NCBI GenBank assembly: GCA_902553005.1
Contig: CACDIK010000002.1
Span: 26,192 to 90,191, forward strand
Length of the DNA: 64,000 nt
Direction: 5' to 3'
Origin: an uncultured Alphaproteobacteria bacterium
GTDB lineage: Bacteria > Pseudomonadota > Alphaproteobacteria > HIMB59 > GCA-002718135
Shown here piece by piece: positions 1-64,000 of the stretch. The notes below the pieces were generated by a model. That model saw only the letters and a list, made by a program, of their open reading frames with translations. It was not told where the DNA came from and made no database searches. Each line of letters begins with the position of its first letter. The first letter of the stretch is position 1. The position numbers and the translations under genes were made by a program.

Positions 1-822
1 ATGTCTGATTATGAAAAAAAACAATTTTTACAAAATTTTCACAAGGAACCAAATATTCATATTGTTTTTAAAGATGAAGAAAAGTTAAAAAAATTTGATG
101 ATAAATTATTTAAAACATCAACTATATCTGGTTTTTTATTAGATGAAAAAAATTTTCAGGAAAAAATTTCTTTTATTAATGGTGATTGGTGGGTGCAAGA
201 TTTTAGCTCTTTTCTTCCATTATACAATTTTAAAGAAATAAATAAAAATAAGCTACTTCTTGATGCCTGTGCTGCACCAGGTGGAAAATCTTTTCAAATT
301 TTATCTAAGAAATTAAATGTTATCTTAAATGATAAAAGCAAAAATAGAATTCAAACTCTTAAATCTAATTTAAAGCGACTCAAATTAAGTGCTAAAATTT
401 TGAATGAAGATTTTATTCGATTTGATAATAAAGGAAAGTATGACGTAATTATAATTGATGCTCCTTGTTCGGCTGTTGGAACAATAAGAAGGAATCCTGA
501 AATTTTTTTTAAAAATAAAGGCCCAAATTTTGACAAGCTGCTTTCTTTACAAGAAAATATGTTAGAAAAAGCATCATTTTTATTAAATACAAACGGATTT
601 ATAATTTATATGACTTGTTCTTTTTTAAAAATTGAAACCATAGATCAAATTAAAAAGTTCCTTAAATTAAACAATAATTTTGTGCTTTCAAATTTTAAAT
701 TAATAGAAAATCAGAAAAATTACTCAAAATTTATTAAAAATAATTTTATGATAACTATTCCTAATGTGATTTTTGACTATAATATTGATGGATACTTTGC
801 AGCTTTTTTAAAGAAAATATAA
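1..822 (+). CDS. rsmB: 16S rRNA m5C methyltransferase RsmB (5'-truncated)
   Basis: RsmB/NSUN-type SAM-dependent methyltransferase that makes 5-methylcytosine in 16S rRNA. The SAM-binding motif DACAAPGGKS is near residues 88-97. Both family cysteines are present: DAPCS (Cys156) and MTCS (Cys206). The visible 273 residues cover only the catalytic domain; RsmB is usually about 430 aa with an N-terminal NusB-like RNA-binding domain. The ATG at base 1 coincides with the window edge, so the gene probably starts upstream and is cut by the window rather than truncated in the genome. Its stop overlaps the next ATG by one base (TAATG), suggesting coupling to the heparinase-like gene. Confidence 0.85.
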   Translation: MSDYEKKQFLQNFHKEPNIHIVFKDEEKLKKFDDKLFKTSTISGFLLDEKNFQEKISFINGDWWVQDFSSFLPLYNFKEINKNKLLLDACAAPGGKSFQILSKKLNVILNDKSKNRIQTLKSNLKRLKLSAKILNEDFIRFDNKGKYDVIIIDAPCSAVGTIRRNPEIFFKNKGPNFDKLLSLQENMLEKASFLLNTNGFIIYMTCSFLKIETIDQIKKFLKLNNNFVLSNFKLIENQKNYSKFIKNNFMITIPNVIFDYNIDGYFAAFLKKI

Positions 823-2354
823 TGATTTTAATAATAAAGAAAATATTATTTATATTTATAACCTCTAAGTTCAATGCAAAAAAAAATTTATCTTTTTTAG
901 ATTTAAACTTTAAAAAAATAGATTTTACAAATCACGATAAAATAAAATCATTTATTTTTAAAGAAAATTTTTATACTTACAAAAATAAAAATATTCATAG
1001 TTTTGATTTTTTAAATTTCTCAAATAAACTTGGTGGTAAAATAGGTATAAATTTGTCTAAAAAAGCAATCTTTGGGTGGCATAAACTAAACAAAAATAAG
1101 TTAGGCTTTCCTTGGATAGAAGATCTATCATCTAAAAGACTAATAAATCTTTTGTATAACTATGAATATATAAATTCTGCTTCAAAAGAAGGTGACAAGA
1201 AAAAGTTAGATTTTATAATCTATTTTCATATTCAAAGAATTTTATTTGATTTCAACTCAAAAAAAATATCTGAATTTACTTCGTATGATTTAAAAGCATA
1301 TTTGTTATCTTGCTCACTCCTAAAAAAAATTAATGAAACAGATATTGATTATATAAAATATATTGTTGATAACCAAATTGATAAAATTGGTATGCATAAA
1401 AGTTATAATCTCTTGGAGCATTCTAAGTTTATAAATAATCTTAGTGAAATAAAAAATATTTTACTTTTTTCTAAATCAAATAAATCAAATGTTTTTGATG
1501 AAGTAATTCTTAAAATGACATCAATATTGAATGAATATTTTCATTTAGATGGCTCACTAGCTCTATTTAATGGTACTAATAATGTTTATACAATCAATAT
1601 CTACAAATCTTTAAACAAAGAGAGTTATTTAAAAAAAAGAGAGTTTTCAAATATTAATAATGGAATTGCATTTTACTCAGATAAAAATAAAAAAATATTT
1701 TTTGATGTAGTGCAACCTAATTCAGATATGATAAGTTCTAACTTAAGTGCGGGAACTTTATCACTTGAATTGAGTGGTTTTGGAGAGAAAATAGTTACAA
1801 ATTGTGGTGCCTCAGAAAGTTATGGTAAAAATCCAGAATATTTAAGATACAGTGCAGCTCATTCTACTATTATTCTACAAAACACTAATATTAGTGAAAT
1901 AAAGGAAGACAACCCACATATTAAATTTCCCCAATCAGTAGTCTTTAGAAAGGAGACTAACGGTCAAGAAGAAATATTTGAGGGGTCACATAATGGATAT
2001 TTAAAAAAATTTAATAAAATATTAAAAAGAAAATTAATTATTTATAAAAATAAAAATAAATTAAAGGGAGAAGATAGCTTTATTTCTTATAAAAATCTCC
2101 GTAATAGATTGATTTACCATATAAGATTTCACCTAGCCAATGAAATGATTTTAAATTTTACAAATAATAAAAAAAATATAATTTTAAAAACAAAAATGAA
2201 CAATATATGGCTGTTTAAAAGTAATACTGAACTTATAATAGAAGATAGTATATCGGTTGATAATAATATTACTAAACCTACTAAACAAATTGTAATTAAG
2301 GGTGTATTGTCAGATAAAAAGATTATAGAAAAATGGTCGTTAGAAAAAATCTAA
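822..2354 (+). CDS. Heparinase II/III family protein
   Basis: A 510-aa protein whose C-terminal third (about residues 290-480) resembles the heparinase II/III beta-sandwich domain, including a glycine-rich SGFGEK stretch and the AHSTIILQ segment that corresponds to the family's AH-(N/S)-T region. No clear signal peptide is visible; the N-terminus is hydrophobic for only about 12 residues. Family members are polysaccharide lyases or relatives of unknown substrate. As I recall, many alphaproteobacteria carry this uncharacterised member between rsmB and purH, so it is probably a conserved housekeeping-type envelope enzyme and not a recent acquisition. It overlaps rsmB by 1 bp and the purH N-half by 22 bp. 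Substrate unknown. Confidence 0.72.
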   Translation: MILIIKKILFIFITSKFNAKKNLSFLDLNFKKIDFTNHDKIKSFIFKENFYTYKNKNIHSFDFLNFSNKLGGKIGINLSKKAIFGWHKLNKNKLGFPWIEDLSSKRLINLLYNYEYINSASKEGDKKKLDFIIYFHIQRILFDFNSKKISEFTSYDLKAYLLSCSLLKKINETDIDYIKYIVDNQIDKIGMHKSYNLLEHSKFINNLSEIKNILLFSKSNKSNVFDEVILKMTSILNEYFHLDGSLALFNGTNNVYTINIYKSLNKESYLKKREFSNINNGIAFYSDKNKKIFFDVVQPNSDMISSNLSAGTLSLELSGFGEKIVTNCGASESYGKNPEYLRYSAAHSTIILQNTNISEIKEDNPHIKFPQSVVFRKETNGQEEIFEGSHNGYLKKFNKILKRKLIIYKNKNKLKGEDSFISYKNLRNRLIYHIRFHLANEMILNFTNNKKNIILKTKMNNIWLFKSNTELIIEDSISVDNNITKPTKQIVIKGVLSDKKIIEKWSLEKI

Positions 2355-2932
2355 AAAAAAAATTTGCTTTAATATCTGTATTTGATAAAAAAAATTTAAA
2401 GTATCTCTGCTCAAACTTGAGTAAATTTAATTACAATTTTATGTCCAGTGGTTCTACGGGAAATAAAATTCGTGAATTAGGATTTAAATGTAAAGATATT
2501 TCAAAAATGACAAATTCTAAAGAAATGTTTGGAGGTAGGGTTAAAACATTAAATCCATTAATATATAGCTCACTACTTTACATTAGAGATGATAAAATTC
2601 ATAAAAAACAGTTTCAATTATTAAACATACCTGAAATAGATATTGTTGTAGTTAACTTATATCCTTTTAAAAAATATTTAAAAAAAAATAATTATGATCA
2701 AATTATTGAAATGATTGATATTGGTGGGCCAGGTTTATTACGAGCTGCCGGAAAAAACTTCAAATACATAACTCCAGTAGCTGATATTAAGGATTATAAA
2801 AAATTAGTAACAAATTTAACTAAGAATAATGGGGAAACAGACATTATTTTTAGAAAAAAAATGGCTCTTAAGGTTTTTAAACAATCAGCACAATATGACA
2901 AAATTATTTATAATTGGCTAAATGAAAATTAA
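2333..2932 (+). CDS. purH: PurH N-terminal half: IMP cyclohydrolase (MGS-like) domain
   Basis: 199 aa corresponding to the IMP cyclohydrolase half of bifunctional PurH, which closes the ring to form IMP in the last step of purine synthesis. Family motifs include SSGSTGNK, GRVKTLNP, NLYPF and the DIGGPGLLRAAGKN loop. It ends at the interdomain linker, and the transformylase half starts in another frame with an 11-bp overlap. The usual PurH is one chain of about 510-530 aa; the two pieces total 504. Deviations: the canonical LHP-x-x-HGG segment reads LNP-x-x-YSS here. The Lys/Thr of GRVKT, the Asp of DIGG and the Lys of the AAxKN motif are kept, so activity is plausible but not certain. Confidence 0.82.
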   Translation: MVVRKNLKKKFALISVFDKKNLKYLCSNLSKFNYNFMSSGSTGNKIRELGFKCKDISKMTNSKEMFGGRVKTLNPLIYSSLLYIRDDKIHKKQFQLLNIPEIDIVVVNLYPFKKYLKKNNYDQIIEMIDIGGPGLLRAAGKNFKYITPVADIKDYKKLVTNLTKNNGETDIIFRKKMALKVFKQSAQYDKIIYNWLNEN

Positions 2933-3839
2933 AAATAGTAAAATCAAATTAAGATATGGAGAAAATCCAAATCAAATAGGCTACTTAATTAGTAATAAAA
3001 GAAATTCAATTTTTAGCTATCAAATTAGTGGGAAACAAATAAGTTATAATAATTTAATTGATATTGATAGTGGATTAAAATGTTTAAAAGAATTTCTTGA
3101 GCCTACTTCCATAATTCTGAAACATACTAATCCTTGTGGTATAGCGTCAGCAAAAAACATAGAGGCCGCTTTTAATAGATCTTATGAAAGTGATCCTAAA
3201 AGTGCTTTTGGAGGAATAGTTTTGCTAAATAGAAAAGTAACTTCTAAACTTGCTATGAAAATATACAAAAATTTTTACGAAATGATAGTTGCTTTAGATT
3301 TCAATCAAGATGCACTAAAAATTTTAAAAAAAAAGAAAAATTTAATTTTATTAAAAATACCCAATATAAAAAAAACGACCCTCGAATATAGATCAACTTT
3401 ATTTGGTGATCTTTATCAAACAACAGATTTAAACCCAATTAATAGAAAGTTTTTAACCTTAGTTTCAAGAAAGAAAGGGTCAACAAAAACAATTAATGAT
3501 TTAATTTTTTCACTTAAAGTTGCAAAACACTTAAAATCAAACGCTATTGTTTTATCCAGAAACAAACAAACTCTAGGTTTGGGTCATGGTCATACAAACA
3601 GAGTAGATGCATTATATTATGCTATTAAAAATATGAATAAATATTTTAAAAAAGGTAATTTCGTTTGTGCTTCAGACGGTTTTTTTCCTTTTGTAGACAG
3701 TATAAATTTACTAAATAGGAATGGATGCAATGCTGTAGCTCAGCCAGAAGGCTCGATAAATGATAAGGTAATAATTTCTTTTTCAATAAAAAATAAATTA
3801 TCATTATATTTCATAAAAAATAGACTCTTTAAACATTGA
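2922..3839 (+). CDS. purH: PurH C-terminal half: AICAR formyltransferase domain
   Basis: 305 aa matching the AICAR transformylase half of PurH, which formylates AICAR using 10-formyl-tetrahydrofolate. It starts just before the conserved RYGENPNQ motif that opens this domain. It keeps the KHTNPCG active-site motif and SAFGGIV. The usual GxGAGQMSR segment reads GLGHGHTNR and the usual QPGGS reads QPEGS, so the protein is divergent. The ATG lies inside the last codons of the N-half (11-bp overlap, different frame), which would allow translational coupling. Either a genuine gene fission at the domain linker or a single indel could give this layout. Confidence 0.82.
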   Translation: MKIKNSKIKLRYGENPNQIGYLISNKRNSIFSYQISGKQISYNNLIDIDSGLKCLKEFLEPTSIILKHTNPCGIASAKNIEAAFNRSYESDPKSAFGGIVLLNRKVTSKLAMKIYKNFYEMIVALDFNQDALKILKKKKNLILLKIPNIKKTTLEYRSTLFGDLYQTTDLNPINRKFLTLVSRKKGSTKTINDLIFSLKVAKHLKSNAIVLSRNKQTLGLGHGHTNRVDALYYAIKNMNKYFKKGNFVCASDGFFPFVDSINLLNRNGCNAVAQPEGSINDKVIISFSIKNKLSLYFIKNRLFKH

Positions 3840-3988
3840 ATAAAAAAAATAAAATTTCAAAATATTTAAAAATTTTAATTAAAGATCATCCTAAAATTAC
3901 ATCAGGTAGGAAAAATTTTGATCAACATAATTATAGAATTATAAAAACAATAGAAATAATTAAGAAATATTTTAAATTTAAAGAATAG
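3836..3988 (+). CDS. Possible small protein after purH
   Basis: A 50-residue frame opening with TTG that overlaps the purH stop (TTGA) and ending in TAG. The product would be lysine-rich and basic, with no recognisable motif. The overlap with purH is the only positive sign. In such A+T-rich DNA a frame of this length can occur by chance. Confidence 0.2.
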   Translation: MNKKNKISKYLKILIKDHPKITSGRKNFDQHNYRIIKTIEIIKKYFKFKE

Positions 3989-3995
3989 ATCAGAA

Positions 3996-4760
3996 TTAAA
4001 AAGAGGTATTATTTAAAATATTTTCCCAAGCTTCTCCAGTTTCTATCTCTTTGAGAGTCCACTGACCATATGCCAAATTATTAAAAATTTTATAATCTAT
4101 AATGGGATTTTCTATGTTCTGTATTTTACCTATGTAACTTAAGGTTTTGTCAGTAAAGTATGATGGAACTCCGTTATACATTGCCATAAAACCTGCTGTA
4201 GATTGTAAACTAACAAATGCCCACGCATCTTTTAATAATAAATTCAATGGTTTTTTTGATAATTTATTATGTACTATAATTCTTCTATCGGAATATTTTT
4301 TAACTAATTGTGTTGTCTCTTCAGTCCAATTTGGTACGTTGTACATTTTTTTCATAGTTTCAGATGGTTCAGAAAGGATAATATAGCTACCTGTTTTTTT
4401 TTGATCAAGTATCTTTAAGTTTAGCTTACTTAGTCTATCACTTGGAAAATTGCCCTTACCATTATGTATAAAATTGTTATAGACAATTCTAAAATAACCA
4501 TCCATATTTTTAACTTTAGTTAATTTATTTTCAAATACTCTTTGTGACTGATTAAAATAACCATGATCCATATAGTAAAAATTCTTAACTTTATTAATTA
4601 CGTCAAGAGTTCCTCTAAGTACTCCATAAGTCGCAATAGTTTTATCAAATTCTTTAAAATTATTTACATGACATAAAACAGAATTAGAACCTTTAGCAAA
4701 ATTATAACATAAAGTTCTATTCATTATATGATCTGTGTAAATAACTATAGGTTTTTCCAT
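3996..4760 (-). CDS. Putative capsule-polysaccharide/Kdo-type glycosyltransferase-like protein
   Basis: 254 aa with no signal peptide or membrane segment. The C-terminal part has the pattern of capsule polysaccharide synthesis (KpsC/KpsS-like) and related GT-B proteins: an RRIIVHNKLS strand, then KDAWAFVSLQSTAGFMAMYNG, resembling the 'ST-x-x-x-EA-x-x-x-G-x-P' signature that binds the nucleotide sugar. The family assignment is inference from this pattern only. It is the first gene of the accessory region between purH and tRNA-Gly and points leftward toward purH. It could act in surface glycan assembly with the sugar-transferase-like gene at 5211. It could also be an orphan remnant, being short for the family. 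Confidence 0.45.
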   Translation of the reverse strand: MEKPIVIYTDHIMNRTLCYNFAKGSNSVLCHVNNFKEFDKTIATYGVLRGTLDVINKVKNFYYMDHGYFNQSQRVFENKLTKVKNMDGYFRIVYNNFIHNGKGNFPSDRLSKLNLKILDQKKTGSYIILSEPSETMKKMYNVPNWTEETTQLVKKYSDRRIIVHNKLSKKPLNLLLKDAWAFVSLQSTAGFMAMYNGVPSYFTDKTLSYIGKIQNIENPIIDYKIFNNLAYGQWTLKEIETGEAWENILNNTSF

Positions 4761-5210
4761 TATATTTATATTATAAATTAATAAATTTTTTTATAAATTT
4801 TAAAATATGGTCTAATAATTTAAAATTAGTATTAATATTTAAATTCTTTAATTACCTTATGTAAGATAGGTTTTTTCCCTAAATAAAGTGCATAAAAGTT
4901 TAAACCTATCTATTAATTATACATCTTGATTTTAAGACATAAATAAACATAGATTATCGAATTTAATAAAAAATAGATTTATTTAAGTTATTTGAATTAA
5001 TATACTTATTAACAAAAAATTATGATTAACAATTTTAATTCTGCATAATATTCCAAATTTGCTATAAATTTATGTGATAAAAAAATATTTTAATATGAAA
5101 TATTTACTATTTGCATTTAATATTGGAGGAAAAATTTTTTTGACTTTTTATCAATTTAGTAGATTAAAAACTACTTGGATTAATTTACAATTAATGCTGC
5201 GATAATTGCC
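4761..5210. other. 450-bp A+T-rich gene-free stretch
   Basis: Long for this compact sequence. It lies between the divergent genes at 3996-4760 (minus) and 5211-5927 (plus) and so must hold their promoters. It contains the inverted repeat listed separately and a GGAGG-like purine run near 5123-5127. A 36-codon frame at 5095-5205 shows no recognisable motif and is in a different frame from the downstream gene. I see no tRNA or recognisable ncRNA. Confidence 0.5.
4864..4911. repeat. 10-bp inverted repeat with 28-nt loop
   Basis: AGATAGGTTT (4864-4873) is perfectly complementary to AAACCTATCT (4902-4911). It lies in the divergent spacer and contains most of the G/C there. It could be an operator pair, a structured leader or part of a small RNA. 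There is no T-run directly after either arm, so it is not a classic terminator. Confidence 0.45.
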
Positions 5211-5927
5211 TTGATCAATTTTATTTTTTTTTATGTGGATACTAAAAAGGGCTACTTGTCTGAAAGACACAGAGGTATTGAGCGCGAAAACATTGATCTG
5301 TTTATTAAATCTATAAGAAAATATCATATTGAATCAACAATTATTCACTGTACTGATAAATTTACAAAAACTTTTAAAGATGTTGATATAGTTCATAGAG
5401 AGAAATTTGATTTAAACCACATAATGTTTGGTAGAGTAAAATGTTTTTCAAGTTTTCCTATTAATAAATCATCAATTTATTTAGACCCTGATATGCTTGT
5501 AATGAAAACAATACCTGTAAAATTATTTGAAGAAAAGGCTGATGTTTTCTTATTAAAGAGAAGTTTTGATTTAACAGATATAATGCCAACTACATTTAGA
5601 AAACTAGAATTTCCAAATCACAAAAATAAAAATTTGGAAAATATCTATCCTTTTATTGGTTGTTTTGTTATCCTTAAGAAACAAAATTTCTGGTTAGAGT
5701 GTCTAAACTATTATGAAAATCTTAGTGAAAATTATAAAAATTGGTTTGGTGACCAAGAAATATTTAAAAGGTTAGTAGAGGAAAATAATTATAAATTTGC
5801 TTTTTTAGAAGAAAAAAATTTTGCATGCCCTCCACAGCATCTGAGTGGAAAAGATAGGCCATTTATAGTTCATTTTAAAGGTAAATATAATAAGGAATTA
5901 ATAAAAAAATATTTTGAATTTGTTTAA
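5211..5927 (+). CDS. Putative GT-A fold glycosyltransferase (GT8-like)
   Basis: 238 aa, TTG start; no in-frame ATG lies nearby and an in-frame GTG eight codons later is the alternative. The IYLDPDMLVMK segment near residues 86-96 is a DxD motif in a hydrophobic strand, as in GT8 and related nucleotide-sugar transferases. It is followed by a GCFVILKK strand and a late GDQEIF motif, typical of the acceptor side of these enzymes. The C-terminal HFKGK resembles the H-x-x-G-x-x-K that binds the diphosphate. Donor and acceptor are unknown. It is soluble, with no membrane segment. Its context of sulfotransferases and a capsule-like protein suggests surface glycan work (inference). Confidence 0.6.
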   Translation: MINFIFFYVDTKKGYLSERHRGIERENIDLFIKSIRKYHIESTIIHCTDKFTKTFKDVDIVHREKFDLNHIMFGRVKCFSSFPINKSSIYLDPDMLVMKTIPVKLFEEKADVFLLKRSFDLTDIMPTTFRKLEFPNHKNKNLENIYPFIGCFVILKKQNFWLECLNYYENLSENYKNWFGDQEIFKRLVEENNYKFAFLEEKNFACPPQHLSGKDRPFIVHFKGKYNKELIKKYFEFV

Positions 5928-5966
5928 AAAATTAAATTAAATAATTAGGTACAAATTACAATTTAG

Positions 5967-6131
5967 TTAAAGAAAATATAATATAGATTTATTAAATTCA
6001 TTTTGTAAAACGTATATATTTGCAAGGTTTATATATGCTTTATTATTTTTACTATTTAACTCAATTGCATTTAAAAAAAGTGATTTTGCTTCATCAAAAT
6101 TACCTACTTCTTGGTTTTTTAACCCTATCAT
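5967..6131 (-). pseudogene. TPR-protein fragment (remnant)
   Basis: On the minus strand a 54-codon frame reads GNFDEAKSLFLNAIEL followed by AYINLANIYVLQNEF, a bona fide TPR helix pair. It is clearly similar to the first TPRs of the neighbouring TPR-sulfotransferase (GKLIEAENNFKKAIEK, then SYINLANVYIMQ). It has no partner domain and no flanking coding sequence, so it looks like a decayed remnant of a paralogous TPR-sulfotransferase in the opposite orientation. A free-standing micro-TPR protein is less likely. Confidence 0.6.
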
Positions 6132-6219
6132 TAATTAATACTTTATAGTTATTTTTATTTTTTAACATTTTCTATTTACTAAAAAAATTTAAGATATATT
6201 TTCGTATGATAAATAAATC

Positions 6220-6816
6220 ATGTCTAATCCTAATCTTTTCTTCTCTACACCTGTTTGGGTTTCTACAATAAATAATTATAAAGAAACTAATGAAAAAATA
6301 TATCATTACATTAAGAATTTACAAAATGAGGATAACAAAGGAATAATTCGCAGTAATGTTAAAGGGTGGCACTCCAACAATTTTAATTTAGAAGATGAAA
6401 ATGTAATTGAATTTATTAATTTGATTTCTCCAAATATTAACAACGTTTTAAATGATATGAATTGGGATATATCTAAACAAAGAGCAAAGATATCAGCTAT
6501 GTGGGCAATAATTAATATAGGAGGAGCTTCCAATTCTAGACATCATCATGGAAATAGTGACATAAGTGCTGCATATTATGTAAGAGCACCTAAAAATTGT
6601 GGTGAGATTGTTTTTTATGATCCAAGACCCGCCCCAGTATACTTTCATCCATTATCAACAAAACCAAACAGTTTAAATGCTATGCAGAATGCCGTAAATC
6701 CAGTAGAAGGTGGTTTAGTACTCTTTCCTAGTTATTTAGATCATTCAGTAAATCCAAATCTCAGTAATGAAGAAAGAATTGTGATAAGTTTTAATCTAAA
6801 TTTAGTTAGGAAATAA
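6220..6816 (+). CDS. TIGR02466-type putative 2OG-Fe(II) oxygenase
   Basis: 198 aa. A cupin-like iron-binding arrangement is visible: RHHHGNSD (HxD-type ligands near residues 108-114), then GLVLFPSYLDHSV (distal His) and a late RIVISFNL strand whose Arg would bind 2-oxoglutarate. This matches the TIGR02466 family of putative oxygenases, often met in marine bacteria and T4-like cyanophages. The substrate is unknown for the family. It is monocistronic in an accessory region, followed by a weak A+T-rich hairpin (AAGAT/ATCTT then T-run near 6824-6842). Phage-related transfer is possible but not shown. Confidence 0.72.
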   Translation: MSNPNLFFSTPVWVSTINNYKETNEKIYHYIKNLQNEDNKGIIRSNVKGWHSNNFNLEDENVIEFINLISPNINNVLNDMNWDISKQRAKISAMWAIINIGGASNSRHHHGNSDISAAYYVRAPKNCGEIVFYDPRPAPVYFHPLSTKPNSLNAMQNAVNPVEGGLVLFPSYLDHSVNPNLSNEERIVISFNLNLVRK

Positions 6817-6972
6817 ATATTTTAAGATTAAAATCTTTTTTGATACAGGATTAAGATTTCCAAACATTAAAAGATAAGTAAAATTCGAGGATAATCCATC
6901 TTTTGTTTAAGCTAAAATATTGAATTATTTTTTAATTGATAGCATGTTAATAATAAATAAAAGAAAGTATTC

Positions 6973-8595
6973 ATGAATTATAAAAATCTAATTGAAAATG
7001 GAATTAAATATGCACAAAAAGGAAAGCTTATAGAAGCTGAGAATAATTTTAAGAAAGCTATTGAAAAAGATTCAAGTCTTACTGATTCATATATAAATTT
7101 GGCCAATGTATACATAATGCAAAGAAGAGTTGAAGAGGCAATTAATTTATTAAAGACTTACTTAAAAGATATATCTTTTAATCAAAATATCATTGGTCAT
7201 TTTTGGAAAATTAGCCAAAATTTTAATAGAGAAGAAAAGTTCTTTGAAATAATTAGTTCCTATGAAGATTCAAAAACTCTGAATAAAAAAGAATTGGCTT
7301 ACATATATTATATACATGGAAGATATTGTGCCAAATTAAATGACATTGAATTGTCAATTAAATATTTTAAGAAGTCTATATTTTTTGATGAATTGTTTAC
7401 GGATAGTTACATCAATCTTGTAGACTGGTTAGAAAGAATAAATGAAATTTCACAAGCAAACTTATATTTAAATAAGTTTAATAATGTAGTAAAAAAAATT
7501 GATTATAAAATAAAGTTTTTTGAAGCATTATTATTGTCAAGAGTAAAAAAATTTAAAGCATCTGAAAATATTCTAAATAAATATAAATTAGAAAAATATT
7601 TCGAGAAAGATAAATATTATTACATTAAACTATTAAATCTTAAATCGAAAAATAATGAAAGGTTAAGAAATTTTTCAATAGCTTATAATTCAATTGTGAA
7701 AAGAAATTTATTTTTATCTAACTTAGAAGAAAATCAAAAAATTGATAGAGGTGATATTAATCAAACCATACAAAATTATAAAAAAGTTTACACAAAACAT
7801 AATAAACATTTTGATATAAATAAATTAAAAATAGGTAAAAAAATTGACCTCGTTTTTTTAATTGGATTTCCAAGATCAGGAACTACATTACTAGATACTA
7901 TATTGCGTACTCATTCAAAAACACTTGTTTTAGAGGAGGAAATTTATCTTGAAAATACAAGAAATTATTACTTTACTTCTAAAAATAATAGACTTGACGC
8001 AATAAAAAATATTTCACTAGAAGAAGTAATAAATTTGCGCAAACATTATTTTGATCAAATAAATATTGATTATAAAAATATAATAACTGTAATTGACAAA
8101 CTACCTCTTACAATTACAGAATTGGGATTTGTAAAAAAAATTTTTCCAGATGCTAAAATAATTCTAGCATTAAGACATCCATGTGATGTAGTTATAAGCT
8201 GTTTTTTTAGCTCTTTCAAAATGAATAGGGCGATGATTAATTTTTTGAGTATTAAAAACACAGTAGACTTTTATAATAAAGTATTAGATCTATTCGAATT
8301 TTATGAGAATGAGTTAGATCTTGAAATTATAAAAATAAAATATGAAGATATTGTCTTCGATTTTGAAAATGAAACAAAAAAATTATTTAAATTTTTAAAT
8401 CTTGAGTATGAGGAAGATATTAATAAATTTTATGAAACTGCTCAAAGTAGAAAAATGATATCAACACCAAGTTACTCACAAGTAACTAGCCCTATATATT
8501 CAAGTTCTATTGATAGATGGAAAAATTATGAATCGTTAGTTAAAATTGAAAAACCGTTAAGAAAATGGATAAAAAGACTGAATTATTTAAACTGA
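6973..8595 (+). CDS. TPR-sulfotransferase fusion protein
   Basis: 540 aa. Residues about 1-270 form tetratricopeptide repeats (for example GKLIEAENNFKKAIEK). From about 290 a sulfotransferase domain begins with a PAPS-binding P-loop, GFPRSGTTLLD at about residues 298-308. The 3'-phosphate binding segment ALRHPCDVVIS lies near residue 398 and a late KYEDI strand near 456. Such fusions are common in marine alphaproteobacteria and are usually linked to sulfation of protein or surface glycan; acceptor unknown. It is cytoplasmic with no signal peptide. It ends 49 bp before the tRNA-Gly fragment, next to the second sulfotransferase cassette. A related TPR remnant lies at 5967-6131. Confidence 0.85.
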   Translation: MNYKNLIENGIKYAQKGKLIEAENNFKKAIEKDSSLTDSYINLANVYIMQRRVEEAINLLKTYLKDISFNQNIIGHFWKISQNFNREEKFFEIISSYEDSKTLNKKELAYIYYIHGRYCAKLNDIELSIKYFKKSIFFDELFTDSYINLVDWLERINEISQANLYLNKFNNVVKKIDYKIKFFEALLLSRVKKFKASENILNKYKLEKYFEKDKYYYIKLLNLKSKNNERLRNFSIAYNSIVKRNLFLSNLEENQKIDRGDINQTIQNYKKVYTKHNKHFDINKLKIGKKIDLVFLIGFPRSGTTLLDTILRTHSKTLVLEEEIYLENTRNYYFTSKNNRLDAIKNISLEEVINLRKHYFDQINIDYKNIITVIDKLPLTITELGFVKKIFPDAKIILALRHPCDVVISCFFSSFKMNRAMINFLSIKNTVDFYNKVLDLFEFYENELDLEIIKIKYEDIVFDFENETKKLFKFLNLEYEEDINKFYETAQSRKMISTPSYSQVTSPIYSSSIDRWKNYESLVKIEKPLRKWIKRLNYLN

Positions 8596-8631
8596 AATTT
8601 CCATTTGGGTAAGTGAAACTTTTGAAACTAA

Positions 8632-8653
8632 CCCGCTCAATATTTGGAGCGGG
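8632..8653. repeat. GC-rich hairpin abutting the tRNA fragment
   Basis: CCCGCTC (8632-8638) can pair with GAGCGGG (8647-8653), whose right arm is the acceptor-stem end of the tRNA-Gly fragment. A 7-bp pure stem is striking in this DNA. It may end transcription of the TPR-sulfotransferase gene, although no T-run follows, or it may be a by-product of past recombination at the tRNA. Confidence 0.45.
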
Positions 8654-8695
8654 CGAAGGGTTTCGAACCCTCGACTTCAACCTTGGCAAGGTTGC
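8645..8695 (-). repeat. tRNA-Gly 3' fragment, putative attachment-site copy
   Basis: 51 bp matching the 3' part of the intact tRNA-Gly (9930-9980) in the same orientation at 50 of 51 positions; the only difference is T at 8661 against A at 9946. The copy runs from the CCA end through the T arm and anticodon arm, then similarity stops abruptly. It lacks the D arm and 5' acceptor strand and so cannot be a working tRNA. A 3'-end tRNA duplication is the classic footprint of tyrosine-integrase insertion. Confidence 0.85.
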
Positions 8696-8770
8696 CTAAT
8701 AGAAATAATTTGTAATTTCCTTCAAATTATGTGAAATAATTTTAAAACAAGTTTAGTTTTTGTAATCGAA

Positions 8771-8790
8771 GTGTCCCCCATATGTCCCCC
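8771..8790. repeat. TGTCCCCC tandem motif, left copy
   Basis: TGTCCCCC (8772-8779), 3-nt spacer, TGTCCCCC (8783-8790). This is an unusual C-run pair in 70% A+T DNA, 76 bp inside the tRNA fragment. Its partner is at 9875-9893. Probably a recombinase arm-type site; inference. Confidence 0.5.
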
Positions 8791-8885
8791 AAAAGAGAGA
8801 TCTTTGAGCTATTGAAGGCAACAATTCTGAAAGGCAACAGAGAGGCAAATTCTTATTTTTTTATAATCATACTTTGTCCTGATTA

Positions 8886-9713
8886 CTAAATATAATTAAA
8901 ATGCTTCATTAACGTTTTTAAATTATTTTCTATAAGCCCAAGCTTTGTTTTTGATAAAATATCTTTCCATTGATTTGATGTTCCGGATCTGAAAAATCTT
9001 GAATGTTCTGAAGATTCATCAAAACCATATTTATTTTCTATTTTTTTAAGATTATTAAAATTAGTATTTTCTATTGTTTGATCAATGTCTGCGTCACTTA
9101 AATTGAGCTTTATTCTGTGCGTTTTATTTAAGAATTCTATAACTTTAATAACTACTTCCTTTATATTTACCTTTAAGTCTTCATACCTAATAATTAATCT
9201 GGGTACAGTTTTATAATTTAACCATGATAAAACATTAAGCTCCCAAGTAGAAATTAGTTCATAAGCACCATTTGTATTAATTATGTTTTTTTTTTCAAAA
9301 AGAAGCTCATTAATTATTTTATCTAAACTTTTGCCGCTAAAATTTTTAAAAGAAATGACCACATCCCTTGGGTCTCTTATAATATAAATAAAACCTGCAT
9401 TTACAGTTTCATTTGTAAATTTTTTATGTCTAACACTATGGGTTTTAAATATATTTAAGTGATTTGATTTCTTATTTAGTATTTTTTGACAATCAATAAT
9501 ATTTTCTGATACCCAGTCAAAATGCAAAACATTGTTGTCAGAATAGATTTTATTTTCAAATTCATCAAAGTTTTTTTTAATTGACAATAATGGTATTGAC
9601 TTTAAGGTTTTTAGATTAAACTCTTTATCAAAATTATAAAGGTTTGAAATTATAGCTCTCATCCATGTATTGCCAGATTTAGGATATGAAGCCAAAAAAA
9701 TATTTTTAAACAC
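8886..9713 (-). CDS. Sulfotransferase domain protein (cassette cargo)
   Basis: 275 aa, a single-domain PAPS-dependent sulfotransferase. The 5'-phosphosulfate loop ASYPKSGNTWMR is at residues 8-19, the 3'-phosphate segment RDPRDVVISF lies mid-protein, and IIRYEDLK and a C-terminal RSGTSNQWKD correspond to the usual RxGxxGxWK motif. The length is normal for the family, so it looks intact. It is distinct from the TPR-fused sulfotransferase upstream and shows no close similarity beyond the motifs. It is the only gene between the two tRNA-Gly repeats, so it is the likely cargo. The acceptor is probably a glycan or lipid, but unknown. Confidence 0.8.
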   Translation of the reverse strand: MFKNIFLASYPKSGNTWMRAIISNLYNFDKEFNLKTLKSIPLLSIKKNFDEFENKIYSDNNVLHFDWVSENIIDCQKILNKKSNHLNIFKTHSVRHKKFTNETVNAGFIYIIRDPRDVVISFKNFSGKSLDKIINELLFEKKNIINTNGAYELISTWELNVLSWLNYKTVPRLIIRYEDLKVNIKEVVIKVIEFLNKTHRIKLNLSDADIDQTIENTNFNNLKKIENKYGFDESSEHSRFFRSGTSNQWKDILSKTKLGLIENNLKTLMKHFNYI

Positions 9714-9874
9714 TTAAAATATTTAGGAAGAAATTTCTAAATAAAAATTTCAAATTTAAATATTTATTTTTTTTAATAAATATAATTACTAATTTTAAAA
9801 ATTTATATCTGGTAATGAAATTAATTATTATATTTTGTTTAAAATCAAGGTGTTGTATTATTTTGATATATGGA

Positions 9875-9893
9875 GTGTCCCCCAATTGTCCCC
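9875..9893. repeat. TGTCCCCC tandem motif, right copy
   Basis: TGTCCCCC (9876-9883), 3-nt spacer, TGTCCCC (9887-9893), on the same strand as the left copy and 36 bp from the CCA end of the intact tRNA-Gly. The pair of copies just inside both tRNA-derived ends suggests a shared function in recombination. Confidence 0.5.
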
Positions 9894-9929
9894 GGAGATT
9901 TTAAAATAATATGAATTTAGTATATTTGT

Positions 9930-10004
9930 TGGAGCGGGCGAAGGGATTCGAACCCTCGACTTCAACCTTGGCAAGGTTGCGCTCTACCCCTGAGCTACGC
10001 CCGC
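9930..10004 (-). tRNA. tRNA-Gly (anticodon GCC)
   Basis: 75 nt on the minus strand, folding fully by eye: acceptor GCGGGCG/CGCCCGC, D arm GCTC/GAGC, anticodon arm CAACC-TTGCCAA-GGTTG giving anticodon GCC, and T arm GAGGG-TTCGAAT-CCCTT (with the usual TTCGA), with discriminator T and an encoded CCA. Its 3' end faces the putative integrated cassette, whose far end carries a copy of the 3' 51 bp. The encoded CCA and full structure indicate that the integration left this gene functional. Confidence 0.97.
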
Positions 10005-10058
10005 TTGAAATACACAATTACCATTTTGAATTTATAAGTCAATATTTGAGAAAACGAT

Positions 10059-10877
10059 TTATTTAAATCTTCTTCTGTAGACAATATCAACAAGTAACAT
10101 ATGAGGAAGCGTTAAAGCAGCGAGTCCAATGAAAATTACTTTTAATATCGACTCATATAATGATAAATTTTGGACTAAATAATAAACAATTAATAAACCT
10201 CCAATCCAAGAAATTACTGTAAAAATTATTGTGGAGTAAATAACAAAGTATTTATTTTGTAAATTTAAATAAATATTTTTAATCAGATGTTTTAAATGTT
10301 TGTAAGTGTGAAAAAAACAGAAATATATAGCGAAGCTTAGTAATGGATCGAAAAAATAAAAAATTAATAAAAGAAATATAATCTCAATAATTCCTTTTCG
10401 TAATTTCTTTTCAAAGAAAGAGAGATAAACAAAATATATTATAGATAATAATGTTAAAAAATATGGGATGAAAAAAAATTTTTGGATTGAGTAAATATTA
10501 TTATTTGTCAGATATTCAAATATCAAAAAAGATTGATCTTCGTTGAAAAATATTATTCCAAAAATAATAGTCATTCCATAAGTAAAGCTTATAGAATACT
10601 TGTATTTATTTATTTTAAAATTTGTCCAATCACATAATCCAAAATGGGCAATAGTCATTATAATAAAAATCGTTAATGAAATAATAGGAAAATATAACCA
10701 AAATAAAATGACTAGAAAAAATAAAATTAGGTAGTAAAATAAAAATTGTAGAAATTGAATTCTGTTATTAAAACCTACTAAAGAAGCAACAGCACCATCA
10801 AATGAACCATGTGGAAGACCAATGAAAAAAATTAATAAAAAGGAAATAATATTTAAAATTGTTAGGTCTGCTAACAT
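10059..10877 (-). CDS. blh: Brp/Blh beta-carotene 15,15'-dioxygenase
   Basis: 272-aa polytopic membrane protein of the Brp/Blh family, which cleaves beta-carotene to two retinal molecules. Conserved His-bearing motifs are visible: GLPHGSFDGA near residues 20-29, AHFGLCDW, FHTYKHLKH and TLPHMLLVD near the C-terminus; the histidines bind the iron. It is the last gene of the crtI-crtB-crtY-blh run, 1 bp after crtY, so probably one transcript. Its presence implies retinal production for a rhodopsin, but no rhodopsin gene is in this window. Confidence 0.9.
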   Translation of the reverse strand: MLADLTILNIISFLLIFFIGLPHGSFDGAVASLVGFNNRIQFLQFLFYYLILFFLVILFWLYFPIISLTIFIIMTIAHFGLCDWTNFKINKYKYSISFTYGMTIIFGIIFFNEDQSFLIFEYLTNNNIYSIQKFFFIPYFLTLLSIIYFVYLSFFEKKLRKGIIEIIFLLLIFYFFDPLLSFAIYFCFFHTYKHLKHLIKNIYLNLQNKYFVIYSTIIFTVISWIGGLLIVYYLVQNLSLYESILKVIFIGLAALTLPHMLLVDIVYRRRFK

Positions 10878-10878
10878 A

Positions 10879-11961
10879 TCATTTAAATAACTCTTTTATA
10901 AAAGGAAGCTTGGGCATGCTATTTATAATTTTTAACTTAGTTAATAAATTCGATTCACCCATCATAAAACTTTGGAATTCTTTTCCATTTAGATTAGATG
11001 CGAGTTTTATAAATGACCTTCCATCTTCTCTATTATTTTTTAAAAAATTAATAAAAACTTTATCCATTTTTCTTTCTAAAAAATTATGTATATTTACATA
11101 ATTGTTCTTTGAATTTTTTAACAATTGAATTTGTTTTATAAGAAATGAAAAAGCATATCCAGTAGAGGGTTTGCAAGCACCTCCTCTAATACCAATATTG
11201 AAGATTTTAGAATTAACTGATTTTTTTTCCCCTGCAAAAAACATTGGTATTACCCCTTTTTCTGAACTCTGTTCTTTAAAATTATTAATATTATTTTTCT
11301 TTAAGTAATCATTTATTCTTTCCCTATACCAGGAACTGTGAAAGACATCTTTTGAAAAGACCGTCGATTCAACAAGCGCTTTATTGTGACTAAATGGTAG
11401 GATGTATATAAAATGCAAAATATTATTTTCTTCCGTAAAGTGCATCAAGGTTAATTTATCTTCATTAAAAGTATTATCTGCCACGGTAATATGAATTCCA
11501 AAAAAATGTTGTAATAATTCATCTTTTTTTTCTTTTGCTGATCGTGAATCATATATTTTTTCAGCGTAATATATTTTATCATCAGTAGTGATTATTTTAA
11601 AATAATTTTTTTCAGGAAAATATTGGACAACTTGTTTGTTTATAATTTTTAAATTATTTTTTGTTTCTAGGCAAAATTTTTTCCAAGTTTTAAAACTAAT
11701 GACACAGTAAGGTTTATCCAAACTTGTATGTGTTACATTGGTATTTTTGTTGCCAATACTCCATTTGTACCATTTTTTTTCAATAATTTTTTCAAATGGC
11801 TTCATCCAATCTGTTAACCAAAAACCAAAAATATTATCTCTTTTGTTTGTATCTTCACTTTCAAATGCAATAATTTCGTTAAAACTATCTCCGTAAAGAA
11901 TTTTATTTACAGCTAAACCACTAGGGCCTAACCCAATTATAGCAGCTTTATAAATTTTCAT
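10879..11961 (-). CDS. crtY: Lycopene beta-cyclase CrtY
   Basis: 360-aa FAD/NAD(P)-binding enzyme that cyclises lycopene to beta-carotene. The N-terminal dinucleotide fold shows GLGPSGLAV (about residues 10-18), followed by the SFKTWKKFC segment. The C-terminal GIRGGACKPSTGYAF motif is diagnostic for CrtY-type cyclases. It overlaps the end of crtB by 14 bp and is followed immediately by blh, consistent with a single operon supplying retinal. Confidence 0.93.
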   Translation of the reverse strand: MKIYKAAIIGLGPSGLAVNKILYGDSFNEIIAFESEDTNKRDNIFGFWLTDWMKPFEKIIEKKWYKWSIGNKNTNVTHTSLDKPYCVISFKTWKKFCLETKNNLKIINKQVVQYFPEKNYFKIITTDDKIYYAEKIYDSRSAKEKKDELLQHFFGIHITVADNTFNEDKLTLMHFTEENNILHFIYILPFSHNKALVESTVFSKDVFHSSWYRERINDYLKKNNINNFKEQSSEKGVIPMFFAGEKKSVNSKIFNIGIRGGACKPSTGYAFSFLIKQIQLLKNSKNNYVNIHNFLERKMDKVFINFLKNNREDGRSFIKLASNLNGKEFQSFMMGESNLLTKLKIINSMPKLPFIKELFK

Positions 11962-12829
11962 TTGGGAGATTATCTCTAATTTTTTGATACTGATATTTCA
12001 TAAAAGGGATAAAAATAAAAAGTAAAATTGATTTAGCTGTAATTAAAGATTTCTCTAATAAGTTTAAATATACCCTTTCTCTTAAATATTTTTTTTTATT
12101 GGATTTTATCTTAATACCAATCCCTCTATAAATATTAGCCGCAATGAATATTCCTAGTCTTGTGGATGGTGGGATATACTTTAAACCAGCAAAACCATTT
12201 TTATAAAACATATCTGAAAGGACTATTACTTCATGAATTGCATTTGATATTCTTTCATCTTTTTCTGAGCTTTTGTTATGAAGATCAGTTAAATTTTCTA
12301 GTGATATATCAGGTATCCAATTAGCAGGTAAATATATTCTTTTCATTTTGGAATCTTCATAAACATCTCTAGCTATATTTGTTAGTTGCATTCCAATACC
12401 TAAATCAATTGCAGATTTTGCTGCTTTTTCATTTTTTACTCCTATAATTTTAGACATCATTAATCCGACAGTTCCGGCAACATGATAAGAGTATTTTATA
12501 AGTTCTTCCTTGTTTTGAATTCTTGTTTTTTTCTGATCCAAAATTAATCCCTCTATTAAGTCTATAAAAATTAAATTGTTAATTTCATTTTTTTGCAAAA
12601 AAATATTTACTTTATTATTTTTATTGGTCTTTATTTCTTCAATTGAATTTTTGAGATAGATAGTTTGATCTTTGTTGTGTTTATCAGCAATATCATCAAA
12701 ATATCTACAAATTGAATATAGAATACCAGCATTTTTTTTTGAACTTTTTGGTAAAAAAAAACTTGCCCAATAAAAACTTTTACCTTCTCTTTTAAGGTCA
12801 GTCGACGAATTTAGTTCTAAATCAATCAT
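11948..12829 (-). CDS. crtB: Phytoene synthase CrtB
   Basis: 293-aa squalene/phytoene synthase that condenses two geranylgeranyl diphosphates into phytoene. The two Asp-rich Mg-binding motifs are present: RYFDDIADKH near residues 42-51 and NIARDVYED near 151-159. YHVAGTVG is the usual helix motif and RIYLP follows the second Asp motif. It starts 2 bp after crtI stops. No crtE (GGPP synthase) is present in the window, so the substrate must come from a gene elsewhere. Confidence 0.95.
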   Translation of the reverse strand: MIDLELNSSTDLKREGKSFYWASFFLPKSSKKNAGILYSICRYFDDIADKHNKDQTIYLKNSIEEIKTNKNNKVNIFLQKNEINNLIFIDLIEGLILDQKKTRIQNKEELIKYSYHVAGTVGLMMSKIIGVKNEKAAKSAIDLGIGMQLTNIARDVYEDSKMKRIYLPANWIPDISLENLTDLHNKSSEKDERISNAIHEVIVLSDMFYKNGFAGLKYIPPSTRLGIFIAANIYRGIGIKIKSNKKKYLRERVYLNLLEKSLITAKSILLFIFIPFMKYQYQKIRDNLPNENL

Positions 12830-12831
12830 TG

Positions 12832-14307
12832 TTATTTTAATTCAGATTTGATGATATTTTCAACAACTTTAGCTGAGGAAAGAACACCTGGTATTCCAGC
12901 CCCTGGATGTGAGCCTGCTGCAGAAAAATATAAATTTTTAATTTTTTTGTCTTTGTTGTGATATCTAAACCAAGCTGACTGTGTAAAAATTGGGGCTATA
13001 GAAAATCCTGCTCCGTGCATAGAATTGTAATCGTTTTTAAAATCTTTAGGGTTCATCCAAAAAACATCTGTAATACTCTTTTCTAAATCTGGCATAATTG
13101 TTTGTGATAATTCTTTAACTATCTTATTTTTAAGGTTTTCTGATTCAACATCCCAATCAATTTTGCCTTGTAAATTGGGTACTGGGCATAGAACATAAAA
13201 ACTATCACATCCTTCTGGAGCAAACGATTTATCAGTTGCGGTAGGCCTATGAATATATAAAGAAAAATCTTCAGATAATATTTTATTTTTAAATATATCA
13301 TGAAGTAAAGATTTAAATCTTTCAGTCATCCAAATAGTATGATGAGCAACTTTATGGTATTGTTTTTTCGTACCAAAGAAAAGAACAAAAAGCCCCATTG
13401 AATACAATAAGTTTTTTTCTTTTAATACAGGTCTTTTTAAATTTTGTTTTTTTAAAAGTTTAGAGTAAACCATGGGTGGATCAGCATTACAAACAACTAG
13501 ATCTATATTAGAAATCTCTTCATTGTTTGTTAATATTTTTGTTATCCTATTATTTTCCACAATAAATTCTTTTGCCTCTGTATTTGTTTTTATTTTAATA
13601 CCACAATCAATCATTAATTGTTTTAGTTCAGATACAATTTTACCAGTTCCGCCCATACAAAAAAATACGCCCCATTTTCTCTCTAAATAATGAATCAAAG
13701 CGTAAATAGATGTTGTTGTGTGTGGATCACCTCCAACTAAAAGTGGGTGAATTGAAAATGCTTTTCTAAGATATGGATTTTTTAGATAACTATTTACAAG
13801 TTGAGATACTGTGAAATAACTTTTTAAAATAATTAAATTAGGAATAACACCTAACATTTTAAAAAAAGAAATAAATGGTTTGTCAGCTAATTGTGTGAAC
13901 CCTACATCAAAAATTTTTTTTGATTGATTTAAGAGTTTAGAATATCCTTTGATGTCTCTATTATCATATTTGCTTATTTCATTATTTGTCTTTTCGATAG
14001 TAGAACAATAATCAAAAGTTTTACCATCATGAAAATAATATCTATACCAGGGCTCAAGAGGAACAAAACTCAAATAATCTTCTCTTTTTTTCCCAAATAG
14101 ACTAAATAATTCATCAAAAAGAAATGGTGCTGTTATAACTGTTGGTCCAGCATCATGTTTAAAACCATTCACTTCAAAAACTCTTGCTCTTCCTCCAAGC
14201 TCGTCTAGTTTTTCAATAATTGTTGTATCATAGCCTAATTTTTTTAGTCTTAGACTAATCGCAATACCTCCAAAACCACTTCCTATAACTACTGCTTTTT
14301 TTCCCAT
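12832..14307 (-). CDS. crtI: Phytoene desaturase CrtI
   Basis: 491-aa CrtI-type desaturase converting phytoene to lycopene. The FAD fold at the N-terminus reads VIGSGFGGIAISLRL (residues 6-20) with an Asp/Glu-ended second strand (TTIIEK). The C-terminal GSHPGAGIPGVLSSAK is the CrtI signature. It is first in the leftward crtI-B-Y-blh operon. The 57-bp spacer to the divergent 14365 gene must hold both promoters. Confidence 0.95.
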   Translation of the reverse strand: MGKKAVVIGSGFGGIAISLRLKKLGYDTTIIEKLDELGGRARVFEVNGFKHDAGPTVITAPFLFDELFSLFGKKREDYLSFVPLEPWYRYYFHDGKTFDYCSTIEKTNNEISKYDNRDIKGYSKLLNQSKKIFDVGFTQLADKPFISFFKMLGVIPNLIILKSYFTVSQLVNSYLKNPYLRKAFSIHPLLVGGDPHTTTSIYALIHYLERKWGVFFCMGGTGKIVSELKQLMIDCGIKIKTNTEAKEFIVENNRITKILTNNEEISNIDLVVCNADPPMVYSKLLKKQNLKRPVLKEKNLLYSMGLFVLFFGTKKQYHKVAHHTIWMTERFKSLLHDIFKNKILSEDFSLYIHRPTATDKSFAPEGCDSFYVLCPVPNLQGKIDWDVESENLKNKIVKELSQTIMPDLEKSITDVFWMNPKDFKNDYNSMHGAGFSIAPIFTQSAWFRYHNKDKKIKNLYFSAAGSHPGAGIPGVLSSAKVVENIIKSELK

Positions 14308-14364
14308 TTTTAATTTTGTAATTGTATTTAAATACCTTATTTCTTAATAAATATAATATTATTT

Positions 14365-14877
14365 ATGCTTACAAAGACAGATTTATTTGAATTACTTAGT
14401 GTAAAAAATAAAGATTTTCAAATTCATGATCATGATCCTTTATTTACAGTTGAAGACTCTGAAAATCTAAGGGGTGAAATTAAAGGAGCACATACAAAAA
14501 ATTTATTTTTAAAAAATAAAAAAAATAATTTTTATCTTTTTAGTTGTGATGAAAATGCAAAGGTTGATTTAAAGCAATTTTCTAAATCTATCGATGCTAA
14601 AAATTTATCATTTGCTAATGCTGAATATTTAGAACAATTTCTAGGTATAAAGCCAGGATCAGTTTCACCATTTGCCCTTCTTAACGACAAGCATAATGTT
14701 GTTGAATTTTACTTAGATGAAAAGCTTTTTAACAGTGAATTAATTAACTTCCACCCCCTAATTAACACAACAACTATAAGTATAAAGACTTCAGAATTTA
14801 TAAACTTCCTCCTTGAAAATAATAAAAAAATTCATATTTTTTCTTTGGATAGTTATAGTATAGTTAAATCTTTATGA
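14365..14877 (+). CDS. YbaK/ProX-type aminoacyl-tRNA editing protein
   Basis: 170 aa of the YbaK/prolyl-tRNA editing family, free-standing. These proteins hydrolyse mischarged tRNA-Pro (Ala-tRNA-Pro in the ProXp-ala/PrdX group). The AHTKNLFLK segment carries the catalytic-type Lys near residue 48. GIKPGSVSPFAL (about residues 95-106) and NFHPLINTTT near the end are typical for the PrdX/ProXp-ala subgroup. It overlaps the start of the thioredoxin-TPR gene by 4 bp (ATGA), indicating translational coupling. Confidence 0.85.
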   Translation: MLTKTDLFELLSVKNKDFQIHDHDPLFTVEDSENLRGEIKGAHTKNLFLKNKKNNFYLFSCDENAKVDLKQFSKSIDAKNLSFANAEYLEQFLGIKPGSVSPFALLNDKHNVVEFYLDEKLFNSELINFHPLINTTTISIKTSEFINFLLENNKKIHIFSLDSYSIVKSL

Positions 14878-15740
14878 GTGAAAATACAAATATAATCGAT
14901 GTTACTGAAGCAGAGTTTAATGATCAGGTTATTGAGGCAAGTGAGAGAAAATTAATTGTTGTTGATTTTTGGGCTCCTTGGTGTGGTCCTTGTAAACAAT
15001 TAACACCAATTTTAGAAAAAATAATTTCAAAATCAGGAGACAAAATCACTTTAGTAAAAATAAATATTGATGAAAATCAACAAATTGCTGCACAATTAAG
15101 AATTCAATCAATTCCTACTGTCTACGCTTTCAAAGATAAACAAATTGTTAATGCATTTCAGGGTGTTATTCCTGAAGGCCAAATTATTGAATTTATTGAA
15201 AAGTGTTTAGGTTCTAAAATTAATGAAGACTTCACTGAATTTTATAATGAAATAGAAAGTGCTATGGCTGAAAATAAGTTTGAAGAAACTAAAGACACTC
15301 TTCTAGAATTTATTTCTAAAAACTCAGACGAAATTAAAGGTATTTGTTTTTATTTAGAGTGTTTGATTGAACTTAAACAATTTGAAGAGGTTGAGATGTT
15401 CATTAGTTCATTAGAAAAAGATGTACAAGATAAGGATGAAGTTAAACAGGTTTTAAAAAAAATGGAAATTGTGAAAAATAATTCATCCGGACCAAATATA
15501 AATGAGTTGCTTGGCAAACTTGAGAGTGAACCAAATAATATTGATTTAATTTTAGAAATATCAGATAAATATTTTTCAATGAAACAATATGAAAATGGAA
15601 TGGATTTGCTTCTAAAAAATTATCCAAAAAATAAGGATAGTATAAAAAATAAGATGGTAGAATTTTTTGCTGTACTTGGAAATACTGATCAAATTACTAT
15701 TCAGTATAGGAAAAAACTTTCACAATTAATGTTTTCATAA
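14874..15740 (+). CDS. Thioredoxin-TPR co-chaperone (CnoX/YbbN-like)
   Basis: 288 aa: an N-terminal thioredoxin fold with active site WAPWCGPCKQ near residues 31-40, then a C-terminal TPR region of about 170 residues. This matches the YbbN/CnoX family, which protects proteins under oxidative or heat stress and delivers them to chaperones. The CGPC active site is redox-competent, as in alphaproteobacterial members (the E. coli protein has SQHC). It is cytoplasmic. The next gene (Lon-N domain) begins one base after its stop, a pairing common in alphaproteobacteria. Confidence 0.88.
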   Translation: MSENTNIIDVTEAEFNDQVIEASERKLIVVDFWAPWCGPCKQLTPILEKIISKSGDKITLVKINIDENQQIAAQLRIQSIPTVYAFKDKQIVNAFQGVIPEGQIIEFIEKCLGSKINEDFTEFYNEIESAMAENKFEETKDTLLEFISKNSDEIKGICFYLECLIELKQFEEVEMFISSLEKDVQDKDEVKQVLKKMEIVKNNSSGPNINELLGKLESEPNNIDLILEISDKYFSMKQYENGMDLLLKNYPKNKDSIKNKMVEFFAVLGNTDQITIQYRKKLSQLMFS

Positions 15741-15741
15741 C

Positions 15742-16335
15742 ATGGAAATCCCTATTTTTCCTTTAAACGGTGCCGTCCTTTTTCCAGGAACAAGCTTGCC
15801 TCTAAATATATTTGAAAAAAGATATATTGAGATGGTTGACTACGCTCTTTCAAAGGAAAGGCACATAGGTATGATACAATCTGATGAAAAAAATAAACTC
15901 TATAATATTGGTTGTATTGGAAAAATTCATAGTTTTAGTGAAACAGCAGACGGACGATATTTAATTAGTCTACAGGGAACTAATTGTTTTAATGTTAAGA
16001 AAGAATTAGAAAAAAACTATAAGTTTAGGTTAGTAGAAGCTGAATTGTTGGATTTTGAAGAAGATAGGAACATCATAAATGAAAAACAAAAAAATAATCT
16101 TTTAGATAAGTATAGCCAATACATTAAAGTCAAAAAAATTAACTTAAATTTAGAAGAAATTCGAAACATAGATTTTAATCAAATTGTAAAGTTTATAGCA
16201 ATGATATCCCCTTTTAGTGATATTGAAAAACAAGTTCTTTTGGAAACAAAAAATTTAAGCGATTTTTATAAAAAACTTCATTCAATTTTAGAGCTTGAAA
16301 TTGTTGAAGATAATAATAGCAAAACTATTAATTAA
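15742..16335 (+). CDS. Lon N-terminal (substrate-binding) domain protein
   Basis: 197 aa resembling the Lon protease N-terminal LAN/PUA-like domain without ATPase or protease parts: it begins IPIFPLNGAVLFPGTSLPLNIFEKRYIEM, split here as IPIFPLNGAVLFPG and LPLNIFEKRY, and continues with IGMIQ and the IGCIGKIHSF strand. Stand-alone members are widespread; their role is unknown, with substrate recognition the usual guess. It directly follows the thioredoxin-TPR gene. Its 3' end overlaps the convergent ubiH-like gene by 8 bp, leaving no room for a terminator. Confidence 0.85.
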   Translation: MEIPIFPLNGAVLFPGTSLPLNIFEKRYIEMVDYALSKERHIGMIQSDEKNKLYNIGCIGKIHSFSETADGRYLISLQGTNCFNVKKELEKNYKFRLVEAELLDFEEDRNIINEKQKNNLLDKYSQYIKVKKINLNLEEIRNIDFNQIVKFIAMISPFSDIEKQVLLETKNLSDFYKKLHSILELEIVEDNNSKTIN

Positions 16336-17509
16336 CACCCATAGCAAAATCGCTTATTTGATTTTTTAATTTTTTACTTTTCTCAATTAGATTGATAGCT
16401 GAAAATCTTGCATGATTAAAAATTGTATTGTCTAATTTAAAGACACTATCAACTTTGTCAGTAATTTGATAAAGCCTATAAGCTTTGAAAAAATTATCTT
16501 TCTGAAACTCTTTACAAAATATATCATCTCCCAATTCAAAACCTAGAGAGTTATATTTTTTAACAAGATTATATAGACTTTCTACATCTTGCATACCTAG
16601 ATTCCATCCTTGTCCTGCAATTGGATGAAATGAATGGGCTGAGTCGCCTAAGTAAATAATTCTGTTCTCAAAAAATTTAGAGTTTAAATGAGCTTTTAAG
16701 GGAAAGCTTTGTTTGGTGATTATTTTTTTTATCTCACCCACACTTCCCTGTGTCCTTTCATTTAGAATGGAAATAATATTATTATCATCTAAGGAAAGTA
16801 AAGAATTTATAAATTTATTATTGTTTGTCCAAACTATTGAGCTTTGAAACTGATTTTTATTTTTTTGCATTGGTAGGATTGCAAGAGGTCCATTTTTAAA
16901 GAAAAACTCATAAGCAGTATTATAGTGATTCTTTGAGTGATAAAAATTTATTACAATTGCTTTCTTTTTATAATCTTTTTTATAAATTGGTGTTTTAAAA
17001 ATTTTTCTTATGGAACTATTTTTGCCATCACACGCGAATAGAATATTTGAATTAACATAGAAATTATTTTGCTTAGTTATAATTCTGTCGCTTTGATAAA
17101 AAATATCTTTAACATGAACATTGTTAAAAATTTCTACGTTTTTTTGTTTTTGTAATTTTTTATACAGGCAATAAAGTATAAACTCGTTTTTGACTATATA
17201 TCCAAGATTGGATTTTCTTCTTTGATTGTCAAAATAAATTTTGTTTGATTGATTTCTGTCTATTATTTTAATATTCTTTATTGGTTCTGCGTGATTGCTA
17301 ATATCCTTCCAAATGTTTATTTCTTCGAGAAATTTTTTTGTACCCTCTGAAATTGCTGTTGTCCTTTTATCTAAATAATTTTTATGATTAAATTTAGTGT
17401 TTTGCTCTAAAACTACTACTTTATTACCAAGTTTAGAAAGTGAGTAAGCTGCGACTGCCCCTATAAGCCCTCCTCCTATTATATTAATATTTGATTGAAT
17501 TTCTTTCAT
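16328..17509 (-). CDS. UbiH/COQ6-family FAD monooxygenase (ubiquinone biosynthesis)
   Basis: 393-aa flavoprotein hydroxylase of the UbiH/UbiF/UbiL/COQ6 family, which hydroxylates the ubiquinone ring precursor. GGGLIGAVAAYSL near residues 12-24 binds the FAD ADP moiety; the later GDSAHSFHPIAGQGWNLGMQD motif (about residues 281-301, named here by its GDSAH and GQGWNLG parts) is characteristic of the family. Which ring position it attacks cannot be told from sequence alone. Divergent from ftsK with a 47-bp spacer. Confidence 0.88.
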   Translation of the reverse strand: MKEIQSNINIIGGGLIGAVAAYSLSKLGNKVVVLEQNTKFNHKNYLDKRTTAISEGTKKFLEEINIWKDISNHAEPIKNIKIIDRNQSNKIYFDNQRRKSNLGYIVKNEFILYCLYKKLQKQKNVEIFNNVHVKDIFYQSDRIITKQNNFYVNSNILFACDGKNSSIRKIFKTPIYKKDYKKKAIVINFYHSKNHYNTAYEFFFKNGPLAILPMQKNKNQFQSSIVWTNNNKFINSLLSLDDNNIISILNERTQGSVGEIKKIITKQSFPLKAHLNSKFFENRIIYLGDSAHSFHPIAGQGWNLGMQDVESLYNLVKKYNSLGFELGDDIFCKEFQKDNFFKAYRLYQITDKVDSVFKLDNTIFNHARFSAINLIEKSKKLKNQISDFAMGVN

Positions 17510-17556
17510 AATTTTCTTCGAATTACCATAATCTAAATGTATTACAATCTAACTAT

Positions 17557-19779
17557 ATGTTCAAGTATGGTTCTTTTCGAAATTTTGTCATTAAATTTTT
17601 TGTAGGAATAATTTTATTTGGTTTTGGATTAATTTATTTAGTCAGTCTATATACATTTTCCCCTAATGATCCGGGTTATCAAAATTTTAATGAAGGTGAG
17701 ATTCAAAATATTCTGGGCCACTTTGGTGCATATTTATCAAGTTATTCATTAGTATTTATTGGAACACTAAGCTATTTATTTGCTCTATTTTTAACAATAG
17801 AAGGTGGTAGGTTTTTTCTAGGTATTGCTAATCGATTTGTAATTTTAAATTCTATATCAAATCTAGTTGGTATTATAAGTATAAATATTTCCTTAAAATC
17901 ATTTGGTGAATATTATTTAGAGAAGGGTGTATTGTCTCAGATCATTGTAGATCTATTTTCAATTATTAATTTAAATTTTTTAGATAATATTTTTGTTTAT
18001 TATATCAGTAATTTTTTAATTTTTGTAATTGGACTTTTTTTAATACTTGTATCCTTTAGAACAAAAATGTCTTGGATAAATAAAATTATTCATTCGTTAA
18101 GAGTGTTCAGATATTTAAAGTTTTTGTTTTCAGTATTTAGTCTGTTAAAATATTTAAAATTTAAAAAAAGAACTTCTAAAAAAACTTTGAGGAGTGAGCC
18201 AACTATTAAAAAAAGAAATTATGTAAATATAAATAGAAATAGTAATTTAAGCACTAAAACTGAAAAACAACTAGAATTGGATAACTTCAGTTTTAGTCTT
18301 CCTTCAAAAGATCTTCTTTCAATATCAAACTTTAAAAAAAATCAAAATAAAGAACTCGATAAGATAAATACTGATGCGGCTTTAAAATTAGAAAAGACAC
18401 TTTCCGAATATGGTGTTGAAGGAAAGATAATTGGTTTTAGTAGTGGTCCTATTGTTACCTTGTTTGAGTTTGTTCCAAATGCAGGTATCAAATCGAGTAA
18501 AGTTATAGGTTTATCAGATGATATTGCTCGAGCAATGTCCTCTATCTCTGCTAGAATTTCAACTCAACCAGGTAAAACCAGTTTAGGAATCGAAATACCA
18601 AACAGTAAAAGGGAAAGTGTTTTGTTTGGGGATTTAATTAAAGAAGGAGAGTTTGAGATAGAAAACGATTCTCTAACACTCGCACTAGGAAAGGATATAT
18701 CTGGAAAAAGTATTTTTGCAAATTTAGAACGAATGCCACATCTCTTAATAGCTGGAACAACAGGTTCTGGAAAATCAGTAGGCATTAACACAATGATCTT
18801 AAGTATTTTATATAAATTTAAACCCAATGAGTGCAAATTAATTTTGATCGATCCTAAAATGTTAGAACTAAGTATTTATGAAGATATTCCTCATTTATTA
18901 ACACCTGTTGTAACAGATCCAAAAAAAGCTGTTTTTGCTCTTAAATGGGTCGTGAGAGAAATGGAAAACAGATATAAATTGATGAGTTCTTTAAATGTCA
19001 AAAATATAGATTCCTATAATGATAAGGTTGTTAGAACTGTTTCATCTGGAAGAAAAATTTATAGAGAGGTTCAAACCGGAATTGATGATGACTCAAGAAA
19101 GCCAATAATTGAAAAACAAGAAATTCTTCTAGAAAAAATGCCTTACATAGTTGTTGTAATTGACGAGATGGCTGATTTAATGATGGTTGCAGGAAAAGAA
19201 GTAGAGTCATTAGTACAAAGATTAGCTCAGATGGCTAGAGCCTCTGGTATACATCTTATAACAGCAACACAAAGACCTAGTGTTGATGTTATTACTGGAA
19301 CGATAAAAGCAAATTTTCCAAGTCGTATAAGTTATAAAGTATCAAGTAAGTTTGATAGTAGAACAATATTAAATGAAATGGGAGCGGAACAACTACTAGG
19401 AAGTGGTGATATGTTATTTTTGGAAAACGGGGGTATTATTAAAAGACTACATGGTGGGTTTGTTGCAGAAAATGAAGTTGATAGGGTTGTAGCTCATATA
19501 AAAAAACAAGCTACATTTGATCATAAAAATGAAATTTCTCTATTTGAAGATGATTTAAGCTCTACAATGAGAGAGGATTTGATTTCAAATAATAATGATG
19601 AATTATATAGTAAAGCGGTTGATATAGTTATCAAACAACAAAAAGTTTCTACTAGTTATGTTCAACGATATCTTCAGATTGGCTACAATAGAGCAGCTAG
19701 AATTATAGAAAAAATGGAAGAAGATGGAATTATCAGTGAGGCGAACAACGCAGGTAAAAGATATGTTCTTAAAAAGTAA
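17557..19779 (+). CDS. ftsK: DNA translocase FtsK
   Basis: 740-aa septal DNA pump that clears the chromosome terminus at division. Four hydrophobic segments lie in the first about 180 residues and anchor it in the membrane; a short Lys/Ser-rich linker (about 190-270) follows. The motor has Walker A GTTGSGKS near residue 400 and Walker B VVVIDEMADL near 530. The C-terminal gamma winged-helix (YVQRYLQIGYNRAARI, about 702-717) reads KOPS sites. The linker is short compared with E. coli FtsK, as usual in alphaproteobacteria. Its end overlaps the lolA start. Confidence 0.97.
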   Translation: MFKYGSFRNFVIKFFVGIILFGFGLIYLVSLYTFSPNDPGYQNFNEGEIQNILGHFGAYLSSYSLVFIGTLSYLFALFLTIEGGRFFLGIANRFVILNSISNLVGIISINISLKSFGEYYLEKGVLSQIIVDLFSIINLNFLDNIFVYYISNFLIFVIGLFLILVSFRTKMSWINKIIHSLRVFRYLKFLFSVFSLLKYLKFKKRTSKKTLRSEPTIKKRNYVNINRNSNLSTKTEKQLELDNFSFSLPSKDLLSISNFKKNQNKELDKINTDAALKLEKTLSEYGVEGKIIGFSSGPIVTLFEFVPNAGIKSSKVIGLSDDIARAMSSISARISTQPGKTSLGIEIPNSKRESVLFGDLIKEGEFEIENDSLTLALGKDISGKSIFANLERMPHLLIAGTTGSGKSVGINTMILSILYKFKPNECKLILIDPKMLELSIYEDIPHLLTPVVTDPKKAVFALKWVVREMENRYKLMSSLNVKNIDSYNDKVVRTVSSGRKIYREVQTGIDDDSRKPIIEKQEILLEKMPYIVVVIDEMADLMMVAGKEVESLVQRLAQMARASGIHLITATQRPSVDVITGTIKANFPSRISYKVSSKFDSRTILNEMGAEQLLGSGDMLFLENGGIIKRLHGGFVAENEVDRVVAHIKKQATFDHKNEISLFEDDLSSTMREDLISNNNDELYSKAVDIVIKQQKVSTSYVQRYLQIGYNRAARIIEKMEEDGIISEANNAGKRYVLKK

Positions 19780-20350
19780 ATATATAAATTATTTGTGTAT
19801 TATAATTTTTTTAAATTTTTCTAACAGCGTTGATGCAAATACTAAAACTAAGATTCTAGATTATTTAAATTCTCTTCAATATTTTTCTGCATCATTTATT
19901 CAAAATGATAATGAAACCTTAAGTGAAGGGATGGTTTACATTGGGGATAAAAGAGTAAGAGCTGAATATTTATCACCTTCAAAAATTTTAATAGTTTTAG
20001 ATGAGGATAAGGCTATGTATTATAATTATGAATTAGAAGAAGATGAGTTTTTTAATCCCAAAAACACAAATGCTTGGTTCTTTTATGATATTTTTAGAAA
20101 TCCAAATTTTTTTGAAGATAGTAAAATAAAAATTAAAAATAAAGAAATAATACTTGAAAAAAGTGGTTTTAATAATCAAGAAACAAAATATTTAATAAAT
20201 GTTTATTTTGAAAATAATCCAATGATATTAAGAAAAATAGAGGTTTTCATAAATGATGAATTCCTTCAAATATCTATTTTTAATCATAGTTATAATGAAG
20301 ATTTTGATAAAGATTTTTTTAAATTGATAAACCCAAGCCTTCTTGGTTAA
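19763..20350 (+). CDS. lolA: Outer-membrane lipoprotein carrier LolA
   Basis: 195 aa from the chosen ATG at 19763, which gives a normal signal peptide (hydrophobic core YINYLCIIIFLNFSNS, cleavage near VDA-N). Upstream in-frame codons lie inside ftsK and add a charged stretch. LolA is the periplasmic chaperone that carries lipoproteins from LolCDE to the outer membrane. Family features include the QYFSASFIQND start and the beta-rich RVRAEYLSP segment. It overlaps ftsK by 17 bp. The stop shares a TTAA with the stop of the convergent regulator gene. Confidence 0.82.
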   Translation: MFLKSKYINYLCIIIFLNFSNSVDANTKTKILDYLNSLQYFSASFIQNDNETLSEGMVYIGDKRVRAEYLSPSKILIVLDEDKAMYYNYELEEDEFFNPKNTNAWFFYDIFRNPNFFEDSKIKIKNKEIILEKSGFNNQETKYLINVYFENNPMILRKIEVFINDEFLQISIFNHSYNEDFDKDFFKLINPSLLG

Positions 20351-20943
20351 ATTGTTATTAACAATTTATCATTTTTTGATTGTATTTTGATAACTGTGTT
20401 TATTTGATTCATTTTTTTTCTTATTCTTGTAAGGTGACTATCAAGTGAGTTTGTTTGTATTGTACTCTTGATGTTTAAAATATTTTCTTGAATAAAATTT
20501 TTTGTGCCTTCTTTTTCATAAATTAAATAACTTAAAATTTCTGATTCTAATTTAGTTAAGTAGCAGAAAGAATTATTATTTATATTTGTCATTTTCTCGT
20601 TAATAATAGTAATATCGTGAAATATAATTTTTATATTTTCTAAAAAATTTTTAGTTATAGTTTTTATCTGGTTAATTGATATTGGTGTTTTTATTAATTG
20701 GTTATTAATTTTCATACTTTCATTTTCTATATTTGATAATATTAGAAAGTTCCCTTTTAATTTTTTAAAATCAAATGGTTTTGTTCTTTTATCATTATTT
20801 AAGATTATAATATTTATATTATTGTTTTCGATATAATTTTGAGTTTCACTGAGACTCATAAAATATAACTCATAATCAGAAAATAACTCGCTCAAGAAAA
20901 AATTAATTTTTTTATCTGAAAATATATTTATTTTATTTTTCAA
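20347..20943 (-). CDS. Degenerate OmpR-type response regulator
   Basis: 198 aa. The C-terminal 90 residues read as a winged-helix DNA-binding domain of the OmpR/PhoB type: LTKLESEILSYLIYE, then a recognition segment ending SLDSHLTRIRKKM. The N-terminal half has the size of a receiver domain, but I cannot find the usual phospho-acceptor Asp environment; the expected strand reads INIIILNNDKRT. It is probably phosphorylation-independent. No histidine kinase lies nearby. It sits 4 bp from the YggS gene upstream (ATGA-type overlap), so it may be co-expressed with it. Confidence 0.6.
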   Translation of the reverse strand: MKNKINIFSDKKINFFLSELFSDYELYFMSLSETQNYIENNNINIIILNNDKRTKPFDFKKLKGNFLILSNIENESMKINNQLIKTPISINQIKTITKNFLENIKIIFHDITIINEKMTNINNNSFCYLTKLESEILSYLIYEKEGTKNFIQENILNIKSTIQTNSLDSHLTRIRKKMNQINTVIKIQSKNDKLLITI

Positions 20944-21578
20944 TTTCTTTTACCAAACAGAATTGTTCCAAGTCTTATATAGGCTGGTTTAAAAGGGAGT
21001 GCTTCTTTATAGTCTCCACTCATGCCTATACTAAGTTTACTAATACTATTTTCTTTTGCTAAGTTTTGAAGTTGTTTAAAATGATATTTTGGATCATCTG
21101 CTATGGGGGGTATACACATAAGCCCTTGTATATTTAAATTAATTTCATTTTTTAAGAAGAAAAGAAAGTCTTTAGTATCTTCAGGAAAAATTCCACTCTT
21201 GGATTTTTCTCTTCCAGTATTTATTTGAACGAAAAACTTTTTATCTTTTAACAAATACTGGTGTTTAGAAAATTCCTTTGCAATTTTTTCTCTATCTACG
21301 GTGTGAAAAACATCAAACAATGATAGAGCATCCTTTACTTTGTTTGATTGTAAGGGGCCTGTTAGGTGTAATTCAATTTTTGGATTGTCTTTTTTTATAT
21401 TTACAAATTTGTTTTTTGCTTCTTGAACTCTGTTTTCTCCAAAAATGTGTACACCCTCTTTTATAGCCTCAATAACGCTCTCTAGTGGGTGGTTTTTAGA
21501 AATTGCAACAATTTTCCCTGTTTTGCTGTGTTTTTCTAATATTTCCCTAATTTCATTGAATTTTTCTATATTAAACAT
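20940..21578 (-). CDS. YggS/PLPBP family pyridoxal-phosphate homeostasis protein
   Basis: 212 aa from the ATG at 21578; the longer frame to 21656 would add a hydrophobic, Phe/Cys-rich tail that the family lacks. Family motifs: VAISKNHP with the PLP-binding Lys near residue 27, FGENRVQEAKNK, LHLTGPLQSNK, and a C-terminal LSIGMSGDYKEA that holds the phosphate. These proteins bind PLP and affect amino-acid and keto-acid balance without a known reaction. It shares a 4-bp overlap with the regulator downstream. Start choice is fairly sure. Confidence 0.88.
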   Translation of the reverse strand: MFNIEKFNEIREILEKHSKTGKIVAISKNHPLESVIEAIKEGVHIFGENRVQEAKNKFVNIKKDNPKIELHLTGPLQSNKVKDALSLFDVFHTVDREKIAKEFSKHQYLLKDKKFFVQINTGREKSKSGIFPEDTKDFLFFLKNEINLNIQGLMCIPPIADDPKYHFKQLQNLAKENSISKLSIGMSGDYKEALPFKPAYIRLGTILFGKRN

Positions 21579-21677
21579 AAAAATAGATGTTGTAAAAAAA
21601 CAACATAATTTAAAAAAATATAATAAATCATTATGCTTTTTTTGAACTTTATTCAATTTTTAAATAATAGGATCTTC

Positions 21678-21716
21678 AATACAAGTTTGTTTCTTGTATT
21701 TAATGAATATTCATTA
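21678..21716. promoter_or_regulatory. Hairpin and 16-bp palindrome ahead of the porin gene
   Basis: AATACAAG (21678-21685) pairs with CTTGTATT (21693-21700) across a 7-nt loop. It is followed without gap by the perfect palindrome TAATGAATATTCATTA (21701-21716). The porin RBS (AAGGAG, 21723-21728) starts 6 bp later. Two adjacent dyads in a leader of a probably abundant protein suggest an operator or an mRNA-stabilising 5' structure. Confidence 0.6.
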
Positions 21717-21733
21717 ACTCAAAAGGAGTAATT

Positions 21734-22777
21734 ATGAAAAAAGAACTATTATTGGGAACTGCTCTAGTTTCTACGCTTGGCGCTGCTTCAGTTGCTGAAG
21801 CTGTAACAGCTACTATGAGCGGTAATCACCAAACTGGTATTGAGTTTGATTCACCAAATGGTGGAACTGACACAAATTCTCAGACTCAAGACAACAACTT
21901 TACTGTGTCATTATCAGAAACTACTGATGGCGGTATGACTATTTCTTCAAGCTTTATGCTTATGAATGAAAATGCTGCTGCTGGTGATTTAGATGCTGGT
22001 TTCACTTTAGCATTTACTGATGGATCTAAGCTTGATGTAATTAATGCTGGTAACGCATCTGGTACACATGACATTTCTATCCCAGGTTCAGCTGGTGCAG
22101 AAGGTGTAACAACTGCAACTACTAACTCAGCAGAAACTGGTTTAGATTTTGCAACTGGTGCATCTAAACAAGGTATTGAGTATCACACAGCTTCTGATTT
22201 CTTAGCTGATGGACTAAAAATGTCTTTCTCAGCTTCAACAGATGGTGGTGAAACTGCTGGTACAACTTACAGAATTGACGGTCACGTTGCGATTGGTGCT
22301 ACTTATGTAACTGATCTTGGTGACAGCGCTGTAACAATTGGTGCTGGTTGGTCTGAAGTAGACGGATCAAAAACTAGTACTTCTGCATCAAATGACACTG
22401 GTGGTTTCCATGTTGGTCTAAGTGCTGTAACTGGTGACTTAACTGTTGCTGTTGGTTTTGCTGATGGTAACAAAGTTGGTACTGGTATCAAAGGCGCAAA
22501 AGAAATGAGTGCTGATGTTGTAAAAGCTGGTATTAAATATGTATCTGGTGATCTAACATTTAATGTTGGTATTGCTTCAGGTGATTCAAAAGATAATACT
22601 ATTGGTTCTATCTCTGGATCTGATGATTCAAAAGATGTAACTTCAGCTAGTGTTTCTTATGCTGTAGCTGCTGGTGTAACTGCACTTCTTGGTTATACCT
22701 CTGTAGAAGCAAGTGATGAAGGTGCTTCATCAACTGATGGATCAGCTTGGTACATCGGTGCTAATATGGCATTTTAA
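21734..22777 (+). CDS. Major outer-membrane porin
   Basis: 347 aa with a clear signal peptide (LLLGTALVSTLGAASVAEA, cleavage near residue 23) and a body of alternating beta strands rich in Gly, Ser, Thr and Asp. It ends in an aromatic-terminated strand, WYIGANMAF, as recognised by the BAM machinery. This fits alphaproteobacterial Gram-negative porins, which are trimeric outer-membrane channels. Codon choice is more G+C-rich than its neighbours, with repeated GGT, GCT and ACT. A strong AAGGAG RBS, structured leader and dedicated terminator point to high expression. Confidence 0.85.
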   Translation: MKKELLLGTALVSTLGAASVAEAVTATMSGNHQTGIEFDSPNGGTDTNSQTQDNNFTVSLSETTDGGMTISSSFMLMNENAAAGDLDAGFTLAFTDGSKLDVINAGNASGTHDISIPGSAGAEGVTTATTNSAETGLDFATGASKQGIEYHTASDFLADGLKMSFSASTDGGETAGTTYRIDGHVAIGATYVTDLGDSAVTIGAGWSEVDGSKTSTSASNDTGGFHVGLSAVTGDLTVAVGFADGNKVGTGIKGAKEMSADVVKAGIKYVSGDLTFNVGIASGDSKDNTIGSISGSDDSKDVTSASVSYAVAAGVTALLGYTSVEASDEGASSTDGSAWYIGANMAF

Positions 22778-22797
22778 TTAAAGATTTTATATCTTAT

Positions 22798-22829
22798 AAA
22801 ACGGCACTTTAACGAGTGCCGTTTTTTTT
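22798..22829 (+). terminator. Rho-independent terminator of the porin gene
   Basis: ACGGCACT (22801-22808) pairs with AGTGCCGT (22815-22822) around a 6-nt loop and is followed by a run of T. An A-run precedes the stem. It is the clearest intrinsic terminator in the window, 20 bp after the porin stop. Confidence 0.95.
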
Positions 22830-22868
22830 ATATTTTACATTTAGTCGACTATACAATAATTATATTAA

Positions 22869-23477
22869 ATGATTTTAACCCGATTAATTATCTCTTTTTT
22901 GTTACTTTTTATCTTTTCTTGTAACAGTAATAAGAGCGATGAGGAAATGGATGAGTTGTGGTCAAAAGCGCAAACAACTGGTGAGATAGTAAATAGATCT
23001 GGGACAAAATTTAATACAGCTACAAATAAAGAGTTAGCAATAAGAGACGCTGAAACCAGACTTCAATCAGGTGGTGGTTTGTTTGGGAAGGGCGGTATGT
23101 CCTTGGGTGGTATTATGGGAGGAAATAATCAAGAACAAAACATGTCAGAGGGGATGATTGCAATGTCAGTAAATCCGTTTCTTTGGAGAGCTGCATTAGA
23201 AACTATTGATTTTATGCCTCTTAGCTCAGCTGATCAAATTGGAGGCACAATTATTACCGACTGGTATTCTACAACAAGCAATGAGAAAGAGCGTTGCAAA
23301 CTTAATATTTTTATTACAGGTTTAAATCTTAAAACAGAGAATCTTAGGGTGGTATCTTTTTGTCAAGAATTTAAAAACCCTACTTGGATAAACAAAGAAA
23401 CAGAGAAGGAAAATAATATTAAGATAGAAAACGCAATATTGAATAAAGCAAAAAAATTAAAACTACAATCAAGTTAA
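22869..23477 (+). CDS. DUF3576 family lipoprotein
   Basis: 202 aa with a lipoprotein signal peptide (ISFLLLFIFSC; Cys at about residue 18). The body matches the DUF3576 pattern: a Gly/Met-rich SLGGIMGG patch, then MSVNPFLWRAALETIDFMPLSSAD and GGTIITDWY (given in parts: NPFLWRAALETIDF, GGTIITDWY). Function unknown; probably outer-membrane attached. As I recall, DUF3576 is found just before leuS in many alphaproteobacteria, and here leuS starts 3 bp after its stop. Confidence 0.82.
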   Translation: MILTRLIISFLLLFIFSCNSNKSDEEMDELWSKAQTTGEIVNRSGTKFNTATNKELAIRDAETRLQSGGGLFGKGGMSLGGIMGGNNQEQNMSEGMIAMSVNPFLWRAALETIDFMPLSSADQIGGTIITDWYSTTSNEKERCKLNIFITGLNLKTENLRVVSFCQEFKNPTWINKETEKENNIKIENAILNKAKKLKLQSS

Positions 23478-23480
23478 AAA

Positions 23481-25994
23481 GTGTCATCGCGATACAATCA
23501 TAAAGTAGTTGAAAAAAAGTGGCAGGATATTTGGTCAAAAAATAAAATTTTTCAGACTTCGCGAGATGAAAAGAGAGAGAAATTTTATGTTTTAGAAATG
23601 TTCCCATACCCTTCAGGTAAAATACATATGGGCCATGTAAGAAACTACACACTAGGAGATGTGATTGCGAGATACAAAAAAATGAAGGGTTATAATGTAT
23701 TACACCCAATGGGTTGGGATGCATTTGGTCTTCCTGCAGAAAATGCAGCTTTAACTGAAAAAAAACATCCTGAAAGCTGGACATATCAAAATATCAAAAC
23801 AATGAAAGAGCAGCTTTTAAAAATGGGGTTATCTCTTGATTGGCAAAGAGAAATTGCAACATGTCATCCAGAATATTACAAACATGAACAGAAATTTTTT
23901 ATTGATATGTTTAAAGCCGGTCTTGCTTATAAAAAAGAGGCTGAGGTCAATTGGGATCCTGTAGACAAAACTGTGTTAGCCAATGAACAAGTTATTGATG
24001 GTAGAGGTTGGAGATCAGGGGCTGTTGTTGAAAAGAAAAAATTATCACAATGGTTTTTAAAAATAAGTAAATATTCTGATGAGCTCTTGCAAAATCTTGA
24101 TAATTTAGAAAACTGGCCAAACAAAGTAAAAATAATGCAATCTAATTGGATTGGTAAATCAATAGGGGCAGAAATAGACTTTCATGTTTCAGAAAGTGAA
24201 ACAAAAATTAAAATATTTACAACGAGACCAGACACTATTTATGGAGCAACTTTTTTAGCTGTTTCAAGTGAACATGAGTTAGTAACTAAAATTTCAAAAA
24301 ATAATAGTGGTTTAGAAAAATTTATTAAGGATTGTGAAAATATAAACCCTGATAAAGTTAAAAAAGGTTTTGATACTAGTTTATTTGCAGACCATCCATT
24401 TATAGAAGGTAAAAAACTTCCAATTTTTGTCGCTAATTTTGTGCTTAAAGAATATGGGTTGGGTGCAATTTTTGGTTGCCCTGCACATGATCAACGAGAT
24501 CTTGATTTTGCAAGAGAATATAATCTTGATGTAATACCGGTTGTTAAACCAGCTAATATTGTTGAAAATAATTTCAAAATCACAACTGAGGCTTTTACTG
24601 ATGAAGGTACAATGATTAATTCACCTTCAATAAATGGATTAAGCATAAATGATGCTAAAGATAAGATTATTGAACATATTGAGAAGAAAAAAATTGGAAG
24701 AAGAAAAATAAACTTTAAGTTGAGAGATTGGGGGATTTCACGTCAAAGATTTTGGGGTTGTCCAATTCCGATAATTTATAGAGAGGATGGAGAGATTTTG
24801 GCTGTTGAAGACTCTGAGTTGCCTGTAAAACTTCCAGAAATAAAAAAATTTACTGAATCGTCCAGTGCGCTAAACAATATCTCTGAATGGAAAGAAACTG
24901 TTTGTCCTAAAACAGGTTTAAAGGCTAAAAGAGAGACAGATACGTTTGATACTTTTTTTGAATCTTCTTGGTATTATTTTCGCTATTGTAATGCAAGATT
25001 GGAAAAGCCTTTTGACAAAAAAGATATAGATTATTGGTTGCCTGTTGATCAGTATATCGGTGGTATTGAACACGCTATATTGCATCTTCTTTATTCAAGA
25101 TTTTTTACAAAAGCATTAAGGGACCTGAATTATTTTAATTTAGATGAACCGTTTAAGGGTTTGTTTACACAAGGAATGGTAACCCACATTACTTACAAGA
25201 ATAAAAATGGGGTTTGGTTAGAGCCAAAGGACGTTGAAATAGTAAATGGTGCTTTTAGAGATAAAAATGGTCAAGAAGTTACAACTGGGAAAATTGAAAA
25301 AATGAGTAAATCTAAAAAAAATGTTGTTGATCCAAACGACATTATTAGTTCTTATGGGGCAGATACAGCTAGGTGGTTTATGTTATCTGATAGTCCACCA
25401 GAAAGAGATTTGCAATGGACTGATACTGGTATAGCAGCATCTTTTAAATTTATTAATAAATTATATGAATTGGTTGAGAGGTATAAAAAACACCAATCAA
25501 ATAATGATCAAAATTCTAAAGATATAAATGAATTAAAAATTATCATTAATGAGGTTGCAGAAAATATAGAAACGTTTCAATTCAATAAATCAGTTGCAAA
25601 AATTTACGAATTTGTAAACATTCTTAATGATGCATTATTAAGAAAAAAATTGTCACAAAAAAACTTTAAATGGTCTTTGGAAAAATTATCAATTATATTA
25701 CAGCCGTTTGTGCCCCATATAAGTGAAGAGATATGGTCAAGCCTTGGAAACCAAACCTTATGTATTAATCAAGCCTGGCCCTTAGAAGATGTAATGAGAA
25801 AATCAGAAATAAAGATTGCCGTACAAATAAATGGTAAAACCAAAGAAATAATTGAAATTGATGACAAGTTTTCTAAAGAAAAAGTTTTAGAAACTGTAAA
25901 GCTTAATGATAAGATTAAAAAAAATTTATTAGGTAAAAATATTGTGCGGGAGATCTATGTTCCTGGTAAGATTGTAAACTTGGTTATCAAATGA
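23481..25994 (+). CDS. leuS: Leucyl-tRNA synthetase
   Basis: 837-aa class I synthetase charging tRNA-Leu. GTG start at 23481 is supported by the family N-terminus ([14 protein letters not shown]). The HIGH motif appears as HMGH near residue 53 and KMSKS at about 607. The CP1 editing domain, with a [13 protein letters not shown] segment near 331-343, is present and intact. Length is normal. It is flanked by DUF3576 upstream and lptE, whose ATG overlaps the leuS stop (ATGA), forming a leuS-lptE-holA operon as in other Gram-negatives. Confidence 0.97.
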
Positions 25995-26479
25995 AAAAGT
26001 TTTTTTTTATTACTTTTTTTATATTTATTATATCATGTGGTGAAGTTGAATTTGTTTACAAAGAAGATAAAAATCTCATAAATCCATTGTATGGAAAAAC
26101 TGAAGTTAATACCTCAGGTTATAATATAAATTTTATAAATTCATACTTACCAATGTTTTTTGGAAAGAATAAAGATGATCATTTCAATCTATCGATTAAA
26201 ATTGAGCAAAATAAAACAAAAAGTTCTGTTGAAACTAATCAGGCTGCGTCTAAAATAAGATATGAACTTAAATTTATTTATATCTTAGTATTAAATGAAA
26301 AAAATTGTGTTACTTTTAATAAAGAATCAATATCTTATTTTTCAATAATTCCTAAGTCTGCGGGTTATAATTATGGTACCGACTCATCTTTAGATAAAAA
26401 ATATCAGTTGGCTATAACAGAAAACTTAAATCGATTTGTTTCTTTAATAACTGATAAAGACTTAAATAATTGTTTATGA
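25991..26479 (+). CDS. lptE: LPS-assembly lipoprotein LptE-like
   Basis: 162 aa with a lipoprotein signal (FFIFIISC, Cys16). The sequence body is divergent, but size, lipobox, PLYG segment and its position between leuS and holA match LptE, the outer-membrane lipoprotein that plugs LptD in LPS export. Its start overlaps leuS by 4 bp and its stop overlaps the holA ATG. Assignment rests mainly on context. Confidence 0.72.
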
Positions 26480-27414
26480 AAATCAATTCAATAAACATAC
26501 TTATAAACCAAAAATCTGTTCTTAATAAAAAATTTTATTTTATAAGTGGGAATGAAAAAACTCTTATGGAAAAAATAAAAACAATAATTGTTGAAAGTTT
26601 TAAAGAAAAAGAAAATGTTCAAATTAAAAATATAGATAATATTAATGATTTTGTTGATGAAATTGGGCTTTTTGGAGATAAAAGTATTTACATTGTAAAT
26701 GGAAATAAGGGAATAGATGAAGAGACTTTGGATAATCTGAGGTCATCGGAAAATCATTTTATTTTTTTTCAGGAAAATTCACAGAAAATTAAAAAAATAA
26801 AAAATTTATTTAGTGTTGATAAAGACTCTTACCTAATTGACTGCTATGAATTAGACAAAGATTCAAAAATAAAAATTTTAAATGAATTTTTACGAGTAAA
26901 CAAATTAGAAATCTCTCAAGATATTTATTGGTTCTTAATTGATAAATTAGACAGCAAATATATCTTCTTTGAAAAAAATTTAAATAAAGTACTGGAATTA
27001 GACCAGAAAGACATAATATTAGATAAAATTAAAAAAATATTGACTGTTGATGAATCTGGTAAAGAAAGAATTTTCTTCAATTTATTTGAAAAAAATAAGA
27101 AGATTATAGGACTTTATAGAGATAAAATTATAAATAACTCAGATGTAAACGAGCTTTATTATTATTGTAAAATTTTCTGCCAACTTATCATAGATTGTAA
27201 TAGTGAAGATGAATATATAAAAAAAATTCCAATATATTTATTTAAAGAAAAAAACTATTTAATTGATATTTATAGAAAATATAATTCTAAAAAGAAAAAA
27301 ATGCTTTTAAAATTACTTTCATCAACCGAAAGTGTTTTGCGAAAAGAAAGTGGTTTATCTTTGACTCTTGGTCTTCGTTTTCTTTTGAATATTAAAAAAA
27401 TTACTATTTCTTAA
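26476..27414 (+). CDS. holA: DNA polymerase III subunit delta
   Basis: 312 aa from the ATG at 26476, which overlaps the lptE stop (ATGA); a TTG two codons upstream is also open. It is the clamp-loader delta subunit, which opens the beta clamp. Sequence is divergent, but FYFISGNEKTLMEKIK at the N-terminus, the EIGLFGDKSIYIV region and the C-terminal helical bundle (ESGLSLTLGLRFLL) match HolA. The ORF order leuS-lptE-holA supports it. Its end overlaps parB of the opposite strand by 11 bp. Confidence 0.82.
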   Translation: MKINSINILINQKSVLNKKFYFISGNEKTLMEKIKTIIVESFKEKENVQIKNIDNINDFVDEIGLFGDKSIYIVNGNKGIDEETLDNLRSSENHFIFFQENSQKIKKIKNLFSVDKDSYLIDCYELDKDSKIKILNEFLRVNKLEISQDIYWFLIDKLDSKYIFFEKNLNKVLELDQKDIILDKIKKILTVDESGKERIFFNLFEKNKKIIGLYRDKIINNSDVNELYYYCKIFCQLIIDCNSEDEYIKKIPIYLFKEKNYLIDIYRKYNSKKKKMLLKLLSSTESVLRKESGLSLTLGLRFLLNIKKITIS

Positions 27415-28243
27415 GTCTTTTCATTAAATCATCTAATTGATTTAAATCAGAGTAATAAAGAGTTAGTGAGCCAGATGAGCCATTCTCATTAAATTGAATA
27501 GATGTTTTTAGACCTATTTTGTCTGAAAGCTCCTTTTCAAGATCGGTTATATTTGGGTCTTTTGAAATTTTTTTAGTTTTATTTTTTTTAAATTGAGATG
27601 TTATTTTTTCTATCTGTCTTACGCTAAGTTTTTTCTCAATTATTTCTTTTGCCTTATTAATAGCATCGGGTACACCAATAAGAGCTCTCGCGTGGCCCAT
27701 TGATAAATCACCATTTATTACCATTTGTTGTATTTTTATATCAAGCTCTAAAAGTCGTAAAATATTTGAAACGTGGCTTGCACTTTTACCAATTAGTTTA
27801 GCGAGGTTTTCATTATTGATATCTTTAATATCAATTAATCCTTTGTAGGCATTAGCCTCTTCAATAACATTTAAATCTTCTCTTTGAATGTTTTCAATTA
27901 AGGCTGCTTCTAGAACATTAATGTCATCAAGATTTTTAATGACACATTCTACTTCATGCATTCCATTTAATTGACAAGCCCTCCATCTTCTTTCTCCCGC
28001 AATAATCTGGTATTGATCATCTTTTATTGGCTTTATGATTATAGGTTGAATTAATCCTTGGTTTTTAATTGAAGAGGAAAGCTCTTTAAGATCTTCATCT
28101 TTAAAGTTTTTTCTTGGTTGAGAAGGATTAGGGATTATTTGAGATATATTAATTTTTTGAATCCCGTTGCCGCTGTTAGAATTATTATTTGTAGTTGATA
28201 AAAGAGCTCCTAGGCCCATTCCTAGTTTGTTTTCTTTATTCAT
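27404..28243 (-). CDS. parB: Chromosome-partitioning protein ParB
   Basis: 279 aa. The N-terminal region ends in the start of the ParB/Sulfiredoxin CTPase fold (IIPNPSQPRKNF, GLIQPIIIKP, ENIQREDLNVIEEA), followed by the helix-turn-helix (LAKLIGKSASHVSNILRLL) and a dimerisation tail. It binds parS and spreads by CTP-driven clamping; two matching parS cores lie about 3.5 kb away in mnmE/mnmG. It overlaps parA by 8 bp. Confidence 0.96.
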   Translation of the reverse strand: MNKENKLGMGLGALLSTTNNNSNSGNGIQKINISQIIPNPSQPRKNFKDEDLKELSSSIKNQGLIQPIIIKPIKDDQYQIIAGERRWRACQLNGMHEVECVIKNLDDINVLEAALIENIQREDLNVIEEANAYKGLIDIKDINNENLAKLIGKSASHVSNILRLLELDIKIQQMVINGDLSMGHARALIGVPDAINKAKEIIEKKLSVRQIEKITSQFKKNKTKKISKDPNITDLEKELSDKIGLKTSIQFNENGSSGSLTLYYSDLNQLDDLMKRLKK

Positions 28244-29009
28244 GGTTTTTATTTTGATTTAAAATTACTTCTTTTGCAAGCTCTATATAAGCCAAAGAAC
28301 CTGCGGCTTGTGTATCATATATTAATGCTGGTTTTCCATGGCTGGGAGCCTCAGATATTTTTACATTTCTTGGAATTGTTGTTTTATAGACTTGATCACC
28401 AAAATGATGTCTTACATCTTTCTCAACTAAAGAACTTAATGAATTTCTTTTATCCAACATTGTTAATAGTATTCCTTCGATTTGAAGATCATTATTATAG
28501 TTTTTTTGTATTAATTTGATTGTTTGCATCAAAGCTGAAAGACCCTCTAGAGCAAAAAACTCTGATTGAAGAGGAATTAGTGTAGTGTCTGATGCTACTA
28601 ATGAGTTAATAGTTAGCAAACCAAGTGCTGGTGGGCAGTCTACAAAAATAAAGTCAAAATTATCAATTTCAGCAAATATTGATTTAAATACATACTCTCT
28701 GTTTTCAAAATTTGTCAACTCTACCTCCGCTGCAGCCAAATCTGTGTTAGCTCCAATTATTTTGAGACCAGGAATTAATGTTTCTTTTATTCCTTCTGTA
28801 AGAAGTTTCTTTTCATGAATCATTTCATAGATCGATGGTTTTCTTTCATCATAAGAAAGTCCTAATCCTGTACTAGCATTACCTTGTGGGTCAGCATCGA
28901 TGATTAAAACATTTTTTTTCACTGCAGCTAATGAAGTAGCTAGGTTTATTGTGGTTGTGGTTTTGCCAACACCGCCTTTTTGGTTGGATATAGAAATAAT
29001 TTTTTTCAC
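28236..29009 (-). CDS. parA: Chromosome-partitioning ATPase ParA
   Basis: 257-aa Walker-type partition ATPase (Soj). The deviant Walker A, KGGVGKTTT, lies at residues 10-18 with the signature Lys, and the Walker B-like FIFVDCPP is near 120. The C-terminal TTIPRNVKISEAPSHGKP segment is typical of Soj proteins. It acts on the nucleoid to move ParB-parS complexes apart. It overlaps rsmG and parB by a few bases in one leftward operon. Confidence 0.97.
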   Translation of the reverse strand: MKKIISISNQKGGVGKTTTTINLATSLAAVKKNVLIIDADPQGNASTGLGLSYDERKPSIYEMIHEKKLLTEGIKETLIPGLKIIGANTDLAAAEVELTNFENREYVFKSIFAEIDNFDFIFVDCPPALGLLTINSLVASDTTLIPLQSEFFALEGLSALMQTIKLIQKNYNNDLQIEGILLTMLDKRNSLSSLVEKDVRHHFGDQVYKTTIPRNVKISEAPSHGKPALIYDTQAAGSLAYIELAKEVILNQNKNHE

Positions 29010-29611
29010 AGTTTTTTATATTTTTTTATTTTTAATACATAACCATCACCCTCACTTTGACTTGGAAAAAGATCGTATTCAAAGCTAAAGGATTTTTTTG
29101 CATCTTGTATTTCTTTCTTAACATTTCTTCCTTTTAGAAAAAGAAGTGATGTATTTTTTTTACTAAAAAACCGTGAATAATCTAATAGTTTTAATAGTGG
29201 AGCGAAGGCTCTGCAGATAATAAAGTCAAATTTTTGATTTTTGATTTTCTCTACCCTTGTGCAAATAGTTTTAACTCCTAAATTCTGTTCGTGTGCAAAT
29301 TCTTTAATAAAGTTTATTTTTTTTATTTTAGAGTCTATTAATAATATGTTTGTATACCCAAAAATATATAAGATCACGCCTGGTAAACCTGCACCAGTGC
29401 CAAAGTCTATTATTGAAGCATTTTTTTTCAAAATAAACTCAGATAATTGCAATGAATCATTAATGTGTCTATCCCATGCAATATTAATTGTGGAAGGCCC
29501 TACTAAATTATGTATTTGGTTACTTTTTTCTAACTTCAGTATGTAGTTATCTATTAAATCAATTTGCTTTCTACTAAGATTATATTTTTTTATTACAGAG
29601 CTTTTATCCAA
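29006..29611 (-). CDS. rsmG: 16S rRNA (guanine-N7) methyltransferase RsmG
   Basis: 201 aa, the GidB family enzyme making m7G527 in 16S rRNA. SAM-binding motif IDFGTGAGLPGVIL lies near residues 68-81, with RHINDSLQL before it and IICRAFAPL after. The normal length is about 205-215. It sits between mnmG and parA, the usual alphaproteobacterial order, with a 1-bp gap to mnmG and a 4-bp overlap with parA. Confidence 0.95.
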   Translation of the reverse strand: MDKSSVIKKYNLSRKQIDLIDNYILKLEKSNQIHNLVGPSTINIAWDRHINDSLQLSEFILKKNASIIDFGTGAGLPGVILYIFGYTNILLIDSKIKKINFIKEFAHEQNLGVKTICTRVEKIKNQKFDFIICRAFAPLLKLLDYSRFFSKKNTSLLFLKGRNVKKEIQDAKKSFSFEYDLFPSQSEGDGYVLKIKKYKKL

Positions 29612-29612
29612 A

Positions 29613-31478
29613 TTATGCTGCTTTTTTATTTTTATTTTTTTTAATGTATCTGAGCAAGGCTATAGTGGCTGCTGGTGTTACGCCTGATATCCTTGAAGCA
29701 GCACCAAGTGTTGGTGGCTTAATTTTTGATAATTTTTCAACTATCTCATTAGATAAACTTCCGACTAATTTATAATTAGTTGATTTAGGGATTTTTAAAT
29801 TTTCTTCCTTTTCAAAATCTTGTATATCCATTCTTTGTCTATCAAGATAACCGGCATATTTAGCCTCTATTTCTATTTGCTCCATTACATCATCCTCTAG
29901 GTCATTTAACTCCGGAAGTATTTTTTTAAGCTTATGGGTTGTAATATTAGAAAAGGACAAGAGGTCTATAATATTTCTTTTTTTTCCATCTTTGTTTATT
30001 TTTATGCCTTTTTTAAGGAGTGCGTCTGGTGAAAATTTTTGATTTTTAACAAACTTAAAACCCGCATTTATTCTTATAGATTTTTTTTCGAATTTTCTTT
30101 GCCTATCTATATCAACACAACCGATATCAATTCCTAGAGGCGTAAGTCTCAAATCTGCATTATCAGCCCGAAGTAAAAGTCTGTATTCAGACCTTGAAGT
30201 AAACATTCTATATGGCTCTTTAGTTCCTTTTGTAACCAAATCATCTATTAAAACACCTATATATCCAGAAGATCTGGGTATTATAAATTCTTTATTAGAT
30301 GTTGTTTTAAGCGATGCATTTATTCCAGCCATTATACCTTGTGCAGCTGCTTCTTCGTATCCAGTTGTTCCATTTATCTGTCCTGCAAAAAATAAATTTT
30401 TAATTTTTTTAGTTTCAAGAGTGTGTGTTAGTTCTTGTGGATCAACAAAATCATATTCAATAGCATAAGCGGGTTGTGTAATTGTAACATTTTCTAAACC
30501 TTTAATCGTTTTAACAAATTGCTCTTGAATTTCAGTTGGAAGTGAAGAGGATATTCCGTTTGGATATATTAGATCACTATCTAATCCTTCTGGCTCAAGA
30601 AATATCTGATGTGATGACTTATTTTTAAATTTATGAATTTTGTCTTCAATAGATGGGCAATACCTAGCCCCCATTGATTGTATCTCACCTGAGTACATAG
30701 GTGATAGGTTAAGGTTTTGAGCAATTATTTCGTGAGTGTTTTTATTAGTATGGGTAATAAAACAAGATATTTGAGGAATGTGGATATCTCTGTTGATAAA
30801 AGAAAATGGAATAAGCTTTTTATCTGGGTGTTGTTTGTTTAAGTCATTGAAATTTATGGTTTTTTTAAGTAATCTTGGGGGTGTTCCTGTCTTTAACCTG
30901 CCTATTGAAAACTTTAACTCTTTAAGCCTTTTTGCAAGCTTTATTGAGGGTTTATCTCCAACCCTTCCTGCTTCTTGCTTCTCAGATCCTATTCTTATTA
31001 ATCCTTGTAAGAAAGTACCTGTGGTTAAAACTACAGATTTGGAGAATATTTTTTTGTTGTCATCTAAAACAACACCCATCACGCTATTGTTTGAAACAAT
31101 TAAGTCTTCAACTGATCCTTCGATAATTTGAAGGTTTTTTTGGTCAGATACGAGTTCATTTATAGCATTTTTATATAAAATTCGGTCTGTTTGGGCCCTT
31201 GGACCCCTTACAGCAGCGCCTCTACTGGAGTTTAACATCCTAAATTGTATACATGATCTATCTGTGGCTTTAGCCATTATTCCATCTAAAGCATCTATTT
31301 CCTTTACAAGATGACCTTTTCCAAGGCCTCCAATTGCAGGATTGCAAGACATTTCTCCTATTTTTTCAATTTTATGAGTTATTAGGGCTGTTTTTGATCC
31401 GGTTCTTGCAGATGAGCATGCTGCTTCTACGCCCGCATGCCCTCCACCAATCACAATTACATCAAATTTATTGTCCAT
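29613..31478 (-). CDS. mnmG: tRNA uridine-5-carboxymethylaminomethyl enzyme MnmG
   Basis: 621 aa from the ATG at 31478 (MDNKFDVIV), the usual family start; an ATG four codons earlier lies close to a parS core. It is the FAD/NADH partner of MnmE that modifies U34 of certain tRNAs. [10 protein letters not shown] near residue 11 binds FAD. The family signatures [11 protein letters not shown] and the C-terminal ISGVTPAA are present. The order mnmE-mnmG-rsmG-parA-parB is the classic origin-side cluster. Confidence 0.97.
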
Positions 31479-31484
31479 GTTTAT

Positions 31485-31496
31485 TTTCACGTGAAA
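31485..31496. promoter_or_regulatory. parS-like ParB binding core (site 1)
   Basis: Perfect 12-bp palindrome TTTCACGTGAAA, the core of the bacterial parS consensus (TGTTTCACGTGAAACA); the outer two bases on each side differ. It is just upstream of the mnmG ATG, 3-4 kb from parAB. Confidence 0.85.
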
Positions 31497-32783
31497 TTAC
31501 TTACCAATACAAAAATCACTAAATATTATATCTAAAATTTTCTCAATATCAAACTTTTGATTAATTCCATCAATATACATAATTGATCTTCTAACATTTT
31601 CAGCAGCAATATCTATTTCTTTTAAATCTAAACTTTTAAGCAATACAAGGGATTTCTTTAGGCTTTCCATATGTCTTTCACGTGAAAAGACCGGTCCAGA
31701 AATTGGTTTTTTCTTTAATTTAGAAGATATGGTTTTAATAAGAGGCTCAATCCCGTAACCAGATACTGATGAAATGCTATGCACCCCGCTAATTTTCTTT
31801 TTATTAGTATCATATTTTGATTTAACAAATATTTTTGATTTGATTTTACTGTAGTTTTTCTTTTCATTGTTTTTGAGAAAAACTATATTTAAATCAGATT
31901 TTTCAGCACTTTCTAAGGATCTTTCAATGCCTATTTTTTCAATTAAATTCTTATGTTTTCTTATTCCAGCTGTATCAATAAATATGTATTTATCCCCTTG
32001 TATATCAAGCGTGGAGCTTACTAAATCTGTTGTAGTTCCTGGTATACTAGTAACTATAGAAACTTCCTTGTTGTTAATATAATTAATAAAGGAAGACTTT
32101 CCTGTGTTTGGCTTTCCAATAATAGTTACTGTAAAACCGTTATGAATTTGTCTAGATAAAGCTGATCTTTCGATAATATTTTCAATTTGTTTATATATGT
32201 TCTTATTTTGTTCTCTTATGCTTTTATATATTTCTTTAGGAAGGTCTTCGTCAGCAAAATCAATTATGGCTTCTATATCTGCTAGAAGTTTTTTTTGTTT
32301 ATTTGATATTTCATTAACTAATTTATCTAAATTTCCACTTAAATTACCAATGGCTATCCTTCTTTGATTTTCAGTTTCTGCATTAACTAAATCATTAATT
32401 GTTTCAGCTTCTAAAACACTAAGCTTATCATTGATTAGAGCTCTTTTGGTAAACTCTCCAGGCTCAGCAAGCCTGATCTGTTTTTTTAATAGGATTTTAG
32501 TTATTTTGTTAATTACAGAAATACTTCCATGACAAGATATTTCCACCATATCCTCCCCCGTATAGCTTTTTGGTGATTTAAAAAAAGTTGTTAGCGTCTG
32601 ATCTACAACACTCTTTCCGTCCAATAAGTCGTTTAATGTAGCAAAGTTTGTTTTAAATTTTTTTTTAGAAGATATTGATTTAATAATTGTATGAGATCCT
32701 TTTCCCGAAACCCTAAAAACAGCTATACCTGATTTACCTCTTTGAGTAGCAAGGGCAAAAATCGTATCCTTTGAAACTTTCAT
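31497..32783 (-). CDS. mnmE: tRNA modification GTPase MnmE
   Basis: 428-aa GTPase that works with MnmG on wobble uridines. N-terminal formyl-THF-binding domain (IFALATQRGKSGIAV), then an inserted G domain with P-loop GKPNTGKSS near residues 219-227 and DTAG near 267. The essential C-terminal C-[IFL]-G-K motif is present as FCIGK at the very end. A second parS core lies inside this gene (31676-31687). Leftward and first of its operon. Confidence 0.97.
   Translation of the reverse strand: MKVSKDTIFALATQRGKSGIAVFRVSGKGSHTIIKSISSKKKFKTNFATLNDLLDGKSVVDQTLTTFFKSPKSYTGEDMVEISCHGSISVINKITKILLKKQIRLAEPGEFTKRALINDKLSVLEAETINDLVNAETENQRRIAIGNLSGNLDKLVNEISNKQKKLLADIEAIIDFADEDLPKEIYKSIREQNKNIYKQIENIIERSALSRQIHNGFTVTIIGKPNTGKSSFINYINNKEVSIVTSIPGTTTDLVSSTLDIQGDKYIFIDTAGIRKHKNLIEKIGIERSLESAEKSDLNIVFLKNNEKKNYSKIKSKIFVKSKYDTNKKKISGVHSISSVSGYGIEPLIKTISSKLKKKPISGPVFSRERHMESLKKSLVLLKSLDLKEIDIAAENVRRSIMYIDGINQKFDIEKILDIIFSDFCIGK
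31676..31687. promoter_or_regulatory. parS-like ParB binding core (site 2)
   Basis: A second perfect TTTCACGTGAAA core, within mnmE and 191 bp from site 1. Two identical 12-bp cores so close together in A+T-rich DNA are unlikely by chance. Sites embedded in mnmE are consistent with ParB loading near the origin. Confidence 0.85.
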
Positions 32784-32888
32784 TTTTTGGGAATTAAACC
32801 CAAGATGATGTTATGTAAATAAGAAAAATATTAGCCATTAAGTTGCTCAATTGTTGTTTTAAATAATAAATGGTTTATTTTAATTTAT

Positions 32889-34175
32889 GTGAGAAAAATT
32901 TTAATTATAACTTTCCTATTTTTTTCCCAAAAAGCATACGCAGATTTGAAAATCAATTATCCTTATCAAGTTTTTATACAATCTGATGAATTGATTAATA
33001 ATATAAAATTTTATCAATCTTCAAAATATCCATTTATATGTAATCAAGATGATGATGATTTCGATAATGATGTGGTCTCAATTAAAAACACAGCGTTTAA
33101 AGAATCATTAAAGCTGTCTTTTAACAAAACGTTTACTGATTGGGATACCATGGATGAATTTTCATCAAAAATGGTAGAGTTTTCGTTGGCAACCTGCAAG
33201 ACAATGTTGTTTGGGTCTGATGCAGAAAAAGAAGAATTATTAAACTTTATAATTGAAATTTCAAAACTAGAAAAATTTTATTCAATTACTCCTGAGTGGG
33301 TTATGGATCATAGTGGGCCATTTTGGTTTGCAAGACACGTTCCTCCTGTTTTATTTGCCTGGAGCTATGTAAGGGATATGGCTGATGAAAAAGAACAAAG
33401 GCAAATTAATGAATGGGTTGAGGGTTTATACAACAAACTAATTGTTGATGATAATTGCCTAGAATGGAGGGCAGGTTCCTGTTTTGCCAACCATGCTTAC
33501 AATGTTCGTAATGCATTAATAGCTATGTCAATAATGCTAAATGATGAAGAAAAGTTTAATCATAATGTAGATGCTTTTTTTAAAGTATTAGAATTAAATA
33601 TTAGAAAAGACGGTCTTTTAGAGAATGAATTAAGAAGAGGGCATTGTAGTTCTCATTATCATATGTTTGCTTTTAGTGCGATCTTTGGCATTTTACAAAA
33701 TCTGAAAACCCAGGGGTATGACTACTACAACAAAGAGCTGTACAATGGTTTTGAAATTAAAGATATACTGGATGTAGCAATAAATAAATTTCTTATTTAT
33801 CCAAAAAAATATTTATCTACTGTCAAAGATCCTTATGCAATAACAACATGTCCTACAAAAGGTCAAGAATTTGTATATGAGTTTGAGCAAACAGATTTTT
33901 TTGCTACTGCTCACTATGGTTTTGTGTCTTTATTTCAGAGTAATGTTGAGGATTCAGAAAAAATTGATTTTTCAAATATAAAAAAATTACAAATCACATG
34001 GGATAAAAAAGTTGGTAACGACCCAAAGTATTTTTATGAAGATTATAACGAAAATGGAAAAGAAGACTCGTTATATTACAATGTCTATGATGTTACAAAA
34101 GGTATGTATTATCACTCTTGGGGAAACGCAGTGTATGGTGGTAACCCAATATTACTTTCTAAAATAAATTTTTAA
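32889..34175 (+). CDS. Secreted alginate lyase-like enzyme (PL5-type)
   Basis: 428 aa, GTG start, with a signal peptide (IITFLFFSQKAYA, cleavage about residue 18). It resembles AlgL/alginate lyase family enzymes: ANHAYN (Asn201-His202) and RRGHCSSHYHMFA (Arg250 to Tyr257). As I recall, the AlgL-type catalytic set is Asn-His, then Arg and Tyr seven residues apart with about 47 residues between His and Arg; the spacing here is 48. It would cleave uronate-rich polysaccharide in the periplasm or outside. Convergent with the FG-GAP gene, 7 bp apart. The substrate is inferred. Confidence 0.68.
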   Translation: MRKILIITFLFFSQKAYADLKINYPYQVFIQSDELINNIKFYQSSKYPFICNQDDDDFDNDVVSIKNTAFKESLKLSFNKTFTDWDTMDEFSSKMVEFSLATCKTMLFGSDAEKEELLNFIIEISKLEKFYSITPEWVMDHSGPFWFARHVPPVLFAWSYVRDMADEKEQRQINEWVEGLYNKLIVDDNCLEWRAGSCFANHAYNVRNALIAMSIMLNDEEKFNHNVDAFFKVLELNIRKDGLLENELRRGHCSSHYHMFAFSAIFGILQNLKTQGYDYYNKELYNGFEIKDILDVAINKFLIYPKKYLSTVKDPYAITTCPTKGQEFVYEFEQTDFFATAHYGFVSLFQSNVEDSEKIDFSNIKKLQITWDKKVGNDPKYFYEDYNENGKEDSLYYNVYDVTKGMYYHSWGNAVYGGNPILLSKINF

Positions 34176-34182
34176 TATTAAT

Positions 34183-35622
34183 TTATTCTAACCAATCAAC
34201 CCACTTATTAACCTGTTCTGGTTTTAAAATATCAAACCGCATGTTTCCTTTGTTAAGGAGAAAAATATTTGCGCTCCTTGTGTCTTGAACCATTGCCGAA
34301 CACATCGCGTCCATCAAGCCGTCACTATTAACATCAATAAGAATGCTTTTGTTGCAGTAGGTGTTCCAAGGGTGTGAGTGCTCATCTTTAACCATCGAGC
34401 CCCATTCCTTTGGATCTTGCCATTCATCAAGTGGTTTTAAATGGATGTTGTTATCAGAAAGCTCTAACTTTCCATTTATATTTTCATAAACAACCCAAGA
34501 GGATGCCGAATAAAAAGGACCAACAACGGAGCTTATAATATCAACGTCTCCATCGTTATCAAAATCAAAAGAGGTCATTTCTGCAACAGTTGAAAAAATA
34601 AAATTGCCGTCTTTTGCAGGTTTTAGCTTTTGGGCAATCTTAAATTTTCCCGTTCCATCACCGTGCATTAATATTGTTTTTTGTACAGATTTATCAGACC
34701 ATTTTTGAGGGGAGTATTTGGCATATTTAGGATTATAAAAATCGTGTGATGATATGATATCTAGAAAACCATCGTTATTAAAATCACCTGTTGTTATAGA
34801 ATGACCACCATGTTTAGTGCATAAAACTGCGTTGAAGTTTCCTTCTCCATCATTAAAGTGGCATACTGTGCCTTTAAATTCAGAAGTAATAACATCAACA
34901 TCACCATCATTATCTATGTCTCCAGCATCTGACCCATGAGAAAACCCTAGATAAAGATCGTGTTCTTTGTCTGTTAAATAACCTGTATGTTTTGATTTTA
35001 CCCAGCTAAAAGATTTTTCAGAAATAAGAACATGGTTTGGGCTTTCATAACTGAAATTTCCATCTATTAATTGAACTGAGGCGTTTGGATGGAATATATC
35101 ATCTATATTATCTCCGTTGAAATCATCGACGATCATTCTTTGAAGAGAGCTTGCATAACCAGCCTCGTTTGATCCATTATACTTAAAGAAATTAGGGTTT
35201 TTTATTTTGTTGAATGTAAAACCGCTTGTTATTAGATATGGTAGAACAGGGTTATAAAGTGCGTTTCCATTGGCACAACCTTGTCTTCCTTCTGACTGAG
35301 TAAAGTTTCCTGTTGTGCCGCCGGTACCACACCTGTGTCCTGCACCAAAACCAAGATAGTCTAGTTTATTATCTCCATTCCAATCACCAAAAGCTGATCC
35401 AGATTTATAAAAAATTCCTTTGTCCGAGTTGATATTTTTTTTAAACCATGAGTTGCTGGGTAAAACATACTTTCCGTTTTGGTTTTTAAGTGTTTCGTCT
35501 ATAAAATGTCCTGAAAGGGTAATACCTAGTTTACTAGCACTTTCTCTAAATTCATTTGCTTGAACGTTTGAGAAAAAAAATAGAGTTAAAAAGAGAAATG
35601 TTAATAATTTTTTAGGAAACAC
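34183..35622 (-). CDS. Secreted FG-GAP/VCBS repeat protein
   Basis: 479 aa with a signal peptide (LLTFLFLTLFFFSNVQA, about residues 6-22). At least six calcium-binding FG-GAP-type repeats are visible, for example GDWNGDNKLDYLGFG, DDFNGDNIDDIF, GDIDNDGDVDVITS, GDFNNDGFLDIISS, FDFDNDGDVDIISS and IDVNSDGLMDAM, spaced along the chain as for a beta-propeller. No catalytic domain is recognisable. Such proteins bind ligands or polysaccharide outside the cell. Together with the adjacent lyase-like gene it interrupts the mnmE-rho neighbourhood. Confidence 0.8.
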   Translation of the reverse strand: MFPKKLLTFLFLTLFFFSNVQANEFRESASKLGITLSGHFIDETLKNQNGKYVLPSNSWFKKNINSDKGIFYKSGSAFGDWNGDNKLDYLGFGAGHRCGTGGTTGNFTQSEGRQGCANGNALYNPVLPYLITSGFTFNKIKNPNFFKYNGSNEAGYASSLQRMIVDDFNGDNIDDIFHPNASVQLIDGNFSYESPNHVLISEKSFSWVKSKHTGYLTDKEHDLYLGFSHGSDAGDIDNDGDVDVITSEFKGTVCHFNDGEGNFNAVLCTKHGGHSITTGDFNNDGFLDIISSHDFYNPKYAKYSPQKWSDKSVQKTILMHGDGTGKFKIAQKLKPAKDGNFIFSTVAEMTSFDFDNDGDVDIISSVVGPFYSASSWVVYENINGKLELSDNNIHLKPLDEWQDPKEWGSMVKDEHSHPWNTYCNKSILIDVNSDGLMDAMCSAMVQDTRSANIFLLNKGNMRFDILKPEQVNKWVDWLE

Positions 35623-35671
35623 AATTTTTTTTTATTGGAAAAAAATAGAAAAAAAAAGAGAATTTTTAAAT

Positions 35672-36928
35672 TTATTTTGTTCCCATGCTTTGGAAGAACT
35701 CACTATTGGTTTTTGTATTTTTCATTTTATCTAACAAGAACTCCATCGCTTCTGTACTTCCCATTGGGGCTAGTATTTTTCTTAAAATAAAGATTTTTCC
35801 AAGCTCGTCTTTATCAAGTAATAGTTCTTCTTTTCTTGTTCCTGACTTACCAATATCAAAAGCTGGATAAGTTCTTTTTTGACTAAGTTTTCTATCTAGA
35901 ACCATTTCACTATTACCAGTACCTTTAAATTCTTCAAATATAACTTCATCCATTCTGCTTCCTGTATCTATTAAAGCAGTGGCAATAATTGTAAGTGATC
36001 CACCTTTTTCTACGTTCCTTGCAGCTCCAAAAAATCTTTTTGGTCTTTGTAATGCATTGGCATCAACACCACCTGTTAATACTTTTCCACTAGATGGAAC
36101 AACAGTGTTGTAAGCTCTTCCAAGCCTAGTGATTGAATCAAGAAGGATTACAACATCATGTTTATATTCAACTAGTCTTTTAGCTTTTTCAATTACCATT
36201 TCAGCAACCTGAACGTGACGAGATGCAGGCTCATCAAAGGTTGAACTAATTACCTCACCCTTAACTGATCTTTGCATATCAGTAACTTCTTCTGGTCTTT
36301 CATCAATTAACAAAACAATCAGTTTAGCGTCTGGACTATTAGCAGTAATAGCATTAGCAATTTTTTGCATAATTATTGTTTTACCAGTGAAAGGTTGTGC
36401 TACGATTAATTGTCTTTGTCCTTTTCCAAGAGGGGCAATAATATCAATTATTCTTTCTGTATTATCTGGCATAGGTTTTTCTTGCTCAAGTTTGAACCTT
36501 GCTTCAGGATACAACGGTGTTAAATCTTCAAAGTTAACCCTGTTCTTAACTAAATCAGTTTCTTGACCATTTATTTTGTTAATTTTAGTTATGGCAAAAT
36601 ATCTTTCTCCTTGCTTTGGAGATCTTATTTCACCTTCAACGCTGTCACCTGTTCTTAAGCTAAATTTTTTAATTTGAGATGGAGAAATATAAATATCATC
36701 TGGCCCTGGAAGATAGTTTGATTCTGAAGACCTTAAAAAGCCGAAACCATCTTGCATAATTTCAATAACCCCTAAACCAGTAATAATTTCACCTTCTTCA
36801 GCAATTGTTTTTAGAATTGCAAACATCAAATCTTGTTTTCTAAGAGAAGAAGGGTTTTCTATACCAAGCTTATCTGCTTGTTTTAAAAGCTCTTGGGGTT
36901 CTTTTCCTTTTAATTCCTGTAAATTCAT
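35672..36928 (-). CDS. rho: Transcription termination factor Rho
   Basis: 418-aa hexameric RNA helicase that ends transcripts. N-terminal Rho_N helices, then the cold-shock-like RNA-binding domain (GFGFLRSSE, about residues 62-70), then the ATPase core with Walker [12 protein letters not shown] near 181 and Walker B-like [11 protein letters not shown] near 262. Length is typical. Reads leftward away from the origin-like gap. Rho dependence could compensate for the lack of intrinsic terminators at convergent gene ends in this window (inference). Confidence 0.98.
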
Positions 36929-37349
36929 AATGTTGTTGGGGTAGTTTAGAAATGAAATATTTTAATAATCAAAATTGAAGTTAATGTCAAAATAATAATA
37001 AATATATAATTTATATATTTAATTGTAGTATTAGTTGTAAGGTTAAAAAGCTTAATTACTGCTTTATTATTACACCATTCTTTATTTACCAACATATGAA
37101 TAACAAACCTAACAAATATGTTAATTTAAAGAATTTTGAAAAAAATTATTATTTTTAAATAATTTGCGATACAATAAATCTATAATAACTTGTTATTAAT
37201 TTTGTATAATAAATATATTAACAACCACCCTATAATATTTAGACAAGTTATTAAGTTGTTAACAACACATTTTTAAAACAAAAGAACTATTTCTTAAATT
37301 CAAATTATATTTAATAGTGTTTATAACTATAATTTTTATTAACACATTT
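36929..37349. other. Putative chromosomal replication origin (oriC)
   Basis: Gene-free 421 bp with about 17% G+C by hand count, lowest in the window. Flanked by rho (leftward) and maf-aroE-coaE-dnaQ (rightward), the same slot that holds oriC in Caulobacter-type alphaproteobacteria, where hemE and a PPSR (DUF299) gene also lie. Contains the 12-bp palindrome GTTGTTAACAAC (37255-37266), three TTATTAA copies (37193, 37248, 37336) and a TTAACA series (37218, 37259, 37340). A perfect DnaA box (TTATNCACA) is not found; the best matches are 7 of 9. Confidence 0.65.
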
Positions 37350-37940
37350 ATGCACCAAAAATTTATACTAGCTAGTTCAAGCAAATCTAGATACAAAATA
37401 TTAAAAAACGCAGGATTAAACTTCACACAAAAAAAACCAAATTGCAACGAAGAGGATATTAAAAAAACTATTAATAGAAAAACAAAACCTGAGATTTTTG
37501 CAAAAAAACTTTCTTATGAAAAAGCAAGAAGTGTAAGTATAAAAAAATTGTATGCTAATAAGATTGTTTTGGGCTGTGATACAGTCATTTATCACAATGG
37601 AAAAATTTTAGATAAAGTAAACTCTATTGATAAGGCCAAAAAAAAAATCAAGTCTTTATCAGGAAAGGAACACCTAATAGTATCAGGTCTAACTATTTGT
37701 TTGAACGGCTACAAGATTTGGGAAAATTACGAAAAAACTCATGTTAAAATAAGAAAACTTAATAACAATGAAATAAATACATATCTAAAAAAAACAGGCA
37801 AACAAATACTAAGCTCCGTAGGGTGTTATCAAATAGAAAGTTTAGGACCAAATATTATTGAGAGCATAAAGGGGGATTATTTTAATGTTATGGGATTACC
37901 TTTATTTAATTTACTAGATTATTTATATTCAAAAAAATGA
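37350..37940 (+). CDS. maf: Maf family nucleotide pyrophosphatase
   Basis: 196 aa from the ATG at 37350, which places the family start KFILASSSKSR two residues in; the GTG at 37317 would add a hydrophobic tail. Maf proteins hydrolyse dTTP/UTP or m7GTP-type nucleotides and are linked to septum formation. LGCDTVIYHNGKIL carries the catalytic Asp near residue 73. Its end overlaps aroE (ATGA), starting the rightward run maf-aroE-coaE-dnaQ away from the origin-like gap. Confidence 0.9.
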   Translation: MHQKFILASSSKSRYKILKNAGLNFTQKKPNCNEEDIKKTINRKTKPEIFAKKLSYEKARSVSIKKLYANKIVLGCDTVIYHNGKILDKVNSIDKAKKKIKSLSGKEHLIVSGLTICLNGYKIWENYEKTHVKIRKLNNNEINTYLKKTGKQILSSVGCYQIESLGPNIIESIKGDYFNVMGLPLFNLLDYLYSKK

Positions 37941-38722
37941 AAAAACTTTACGTAGTTGGGAACAAAGCATCTAAAAGTCTTTCACCAACAATATTTAACT
38001 ATTGGTTTAAAAAATATAACATTAAAGCAAGATACGGGTATTTAGAGCTTACAGAAAAAAACTTTCATAATAAAATAAAAGATGTTTTGGAAAAAAAAGA
38101 TACGCTTGGTTTAAATGTTACCATTCCATTTAAAAACAAAATTATAAAACATCTTGGCAAAATAGACGCTCATGCAAAAAAAATTGGTGCAGTAAATTGT
38201 GTAACAAATAAAAAAACTATAAGTGGAACGAATACTGATTGGACAGGGTATTACAAAACCCTACCAAACATAAAAAAAACTAAAAATAGAAAAGTTATTA
38301 TTTTGGGTTATGGAGGCGCATCACACGCTATTCACTATGTTTTAAAGAAGAGGGGTTTTAAGGATATTTTAATTTTCAATAGATCTAAGAAAAAAATTAA
38401 ATATTCAAAAAACACTGAGTATACAAAAAAATATAGTGATCTTCAAACACACCTTGAAGGAGTTTTTTTAATAATTAATACTACACCAATAAACCCTGTG
38501 TTGAAAAAACACTTAAAACTTATTACCAAATCCACAATTGTAAGCGACATTGTTTACAGCCCAAAAAAAACTTCGTTTCTCAAACAGTTTCCGAAGAATA
38601 AAAAAATTTATGGAATATCAATGTTGATAGAACAGGCCAAACCGTGTTTTAAGATGTGGTTTGGTAAAAACCCATCTGTAGATGCAAAAATGCTTAAGGC
38701 TATTTATAAAAAAATTAAATGA
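37937..38722 (+). CDS. aroE: Shikimate dehydrogenase
   Basis: 261 aa, NADPH-dependent reduction of 3-dehydroshikimate in the aromatic amino-acid pathway. SKSLSPTIFN at residues 12-21 binds shikimate, NVTIPFK near 60-66 contains the catalytic Lys, GTNTDWTGY near 92-100 has the conserved Asn/Asp, and ILGYGGASHA near 121-130 binds NADP. Overlaps both maf and coaE by 4 bp. Confidence 0.96.
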   Translation: MKKLYVVGNKASKSLSPTIFNYWFKKYNIKARYGYLELTEKNFHNKIKDVLEKKDTLGLNVTIPFKNKIIKHLGKIDAHAKKIGAVNCVTNKKTISGTNTDWTGYYKTLPNIKKTKNRKVIILGYGGASHAIHYVLKKRGFKDILIFNRSKKKIKYSKNTEYTKKYSDLQTHLEGVFLIINTTPINPVLKKHLKLITKSTIVSDIVYSPKKTSFLKQFPKNKKIYGISMLIEQAKPCFKMWFGKNPSVDAKMLKAIYKKIK

Positions 38723-39309
38723 CAAAAACCATAGCAATAACAGGTGGCATAGGGTCAGGTAAATCAACCTTTTGTAGTAAATTAAAAGAAAAAGGATTTA
38801 AAATTCACAGCTCAGATGAGCAGGTGGCTAAAATATATAAAAACCCTGAAAAAAAATTTCTTACTTATTTACACACCATAGGGTTATCTAAGTCTATTTC
38901 AAAAAAAAACATAGATAAAAAAATTATATCAAAGATTATTTTTGAAAACAAACAGATAAGAAAAAAGCTTGAGTTATACATATTTAAAATAGTTAGAAAA
39001 AAGAGGTCTGATTTTATAAAAAAAGAAAAAAGAAAAAAAACAAGATTAATATTTATTGATATACCATTATTATTTGAAAACAATTTAGAGAAACAGTTCA
39101 GCATAGTAATATCAATAATAGCCTCCAAACCAGTAAGGCTAAAAAGATTAAAAAAAACAAGAAAAATGAGTGAAAACCAATTTAAGAATATAATCCGATC
39201 TCAAACATCAGACATTATAAGAAAAAAGAAATCTGATTATGTTATTTATAACAACTCGACATTAAAGGATTATAAAATTAAGATTAATAAGCTAATAAGT
39301 AAACTTTAG
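38719..39309 (+). CDS. coaE: Dephospho-CoA kinase
   Basis: 196 aa, last step of CoA synthesis. Walker A GGIGSGKST at residues 8-16; the HSSDEQVAKIY segment near 30-40 is the substrate-binding Asp region; IFIDIPLLFEN near 111-121 is characteristic. Very Lys-rich. Overlaps aroE by 4 bp; dnaQ starts 8 bp later. Confidence 0.95.
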   Translation: MTKTIAITGGIGSGKSTFCSKLKEKGFKIHSSDEQVAKIYKNPEKKFLTYLHTIGLSKSISKKNIDKKIISKIIFENKQIRKKLELYIFKIVRKKRSDFIKKEKRKKTRLIFIDIPLLFENNLEKQFSIVISIIASKPVRLKRLKKTRKMSENQFKNIIRSQTSDIIRKKKSDYVIYNNSTLKDYKIKINKLISKL

Positions 39310-39317
39310 TTAAAACA

Positions 39318-39992
39318 ATGAGAGAAATAGTAATTGATACAGAAACCACGGGCCTTGATTATAAGACTGGTGACAGAATAATAGAAGTTGGTTGTGTGGA
39401 ACTCAAAAATTTTATTCCTACAGGAAACACACTCCAATTTTATTGCAAACCAGACAGAAGTATAAGCGAAGGGGCAAAAAATATCGTAGGTCTTTCAGAT
39501 GATTTTCTTAATCAACAAAAACCATTTGAAGAAAACCATAAAGAGCTCTTAAATTTTTTGAAAAAAGACACATTGATAATTCACAATGCATCATTTGATT
39601 TAGGTTTTATAAATAATGAGCTATCAATCTTAGGATTACCTCATTTAGATAATCCAGTAGTTGATACAGTTTCTCTTGCAAGAGAAGTTCTAAATACAAG
39701 AATAGCTAACCTCGACTATTTGTGTAGAAGATTTAACATTGATTTATCAGATAGATCATTTCACGGAGCCTTACTTGACTCCCAACTTCTAGCCGCAGTT
39801 TATTTAGAGTTAAGAGGAGGTAAGCAATTTTCTATGGAGCTGAATTCAAACATTGATGAAAAAAACACACAAATTACCAACAAAAATGAAACAAAAACCA
39901 AAATAATAGAAGTTAATAAAGAAGATTATCTTGCCCATAAAGAAATGTTAAAAAAACTAAAAAACCCCCTCTGGAAAAAATTTAACTATTAA
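39318..39992 (+). CDS. dnaQ: DNA polymerase III epsilon (proofreading exonuclease)
   Basis: 224 aa, 3'-5' exonuclease of the DEDDh type. ExoI: IDTETTG at residues 6-12 (Asp and Glu ligands); ExoII: HNASFDLGF near 90-98; ExoIII: HGALLDSQLLA near 155-165. The C-terminal tail that binds the alpha subunit is present. It follows coaE in the usual alphaproteobacterial order; the secB gene often found next is absent here. Confidence 0.96.
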   Translation: MREIVIDTETTGLDYKTGDRIIEVGCVELKNFIPTGNTLQFYCKPDRSISEGAKNIVGLSDDFLNQQKPFEENHKELLNFLKKDTLIIHNASFDLGFINNELSILGLPHLDNPVVDTVSLAREVLNTRIANLDYLCRRFNIDLSDRSFHGALLDSQLLAAVYLELRGGKQFSMELNSNIDEKNTQITNKNETKTKIIEVNKEDYLAHKEMLKKLKNPLWKKFNY

Positions 39993-40022
39993 TATTTAAA
40001 AAAGTTATTATATTAAAATCAA

Positions 40023-40604
40023 ATGATTTACGGCGACCTTCAATTTTTTGATATTCTAATTTTTGCAGCTATTGCTGGTTTTATTATTTATAGATTGAGG
40101 AGTGTTCTAGGGAAAAGAACAGGGTTTCAAAAAAATATTTCAGAACCAAAACCTCAAGAAACCAAAAAACAAGAAGATATTCAAAAAATACCATCACTAA
40201 TGGATAATGAGACAAAGCTTGAGGCTGTATATAAAAAAGTAAATAATTTTAATCACAGAGAGTTTCTTGAAGGTGCCAAGAAAGCCTTTGAAATCATAAT
40301 TTCATCTTTCAACAATGGAGATAAAAAAACACTGAAAAATCTTGTGTCTAAAGATGTTTATTCTGCTTTTGAAAAAGCGATTGATGAAAAAACAAACAAT
40401 CCAGAATCACAATTTTATTCACTTATTGTAGAGGGTATCGCAGATGCGAAAGTAGAAAAGGACACAATATCAATATCGGTCAATTTTATTAGTGAACAGA
40501 TGTTAAATAATGATGAGGGTTCTATTGTTAAAAATAAAGACACCTGGACTTTTGAAAAACCAGTAAACTCTACTAGTCCTATATGGATATTAACGCAAAC
40601 TTAA
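40023..40604 (+). CDS. Tim44-like domain protein (TimA)
   Basis: 193 aa with one N-terminal transmembrane segment (ILIFAAIAGFIIYRL, about residues 11-25), a linker, and a C-terminal Tim44-like fold beginning near FLEGAKKAFEIIISSFNNGD (given by its FLEGAKKAFE core). Membrane-anchored, cytoplasm-facing or periplasmic; bacterial Tim44 relatives are of unclear function. Its place after dnaQ matches other alphaproteobacteria. Confidence 0.88.
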   Translation: MIYGDLQFFDILIFAAIAGFIIYRLRSVLGKRTGFQKNISEPKPQETKKQEDIQKIPSLMDNETKLEAVYKKVNNFNHREFLEGAKKAFEIIISSFNNGDKKTLKNLVSKDVYSAFEKAIDEKTNNPESQFYSLIVEGIADAKVEKDTISISVNFISEQMLNNDEGSIVKNKDTWTFEKPVNSTSPIWILTQT

Positions 40605-40607
40605 TAT

Positions 40608-41036
40608 TTGTCTTTTAAAGAACTCAAAGACCGAATTAAAAAAAACGAGGGTTATTCTGACAAGCCTTATCAAGATCAATTAGGGTTTTATACTATTGGT
40701 TATGGTCATCTTATTACAGAAAAAGATAATAAATATTACATTAAAAAATTTAAAAAAAAATATTTTGAAGAATTGTTTGAGATAGACTTTAATAAAGCAC
40801 ACGAACAATACAAAAAAAAATTTTTTAAAAAAGGCCACACAACTTCAGAGGAGGAGTTATTAATAGAAATGATTTTTCAACTTGGAGCAAAAGGTGTCTC
40901 TAAATTTAAGAAAATGCTCTATTTTCTAAACAAAAAACAAAAATTCATGGCATCACTAGAGATGTTAGACAGTTTGTGGTATTTGCAAACACCGGAAAGA
41001 GTAAAGAATTTAATAAAAAACTATACAAAAAAATAA
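40608..41036 (+). CDS. GH24 (T4-type) lysozyme in the mltA slot
   Basis: 142 aa, TTG start 3 bp after the Tim44 stop. It matches phage-type lysozyme: Glu14-x8-Asp23-x5-Thr29, the same catalytic triad spacing as T4 lysozyme (Glu11, Asp20, Thr26), in the context KKNEGYSDKPYQDQLGFYT, then IGYGHLI. The C-terminal helical part includes QLGAKGVSKFKKML. It would cleave peptidoglycan. There is no signal peptide or membrane segment, so its route to the wall is not obvious. Related genomes place the lytic transglycosylase mltA between Tim44 and smr. Its stop overlaps the smr start (TAATG). Confidence 0.85.
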   Translation: MSFKELKDRIKKNEGYSDKPYQDQLGFYTIGYGHLITEKDNKYYIKKFKKKYFEELFEIDFNKAHEQYKKKFFKKGHTTSEEELLIEMIFQLGAKGVSKFKKMLYFLNKKQKFMASLEMLDSLWYLQTPERVKNLIKNYTKK

Positions 41037-41575
41037 TGGATGAAGATTTTTTTCTAAAAAATATGAAAGGTGTAAAACCTTTTAAAAAAGATACCTCTAT
41101 AGTTAAAACGAAAACAACTAATAAAAAAAATGTAAAATTAGATAAAAAAACTAATACTAAAAATACCAGCAAAAAAACAATAACTGAACACAAAGTTAGT
41201 AGCTCAGAGTTTAAATTATCATTTGGTGAGGTTAATAAGGAGCTTAAGAGAGGAAAAATTAATATAGACAGAAGAATTGATCTTCATGGATACGGTTTAC
41301 TCGAAGCGCATGAAAAATTTATAAGTGAGGTGAAAAAAAATTATAACAAGAATAAAAGATGTTTGCTTATAATTACTGGAAAGGGTGTTCATAAAAAAAA
41401 TCAAAATGAGCAAGACACAAACCCTAAACTTTTCTATGGAAAGATTAAAAACTCAATAATAAACTGGATAAACGAAGACAATCTTAAGAAATATATCCTA
41501 ACATATCAAGATGCGGGTTTTGAACATGGGGGTGACGGAGCTCTTTTTGTCTATTTAAGAAAAAAAAAGCTTTAA
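41036..41575 (+). CDS. Smr domain protein
   Basis: 179 aa from the ATG at 41036 that overlaps the lysozyme stop; an in-frame ATG at 40976 lies within the lysozyme gene and adds an unlikely extension. N-terminal Lys-rich linker, then the Smr domain: RIDLHGYGLLEA (LDLHG motif) and LLIITGKGVHK (TGxG motif), ending in HGGDGALFVYLR. Small MutS-related nuclease-type domain; function in alphaproteobacteria unknown. Shares a TTAA stop with the convergent DUF3108 gene. Confidence 0.92.
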   Translation: MDEDFFLKNMKGVKPFKKDTSIVKTKTTNKKNVKLDKKTNTKNTSKKTITEHKVSSSEFKLSFGEVNKELKRGKINIDRRIDLHGYGLLEAHEKFISEVKKNYNKNKRCLLIITGKGVHKKNQNEQDTNPKLFYGKIKNSIINWINEDNLKKYILTYQDAGFEHGGDGALFVYLRKKKL

Positions 41576-42246
41576 ATTCTTTCTAACTTAAATACCCTTT
41601 TTTTGAAATGAATAAGAATTTCATATGGAAGTAAATCATCTTTAACTAAAAATTCAATTTTTTTTAAATCATTTCTTTTATGGTCAGCCCAAATATTTAC
41701 ATAGTCTTCAATTTCTAAAATTATATTTCCGTCCTCACTTTTGTTTTGTTTAAGTGTGTAAATTCTTCTCCCATCAATTGTTTTTGCCTCATTTTCTCCA
41801 TGTAAAATATTTATAAAAGAGGTAATTGGGTCAAAATATAAATATAACTCTTCTAGGTCTACTCTAGCTATTTCTTCTTCTATAGGCTCTTGTTTTAATT
41901 CAATTAAATAATCATCAAAAGACATTTTAACTATTTTTGTTTTCTTATTAGTTTTCCAAAACTGTTTATAATTTTGGGTCTTAAATATGTTGTTTTCAAT
42001 AACCCCAGTTGAAAGATAACTTCCTTCAAATTTATATAAAGGTGAAAAAATGCCAGAATTTTTCAAATTAATTTCTGTTTGATAAATATTATCATTAATA
42101 TTTAATGACCAACTAAAATTACCAATTTTTATTCCTGTTGTGCTGACTTTATATTCTGCACTAAAATTATTTGCATAGGATGTGTTAATTACAAATATAA
42201 TAAAAAATACTAGAAATTTATTCAAACACAACCTCGTAAACATCAA
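41572..42246 (-). CDS. DUF3108 domain periplasmic protein
   Basis: 224 aa with a signal peptide (FLVFFIIFVINTSYA, cleavage about residue 25). The mature part begins FSAEYKVSTTGIKIGNFSWSL (parts: AEYKVSTTGIKIG), typical of DUF3108, predicted beta-rich envelope proteins of unknown role. It is the last gene of a leftward run with the ArnT-like gene and overlaps it by 29 bp, implying a linked envelope job. A shorter start at the next ATG is possible. Confidence 0.78.
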   Translation of the reverse strand: MMFTRLCLNKFLVFFIIFVINTSYANNFSAEYKVSTTGIKIGNFSWSLNINDNIYQTEINLKNSGIFSPLYKFEGSYLSTGVIENNIFKTQNYKQFWKTNKKTKIVKMSFDDYLIELKQEPIEEEIARVDLEELYLYFDPITSFINILHGENEAKTIDGRRIYTLKQNKSEDGNIILEIEDYVNIWADHKRNDLKKIEFLVKDDLLPYEILIHFKKRVFKLERI

Positions 42247-43603
42247 GTTTTCTCTTTGTAAATTTCTGATCAGGTGAATTTATTTTTAACACCTTATATT
42301 CTTTCTCTAAATAATTAATATCTGAGGGGCTCCCAATTAAAGTAAAGTTTTCATTTATATTTTTATTAAGAGGAGATACTATTTTAAAGTGGTTTGTTAT
42401 TTCACTACCTTCTTTATGTGGCATATAGAAATTAATATCCTTATCTCTTAATTCAAAATTAAGGCTTGAAAATAAAAGCCTATCTGAAACCACTATATTT
42501 TTTACAACACCATCTGAAGAACCACTGTAAATTTTTAGAGCATAATCATTTATACCACTTATTCGGTCAAAAATTTTAGACGGATAGCTCATTCCAATCA
42601 TTACAAAAAGAATTAAGCAGATAATAAAATTAAACATGTAATTAGCTATCTTTAAAAAAGAATTATTAATTCTAATATATAAAAGAGCAAATAAAGAAAT
42701 TAAAGCTGGAGCAGCCCAATTTGCATTAGCTCTGACAATAATAGCTTCTACTAAAACAATTAAAATTATAGGCATAGAAAATATTAAAAAAATTTTTTGA
42801 ATATAGTTCCATTTATTAAATCCAAATATCCCACCCAAAACCATAAACGGGCCTAACATTAAAACTTGAATTAACAAAAATTCTAAACCTCTAATGAGAT
42901 CTATTTCAATATTTGAAAAATTTGCATTATCTGCAGTATGCTGAAGTGTTATCCAGTCATTATTAAAGTTCCAAATAATATTTGGTATGATAATTATAAA
43001 TACACATAGAATAGTAAGACTAAAACCAAATAAATTATCGAAAAAAATTTTTCTAAATCTTTTATCAAATAAAATTAAAACAAATAAACAAATTATAAAA
43101 TATATAGCTGCATATTTTGACAAAAAACTTAACCCCAGAAAAATACCTAATAATATAAAATTTTTTAAACTTTGTTCACTATTGATCTTAATTAATTCAT
43201 TAAGTGAAAGTGTCCAAAATAATAATAAAAAAAGATCAGTACTAATGATAAAAGATGAAAAAGAAACAGCGGGTATAAATAAAAAAATTAAACAACCGGC
43301 AAATGAATCTTTTTTATTTAATCCAGAGTTAAATAAAAGATTATAAATACTCCAGGCAATCAATAAATACACAAACGATGGGAGAAGTTTTAATGAAAAA
43401 AAACTACTACCTAATATTTCCGTATAAACTCTTATTATCCAGGACAAAAAAGGGGGCTTCGAAAAATAACCAAAATCAATATCTTTTGACCATAACCAAT
43501 ACTGTGCCTCATCACCAAACAAATTAAAAGTAGTTAAATTTAATGCGCCTATTTTTAATAAAAGTAAAACGATGAATGAGGGCAATAGAAACTTATTTAG
43601 CAT
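42218..43603 (-). CDS. ArnT-like GT-C glycosyltransferase
   Basis: 461 aa from the ATG at 43603 (MLNKFLLPSF); an upstream ATG at 43624 overlaps the previous gene further. Polytopic membrane protein with about 10-12 hydrophobic segments. The first periplasmic loop carries FGDEAQYWLW, the GT-C D-E motif, followed by GYFSKPPFLSW. This matches GT39/GT83 enzymes (ArnT, RgtA), which move sugars from undecaprenyl carriers onto lipid A or other envelope glycans. Linked to a PAP2 phosphatase upstream, suggesting a lipid A modification unit (inference). Confidence 0.8.
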   Translation of the reverse strand: MLNKFLLPSFIVLLLLKIGALNLTTFNLFGDEAQYWLWSKDIDFGYFSKPPFLSWIIRVYTEILGSSFFSLKLLPSFVYLLIAWSIYNLLFNSGLNKKDSFAGCLIFLFIPAVSFSSFIISTDLFLLLFWTLSLNELIKINSEQSLKNFILLGIFLGLSFLSKYAAIYFIICLFVLILFDKRFRKIFFDNLFGFSLTILCVFIIIIPNIIWNFNNDWITLQHTADNANFSNIEIDLIRGLEFLLIQVLMLGPFMVLGGIFGFNKWNYIQKIFLIFSMPIILIVLVEAIIVRANANWAAPALISLFALLYIRINNSFLKIANYMFNFIICLILFVMIGMSYPSKIFDRISGINDYALKIYSGSSDGVVKNIVVSDRLLFSSLNFELRDKDINFYMPHKEGSEITNHFKIVSPLNKNINENFTLIGSPSDINYLEKEYKVLKINSPDQKFTKRKLDVYEVVFE

Positions 43604-44927
43604 AATATTTTTTATACAATTCAAATAAAACTATATTTAAAATTACAATTAAAAAACCAGCAAAAAAAATGTCACTTAAGAAATGACCACCAGCCATTAT
43701 TCTAATTAAACCTAGTACTAAACCAGCAAAAGCACTTGCATAGAGAAAAATTATTTTTTTTGTAATTAAATATAGAATTATAATTGAAAACCCAACAGAA
43801 GCATCGCCTGAAACAAAAGAGCAATTTGTTTCGCAAGCGTTGCTTATTTCAAACCACGGCGAAAAAGTTTCTTTTCCACCTAATTGTAAAATATCATTTG
43901 GTCTAGCCCTCCCCCATAAATTTTTAAGTATCAGGTTTACAAAAATTAACACCCCAACAATTTGAGAACCCCACAACAAAACTATTTCCTTGATAGAAAA
44001 TTTATAATTAAAAAAAATTTTATCAATTTTAGTGAAACGCCCAACTATTGGTAAAATTAAAATATAAATAAGTATTAATGGTAATAAAATATCTCGAAAA
44101 AATATTGAGGTTAAATCAAAACTTTGTAAAGCAAACTGTTGTGATCCATAATAAAACAAACCTGAAATATACAAATCTATGGATGGACCTGAAGTAATAA
44201 ACACACAACTAATTACCAAAAATAATACATAATTATAAATCTCTGAATTGTCTTCAGGCAACAAATTCGAAAATTTATATTGGGCATATTTCTTTTCTAA
44301 GATTGTGTTTATAATTTTGAAAGATATAAGTGCTAATACAGCGCCGGCAACAATGTCAGTAAAAAAGTGAGCACCAACTACAACTCTACTCAAAGCAATA
44401 ACAGACGCTAAAAGATAAAAAAAATATTTTAGTTTTGGAAAAGTGGCTACAAGAATAAAACAAATTATAAATATAGTTGATGAATGGCCTGAAGGAAAGG
44501 AATGAAAATTTGAGTCGAAAGTAAAAAAATTAAAACCAAAAGAGTCCTCAAAATTTGTGTGATTGGGTCTTGGTCTACCAACAATATGCTTCAGAACCTG
44601 AGTTACAACTCCAACAACCAAAATATAAAAAAAAGACGATACAAAAAAATTACTTATATTTTTTTGTTTTTCAATTTTTATAAATTCTAATCTGTTGTTC
44701 AAATAAACAACACCAAATCCAATAACAGAAATAGCAAAATACCAAGACGAGCTCCCGAGCCTTGTTATGTCTACAAAAAATTCTTTTAAATAAACACTAT
44801 TAAGACTTTTATTAAAATCTTTAAAATAATTATACAGCCCTAGATCTAAATTGAATGATATGAAAACATTTAAAGATATTATTAAAAGAACAAGTAGCTC
44901 AATTCTTATATTTTTAAAAAGACTCAT
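43593..44927 (-). CDS. Double-domain PAP2 phosphatase
   Basis: 444-aa polytopic membrane protein with two PAP2 domains in tandem. Domain 1 (about residues 40-200) is fully canonical: KHIVGRPRP, SFPSGHSS and SRVVVGAHFFTD. Domain 2 (about 240-440) has KNLWGRARP and IRIMAGGHFLSD, but the middle motif reads CSFVSGDAS, with Asp instead of the His of PSGH. PAP2 enzymes remove phosphate from lipid carriers or lipid A. Domain 2 may be altered in activity. Overlaps the ArnT-like gene by 11 bp. Confidence 0.82.
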   Translation of the reverse strand: MSLFKNIRIELLVLLIISLNVFISFNLDLGLYNYFKDFNKSLNSVYLKEFFVDITRLGSSSWYFAISVIGFGVVYLNNRLEFIKIEKQKNISNFFVSSFFYILVVGVVTQVLKHIVGRPRPNHTNFEDSFGFNFFTFDSNFHSFPSGHSSTIFIICFILVATFPKLKYFFYLLASVIALSRVVVGAHFFTDIVAGAVLALISFKIINTILEKKYAQYKFSNLLPEDNSEIYNYVLFLVISCVFITSGPSIDLYISGLFYYGSQQFALQSFDLTSIFFRDILLPLILIYILILPIVGRFTKIDKIFFNYKFSIKEIVLLWGSQIVGVLIFVNLILKNLWGRARPNDILQLGGKETFSPWFEISNACETNCSFVSGDASVGFSIIILYLITKKIIFLYASAFAGLVLGLIRIMAGGHFLSDIFFAGFLIVILNIVLFELYKKYYAK

Positions 44928-44956
44928 TTTATAATTTTTAAAAAATTAAATGAGCT

Positions 44957-46270
44957 TTACAATATAAACTTCGATAAGTCCTGACTTTTAATAAGTTCTC
45001 CTAGGCTATTTTCAACGTATTCTTTATTAATTATTATTTCTGTAGGGCCTATATCTGAGGCTGTATAACTAACCTCTTCAAGTAGCTTTTCCATTACAGT
45101 ATGAAGCCTTCTGGCGCCTATATTTTCTACATTCTGGTTTATCTCTGTAGATAAAGAGGCAATGGTATCAATTCCATCTTCTTCAAATTTCAAATCAACT
45201 TTCTCTGTTCCAAGAAGTCCTTGATATTGCTTTATCAAGCTGTTTTGTGTTTCAGTAAGAATAAGTTTAAAATCTTTTTTACTAAGACTATCAAGCTCGA
45301 CCCTAATTGGCAATCTACCTTGAAGTTCAGGTAGCATGTCTGATGGTTTTGATAAGTGAAATGCCCCAGAGGCAATGAACAAAATATAATCTGTCTTTAC
45401 AACACCATATTTTGTAGTAACCGCGGTTCCCTCAATGAGTGGTAATAAATCTCTTTGAACACCTTCTCTTGAAACATCCGCACCACTTCTATCAGCTCTA
45501 GAAGTAATTTTATCTATTTCATCTATAAAAACGATACCATTTTGCTCTACATCATCCAATGCCCTTGAGTTTATTTTATCTTTATCTAAAAGTTTATCTG
45601 TTTCCTCATTTAACAAATATGCATGAGAATCTTTAACACTCATTTTTTTCATTTTCTTTTGGTTACCAAAACCTTTTCCAAATACATCACCTAAATTAAT
45701 CATACCCATTTGAGAACCAGGCATTCCAGGTATATCCATAGTTGGTAAACTTAAATTTGCATTAGCTGAAACTGGAATCTCAACTTCATTATCATTTAAA
45801 TCACCTGATCTTAATTTTTTCCTAAAATTATCTCGAGTCGCTGGCGTTGAACTTTTAGAAACTAAAACATCTAAAATTCTTTCTTCTGCATTTTTTTCTG
45901 CTTTTGCCTTTACCTCTTGACCCATTTGTATTTTTGTTTTTGTAATACTTATTTCAACGAGATCTCTTATTATTTGCTCAACATCTCTACCAACATATCC
46001 AACTTCTGTAAATTTAGTAGCCTCAACCTTAACAAAAGGTGCATTTGCTAACTTAGCAAGCCTCCTTGATATTTCTGTTTTTCCACAACCTGTTGGACCA
46101 ACCATTAAAATATTTTTTGGTACAATTTCTTCTTTTAAAGAATCATCAAGTTGTTTTCTTCTCCATCTATTTCTTAAAGCAACTGCAACAGCTTTTTTTG
46201 CTTTGTTCTGACCAATAATAAACTTATCTAATTCAGAAACAATTTCTCTTGGGCTAAAACTAGATTCCAT
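44957..46270 (-). CDS. hslU: HslU, ATPase subunit of the HslVU protease
   Basis: 437-aa AAA+ unfoldase. Walker [13 protein letters not shown] near residues 54-65, N-terminal [23 protein letters not shown] motif (parts: [23 protein letters not shown]), Walker B FIDEIDK near 250. C-terminus ends DLSKFIL, the tail that docks in HslV. It starts 2 bp after hslV ends; probably co-transcribed from the heat-shock type promoter upstream of hslV. Confidence 0.97.
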
Positions 46271-46272
46271 AT

Positions 46273-46821
46273 TTAAAGCTCGATTGTTTCAGAAATTATA
46301 TTATGGTTTGTATAAATACAAATGTCTGCAGCTATATTAAGTGATTCTAAAGCAATTTCTTTTGCGTTCATTTTTGTATTTTTCATCAATGCTTTAGCGG
46401 CACTATTTGCGTATGGTCCTCCAGAACCTATTGCAAGTATTCCGTCGTCAGATTCAATTACATCACCAGTACCAGATAACAATAAACTTACATCCTTATC
46501 AGCGACGATCATCATTGCTTCTAATCTTCTTAAATATCTATCCGTTCTCCAATCTTTAGCTAATTCTACACAAGCTCTTTTAAGTTGGTTCTTATATTGA
46601 TCTAACTTTCCCTCTAATCTTTCAAATAAAGCAAACGCATCTGCAGTTGATCCTGCAAAACCAGATATAACGGTTTCATCAACACCAAGCCTTCTAATTT
46701 TTTTTACATTTGATTTCATTACAGTATTACCAAGACTGGCCTGACCATCACCCGCAATAACTACAAGATTATCTTTTCTAATTCCTACAATAGTTGTTGA
46801 TTTAATAATATTTTTTTCCAT
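46273..46821 (-). CDS. hslV: HslV, peptidase subunit of the HslVU protease
   Basis: 182 aa, threonine peptidase resembling proteasome beta subunits. An 8-residue propeptide (MEKNIIKS) would be removed to expose the catalytic Thr9 of [19 protein letters not shown] (named by TTIVG and VVIAGDGQ). [15 protein letters not shown] lies near the middle-to-end as expected. Divergent from hisB with an 81-bp spacer that contains an RpoH-like promoter. Confidence 0.97.
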
Positions 46822-46830
46822 TAATTGATA

Positions 46831-46858
46831 AGATGGCTATTTAATTATTTTTATCAAG
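46831..46858 (-). promoter_or_regulatory. RpoH (sigma-32)-type promoter for hslVU
   Basis: Read on the minus strand: CTTGAT (46858-46853), 14-nt spacer, AGCCATCT (46838-46831), against the consensus CTTGAA-N13/14-CCCCATNT. The -10 is only about 10 bases from the ATG, so the transcript would be nearly leaderless. Confidence 0.45.
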
Positions 46859-46902
46859 TAATTTACCTAGAATAAATCATATTTCACTGATATTAGGCAA
46901 AA

Positions 46903-47490
46903 ATGCGAAAAGGTAAGGTTGAGAGAAACACCAAAGAAACAAAGATAAGCTGTGAAATTAACTTAGATGGTGAGGGACAATCTAAAATTTCAACACAAAT
47001 TGGTTTTTTTGATCACATGCTGGAATTATTATCTCATCATAGCTTGATAGATATAGAATTAAAATGTGAAGGAGATACTAATGTTGATCTTCACCATTCA
47101 GTTGAAGATACAGCTTACGCTATTGCTTTAGCTATAAACAAAGCTCTTGATGATAAGAAAGGAATTAATAGATATGGTTTTTCATATGTTCCAATGGATG
47201 AGTGTTTATCGAGATGTGTTATTGATTTAAGTGGAAGGCCTGAGCTTGTGTGGAATGTTAATCTTGGTTTAAAAAAAATTGGTGAAATGGACACAGAGTT
47301 ATTTCATGAATTTTTTAAAGCATTTTCAAATGAATCTAAATGTAATTTACATATCGAAAACCTGTATGGAAAAAATAATCACCATATCATTGAATCATGC
47401 TTTAAGGCTTTTGCCAAAAGTTTAAGATTTGCTGTAGAAATTGATAATAGAAGAAAAGATAATATACCATCATCAAAAGGTACTCTTTAA
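46903..47490 (+). CDS. hisB: Imidazoleglycerol-phosphate dehydratase
   Basis: 195 aa, step 6 of histidine synthesis, HisB without the phosphatase domain. Mn-binding histidine motifs: [13 protein letters not shown] near residues 32-44, [12 protein letters not shown] near 65-76, and later [14 protein letters not shown]. First gene of hisB-hisH-GNAT-hisA-hisF-hisE, divergent from hslV. Confidence 0.97.
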
Positions 47491-47496
47491 TTTTTA

Positions 47497-48126
47497 ATGA
47501 AAAAGATCACTATTGTTGATTACGGCTCAGGCAATGTCTTGTCTGCACAAAAATCTTTTATTAAAATAGCAAAAGATAACAATATTAAGGTTGATGTTTT
47601 AATTTCAAAAAAATTAAATGATGTAAAAAACTCAACCCACATTGTATTACCAGGCCAAGGAGCTTTTTCTACATGCATGAATGGCTTAAAAAAAACAGAT
47701 GGATTGATTGATGAGCTTTCTGAGTTTGCATTAATAAAAAAGAAACCATTTTTAGGGATATGTGTTGGTATGCAAATGTTAGCTAAGATGAGTGAAGAAA
47801 ATGGAGATCATGAAGGTCTAGGTTGGATTGACGGTCAAATTAAATTATTGCCAGGAGATAATTTAAAACTTCCTCATATGGGGTGGAACTTGGCAACACC
47901 AACAAATTCAAAATACAATAACTTAATCTCAAATAAAAATGACTATTATTTTGTTCACTCATATTACTTCGATTGTGCCAATAAAGACAATATTTTGGCA
48001 GAAACTAAGTACGGAACAAATTTTGCTTCAATAGTTGGAAAAGAAAATATATATGGCGTGCAGTTTCATCCTGAAAAAAGTTCCTCCCAAGGATTAAACT
48101 TATTAAAAGAATTTATTGGAGTATGA
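47497..48126 (+). CDS. hisH: Imidazole glycerol phosphate synthase, glutaminase subunit
   Basis: 209 aa, class I glutamine amidotransferase that feeds ammonia to HisF. Catalytic triad context: GICVGMQML (Cys near residue 88) and GVQFHPEKSS (His and Glu near 191-193). DYGSGNVLS at the N-terminus is typical. Its stop overlaps the GNAT ATG by 4 bp. Confidence 0.97.
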   Translation: MKKITIVDYGSGNVLSAQKSFIKIAKDNNIKVDVLISKKLNDVKNSTHIVLPGQGAFSTCMNGLKKTDGLIDELSEFALIKKKPFLGICVGMQMLAKMSEENGDHEGLGWIDGQIKLLPGDNLKLPHMGWNLATPTNSKYNNLISNKNDYYFVHSYYFDCANKDNILAETKYGTNFASIVGKENIYGVQFHPEKSSSQGLNLLKEFIGV

Positions 48127-48665
48127 ACATGTCTACACAACTAAAAGAAAAAATTAATATTTCAGTTGATAATATTGAAACACTTACGGATGTAGATTTG
48201 GCAGATCTTTGTAATATTACAGAACAAGCAATTAAAGCCGGAGGTGGTTTTGGTTGGTTAAGAGTTCCCACAAGAGATATTTTAATAGACTATTGGACTA
48301 AAAGAACTAATGATAAATATATCAAACTTATTGTTGGAAGACTTAACGGCGTTATAGCCGGAACCCTTCAACTTGCGTATGAGGCTCCTAATATTGAATC
48401 TAGGAAAAATATTGCACGTATAAGAAGACAATTTGTTGCTCCATGGGCAAGAGGTTATGGTTTAGCCAAAACAATGATTGACCACACTGAACAAATTGCC
48501 AAAGAAGACAATATTAAATCCTTGCAGTTAGCTGTTAGAGAAACACAAGATGCAGCAATAAAACTGTTTACGGGTAAAAATTATATGAAGTGGGGTGAAA
48601 ATCCTTATTATGCCTATATTAACGGAAGCTTTATAAAAGGTTATTATTATTATAAAAATCTATAG
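48123..48665 (+). CDS. GNAT acetyltransferase embedded in the his operon
   Basis: 180 aa with the GNAT fold. The acetyl-CoA loop region reads RRQFVAPWARGYGLAKTMIDHTE (motif A parts RGYGLAKTM near residues 115-123), followed by LQLAVRETQDAAIKLFTGKNYMKWGE, the usual motif B. The substrate is unknown. It overlaps hisH (ATGA) on one side and the hisA GTG start (TAGTG) on the other, so it is translationally tied to both. A role in histidine regulation is possible but unproven. Confidence 0.82.
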   Translation: MNMSTQLKEKINISVDNIETLTDVDLADLCNITEQAIKAGGGFGWLRVPTRDILIDYWTKRTNDKYIKLIVGRLNGVIAGTLQLAYEAPNIESRKNIARIRRQFVAPWARGYGLAKTMIDHTEQIAKEDNIKSLQLAVRETQDAAIKLFTGKNYMKWGENPYYAYINGSFIKGYYYYKNL

Positions 48666-49405
48666 TGCATATTATACCAGCCATAGATCTAAAAAATAAT
48701 AAATGTGTTAGGCTCTCTAAAGGCAAAGACAACTCCAGCATTGTTTACAATGAAGACCCAGAAAAACAAGCCATCTACTTTGAACAAATTGGTTGTAAAA
48801 AACTACACTTAATTGACTTAGACGCCGCATTTGGTAGATCAAATATTAATTTTGAAACAATAAAGAATATTAGAAAATCTATTTCAATACCAATACAATT
48901 AGGGGGTGGTATTAGAAATTCAGATTTAGTAAAAAAATATTTTGATGTTGGAATAAATAATTTGATTATTGGCTCAATGTCAGTTGAAAAACCAAATGAG
49001 GTTACAATTTTATCAAATAAGTATGCCAATCAAGTATATGTATCATTAGATATTCTTAGAGATAACATAATGATAAGAGGGTGGGATGAAAATTCAGGAA
49101 AGAAAATAAAAGATATTCTTGATATTTATACTAGCTCTAAGATTAGAGGATATGTAATTACAGATATCCAAAATGATGGAATGCTAAAAGGTTTAAATTT
49201 AGATTTTATTAATAATTTTATAAAAAAAATAAACTTAATTAAAAAATTTAATAAAAAAATTATAATTGCAGGCGGTTTAACAGATTACTCTGATCTAATA
49301 AATTTAAAAAAACTAAACACAAAAAATATTGAAGGAATAATTTCAGGTAAATCTTTCTATGAAGGAAAGATTGATCTAGTAGAAGCGCAAAAAATTCTAA
49401 ACTAA
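48665..49405 (+). CDS. hisA: Phosphoribosylformimino-AICAR-P isomerase
   Basis: 246-aa (beta-alpha)8 isomerase of histidine synthesis. GTG start overlapping the GNAT stop. [14 protein letters not shown] at the N-terminus holds the first catalytic Asp; QLGGGIRN near residue 77 and TDIQNDGM near 165 (second Asp) are conserved. One bp separates it from hisF. Confidence 0.96.
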
Positions 49406-49406
49406 A

Positions 49407-50162
49407 ATGTTAAAAATAAGAATCATCCCATGCTTGGACGTTAAAGATGGAAGAGTTGTAAAGGGTATTAATTTTTTAAATTTAATTGATGCAGGGGATC
49501 CTGTTGAGCAAGCAAAACACTATTCTGATAATGGGGCCGATGAAATATGTTTCTTGGATATTAGCGCGTCATTAGAAAACAGAGATACTATGATCAATGT
49601 AGTAAAAAAAACTGCAAACGAGGTTTTTATCCCCCTTACAGTTGGTGGTGGAATTTCATCAATAGAAAACATACAGGCATTACTTAAAGCTGGTGCCGAC
49701 AAAGTTTCTATAAATTCTGCAGCAATTAAAAATCCCAATATCATTAAAGAAGCCTCTGAATATTTTGGAAACCAATGTATTGTTGTGGCTGTTGATGCAA
49801 AAAAACACAATGATGATTGGTTTGTTTATTCTCATGGTGGGACTAAGAAAACCGAATTATTTGCTTTAGATTGGATAGAAAAAGCTCAAGAACTAGGTGC
49901 TGGCGAAATTCTCTTAACATCAATGGACAAGGATGGCACAAAATCTGGTTTTGACAATAAACTTTTAGAAAAGGTTTCAGAATTTTTAAAGATACCTGTT
50001 ATAGCTAGCGGAGGAGTTGGGGCTCTAGATCATTTTTATGACGGTATAGTTAAAGGTAAAGCCGATGCTTTATTAGCAGCCTCAGTCTTTCATTTTAATG
50101 AAATTAGCATTAAAGAAGTAAAGAAATACTTAAAAAATAAAAATATAAATATCAGAGATTAA
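49407..50162 (+). CDS. hisF: Imidazole glycerol phosphate synthase, cyclase subunit
   Basis: 251-aa (beta-alpha)8 cyclase partner of His[16 protein letters not shown] at the N-terminus (Asp11), LTVGGGI near residue 79, and [13 protein letters not shown] near 171-183 (catalytic Asp) are present, as is IASGGVG at the C-terminal phosphate site. Followed by hisE after 5 bp. Confidence 0.98.
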
Positions 50163-50167
50163 ATTTT

Positions 50168-50440
50168 ATGAAAATTGAAGATTTAAGTGAAATTATAGAC
50201 AACAGAGTAAAAAGTAGAAAAAAAAACTCTTATACAAATAAATTATTAAAATTGGGACCAAAAAAAATAGCTCAAAAATTTGGAGAAGAAGCATCAGAGT
50301 TGATTATAGATTTTCTAAAAGGATCAAAAAAAAGAACTATAGAAGAAGCTGTAGATGTAATCTATCATCTATTAGTTTTATTAAAGTCAAAAAAAATTTC
50401 AATGAACGAAATACATAAAGAACTAGAAAAAAGAAAATAA
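50168..50440 (+). CDS. hisE: Phosphoribosyl-ATP pyrophosphohydrolase
   Basis: 90 aa, stand-alone HisE with the MazG-like all-alpha fold: KKIAQKFGEEASELIIDFL and RTIEEAVDVIYHLLVLL provide the Glu/Asp metal ligands. It is slightly shorter than usual (about 95-110 aa). No fused HisI in the window. Precedes the HIT gene by 6 bp, so the two are likely co-transcribed. Confidence 0.93.
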   Translation: MKIEDLSEIIDNRVKSRKKNSYTNKLLKLGPKKIAQKFGEEASELIIDFLKGSKKRTIEEAVDVIYHLLVLLKSKKISMNEIHKELEKRK

Positions 50441-50446
50441 AAAATA

Positions 50447-50797
50447 ATGTATGATAAAAATAATATCTTTGCCAAAATATTAAGAAAAGAAATACCTTGT
50501 GACAAAGTTTATGAAGATGAGTTTAGTTTATTTTTCAATGATATTAATCCCCAAGCTAAAATACATATTTTAGGTATACCAAAATTCCCTTGCACAACTT
50601 TTTCTGATTTTTTAAAAAATGCAGATAATGAAAATATCACATCTTTTTTTAAGAGTGTTCAGTTAGTAATAAATGATATTAATATTGAAGAAACGGGCTA
50701 TAGGTTGATAACAAACTCAGGAGAGGATGGTGGACAAGAGGTTCCACATTTTCATATTCATATTCTAGCTGGAGAAAAAATTGGAAGCTTAAGATAA
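50447..50797 (+). CDS. HIT family nucleotide-binding protein
   Basis: 116 aa, histidine triad hydrolase (HinT type, AMP-amidase activity in the family). NIFAKILRKEIPCDKVYEDE at the start (core FAKILRKEIP) and the HIT signature VPHFHIHIL near residues 103-111 carry the catalytic histidines. Last gene of the his operon; ends 1 bp short of the convergent BON gene. Confidence 0.95.
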   Translation: MYDKNNIFAKILRKEIPCDKVYEDEFSLFFNDINPQAKIHILGIPKFPCTTFSDFLKNADNENITSFFKSVQLVINDINIEETGYRLITNSGEDGGQEVPHFHIHILAGEKIGSLR

Positions 50798-50798
50798 A

Positions 50799-51407
50799 TT
50801 ATAATTTCTCTCTTATAATTACATAGTTAACAATTTCATTAACACCCTTTATGTTTTTAAGTGCAATAATCATTTCATCTAATAGATCTTGGCGCGCTGT
50901 AATACCCGCTACATAAATTTTACCTTGGATAGTTTCAAAATTAAATGTAATTGCTTTGATCCCAACGGTTTTAGCAGCTACAGCTCTTGCTTGAGTATTA
51001 ATCCATAAATCACTAGCATAGTCTTTTAATGTTGTTCTATTCCCAATTTCTATTTCATTTATAATTTCTTTAACCCCTTCAACTTCCCAAACTAATCTTA
51101 CTGCATCAATTCTAATTTCTTGATTATCAACAAGACCAGTTAATAAAATTCTACCCTCTAAAACACTTGTATTTATATTTACAAAAAGATTATTCTCTGC
51201 ATTTAGGAATTTAGCTGCAATATTAACCTTAATGGTTGCGTCATCAATTACTGTACCAAGAGACCTCTCACCCTCAGCTACTACCATTGCACTACCACCG
51301 CCTGTTGCAAGCACACTTGCTGGTGAACATCCATAATTTATTGATGTAAAAATCAAAAATATTGGAATAAATAAAATGTTAACTATTTTTTTAATTTTAA
51401 CAACCAT
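50799..51407 (-). CDS. BON-domain outer-membrane lipoprotein (DolP/OsmY-like)
   Basis: 202 aa with lipoprotein signal (IFLIFTSINYGC, Cys about residue 27). Two BON domains follow: VNTSVLEGRILLTGLVDN-type segment (NTSVLEGRILLTGLV) near 77-91 and FETIQGKIYVAGITA near 152-166. In E. coli the related dolP lies in the rsmI-lpoA-yraN-diaA-dolP cluster; here it follows rsmI directly with a 25-bp overlap while yraN and diaA are absent. Role: envelope integrity, phospholipid binding (family knowledge). Confidence 0.88.
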   Translation of the reverse strand: MVVKIKKIVNILFIPIFLIFTSINYGCSPASVLATGGGSAMVVAEGERSLGTVIDDATIKVNIAAKFLNAENNLFVNINTSVLEGRILLTGLVDNQEIRIDAVRLVWEVEGVKEIINEIEIGNRTTLKDYASDLWINTQARAVAAKTVGIKAITFNFETIQGKIYVAGITARQDLLDEMIIALKNIKGVNEIVNYVIIREKL

Positions 51408-52225
51408 TTGTATATTTTATTTTTATTAATTTTTGTAAATTTATGTACTATTTCGACGACGTCGGTCAAAGAAAATTTTGTAGTCATTTTTTTTAATTCT
51501 TTGCTATACAAATCAATGTTGTCAAAATCTTGATTTTTTGATGTTTGTCTATCAATAACAGCAACAAACTCTCCCTTAATATTTTCTTTATCTTCTAGTA
51601 TTTTATTTTTCACGTTGATTGGAGTTCCCCTAAAAACGAATTCATTTACCTTAGTAAGTTCCTTACATATTGAAACTGATCTTTTAGCCATAATATTTTC
51701 TAGGCAATCTAAAAAATCAATTAATTTATGACTCGAGACAAAAAGCACACAAGTACTTTTTTTTTGGGAAATATTTTTACAAAGATCTTCCATCTTTTTT
51801 TTAGATTTTGGAACAAAACCAAAAAAAGCAAATTCTGATATTGATAATCCAGATAACTGTAAACTCGATATAATTGACGAGGGACCAGGTACAGATGTAA
51901 CTCTAATATTATTTGCAATACAATATTGTACTAAATTATATCCAGGATCTGAAATAAGTGGTGAGCCTGCATCAGAAATTAGGACACAATTTTTATTTCT
52001 TAATAAAGGCTTAATCTGATCTATAATTTTATGCTCATTATAATCATGTAAAGCTATTAATTTCTTTTTAATGCCTAATTTATTTAGTAGTTTAAGAGAA
52101 TGTTTAGGATTTTCACAAATAACGATATCACATTCACCAATAACTTTTACAGCCCTGTAGGTTATGTCATCTAAATTACCAATAGGTGTTGCTACAATTG
52201 AGAGACCATTAATAATATTTTCCAT
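51383..52225 (-). CDS. rsmI: 16S rRNA 2'-O-ribose methyltransferase RsmI
   Basis: 280 aa, tetrapyrrole-methylase-fold enzyme modifying C1402 of 16S rRNA. Signature VATPIGNLDDITYRAV near residues 11-26, then LISDAGSPLISDPGY near 82-96, and SSHKLIDFLDCL. The 5' end overlaps the divergent LppC-type gene by about 62 bp if that gene uses its ATG at 52164, an unusual head-to-head overlap. Confidence 0.96.
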   Translation of the reverse strand: MENIINGLSIVATPIGNLDDITYRAVKVIGECDIVICENPKHSLKLLNKLGIKKKLIALHDYNEHKIIDQIKPLLRNKNCVLISDAGSPLISDPGYNLVQYCIANNIRVTSVPGPSSIISSLQLSGLSISEFAFFGFVPKSKKKMEDLCKNISQKKSTCVLFVSSHKLIDFLDCLENIMAKRSVSICKELTKVNEFVFRGTPINVKNKILEDKENIKGEFVAVIDRQTSKNQDFDNIDLYSKELKKMTTKFSLTDVVEIVHKFTKINKNKIYKWLLKLKK

Positions 52226-53492
52226 TATTTATATATTTATATTTATAATCTCATGTACTCCAGCAAATTTAACTAAACAAGATTCAAAAAACAACCAAGA
52301 AACAAATATTCCTGAAAAATCAATTGAAATTAAAAGTGAAAAAAAAGCAATTGAAAAAAAAGAAAACAAACAAGATAAGCAGAATAAGACTTTAGGTGAT
52401 GTTGTCTTAGATAAAACAATTATTGCTTTATTTGCAAAAGATGATGATAAAAAAACCACAAAACAATTCTTGAATACATATGAATTGGGAATTTATAATC
52501 TTGGTATTAGCGATGTTGTTATACAAATAGAACTTTTTGAAAATGAAAATGATCTAAAAAAAATTATAGAAAAAAATCTATTACCAGGGAAGATTTTTCT
52601 GGGACCAGTTCAATCTAAGTATGCAAAAATCTTAGATAATTATTGTACTCATGAAGTAATATTTTTTTCATACTCTTCTAAATCTTCATTAGCAAAAGAT
52701 TGTGTTTATTTAATAAATTTTTTTCCACAGAATGAACTTTTACAACTTATGTTATATTTAAATGATGATGCAAAAGTTGCTCTACTTTATCCTGAAAATG
52801 AATATGGATATTTAATAAACAGTCTAATCGATGATATAATGTTTGAAAGCCCTGCAATATTAGTCAACAGATCTTCATATAAAGACGAACTAACAAATGT
52901 AAGAGAATCAATAAAAGAATTGGGAAAATATGAATTGAGAAAATATGAATTGAATAGACAAAAACAAATTCTATCTTCTAAAAATGATGAAAAATCAAAA
53001 AAGAGGTTAAAAAAATTAGAAAGATTCAAAACTACAAGTGACTACGATTTTACACATATCTTGATTGCTGATTATGGATTGAATTTACTACAGGTTGCAC
53101 CTCTTCTACCATACTACGACATAGACCCAAATATCGTACAGTTTATGGGAACTGGAGTAATAGATGATAAAACTTTTTTCTATGAACCTTCTTTACAGGG
53201 AGCAATATATCCAGGAATTCCTGAAACTAGTCGAATCAATGTAATTAATAATTATATGGAAATATATGATGATGAGTTTTTGAGAATTTCAACATTACCT
53301 TATGACTTAATAGGTTTAATTAATTTCATCTACACAAAGGAATATAAATTTGGTGATGTAATTAAATTATTAAACAATCCGAATAAAAAATTTGATGGCA
53401 TTGATGGAAACTTTTATTTCAAAGATAATATGATTGAAAGAGATCTTAACATATTAAAAATAAATAACGGAAATTCTTTTGTAATTAATTAA
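52164..53492 (+). CDS. LppC/LpoA-type penicillin-binding-protein activator
   Basis: 442 aa, periplasmic-binding-fold protein beside rsmI, as lpoA in E. coli. The only ATG is at 52164; no GTG or TTG follows before the lipobox, so the reading is MSSKLPIG, a hydrophobic stretch (IIFSIIYIFIFIISC) and lipidated Cys31. A Lys/Glu-rich linker leads to the body, with VALLYPENEYGYLI and QFMGTGVID segments typical of type I periplasmic binding folds. Family members activate peptidoglycan synthases. A non-standard ATT/ATA start past rsmI would avoid the overlap. Confidence 0.75.
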   Translation: MSSKLPIGVATIERPLIIFSIIYIFIFIISCTPANLTKQDSKNNQETNIPEKSIEIKSEKKAIEKKENKQDKQNKTLGDVVLDKTIIALFAKDDDKKTTKQFLNTYELGIYNLGISDVVIQIELFENENDLKKIIEKNLLPGKIFLGPVQSKYAKILDNYCTHEVIFFSYSSKSSLAKDCVYLINFFPQNELLQLMLYLNDDAKVALLYPENEYGYLINSLIDDIMFESPAILVNRSSYKDELTNVRESIKELGKYELRKYELNRQKQILSSKNDEKSKKRLKKLERFKTTSDYDFTHILIADYGLNLLQVAPLLPYYDIDPNIVQFMGTGVIDDKTFFYEPSLQGAIYPGIPETSRINVINNYMEIYDDEFLRISTLPYDLIGLINFIYTKEYKFGDVIKLLNNPNKKFDGIDGNFYFKDNMIERDLNILKINNGNSFVIN

Positions 53493-54066
53493 TTAAAAAG
53501 TTTATCAATTTTGTTACAGCTATAGACCTGTGGCTAATTTCATTTTTTTCTTTAGTGCTTAATTCAGCCAATGTTTTGTTATAATTTTTAGGAATGAAAA
53601 CTGGATCATAACCAAAACCAAATCTACCCTTAGCTTGTTCAGAAATTTTTCCATTAATTTTGCCATTAAATATTAGGTTTTGATTATCTTTAACTGTTAG
53701 GCTTATTGAAGTTTTAAAGTAAGCATTTTGTTTTCTGTTTTTTTTAGTACTCTTAATTATACTGTAAAAACAAGCCTCATTGCTTTTGAAATCATTTAAA
53801 AATCTTTTTGAAAGAACACCTGGTTTCCAATTTAAGCTTTCGATACATATTCCTGAGTCATCGGCAAAACAAGGAATGCCAGTTTTATTAAATCCATAGT
53901 CTGATTTAATTTTTGCATTTTCTTCAAAAGTATTACCAGTTTCTTCTGGCTCATTACTTATATTTAGATCATTTAATGAAAGAAGCTCTAGATTAAATTT
54001 CTTAAAAATTTTTTTAATTTCAATTATTTTATTTTTATTATTTGAGAAAAATAATAATTGCCTCAA
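53485..54066 (-). CDS. rdgB: XTP/dITP pyrophosphatase RdgB
   Basis: 193 aa, removes non-canonical purine nucleotides. FFSNNKNKIIEIKKIF at the start (substrate site SNNxxK), ETGNTFEENAKIKS near 42-55, and FADDSGICIESL near 67-78 with the metal-binding Asp pair. FGYDPVFIP and SHRSIAV close the active site. One bp after rph; overlaps the LppC-type gene tail by 8 bp. Confidence 0.96.
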   Translation of the reverse strand: MRQLLFFSNNKNKIIEIKKIFKKFNLELLSLNDLNISNEPEETGNTFEENAKIKSDYGFNKTGIPCFADDSGICIESLNWKPGVLSKRFLNDFKSNEACFYSIIKSTKKNRKQNAYFKTSISLTVKDNQNLIFNGKINGKISEQAKGRFGFGYDPVFIPKNYNKTLAELSTKEKNEISHRSIAVTKLINFLIN

Positions 54067-54067
54067 T

Positions 54068-54778
54068 TTATTTCAAAGCCTCTTTTTGTTTAGAAATTAT
54101 TTCCTTAACCCCAATTTTTGCTAGTGAAAACATTTCTGTAAACTGAGCATCATTGAAAAAAAATTCTTCACCAGTCGCTTGAATTTCAGATATTTCATTT
54201 GAATCACAAATTACAAAATTTGCATCTACTTGAGCTTCGGAGTCTTCCCTATAATCTAGGTCCAATAATGCTTTATTTTCAACTATGCCAGTTGATACTG
54301 CTCCTATAAAGTTTTTGATAATTGGTTTTTGAAGATTATAATTATTCTTTAATTTTTCTATTGCCAGATATAAAGAAATAAAACCACCACTGATAGAAGC
54401 AGTTCTTGTCCCACCATCTGCTTGAATTACATCACAATCTATTTTTATTTGACGCTCTCCAAGATTTGAAAGATCAACAATTGATCTTAAGCTTCGCCCA
54501 ATTAACCTTTGTATTTCTTGCGTTCTACCCGACTGTTTTCCTTTTGCTGCCTCTCTATCCATTCTTGTATTTGTAGACCTTGGCAGCATGCCATATTCTG
54601 CTGTAACCCAACCCTTACCAGTATTCTTTAACCAATGAGGAACTTTTTCATCAATTGTTGCAAGACAAAGGACATGTGTATTTCCAAATTTTACTAAGCA
54701 TGAACCATCGGCATGAATATTCACGTTTTTCTCAAATGAAATTTCACGCATTTGATTGAAGGATCTATCTTTTCTCAT
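54068..54778 (-). CDS. rph: Ribonuclease PH
   Basis: 236 aa, phosphorolytic 3' exonuclease trimming tRNA ends. GWVTAEYGMLPRST near residues 55-68 and RTQEIQRLIGRSLR near 85-98 bind phosphate and RNA; DCDVIQADGGTRTASI near 114-129 is the conserved core. Divergent from hrcA with a 47-bp spacer. The rph/hrcA pair is common in alphaproteobacteria. Confidence 0.97.
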   Translation of the reverse strand: MRKDRSFNQMREISFEKNVNIHADGSCLVKFGNTHVLCLATIDEKVPHWLKNTGKGWVTAEYGMLPRSTNTRMDREAAKGKQSGRTQEIQRLIGRSLRSIVDLSNLGERQIKIDCDVIQADGGTRTASISGGFISLYLAIEKLKNNYNLQKPIIKNFIGAVSTGIVENKALLDLDYREDSEAQVDANFVICDSNEISEIQATGEEFFFNDAQFTEMFSLAKIGVKEIISKQKEALK

Positions 54779-54825
54779 ATAAATTTAATAATAGTAGATA
54801 AATATTATTTTTAAATAAAATTCTT

Positions 54826-55872
54826 ATGTCTGATAATGTATATGCACAAATTAATGATAGATCGAAATTAATTTTCAAAAAATTAGTTGAGTCATATCTT
54901 AAAACTGGGTTTCCAGCAGGATCAGAAACAATTATGAAGATGGGAGGTTTAAATCTTTCTTCAGCATCTATTAGATCAATTTTATCAAATTTGCAAAAAG
55001 AAGGCCTTCTATATGCCCCACACAGATCAGCAGGGCGAATGCCTACTGAAAAAGGAATGAGATTTTTTGTTGATGGACTATTAGAATTTGGAAGAATATC
55101 TAAATTAGATAAAGAAAATATTAAACAGCAGTGCTTAACTAAGGGCAAATCTTATGAAGAGGCCCTTGATGTTGCTTCTAAGGCTATTTCAGGTTTATCA
55201 AGTTATGCTGGAATTGTTATCGCGCCAAAATTTCAAAAAAATTTAAAGCACGTTGAGTTTATAAGATTAAATAGTAGTCAATTAATGCTTATTCTTGCTT
55301 ATGAGAACGGAGAAGTAGAAAATCGCATTGTTGAAGATAATGGAAAATATAATAGTTCATTATTAGTACAGGCCTCAAACTACCTTACATCAAAATTTAA
55401 CAACAAAAATATTTCACAAATTAAAAGATTAATACAAACAGAAATAAAAAATTCACAAAATGAATTAGAATTAATTTCTTCAAAATTAATTCAACAGGGT
55501 ATTATAGAAACTCAACCTAATAGTAAAAATCCTTATATTTTTTTACATGGTCAATCAAATTTATTAAAAGATGAAATAGTTTCAAAAGATTTAGATCAAA
55601 TACGAAATCTTTTTGATGAAATAGAGAAAAAATCTAGTTTTGTAGATATATTAGAAACGGCAGGAAAAGCAAAAGGGGTTCAGATTTTTATTGGATCTAA
55701 AAATTTTTTGTTTAAACACTCTGGTCTTTCTATGGTAATGGCCCCATATAAAAATAATGATCAAGAAATTATAGGAGCTATAGGTGTAGTTGGGCCAACA
55801 AGACTAAACTACTCCAAAATAGTTCCGTTGGTTGATTATACATCTAAAATTATTGGAAAGGTGATTGATTAA
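54826..55872 (+). CDS. hrcA: Heat-inducible repressor HrcA
   Basis: 348-aa repressor of chaperone genes through CIRCE operators. N-terminal winged helix (RSKLIFKKLVESYLKTGFPAGSETI, core LVESYLKTGFPAGS), then LNLSSASIRSILSNLQKEGLL, and a GAF-like C-terminal half (GAIGVVGPTRLNY). No CIRCE element (TTAGCACTC-N9-GAGTGCTAA) is visible in the window, so its main target (usually groESL) is elsewhere. A weak RpoH-like match (ATTGAA-N12-TCTCATAT, 54755-54780) lies upstream. Adjacent to grpE, sharing one base. Confidence 0.95.
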   Translation: MSDNVYAQINDRSKLIFKKLVESYLKTGFPAGSETIMKMGGLNLSSASIRSILSNLQKEGLLYAPHRSAGRMPTEKGMRFFVDGLLEFGRISKLDKENIKQQCLTKGKSYEEALDVASKAISGLSSYAGIVIAPKFQKNLKHVEFIRLNSSQLMLILAYENGEVENRIVEDNGKYNSSLLVQASNYLTSKFNNKNISQIKRLIQTEIKNSQNELELISSKLIQQGIIETQPNSKNPYIFLHGQSNLLKDEIVSKDLDQIRNLFDEIEKKSSFVDILETAGKAKGVQIFIGSKNFLFKHSGLSMVMAPYKNNDQEIIGAIGVVGPTRLNYSKIVPLVDYTSKIIGKVID

Positions 55873-56543
55873 TGGTTGAAAAAAAAGAAGAAGATAACCA
55901 ACAAGAAGAAATTAAAGAACCTGATTCTGAGAATATTGAAAACGAAGAAGATAATAATGAAAGTCAAGAAAACAGAGATACGGAAGAAACAAACGAAGAT
56001 GAAAAAACAGAGGAAGATACTTTAGAAAAGGAAATTGAAACACTTAAAGAAGAAAAAATCCGATTACTTGCTGAAATGGAAAATCTTAGAAAAAGATTTG
56101 AACGAGAAAAAGTTGAAACGATAAAATTTGGTAGTATTAACTTAGCAAGAGATATTTTATCGCCAGGAGATAATTTAGAAAGAGCGCTGGATGCTTTACC
56201 AGAAGATGAAAATCATCCAGAAAGTATAAAAAATCTTATCGATGGTTTAAAAATGGTGCTTAAAGAATACAAAAGTACTCTTGAAAAACACGGTGTCAAA
56301 AAAATTGAAACTTTAAATCAAAAATTTGACCATAATTTTCATCAAGCAATGATGGAAGTTGAAAATAATGAAGTTGAAGAAGGAACAGTAGTACAAGAAG
56401 TCCAATCTGGCTATACTATGCATGACCGATTGCTCAGAGCAGCAATGGTCGGAGTTTCTAAAAAACCAGTCGCTAAAACAGAAGAACCTACAGAAGAAAA
56501 AGAAGAAGATAATCCTGAAAATAAGAGTAAAGAAAAGTCATAA
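55872..56543 (+). CDS. grpE: Nucleotide exchange factor GrpE
   Basis: 223 aa. A very acidic N-terminal tail of about 55 residues, a long helix (EEKIRLLAEMENLRKRFEREK, core LLAEMENLRKRFE), then a C-terminal beta domain (HGVKKIETLNQKFDHNFHQAM, core FDHNFHQAM, and VVQEVQSGYTMHDRLLRAAMV, core GYTMHDRLLR). It exchanges ADP for ATP on DnaK. ATG overlaps the hrcA stop (TAATG). Confidence 0.95.
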   Translation: MVEKKEEDNQQEEIKEPDSENIENEEDNNESQENRDTEETNEDEKTEEDTLEKEIETLKEEKIRLLAEMENLRKRFEREKVETIKFGSINLARDILSPGDNLERALDALPEDENHPESIKNLIDGLKMVLKEYKSTLEKHGVKKIETLNQKFDHNFHQAMMEVENNEVEEGTVVQEVQSGYTMHDRLLRAAMVGVSKKPVAKTEEPTEEKEEDNPENKSKEKS

Positions 56544-56588
56544 AAAGCCTTAAATTACTTGTTTTTTTTAATATTAATTGGGAATATC

Positions 56589-56616
56589 CTTGTATTTTAA
56601 AACTTTTTTCCCATAT
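56589..56616 (+). promoter_or_regulatory. RpoH (sigma-32)-type promoter for dnaK
   Basis: CTTGTA (56589-56594), 14-nt spacer, TCCCATAT (56609-56616), against CTTGAA-N13/14-CCCCATNT. It lies 53 bp before the dnaK ATG in the 125-bp grpE-dnaK spacer, giving a normal leader. Confidence 0.7.
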
Positions 56617-56668
56617 CTAAAGTAGCCAATGTTGATTGGTAAATAATTAATTAAAGAGGACATAAAAT

Positions 56669-58591
56669 ATGGCAAAAGTAATTGGTATTGATTTAGGTAC
56701 TACAAACTCCTGCGTTGCAGTAATGGACGGTAAGGAAGCAAAAGTAATTGAAAACTCAGAAGGTGGAAGAACAACACCATCAATGGTAGCGTTCAGTGAC
56801 ACAAAAGAAAAACTTGTTGGACAATCAGCTAAAAGACAAGCAGTAACTAATTCTGAAAATACTTTATTTGCCATAAAAAGATTAATCGGAAGAACATTTG
56901 AGGATGAAGCAGTTAAGTCTGATAGCGGATTAGTACCTTATAAAATTGTAAAAGGTGATAACGGTGATGCTTGGGTAGAAGCACGTGGAGATAAATATAG
57001 TCCCAGTCAAATTAGTGCATTCATTTTACAAAAAATGAAAGAGACAGCAGAGTCTTATCTAGGAGATACTGTTACTCAAGCAGTTATAACAGTTCCCGCA
57101 TATTTTAATGATGCTCAAAGACAAGCAACAAAAGATGCTGGAAAAATAGCTGGACTAGAAGTTTTAAGAATTATTAACGAGCCTACTGCTGCAGCGTTAG
57201 CATATGGTTTAGATAAAAAGAAAACTGGTACTGTTGCTGTTTATGATCTTGGTGGAGGTACATTTGATATTTCTATCTTAGAAATTGGTGATGGTGTTTT
57301 TGAAGTTAAATCAACCAATGGTGATACACACCTTGGTGGTGAAGATTTTGATCTTAAAATCATTGATTATCTAGCTGACGAATTCAAAAAAGATAATGGT
57401 ATTGATTTACGCTCAGATAAACTTGCTCTTCAACGTTTGAAAGAGGCTGCTGAGAAAGCAAAAATTGAATTATCAAGCTCAACTGAAACAGAAGTTAACT
57501 TGCCATTCATTACTGCTGATCAATCTGGCCCTAAACATTTAACGATTAAATTATCGAGAGCAAAACTTGAAGCTATCGTAGGTGAACTTTTAAACCAAAG
57601 TTTAAAACCTTGCGAAATGGCACTCAAAGATGCCGGTTTACAAGCTGCTGAAATTGATGATGTTATTTTAGTTGGTGGTATGACAAGAATGCCTAAAGTA
57701 ACTGAGATAGTAAAAAACTTCTTTGGTAAAGAACCTAATAAAGGTGTTAACCCCGATGAGGTTGTTGCTTCTGGTGCTGCTATTCAAGCAGGAGTATTAC
57801 AAGGTGATGTCAAAGATGTATTATTACTTGATGTTACACCTTTATCACTAGGCATTGAAACACTTGGCGGTGTATTTACAAAACTTATTGATAAAAACAC
57901 AACTATCCCAACAAAGAAGAGCCAGGTATTTTCTACAGCTGAAGATAATCAGAGTGCAGTAACAATTAGAGTATTTCAAGGTGAAAGAGAAATGGCTGCT
58001 GATAACAAATTACTAGGTCAGTTTGATTTAGTAGGTATTCCACCTGCCGCAAGAGGAATGCCTCAAATTGAAGTAACTTTTGATATTGATGCAAATGGTA
58101 TTGTAAACGTTTCTGCTAAAGACAAATCAACTGGTAAAGAACAACAAATCAAGATCCAGGCTTCTGGTGGATTATCAGATGAAGAGATTGAAAAAATGGT
58201 CAAAGAGGCAGAAGAAAATGCTGAAGCTGACAAAAAGAAAAGAGAAGCTGTTGATACTAGAAACCACGCTGATAGTTTAATTAATGAAACTGAAAAGAAT
58301 TTAAAAGAGCACGGAGATAAAATTCCTGAAGCTGATAGAAATAAAATCACCGAAGATATTGAAGAGCTTAAGAAAGTAAAAGACGGTGAGGATTTAGAAG
58401 CTATAAAATCTAAAACTGAAGCACTTGTTCAGTCATCTCTTAAAATGGGTGAAGCAATTTATAAACAAAACCCTCAAGGTGCTGGACCTCAACCTGATCC
58501 ATCTGGTGCTGAACCATCAGCTGATAATACAAAAGATGAAAAAGTTGTAGATGCTGAATTTGAAGAAGTAGACGAAGATAAAAAAGATTAA
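56669..58591 (+). CDS. dnaK: Chaperone DnaK (Hsp70)
   Basis: 640 aa, full length. [11 protein letters not shown] at the N-terminus, [14 protein letters not shown] near 190-203 and [13 protein letters not shown] near 332-344 form the ATPase site; the substrate domain starts after [14 protein letters not shown]. It ends in an acidic EEVDEDKKD tail. Good RBS (AGAGGA) and RpoH-type promoter. With dnaJ, 28 bp downstream, it forms the core heat-shock folding operon. Confidence 0.99.
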
Positions 58592-58619
58592 CGCTCCATA
58601 ATTTTTATAAGGAGGAGAT

Positions 58620-59753
58620 GTGGCTGATAAAGATTTCTATGAGATACTTGGTGTTCAACGAAATGCCAGTGAAGATGAAATAAAAAAAGCTTATAGAAAA
58701 CAAGCCATGAAATATCATCCTGATCGTAACAAGGATGACAAAACTGCTGAAAGAAAATTTAAAGAAGCAGCTGCTGCTTACGAAGTTCTAAAAGATTCAG
58801 AAAAAAGATCAGCTTATGATCAATATGGACATGACGCTTTCAAACAAGGTGGAATGGGTGGAGCTCAAGGGTTTGGAGATTTTGCAGGGGGCTTTTCTGA
58901 TATCTTTGAAGAGTTCTTTGGTGGGGGTTTTGGAGGACAATCATCAAGAAGACGAGGATCTCAAAGAGGAAGTGATCTTCGTTATAATATGTCCGTTTCA
59001 CTATTCGAAGCTTTCACTGGAAAGAAACCACAAATAAGAATTCCAACCTATGTTGGTTGTGATGCATGTGCAGCAACTGGAAGCGCAGATAAATCTGGAC
59101 CAAGTACTTGTTCTACCTGTGGTGGTGCAGGAAAAGTACGATCTCAACAAGGCTTCTTTTCAATTGAAAGACCTTGCCCTACATGTGGCGGAGAAGGTTC
59201 AAGTATAAAAAATCCATGTCTTAAATGTTCTGGAACAGGGAATATAAAAAAACAAAAAACAATTTCAGTCACTATCCCTGCTGGTGTTGATACAGGTACA
59301 AGAATTCGAATAGCCGGTGAAGGTGAACCTGGTGAAAGAGGTGCAGGAAATGGAGATCTGTATATTTTTGTTGAAGTTCAAAAAGATAAACTTTTTGAAA
59401 GAGAAGAAGAAAATCTATTTTGTGAAATACCAATTTCAATCACTACTGCTATTTTAGGTGGTGAAATAGAAGTACCAACAATAGAGGGAAAAAAAGCCAG
59501 ACTTAATATCCCCGCAGGAACACAGTCTGAAACTCAATTTAGACTACGCGGCAAAGGAATGAGTATACTTCGACAAAGTAGACGTGGAGATATGTATGTG
59601 CAAGCAAATGTTGAAATACCAGTCAACCTAAATAGTAAACAAAAAGATATTTTGAGAGAGTTCGAAAATGAAGGAGGAACCTCAAAAAAACACAGTCCAA
59701 AATCACAAGGCTTTTTCTCAAAATTAAAAGAAGTCTGGGAAGATTTAACTTAA
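58620..59753 (+). CDS. dnaJ: Chaperone DnaJ (Hsp40)
   Basis: 377 aa, GTG start at 58620 after a strong AGGAGGAG RBS; an out-of-frame ATG overlaps it by two bases. J domain with YHPDRN near residues 33-38, then a Gly/Phe-rich region. Four zinc-cluster repeats: [24 protein letters not shown] and CLKCSGTG. The C-terminal substrate domain is complete. It stimulates DnaK ATPase. Confidence 0.98.
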
Positions 59754-59794
59754 TTTCTTTTCAACTTACAATCACCAAAGTATAAGAAGTTTGT

Positions 59795-60598
59795 ATGGCA
59801 AAAATTAAAATAGCAGTTGCAGGTTGTCTTGGCCGAATGGGTCAGGAAATATCGAAACAAATTTTACAAAATAAAATTTTAGAATTTGTCGGTGGTTTTG
59901 AACACAAAAAACATAAAGATATTAACAAACCTTTAAAGAAAGTTTCAAGTATACACTCTGCAAAATTAGTTACAGCTAATGCAGCACAGTTAATCAAAGA
60001 AGCAAATGTCATCATTGATTTTACAACACCTGAGTCTACTTTAGATAATCTCAAAATCGCCTCTGAAAATAAAACAGCAGTTGTTATTGGTACAACTGGA
60101 ATGACGGATGCACAAAAAAAGAAAGTAAAAAGTTATTCTAAAAAAATACCTATACTCATGTCTTCTAATATGAGTTTGGGCGTTAACTTACTATTTAACT
60201 TAGTAAAACAAACAGCCTCAGCTCTAAAAGATACTGATTATGATATTGAAATTTCTGAGACTCATCACAAACATAAAAAAGATGCCCCTTCTGGAACTGC
60301 ATTATCTCTGGGTGAGTATGCTGCTGAAGGTAGAAAAACTAAATTAAATAAATCAAAAGTTTTAGATCGTACAAAAAAACTAACATCTAGAAAAAAAGGT
60401 GACATTGGTTTTTCTGTTACAAGAGGTGGTGAAATTGCAGGTGAACATACAGTAAGTTTTATTGGTACAAACGATAGAGTTAATCTAGTTCATAAAGCTA
60501 ATAATCGATCAATTTTTGTAGACGGGGCTATTGAAGCAGCTATTTTTATTTCTAAAAAGAGAACAGGTTTTTTCAATATGAATGATTTGTTATTTTAA
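59795..60598 (+). CDS. dapB: 4-hydroxy-tetrahydrodipicolinate reductase
   Basis: 267 aa, NAD(P)H-dependent step to lysine and meso-diaminopimelate. VAGCLGRMGQEI at residues 8-19 binds the cofactor, FTTPESTLDNL near 78-88, the catalytic ETHHKHKKDAPSGTAL near 158-173 is complete, and the C-terminal FGMNDLLF-type tail reads FFNMNDLLF. Shares a TTAA stop with the convergent DUF2244 gene. Confidence 0.97.
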   Translation: MAKIKIAVAGCLGRMGQEISKQILQNKILEFVGGFEHKKHKDINKPLKKVSSIHSAKLVTANAAQLIKEANVIIDFTTPESTLDNLKIASENKTAVVIGTTGMTDAQKKKVKSYSKKIPILMSSNMSLGVNLLFNLVKQTASALKDTDYDIEISETHHKHKKDAPSGTALSLGEYAAEGRKTKLNKSKVLDRTKKLTSRKKGDIGFSVTRGGEIAGEHTVSFIGTNDRVNLVHKANNRSIFVDGAIEAAIFISKKRTGFFNMNDLLF

Positions 60599-61041
60599 TA
60601 ATAGCTTAATTGTCTTTTAATTCTTAAGTACAAACTTTCCTTTAAATCAGCATGCAAGAAAGTTGCAACTTCAGTTTCTTTATCTGATTCTCTAATTGAT
60701 AACTTGGATGTATTTTTAAATTTTGTAAAAAAAACTTTAGACCAATAAGTGCTGAATTTAGATGAATGTAAAAGTTTATCACCTTTATATTTCTTTATAG
60801 ATATCTCTTTTTTATCAATATTAATTTCATCCTTAATATTTTTCTCTTTGAAATATAAACGGATTAAATAAAAAATAACCAAGTATTCAAGTCCAAGAAA
60901 TATAGATATAGGCCAAGCACCTTGTATAATTAGAAAAATAGAGAACAATGAAATCCAACTAATAAATATAATTCCTAAAATTAAGAAGACTGATTTAGAA
61001 CAGCTTTGATAAGGTATTATTTTTTCATTTAATGAATTCAT
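60595..61041 (-). CDS. DUF2244 membrane protein
   Basis: 148 aa. Two transmembrane segments close together near the N-terminus (SVFLILGIIFISWISLFSIF, core ILGIIFISWISLFS, and AWPISIFLGLEYLVIFY), then a cytoplasmic beta-rich tail (INIDKKEISIKKY and YWSKVFF). This is the DUF2244 layout; function unknown, and in other alphaproteobacteria often near cytochrome c oxidase or nth genes. No partner is visible here beyond the tail-to-tail dapB. Confidence 0.75.
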   Translation of the reverse strand: MNSLNEKIIPYQSCSKSVFLILGIIFISWISLFSIFLIIQGAWPISIFLGLEYLVIFYLIRLYFKEKNIKDEINIDKKEISIKKYKGDKLLHSSKFSTYWSKVFFTKFKNTSKLSIRESDKETEVATFLHADLKESLYLRIKRQLSYY

Positions 61042-61253
61042 AATATATCATTAATATAAAATAACCTTTCTGATAAAGGGACATATGTACACAGATGTTA
61101 AATCGATAATTTGCAGTTTATTATCAATTTATAATTGCTTCCAAATCCTAAAAAATGGCTAATTTCCTTTGATCTCTTGCTAATTTAGTAAGGAACATAT
61201 AGATGCATCCCCGAAAAAATATTAAGTAATAATCCTTATTTAATGGTGGCTTG

Positions 61254-64000
61254 ATGAAAAAGATTGGTAAAATTTTAGCAGCAAACAGAAGTGAAATTGC
61301 TATTCGAATTTTTAGAGCTGCTGAAGAGTCTGGTATTAAAACAGCTGCTATTTATTCTAAAGAAGATCGTTTTGCTATTCACCGATTTAAAACGGATGAA
61401 AGTTATTTAGTTGGTGAAGGCAAAGGTCCAATTCAAGCATATTTGGACATAGACTCGATTATTAAAATTGCTAAAGATGCAAAGGTTGATGCTATTCATC
61501 CAGGTTATGGATTTTTATCTGAGAGTCCTGAACTGGCTGAGCAATGTGAAATAAATGACATAACATTTATTGGACCTAGTAAAGAAATACTAAAAAGATT
61601 TGGAAATAAAACTGAAGCTAAAAAAGTTGCGGAAGAAGCAAAGGTAGGCACCGTTCCATCTGTTCTTGTAACAAAAGAAAATTTAAAAAGTGTTGAAAAA
61701 GAAGTTGAGAAAATTGGTTACCCAGTAATTGTTAAAGCTAGTTGGGGTGGTGGCGGTCGAGGAATGCGTGTTGTTAGATCAAGCAATGAATTAATAGATC
61801 AAATTACAACTGCTCAAAGTGAGTCACTTAAAGCTTTCGGAAAAGATGAAGTATTTATAGAAAAATTTTTAGAAGATGCTGCGCACATTGAAGTTCAAAT
61901 TTTAGGTGACAAACACGGAAATATCATACATCTTTTTGAAAGAGATTGTTCTCTTCAAAGAAGGCATCAAAAGATTATTGAAAGAGCACCCGCACATTTT
62001 CTTGAAAATAAAACTCGAGAAGAAATTTGTAACGCTGCTATTAAAATTGCAAAACAAGTTAGATACTTTGGTGCAGGAACTGTTGAATTTTTGTTTGATA
62101 AAAAATCTGGTGAATTTTATTTCATTGAAGTTAACCCAAGAATTCAAGTTGAACATACAGTTACAGAAGAAGTAACTGGTATTGATATTGTAAAAGCTCA
62201 AATTAAAATTGCAGAAGGTGAAAAAATTGGCTATCATTCAGCCCTTCCTAAACAAGAAGACATTCATCTAAATGGATTTGCTATTCAATGTAGAGTTACT
62301 ACCGAAGATCCGCTTAATAATTTTATGCCAGATTATGGGAAGATAATGACTTACCGATCAGCCGCTGGTTTTGGAGTGAGACTAGATGCAGCAAATGCTT
62401 CTTCGGGTTCGATCATTACACCGTATTATGATTCTTTACTTGTAAAAGTAACAACTTGGGCAAAGCATCAAGACGACTGTATTAAAAGAATGGATAGGGC
62501 TTTACGAGAATTTAGAATTAGAGGTGTTAAAACAAATTTAGTATTTCTTGAGTCTCTTATAAACAATAAAGATTTCCTTGAAGGAAATTACAATACCAAT
62601 TTTGTGGATACTAAAAAAGAGCTCTATGCTTATAATCCTCAAAAAGATCGAGCATCAAAAATCGTATCTTATCTTGGAAATATAATTGTAAATGGACACA
62701 ATGATGTATCTGGAAGAGTCAGTAATAATTCGACTGTAGAAGTTCAAATTCCTATTTCAAACACTAAAAGTGAAGAAAATAATTATGTAAAGGATTTACA
62801 AACTTTAGGTCCAGAAAAATTTGCAAAAAAAATAAAAGAAACACCCTACACCCTAATTACTGACACAACGATGCGTGATGCACACCAATCGCTTCTTGCT
62901 ACAAGAATGAGAACAGATGATCTTATTAATATTGCTGAATATTATAGTGAAAATCTAAGCAACTTGTTTTCGTTAGAATGTTGGGGTGGTGCAACTTTCG
63001 ATACATCGATGCGTTTTTTAAAAGAGGATCCTTGGGATAGATTAGCGAGATTAAATAAAAGGGCTCCTAACCTTCTAAAACAAATGCTCTTTAGGGGATC
63101 TAATGCTGTTGGATACAAAAATTATCCTGATAACGTTGTTAAACATTTCATTCAACAATCAGCAGAAGCTGGAATTGATGTATTCCGAGTTTTTGATTCA
63201 TTAAACCTAATTGATAATATGCGTGTTGCAATTGATGAAGTATGCAATAAAAATAAAATTTGTGAAGGAACTATCTGTTATACAAATGATGTAACTGATC
63301 CAAATGAGAAAAAATATACATTAAAATATTATATTGATCTTGTTAAAGATTTAGAAAAAGCAGGAGCACATATTATCGCTATTAAAGATATGGCGGGATT
63401 AGCAAAACCTAATGCTATAAAAAAATTAGTTAATGAAATTAAACAAACAACCGATCTTCCAATTCATTTCCATACTCACGATACATCTGGTACTTCATCA
63501 GCTTCAGTTCTAGCTGCTATAGAAGAAAAGGTAGATATCGTGGATCTTGCAATTGACTCGATGAGTGGATTAACATCACAACCTGCACTTGGATCAATCG
63601 TATCTATAATGAAACAAAATCATCAAGACCCAAAACTTGATGAAGAGGCTATAAGAACACTATCTTTATATTGGGAACAAGTTCGTCAAAATTATCATGC
63701 GTTTGAAACCGATTTCAAAGGTGGTAGTTCTGATGTGTATCTTCACCAAATGCCTGGTGGTCAGTTTACAAATTTAAAAGAACAAGCGAGATCATTGGGA
63801 ATTACAACTGATAAGTGGGGAATGGTTGCTAATAAATATGCAGAGGTAAACCAACTTTTTGGTGATATTGTTAAAGTTACACCTTCTTCTAAAATTGTAG
63901 GTGATATGGCGCTCTATATGATCGCTAATGATTTATCCAAAGAAGATGTGTTAGATCCAAAAAAAGAAATTTCTTTTCCTGCTTCAGTCATCGAATTTTT
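61254..64000 (+). CDS. pyc: Pyruvate carboxylase (3'-truncated by window)
   Basis: Open frame of 915 codons from ATG 61254 to the window edge (about 1145 aa expected). Makes oxaloacetate from pyruvate. Biotin carboxylase domain: ILAANRSEIAIRIFRAAEE at the start (core ANRSEIAIRI), HPGYGFLSE near 82-90, the ATP-grasp Gly-rich loop KASWGGGGRGMRVV near 162-175, FIEVNPRIQVEHTVTEE near 290-306. Carboxyltransferase domain from about residue 530: LITDTTMRDAHQSLLATRMR (core DTTMRDAHQS), FRVFDSLN near 645 and HTHDTSG near 742. The biotinyl domain lies beyond the window. The 212-bp spacer upstream holds only a weak dyad (TTCCTT/AAGGAA, near 61164-61195). Confidence 0.95.
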   Translation, partial: MKKIGKILAANRSEIAIRIFRAAEESGIKTAAIYSKEDRFAIHRFKTDESYLVGEGKGPIQAYLDIDSIIKIAKDAKVDAIHPGYGFLSESPELAEQCEINDITFIGPSKEILKRFGNKTEAKKVAEEAKVGTVPSVLVTKENLKSVEKEVEKIGYPVIVKASWGGGGRGMRVVRSSNELIDQITTAQSESLKAFGKDEVFIEKFLEDAAHIEVQILGDKHGNIIHLFERDCSLQRRHQKIIERAPAHFLENKTREEICNAAIKIAKQVRYFGAGTVEFLFDKKSGEFYFIEVNPRIQVEHTVTEEVTGIDIVKAQIKIAEGEKIGYHSALPKQEDIHLNGFAIQCRVTTEDPLNNFMPDYGKIMTYRSAAGFGVRLDAANASSGSIITPYYDSLLVKVTTWAKHQDDCIKRMDRALREFRIRGVKTNLVFLESLINNKDFLEGNYNTNFVDTKKELYAYNPQKDRASKIVSYLGNIIVNGHNDVSGRVSNNSTVEVQIPISNTKSEENNYVKDLQTLGPEKFAKKIKETPYTLITDTTMRDAHQSLLATRMRTDDLINIAEYYSENLSNLFSLECWGGATFDTSMRFLKEDPWDRLARLNKRAPNLLKQMLFRGSNAVGYKNYPDNVVKHFIQQSAEAGIDVFRVFDSLNLIDNMRVAIDEVCNKNKICEGTICYTNDVTDPNEKKYTLKYYIDLVKDLEKAGAHIIAIKDMAGLAKPNAIKKLVNEIKQTTDLPIHFHTHDTSGTSSASVLAAIEEKVDIVDLAIDSMSGLTSQPALGSIVSIMKQNHQDPKLDEEAIRTLSLYWEQVRQNYHAFETDFKGGSSDVYLHQMPGGQFTNLKEQARSLGITTDKWGMVANKYAEVNQLFGDIVKVTPSSKIVGDMALYMIANDLSKEDVLDPKKEISFPASVIEF

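Follow-up and report, generated by a model that had tools for sequence, protein, structure and literature searches.

PurH, in which an IMP cyclohydrolase (IMPCH, PurH2) and an AICAR formyltransferase (AICARFT, PurH1) form one chain, is bifunctional almost uniformly outside the archaea, where unfused PurH2 or PurH1 occur (PMC6797443, PMC3261824). The naturally unfused PurH2 of Archaeoglobus fulgidus, AF1811, is active and complements E. coli (PMC6797443), and according to work cited in PMC3261824 the two halves of the chicken (avian) enzyme each work separately. As PurH is fused in nearly all bacteria, the reason why the fusion persists becomes the question. The literature searched, which omits most subscription journals, contained no fixed fission of a bacterial purH, and purH is not mentioned in the searched papers that name both HIMB59 and AEGEAN-169.

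We analysed a stretch of 64,000 nucleotides (the window) from contig CACDIK010000002.1 of an uncultured alphaproteobacterium (GCA_902553005.1; source genome 1.03 Mb, 57 % complete), in which purH is divided between two overlapping ORFs on the same strand, purH-C lying in the +1 frame relative to purH-N (Table 1). The initial annotation had described a gene split into two frames with an 11-nt overlap just before RYGENPNQ, the break falling at the natural linker, and both observations were borne out. RYGENPNQ lies 10 codons downstream of the purH-C start, and the two products cover the 510 positions of the NCBIfam PurH profile NF002049 with only the linker missing. Pfam places MGS and the start of PF01808 in purH-N and the remainder of PF01808 in purH-C, while in alignments with solved PurH chains purH-N ends at their residue ~191-214 and purH-C begins at ~174-231 (bacterial chains). 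The split point is the domain border. Neither half attains the whole-enzyme NF002049 cut-off of 402 bits, scoring 207.9 (purH-N) and 313.6 (purH-C). A TAA directly before the purH-C ATG makes a start of this ORF further upstream impossible. The rsmB-type gene, which opens the conserved run, probably starts upstream of the window.

Table 1 Features of the split purH locus (positions within the window)
Feature	Position	Strand	Evidence
RsmB-type 16S rRNA methyltransferase, C-terminal part	1..822	+	PF01189, E 2.4e-37
Heparinase II/III-like protein (hep)	822..2354	+	PF07940, E 2.1e-35
purH-N, predicted stand-alone IMPCH (PurH2) half, 199 aa, ATG start	2333..2932	+	NF002049, E 2.8e-61, profile 4-195
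TAA in the purH-C frame, abutting its ATG on the 5′ side	2919..2921	+	sequence
11-nt overlap ATGAAAATTAA: purH-C start ATG 2922-2924, purH-N stop TAA 2930-2932	2922..2932	+	
purH-C, predicted stand-alone AICARFT (PurH1) half, 305 aa, ATG start	2922..3839	+	NF002049, E 2.5e-93, profile 211-510; PF01808, E 3.7e-76
RYGENPNQ motif, start of the AICARFT domain	2952..2975	+	translation
50-aa ORF, TTG start, SGRKNF motif, 4-nt overlap (TTGA) with the end of purH-C	3836..3988	+	conservation after purH

The streamlined marine HIMB59 group has been described previously (PMC10734472, PMC10308909), and AG-891-K05 (relative L091), from genomospecies GCA002718135-1, is named as a reference genome for the marine HIMB59 clade (PMC10734472). 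Our sample of the genus comprised 101 genomes of these HIMB59/AEGEAN-169 marine alphaproteobacteria, mostly incomplete single-cell assemblies, 79 of which had a purH match. The junction was readable in 77 of the 79, with counts over relatives representing phylogenetically non-independent events: 50 genomes (source genome included) carry two ORFs in different frames in place of one bifunctional chain of ~510 aa, and 27 carry a fused purH with 500-523 codons between stops. Contig ends cut purH in the remaining two, one of which (G014) retains the split-type start. Identities within the split clade were 62-92 %, and every readable member of it is split. The initial annotation had held that an uninterrupted frame of about 510 codons in close relatives would refute a fission; such frames do occur in the 27 fused genomes of the genus, but none of the 27 belongs to the split clade (48-63 % identity), and their fused purH is the ancestral state rather than a refutation.

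Beyond the genus, purH is fused in five genomes from five other genera of the family, a sixth (G107) being cut by a contig end. In one sampling of 299 genomes of Pseudomonadota, 288 of them with purH, none outside the genus had the two halves on one contig among the matches listed, the remainder being judged by the single strong purH match per genome; four weak cases that we inspected resolved into three contig breaks and one whole frame. We set aside four candidates for a further split, G107 from another genus and G247, G210 and G235 from other parts of the phylum, all being cut by contig ends. Searching with PF01808 gave no second purH in the genomes of the split clade.

In a purH tree built without the linker columns the split genomes form one side of a single branch (SH-aLRT 100; the trees of this paragraph were rooted with other genera). 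The same clade was recovered by each half (SH-aLRT 98 for purH-N and 96 for purH-C), by the operon neighbours hep (97) and rsmB (97), and by the unlinked rpoB (bootstrap 99, SH-aLRT 96; 26 genomes). Fused and split relatives share the order rsmB-hep-purH. The recovery of one clade in all these trees, together with fused genes at the same place of the operon, points to a single event within the genus with the fused gene as the older state. The fission is heritable and arose once, in the forebear of a single large clade of the genus. We also considered horizontal replacement by a foreign split purH, and rejected it because the same clade emerges from hep, from rsmB and from unlinked rpoB. Our main reading, to which we assign a probability of about 0.9, is an ancestral single fission of the bifunctional purH in one HIMB59/AEGEAN-169 clade, leaving two stand-alone enzymes of which the second has its own downstream start.

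The markers recA and the adjacent alaS (recA loci L130-L198, alaS loci L226-L252) are near-identical between genomes with only ~70 % purH identity, and in their trees, in contrast to those of rpoB, hep, rsmB and purH, split and fused genomes are intermingled. We rejected recA as a species marker, its discordant tree placing the fused genomes G041 and G071 among split ones, and alaS was discordant too. No rpoB match was found in G041. For G071 rpoB agrees with purH, and we therefore read the recA-alaS discordance as recombination; recombination, or else a genus-wide sweep, at recA-alaS is what the pattern suggests.

The phase and start site of purH-C are common to 49 of the 50 split genomes (47 ATG, 1 GTG, 1 TTG), and in 48 of these 49 the distance from the start to RYGEN is exactly 10 codons. 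The purH-N stop shifts by 3-nt steps, giving overlaps of 11 nt (23 genomes), 17 nt (21), 8 nt (4) and 14 nt (1). The start triplet is made up of the last two bases of one purH-N codon and the first base of the next, and purH-N has N, D, Y, S or L at this place. Ser or Leu is paired with a GTG or TTG start, so that a usable start is kept despite the change in the purH-N protein. Start-like triplets stand at the homologous place in 50/50 split but only 2/31 fused genes, proportions that are not phylogenetically independent. Conservation of the start is far beyond chance, and the aligned junctions indicate that the overlapping start is under visible constraint. In the one exception, L039 (G076), a run of eight A alters the phase, with a TGA stop of purH-N, a TTG start of purH-C and a 4-nt TTGA overlap between them; a homopolymer error and a genuine shift to the efficient -4 spacing would both explain this junction.

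With both frames open through the overlap, programmed ribosomal frameshifting or RNA-polymerase slippage could conceivably produce a full-length PurH, alone or beside a short N product, and there are documented cases of recoding in disrupted genes (PMC5009743, PMC4256274). We regard such recoding as very unlikely, as no slippery or stimulatory motif and no long homopolymer is conserved in the shift window of the 50 split genomes, the longest homopolymer there being ≤ 6 nt in 48 of them, and in 15 genomes, the source genome (ATGAAAATTAA) among them, the shift window spans no more than 11 nt. Moreover, the purH-N stop drifts freely while the start, which a frameshift would not need, is kept.

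In our main reading, a change of reading frame in the short interdomain linker split purH, the upstream gene becoming a stand-alone IMPCH and the downstream gene a stand-alone AICARFT with its own start codon within the last codons of the upstream gene. One message would then most likely give rise to two proteins, purH-C being translated by restart, or by RNA unfolding, behind the ribosome that finishes purH-N. We infer that two separate proteins are made by this route and that both are active. No Shine-Dalgarno-like conservation was found upstream of the purH-C start across the split genomes, and initiation may therefore depend on the completion of purH-N by the ribosome, through reinitiation or unfolding of the RNA. 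Coupled translation is plausible.

Coupling has been reported to be efficient at spacings of -8 to +6, and phase-1 overlaps (-8, -11, -14 and so on) to be unable to shorten to -4 or -1 (PMC10666635); coupling weakens as overlaps lengthen, with none at -25 in one study (PMC12548453). Among the 50 split genomes four have a spacing of -8, one of -4 (in another phase) and 45 of -11, -14 or -17. The observed series of 8, 11, 14 and 17 nt fits the phase-1 class, and the purH overlaps of 11-17 nt exceed the spacing of greatest efficiency (-8 to +6) and are expected to couple less well (PMC10666635, PMC12548453). The split might even be adaptive, with the locked phase-1 start fixing an unequal AICARFT:IMPCH ratio, or with a different hetero-complex, so that these streamlined ocean bacteria could regulate the AICAR step and the IMP step separately; we hold this to be rather unlikely. 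The same operon contains another long-lived phase-1 overlap, that between the hep stop and the purH-N start (2333-2354), which is exactly 22 nt in 50/50 split loci and, where fused loci were counted, in 23 of 26.

Both halves look functional on the grounds of residue conservation, substitution rates and predicted folds. The IMPCH catalytic residues, K66, Y104, D125 and K137 in the human enzyme (PMC3261824), have their equivalents in K71, Y110, D129 and K141 of purH-N, assigned via the motifs GRVKTL, NLYPF, DIGG and AxKN, and these are invariant among 51 homologues. purH-C retains the AICARFT motifs RYG, KH, Asn, SDxFFPF and the C-terminal R/H, with Y12, K67, H68, N207, F254-F257, R301 and H305 invariant and R11 conserved at a level of at least 90 %. 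Residues 220-227 of purH-C read LGHGHTNR, and the split clade has LGHG(Q/H)TNR there, compared with the usual AICARFT sequence IGAGQMSR/IGAGQMNR in many fused relatives. In all but the closest pairs dN/dS (NG86) is ~0.1-0.2 in both halves, like in fused relatives, which indicates that both halves are mostly under purifying selection. AlphaFold2 models each half as a complete PurH domain (purH-N, pLDDT 91.1, TM 0.91 to human ATIC; purH-C, pLDDT 93.9, TM 0.92 to M. tuberculosis PurH). Both PurM and PurL are present. Replacement of IMPCH by the archaeal PurO was also considered and rejected, a search having found PurO to be absent.

Pathway loss is common in streamlined genomes, the source genome is incomplete, and in two very close pairs, which differ by very few changes, dN/dS is raised to 0.4-0.6 in one half or in both, all of which might suit a split purH that is a decaying pseudogene in cells that scavenge purines. 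This is highly improbable given that purifying selection has acted on the two halves throughout a deep divergence, and given the invariant catalytic residues, the frames intact in 50 genomes and the retention of PurM and PurL. That purH is truly one frame, disrupted by a recent frameshift or by an error of sequencing or assembly, as the initial annotation had offered in the alternative, can be practically discounted, since despite the A/T-rich single-cell genome, the change of phase by homopolymer length in L039 and the fused purH within the same genus, the same phase and start recur, at identities as low as 62 %, in 49 of the 50 split genomes, in separate assemblies and within one supported clade. 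The alignment across related genomes that it had proposed thus returned the same split and start in independent assemblies, and the functional fission it thought plausible is supported by 50 separately assembled genomes of one clade, with L039 in another phase.

Directly 3′ of purH we identified an ORF of ~50 aa in 45/50 split and 31/32 fused loci. In most of the 82 loci it stands at this place, with the motif SGRKN(F/I/Y) and usually a TTG start that shares 4 nt (TTGA) with the end of purH, and it is present in other genera of the family too; the copy in the window has no Pfam or NCBIfam match. The region that follows (window 3996-6816) is variable among relatives. The source genome and its nearest relatives have a minus-strand ORF of 254 aa, with no Pfam match, ~1.8 kb after the purH-C start, and most others have, ~1.1 kb after that start, a gene like the 2OG-Fe(II) oxygenase found at 6220-6816 in the window.

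The locus represents a single fission that has been maintained through deep divergence, with the overlapping start visibly constrained. The occurrence of split and fused forms at the same operon place in close relatives constitutes a natural experiment, and a direct comparison of the two could probe the value of the fusion for channelling, for the ratio of the two activities or for AICAR control. Gene callers and completeness checks may flag such split genes as broken.

Compared with the bifunctional PurH/ATIC (NF002049, TIGR00355; 1PKX, human; 3ZZM/4A1O, M. tuberculosis), including the fused orthologue that occupies this operon elsewhere in the genus and family, the locus has the same domains, order, catalytic residues, folds and operon place, but encodes two chains, neither of which reaches the whole-enzyme cut-off. 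ForH (6NKO), a stand-alone protein like PurH-N, is likewise a single IMPCH-type domain of similar length (TM 0.86, 27 % identity to purH-N). It is linked to formycin biosynthesis. ForH is pathway-specific by name, whereas purH-N is a product of the split of the cell's only purH. With termination-reinitiation pairs the purH pair shares a same-strand phase-1 overlap (-8, -11, -14, -17), a class whose persistence has been ascribed to its inability to shorten to -4 or -1 (PMC6728339, PMC10666635); unlike the efficiently coupled pairs, its overlaps are mostly -11 and -17, past the efficient window. The archaeal stand-alone PurH2 (AF1811) and PurH1 (PMC3261824, PMC6797443) likewise encode IMPCH or AICARFT alone, the partner step often being performed by the unrelated PurP or PurO, or PurH1 being fused to PurN, whereas here both halves are present, adjacent, overlapping and bacterial.
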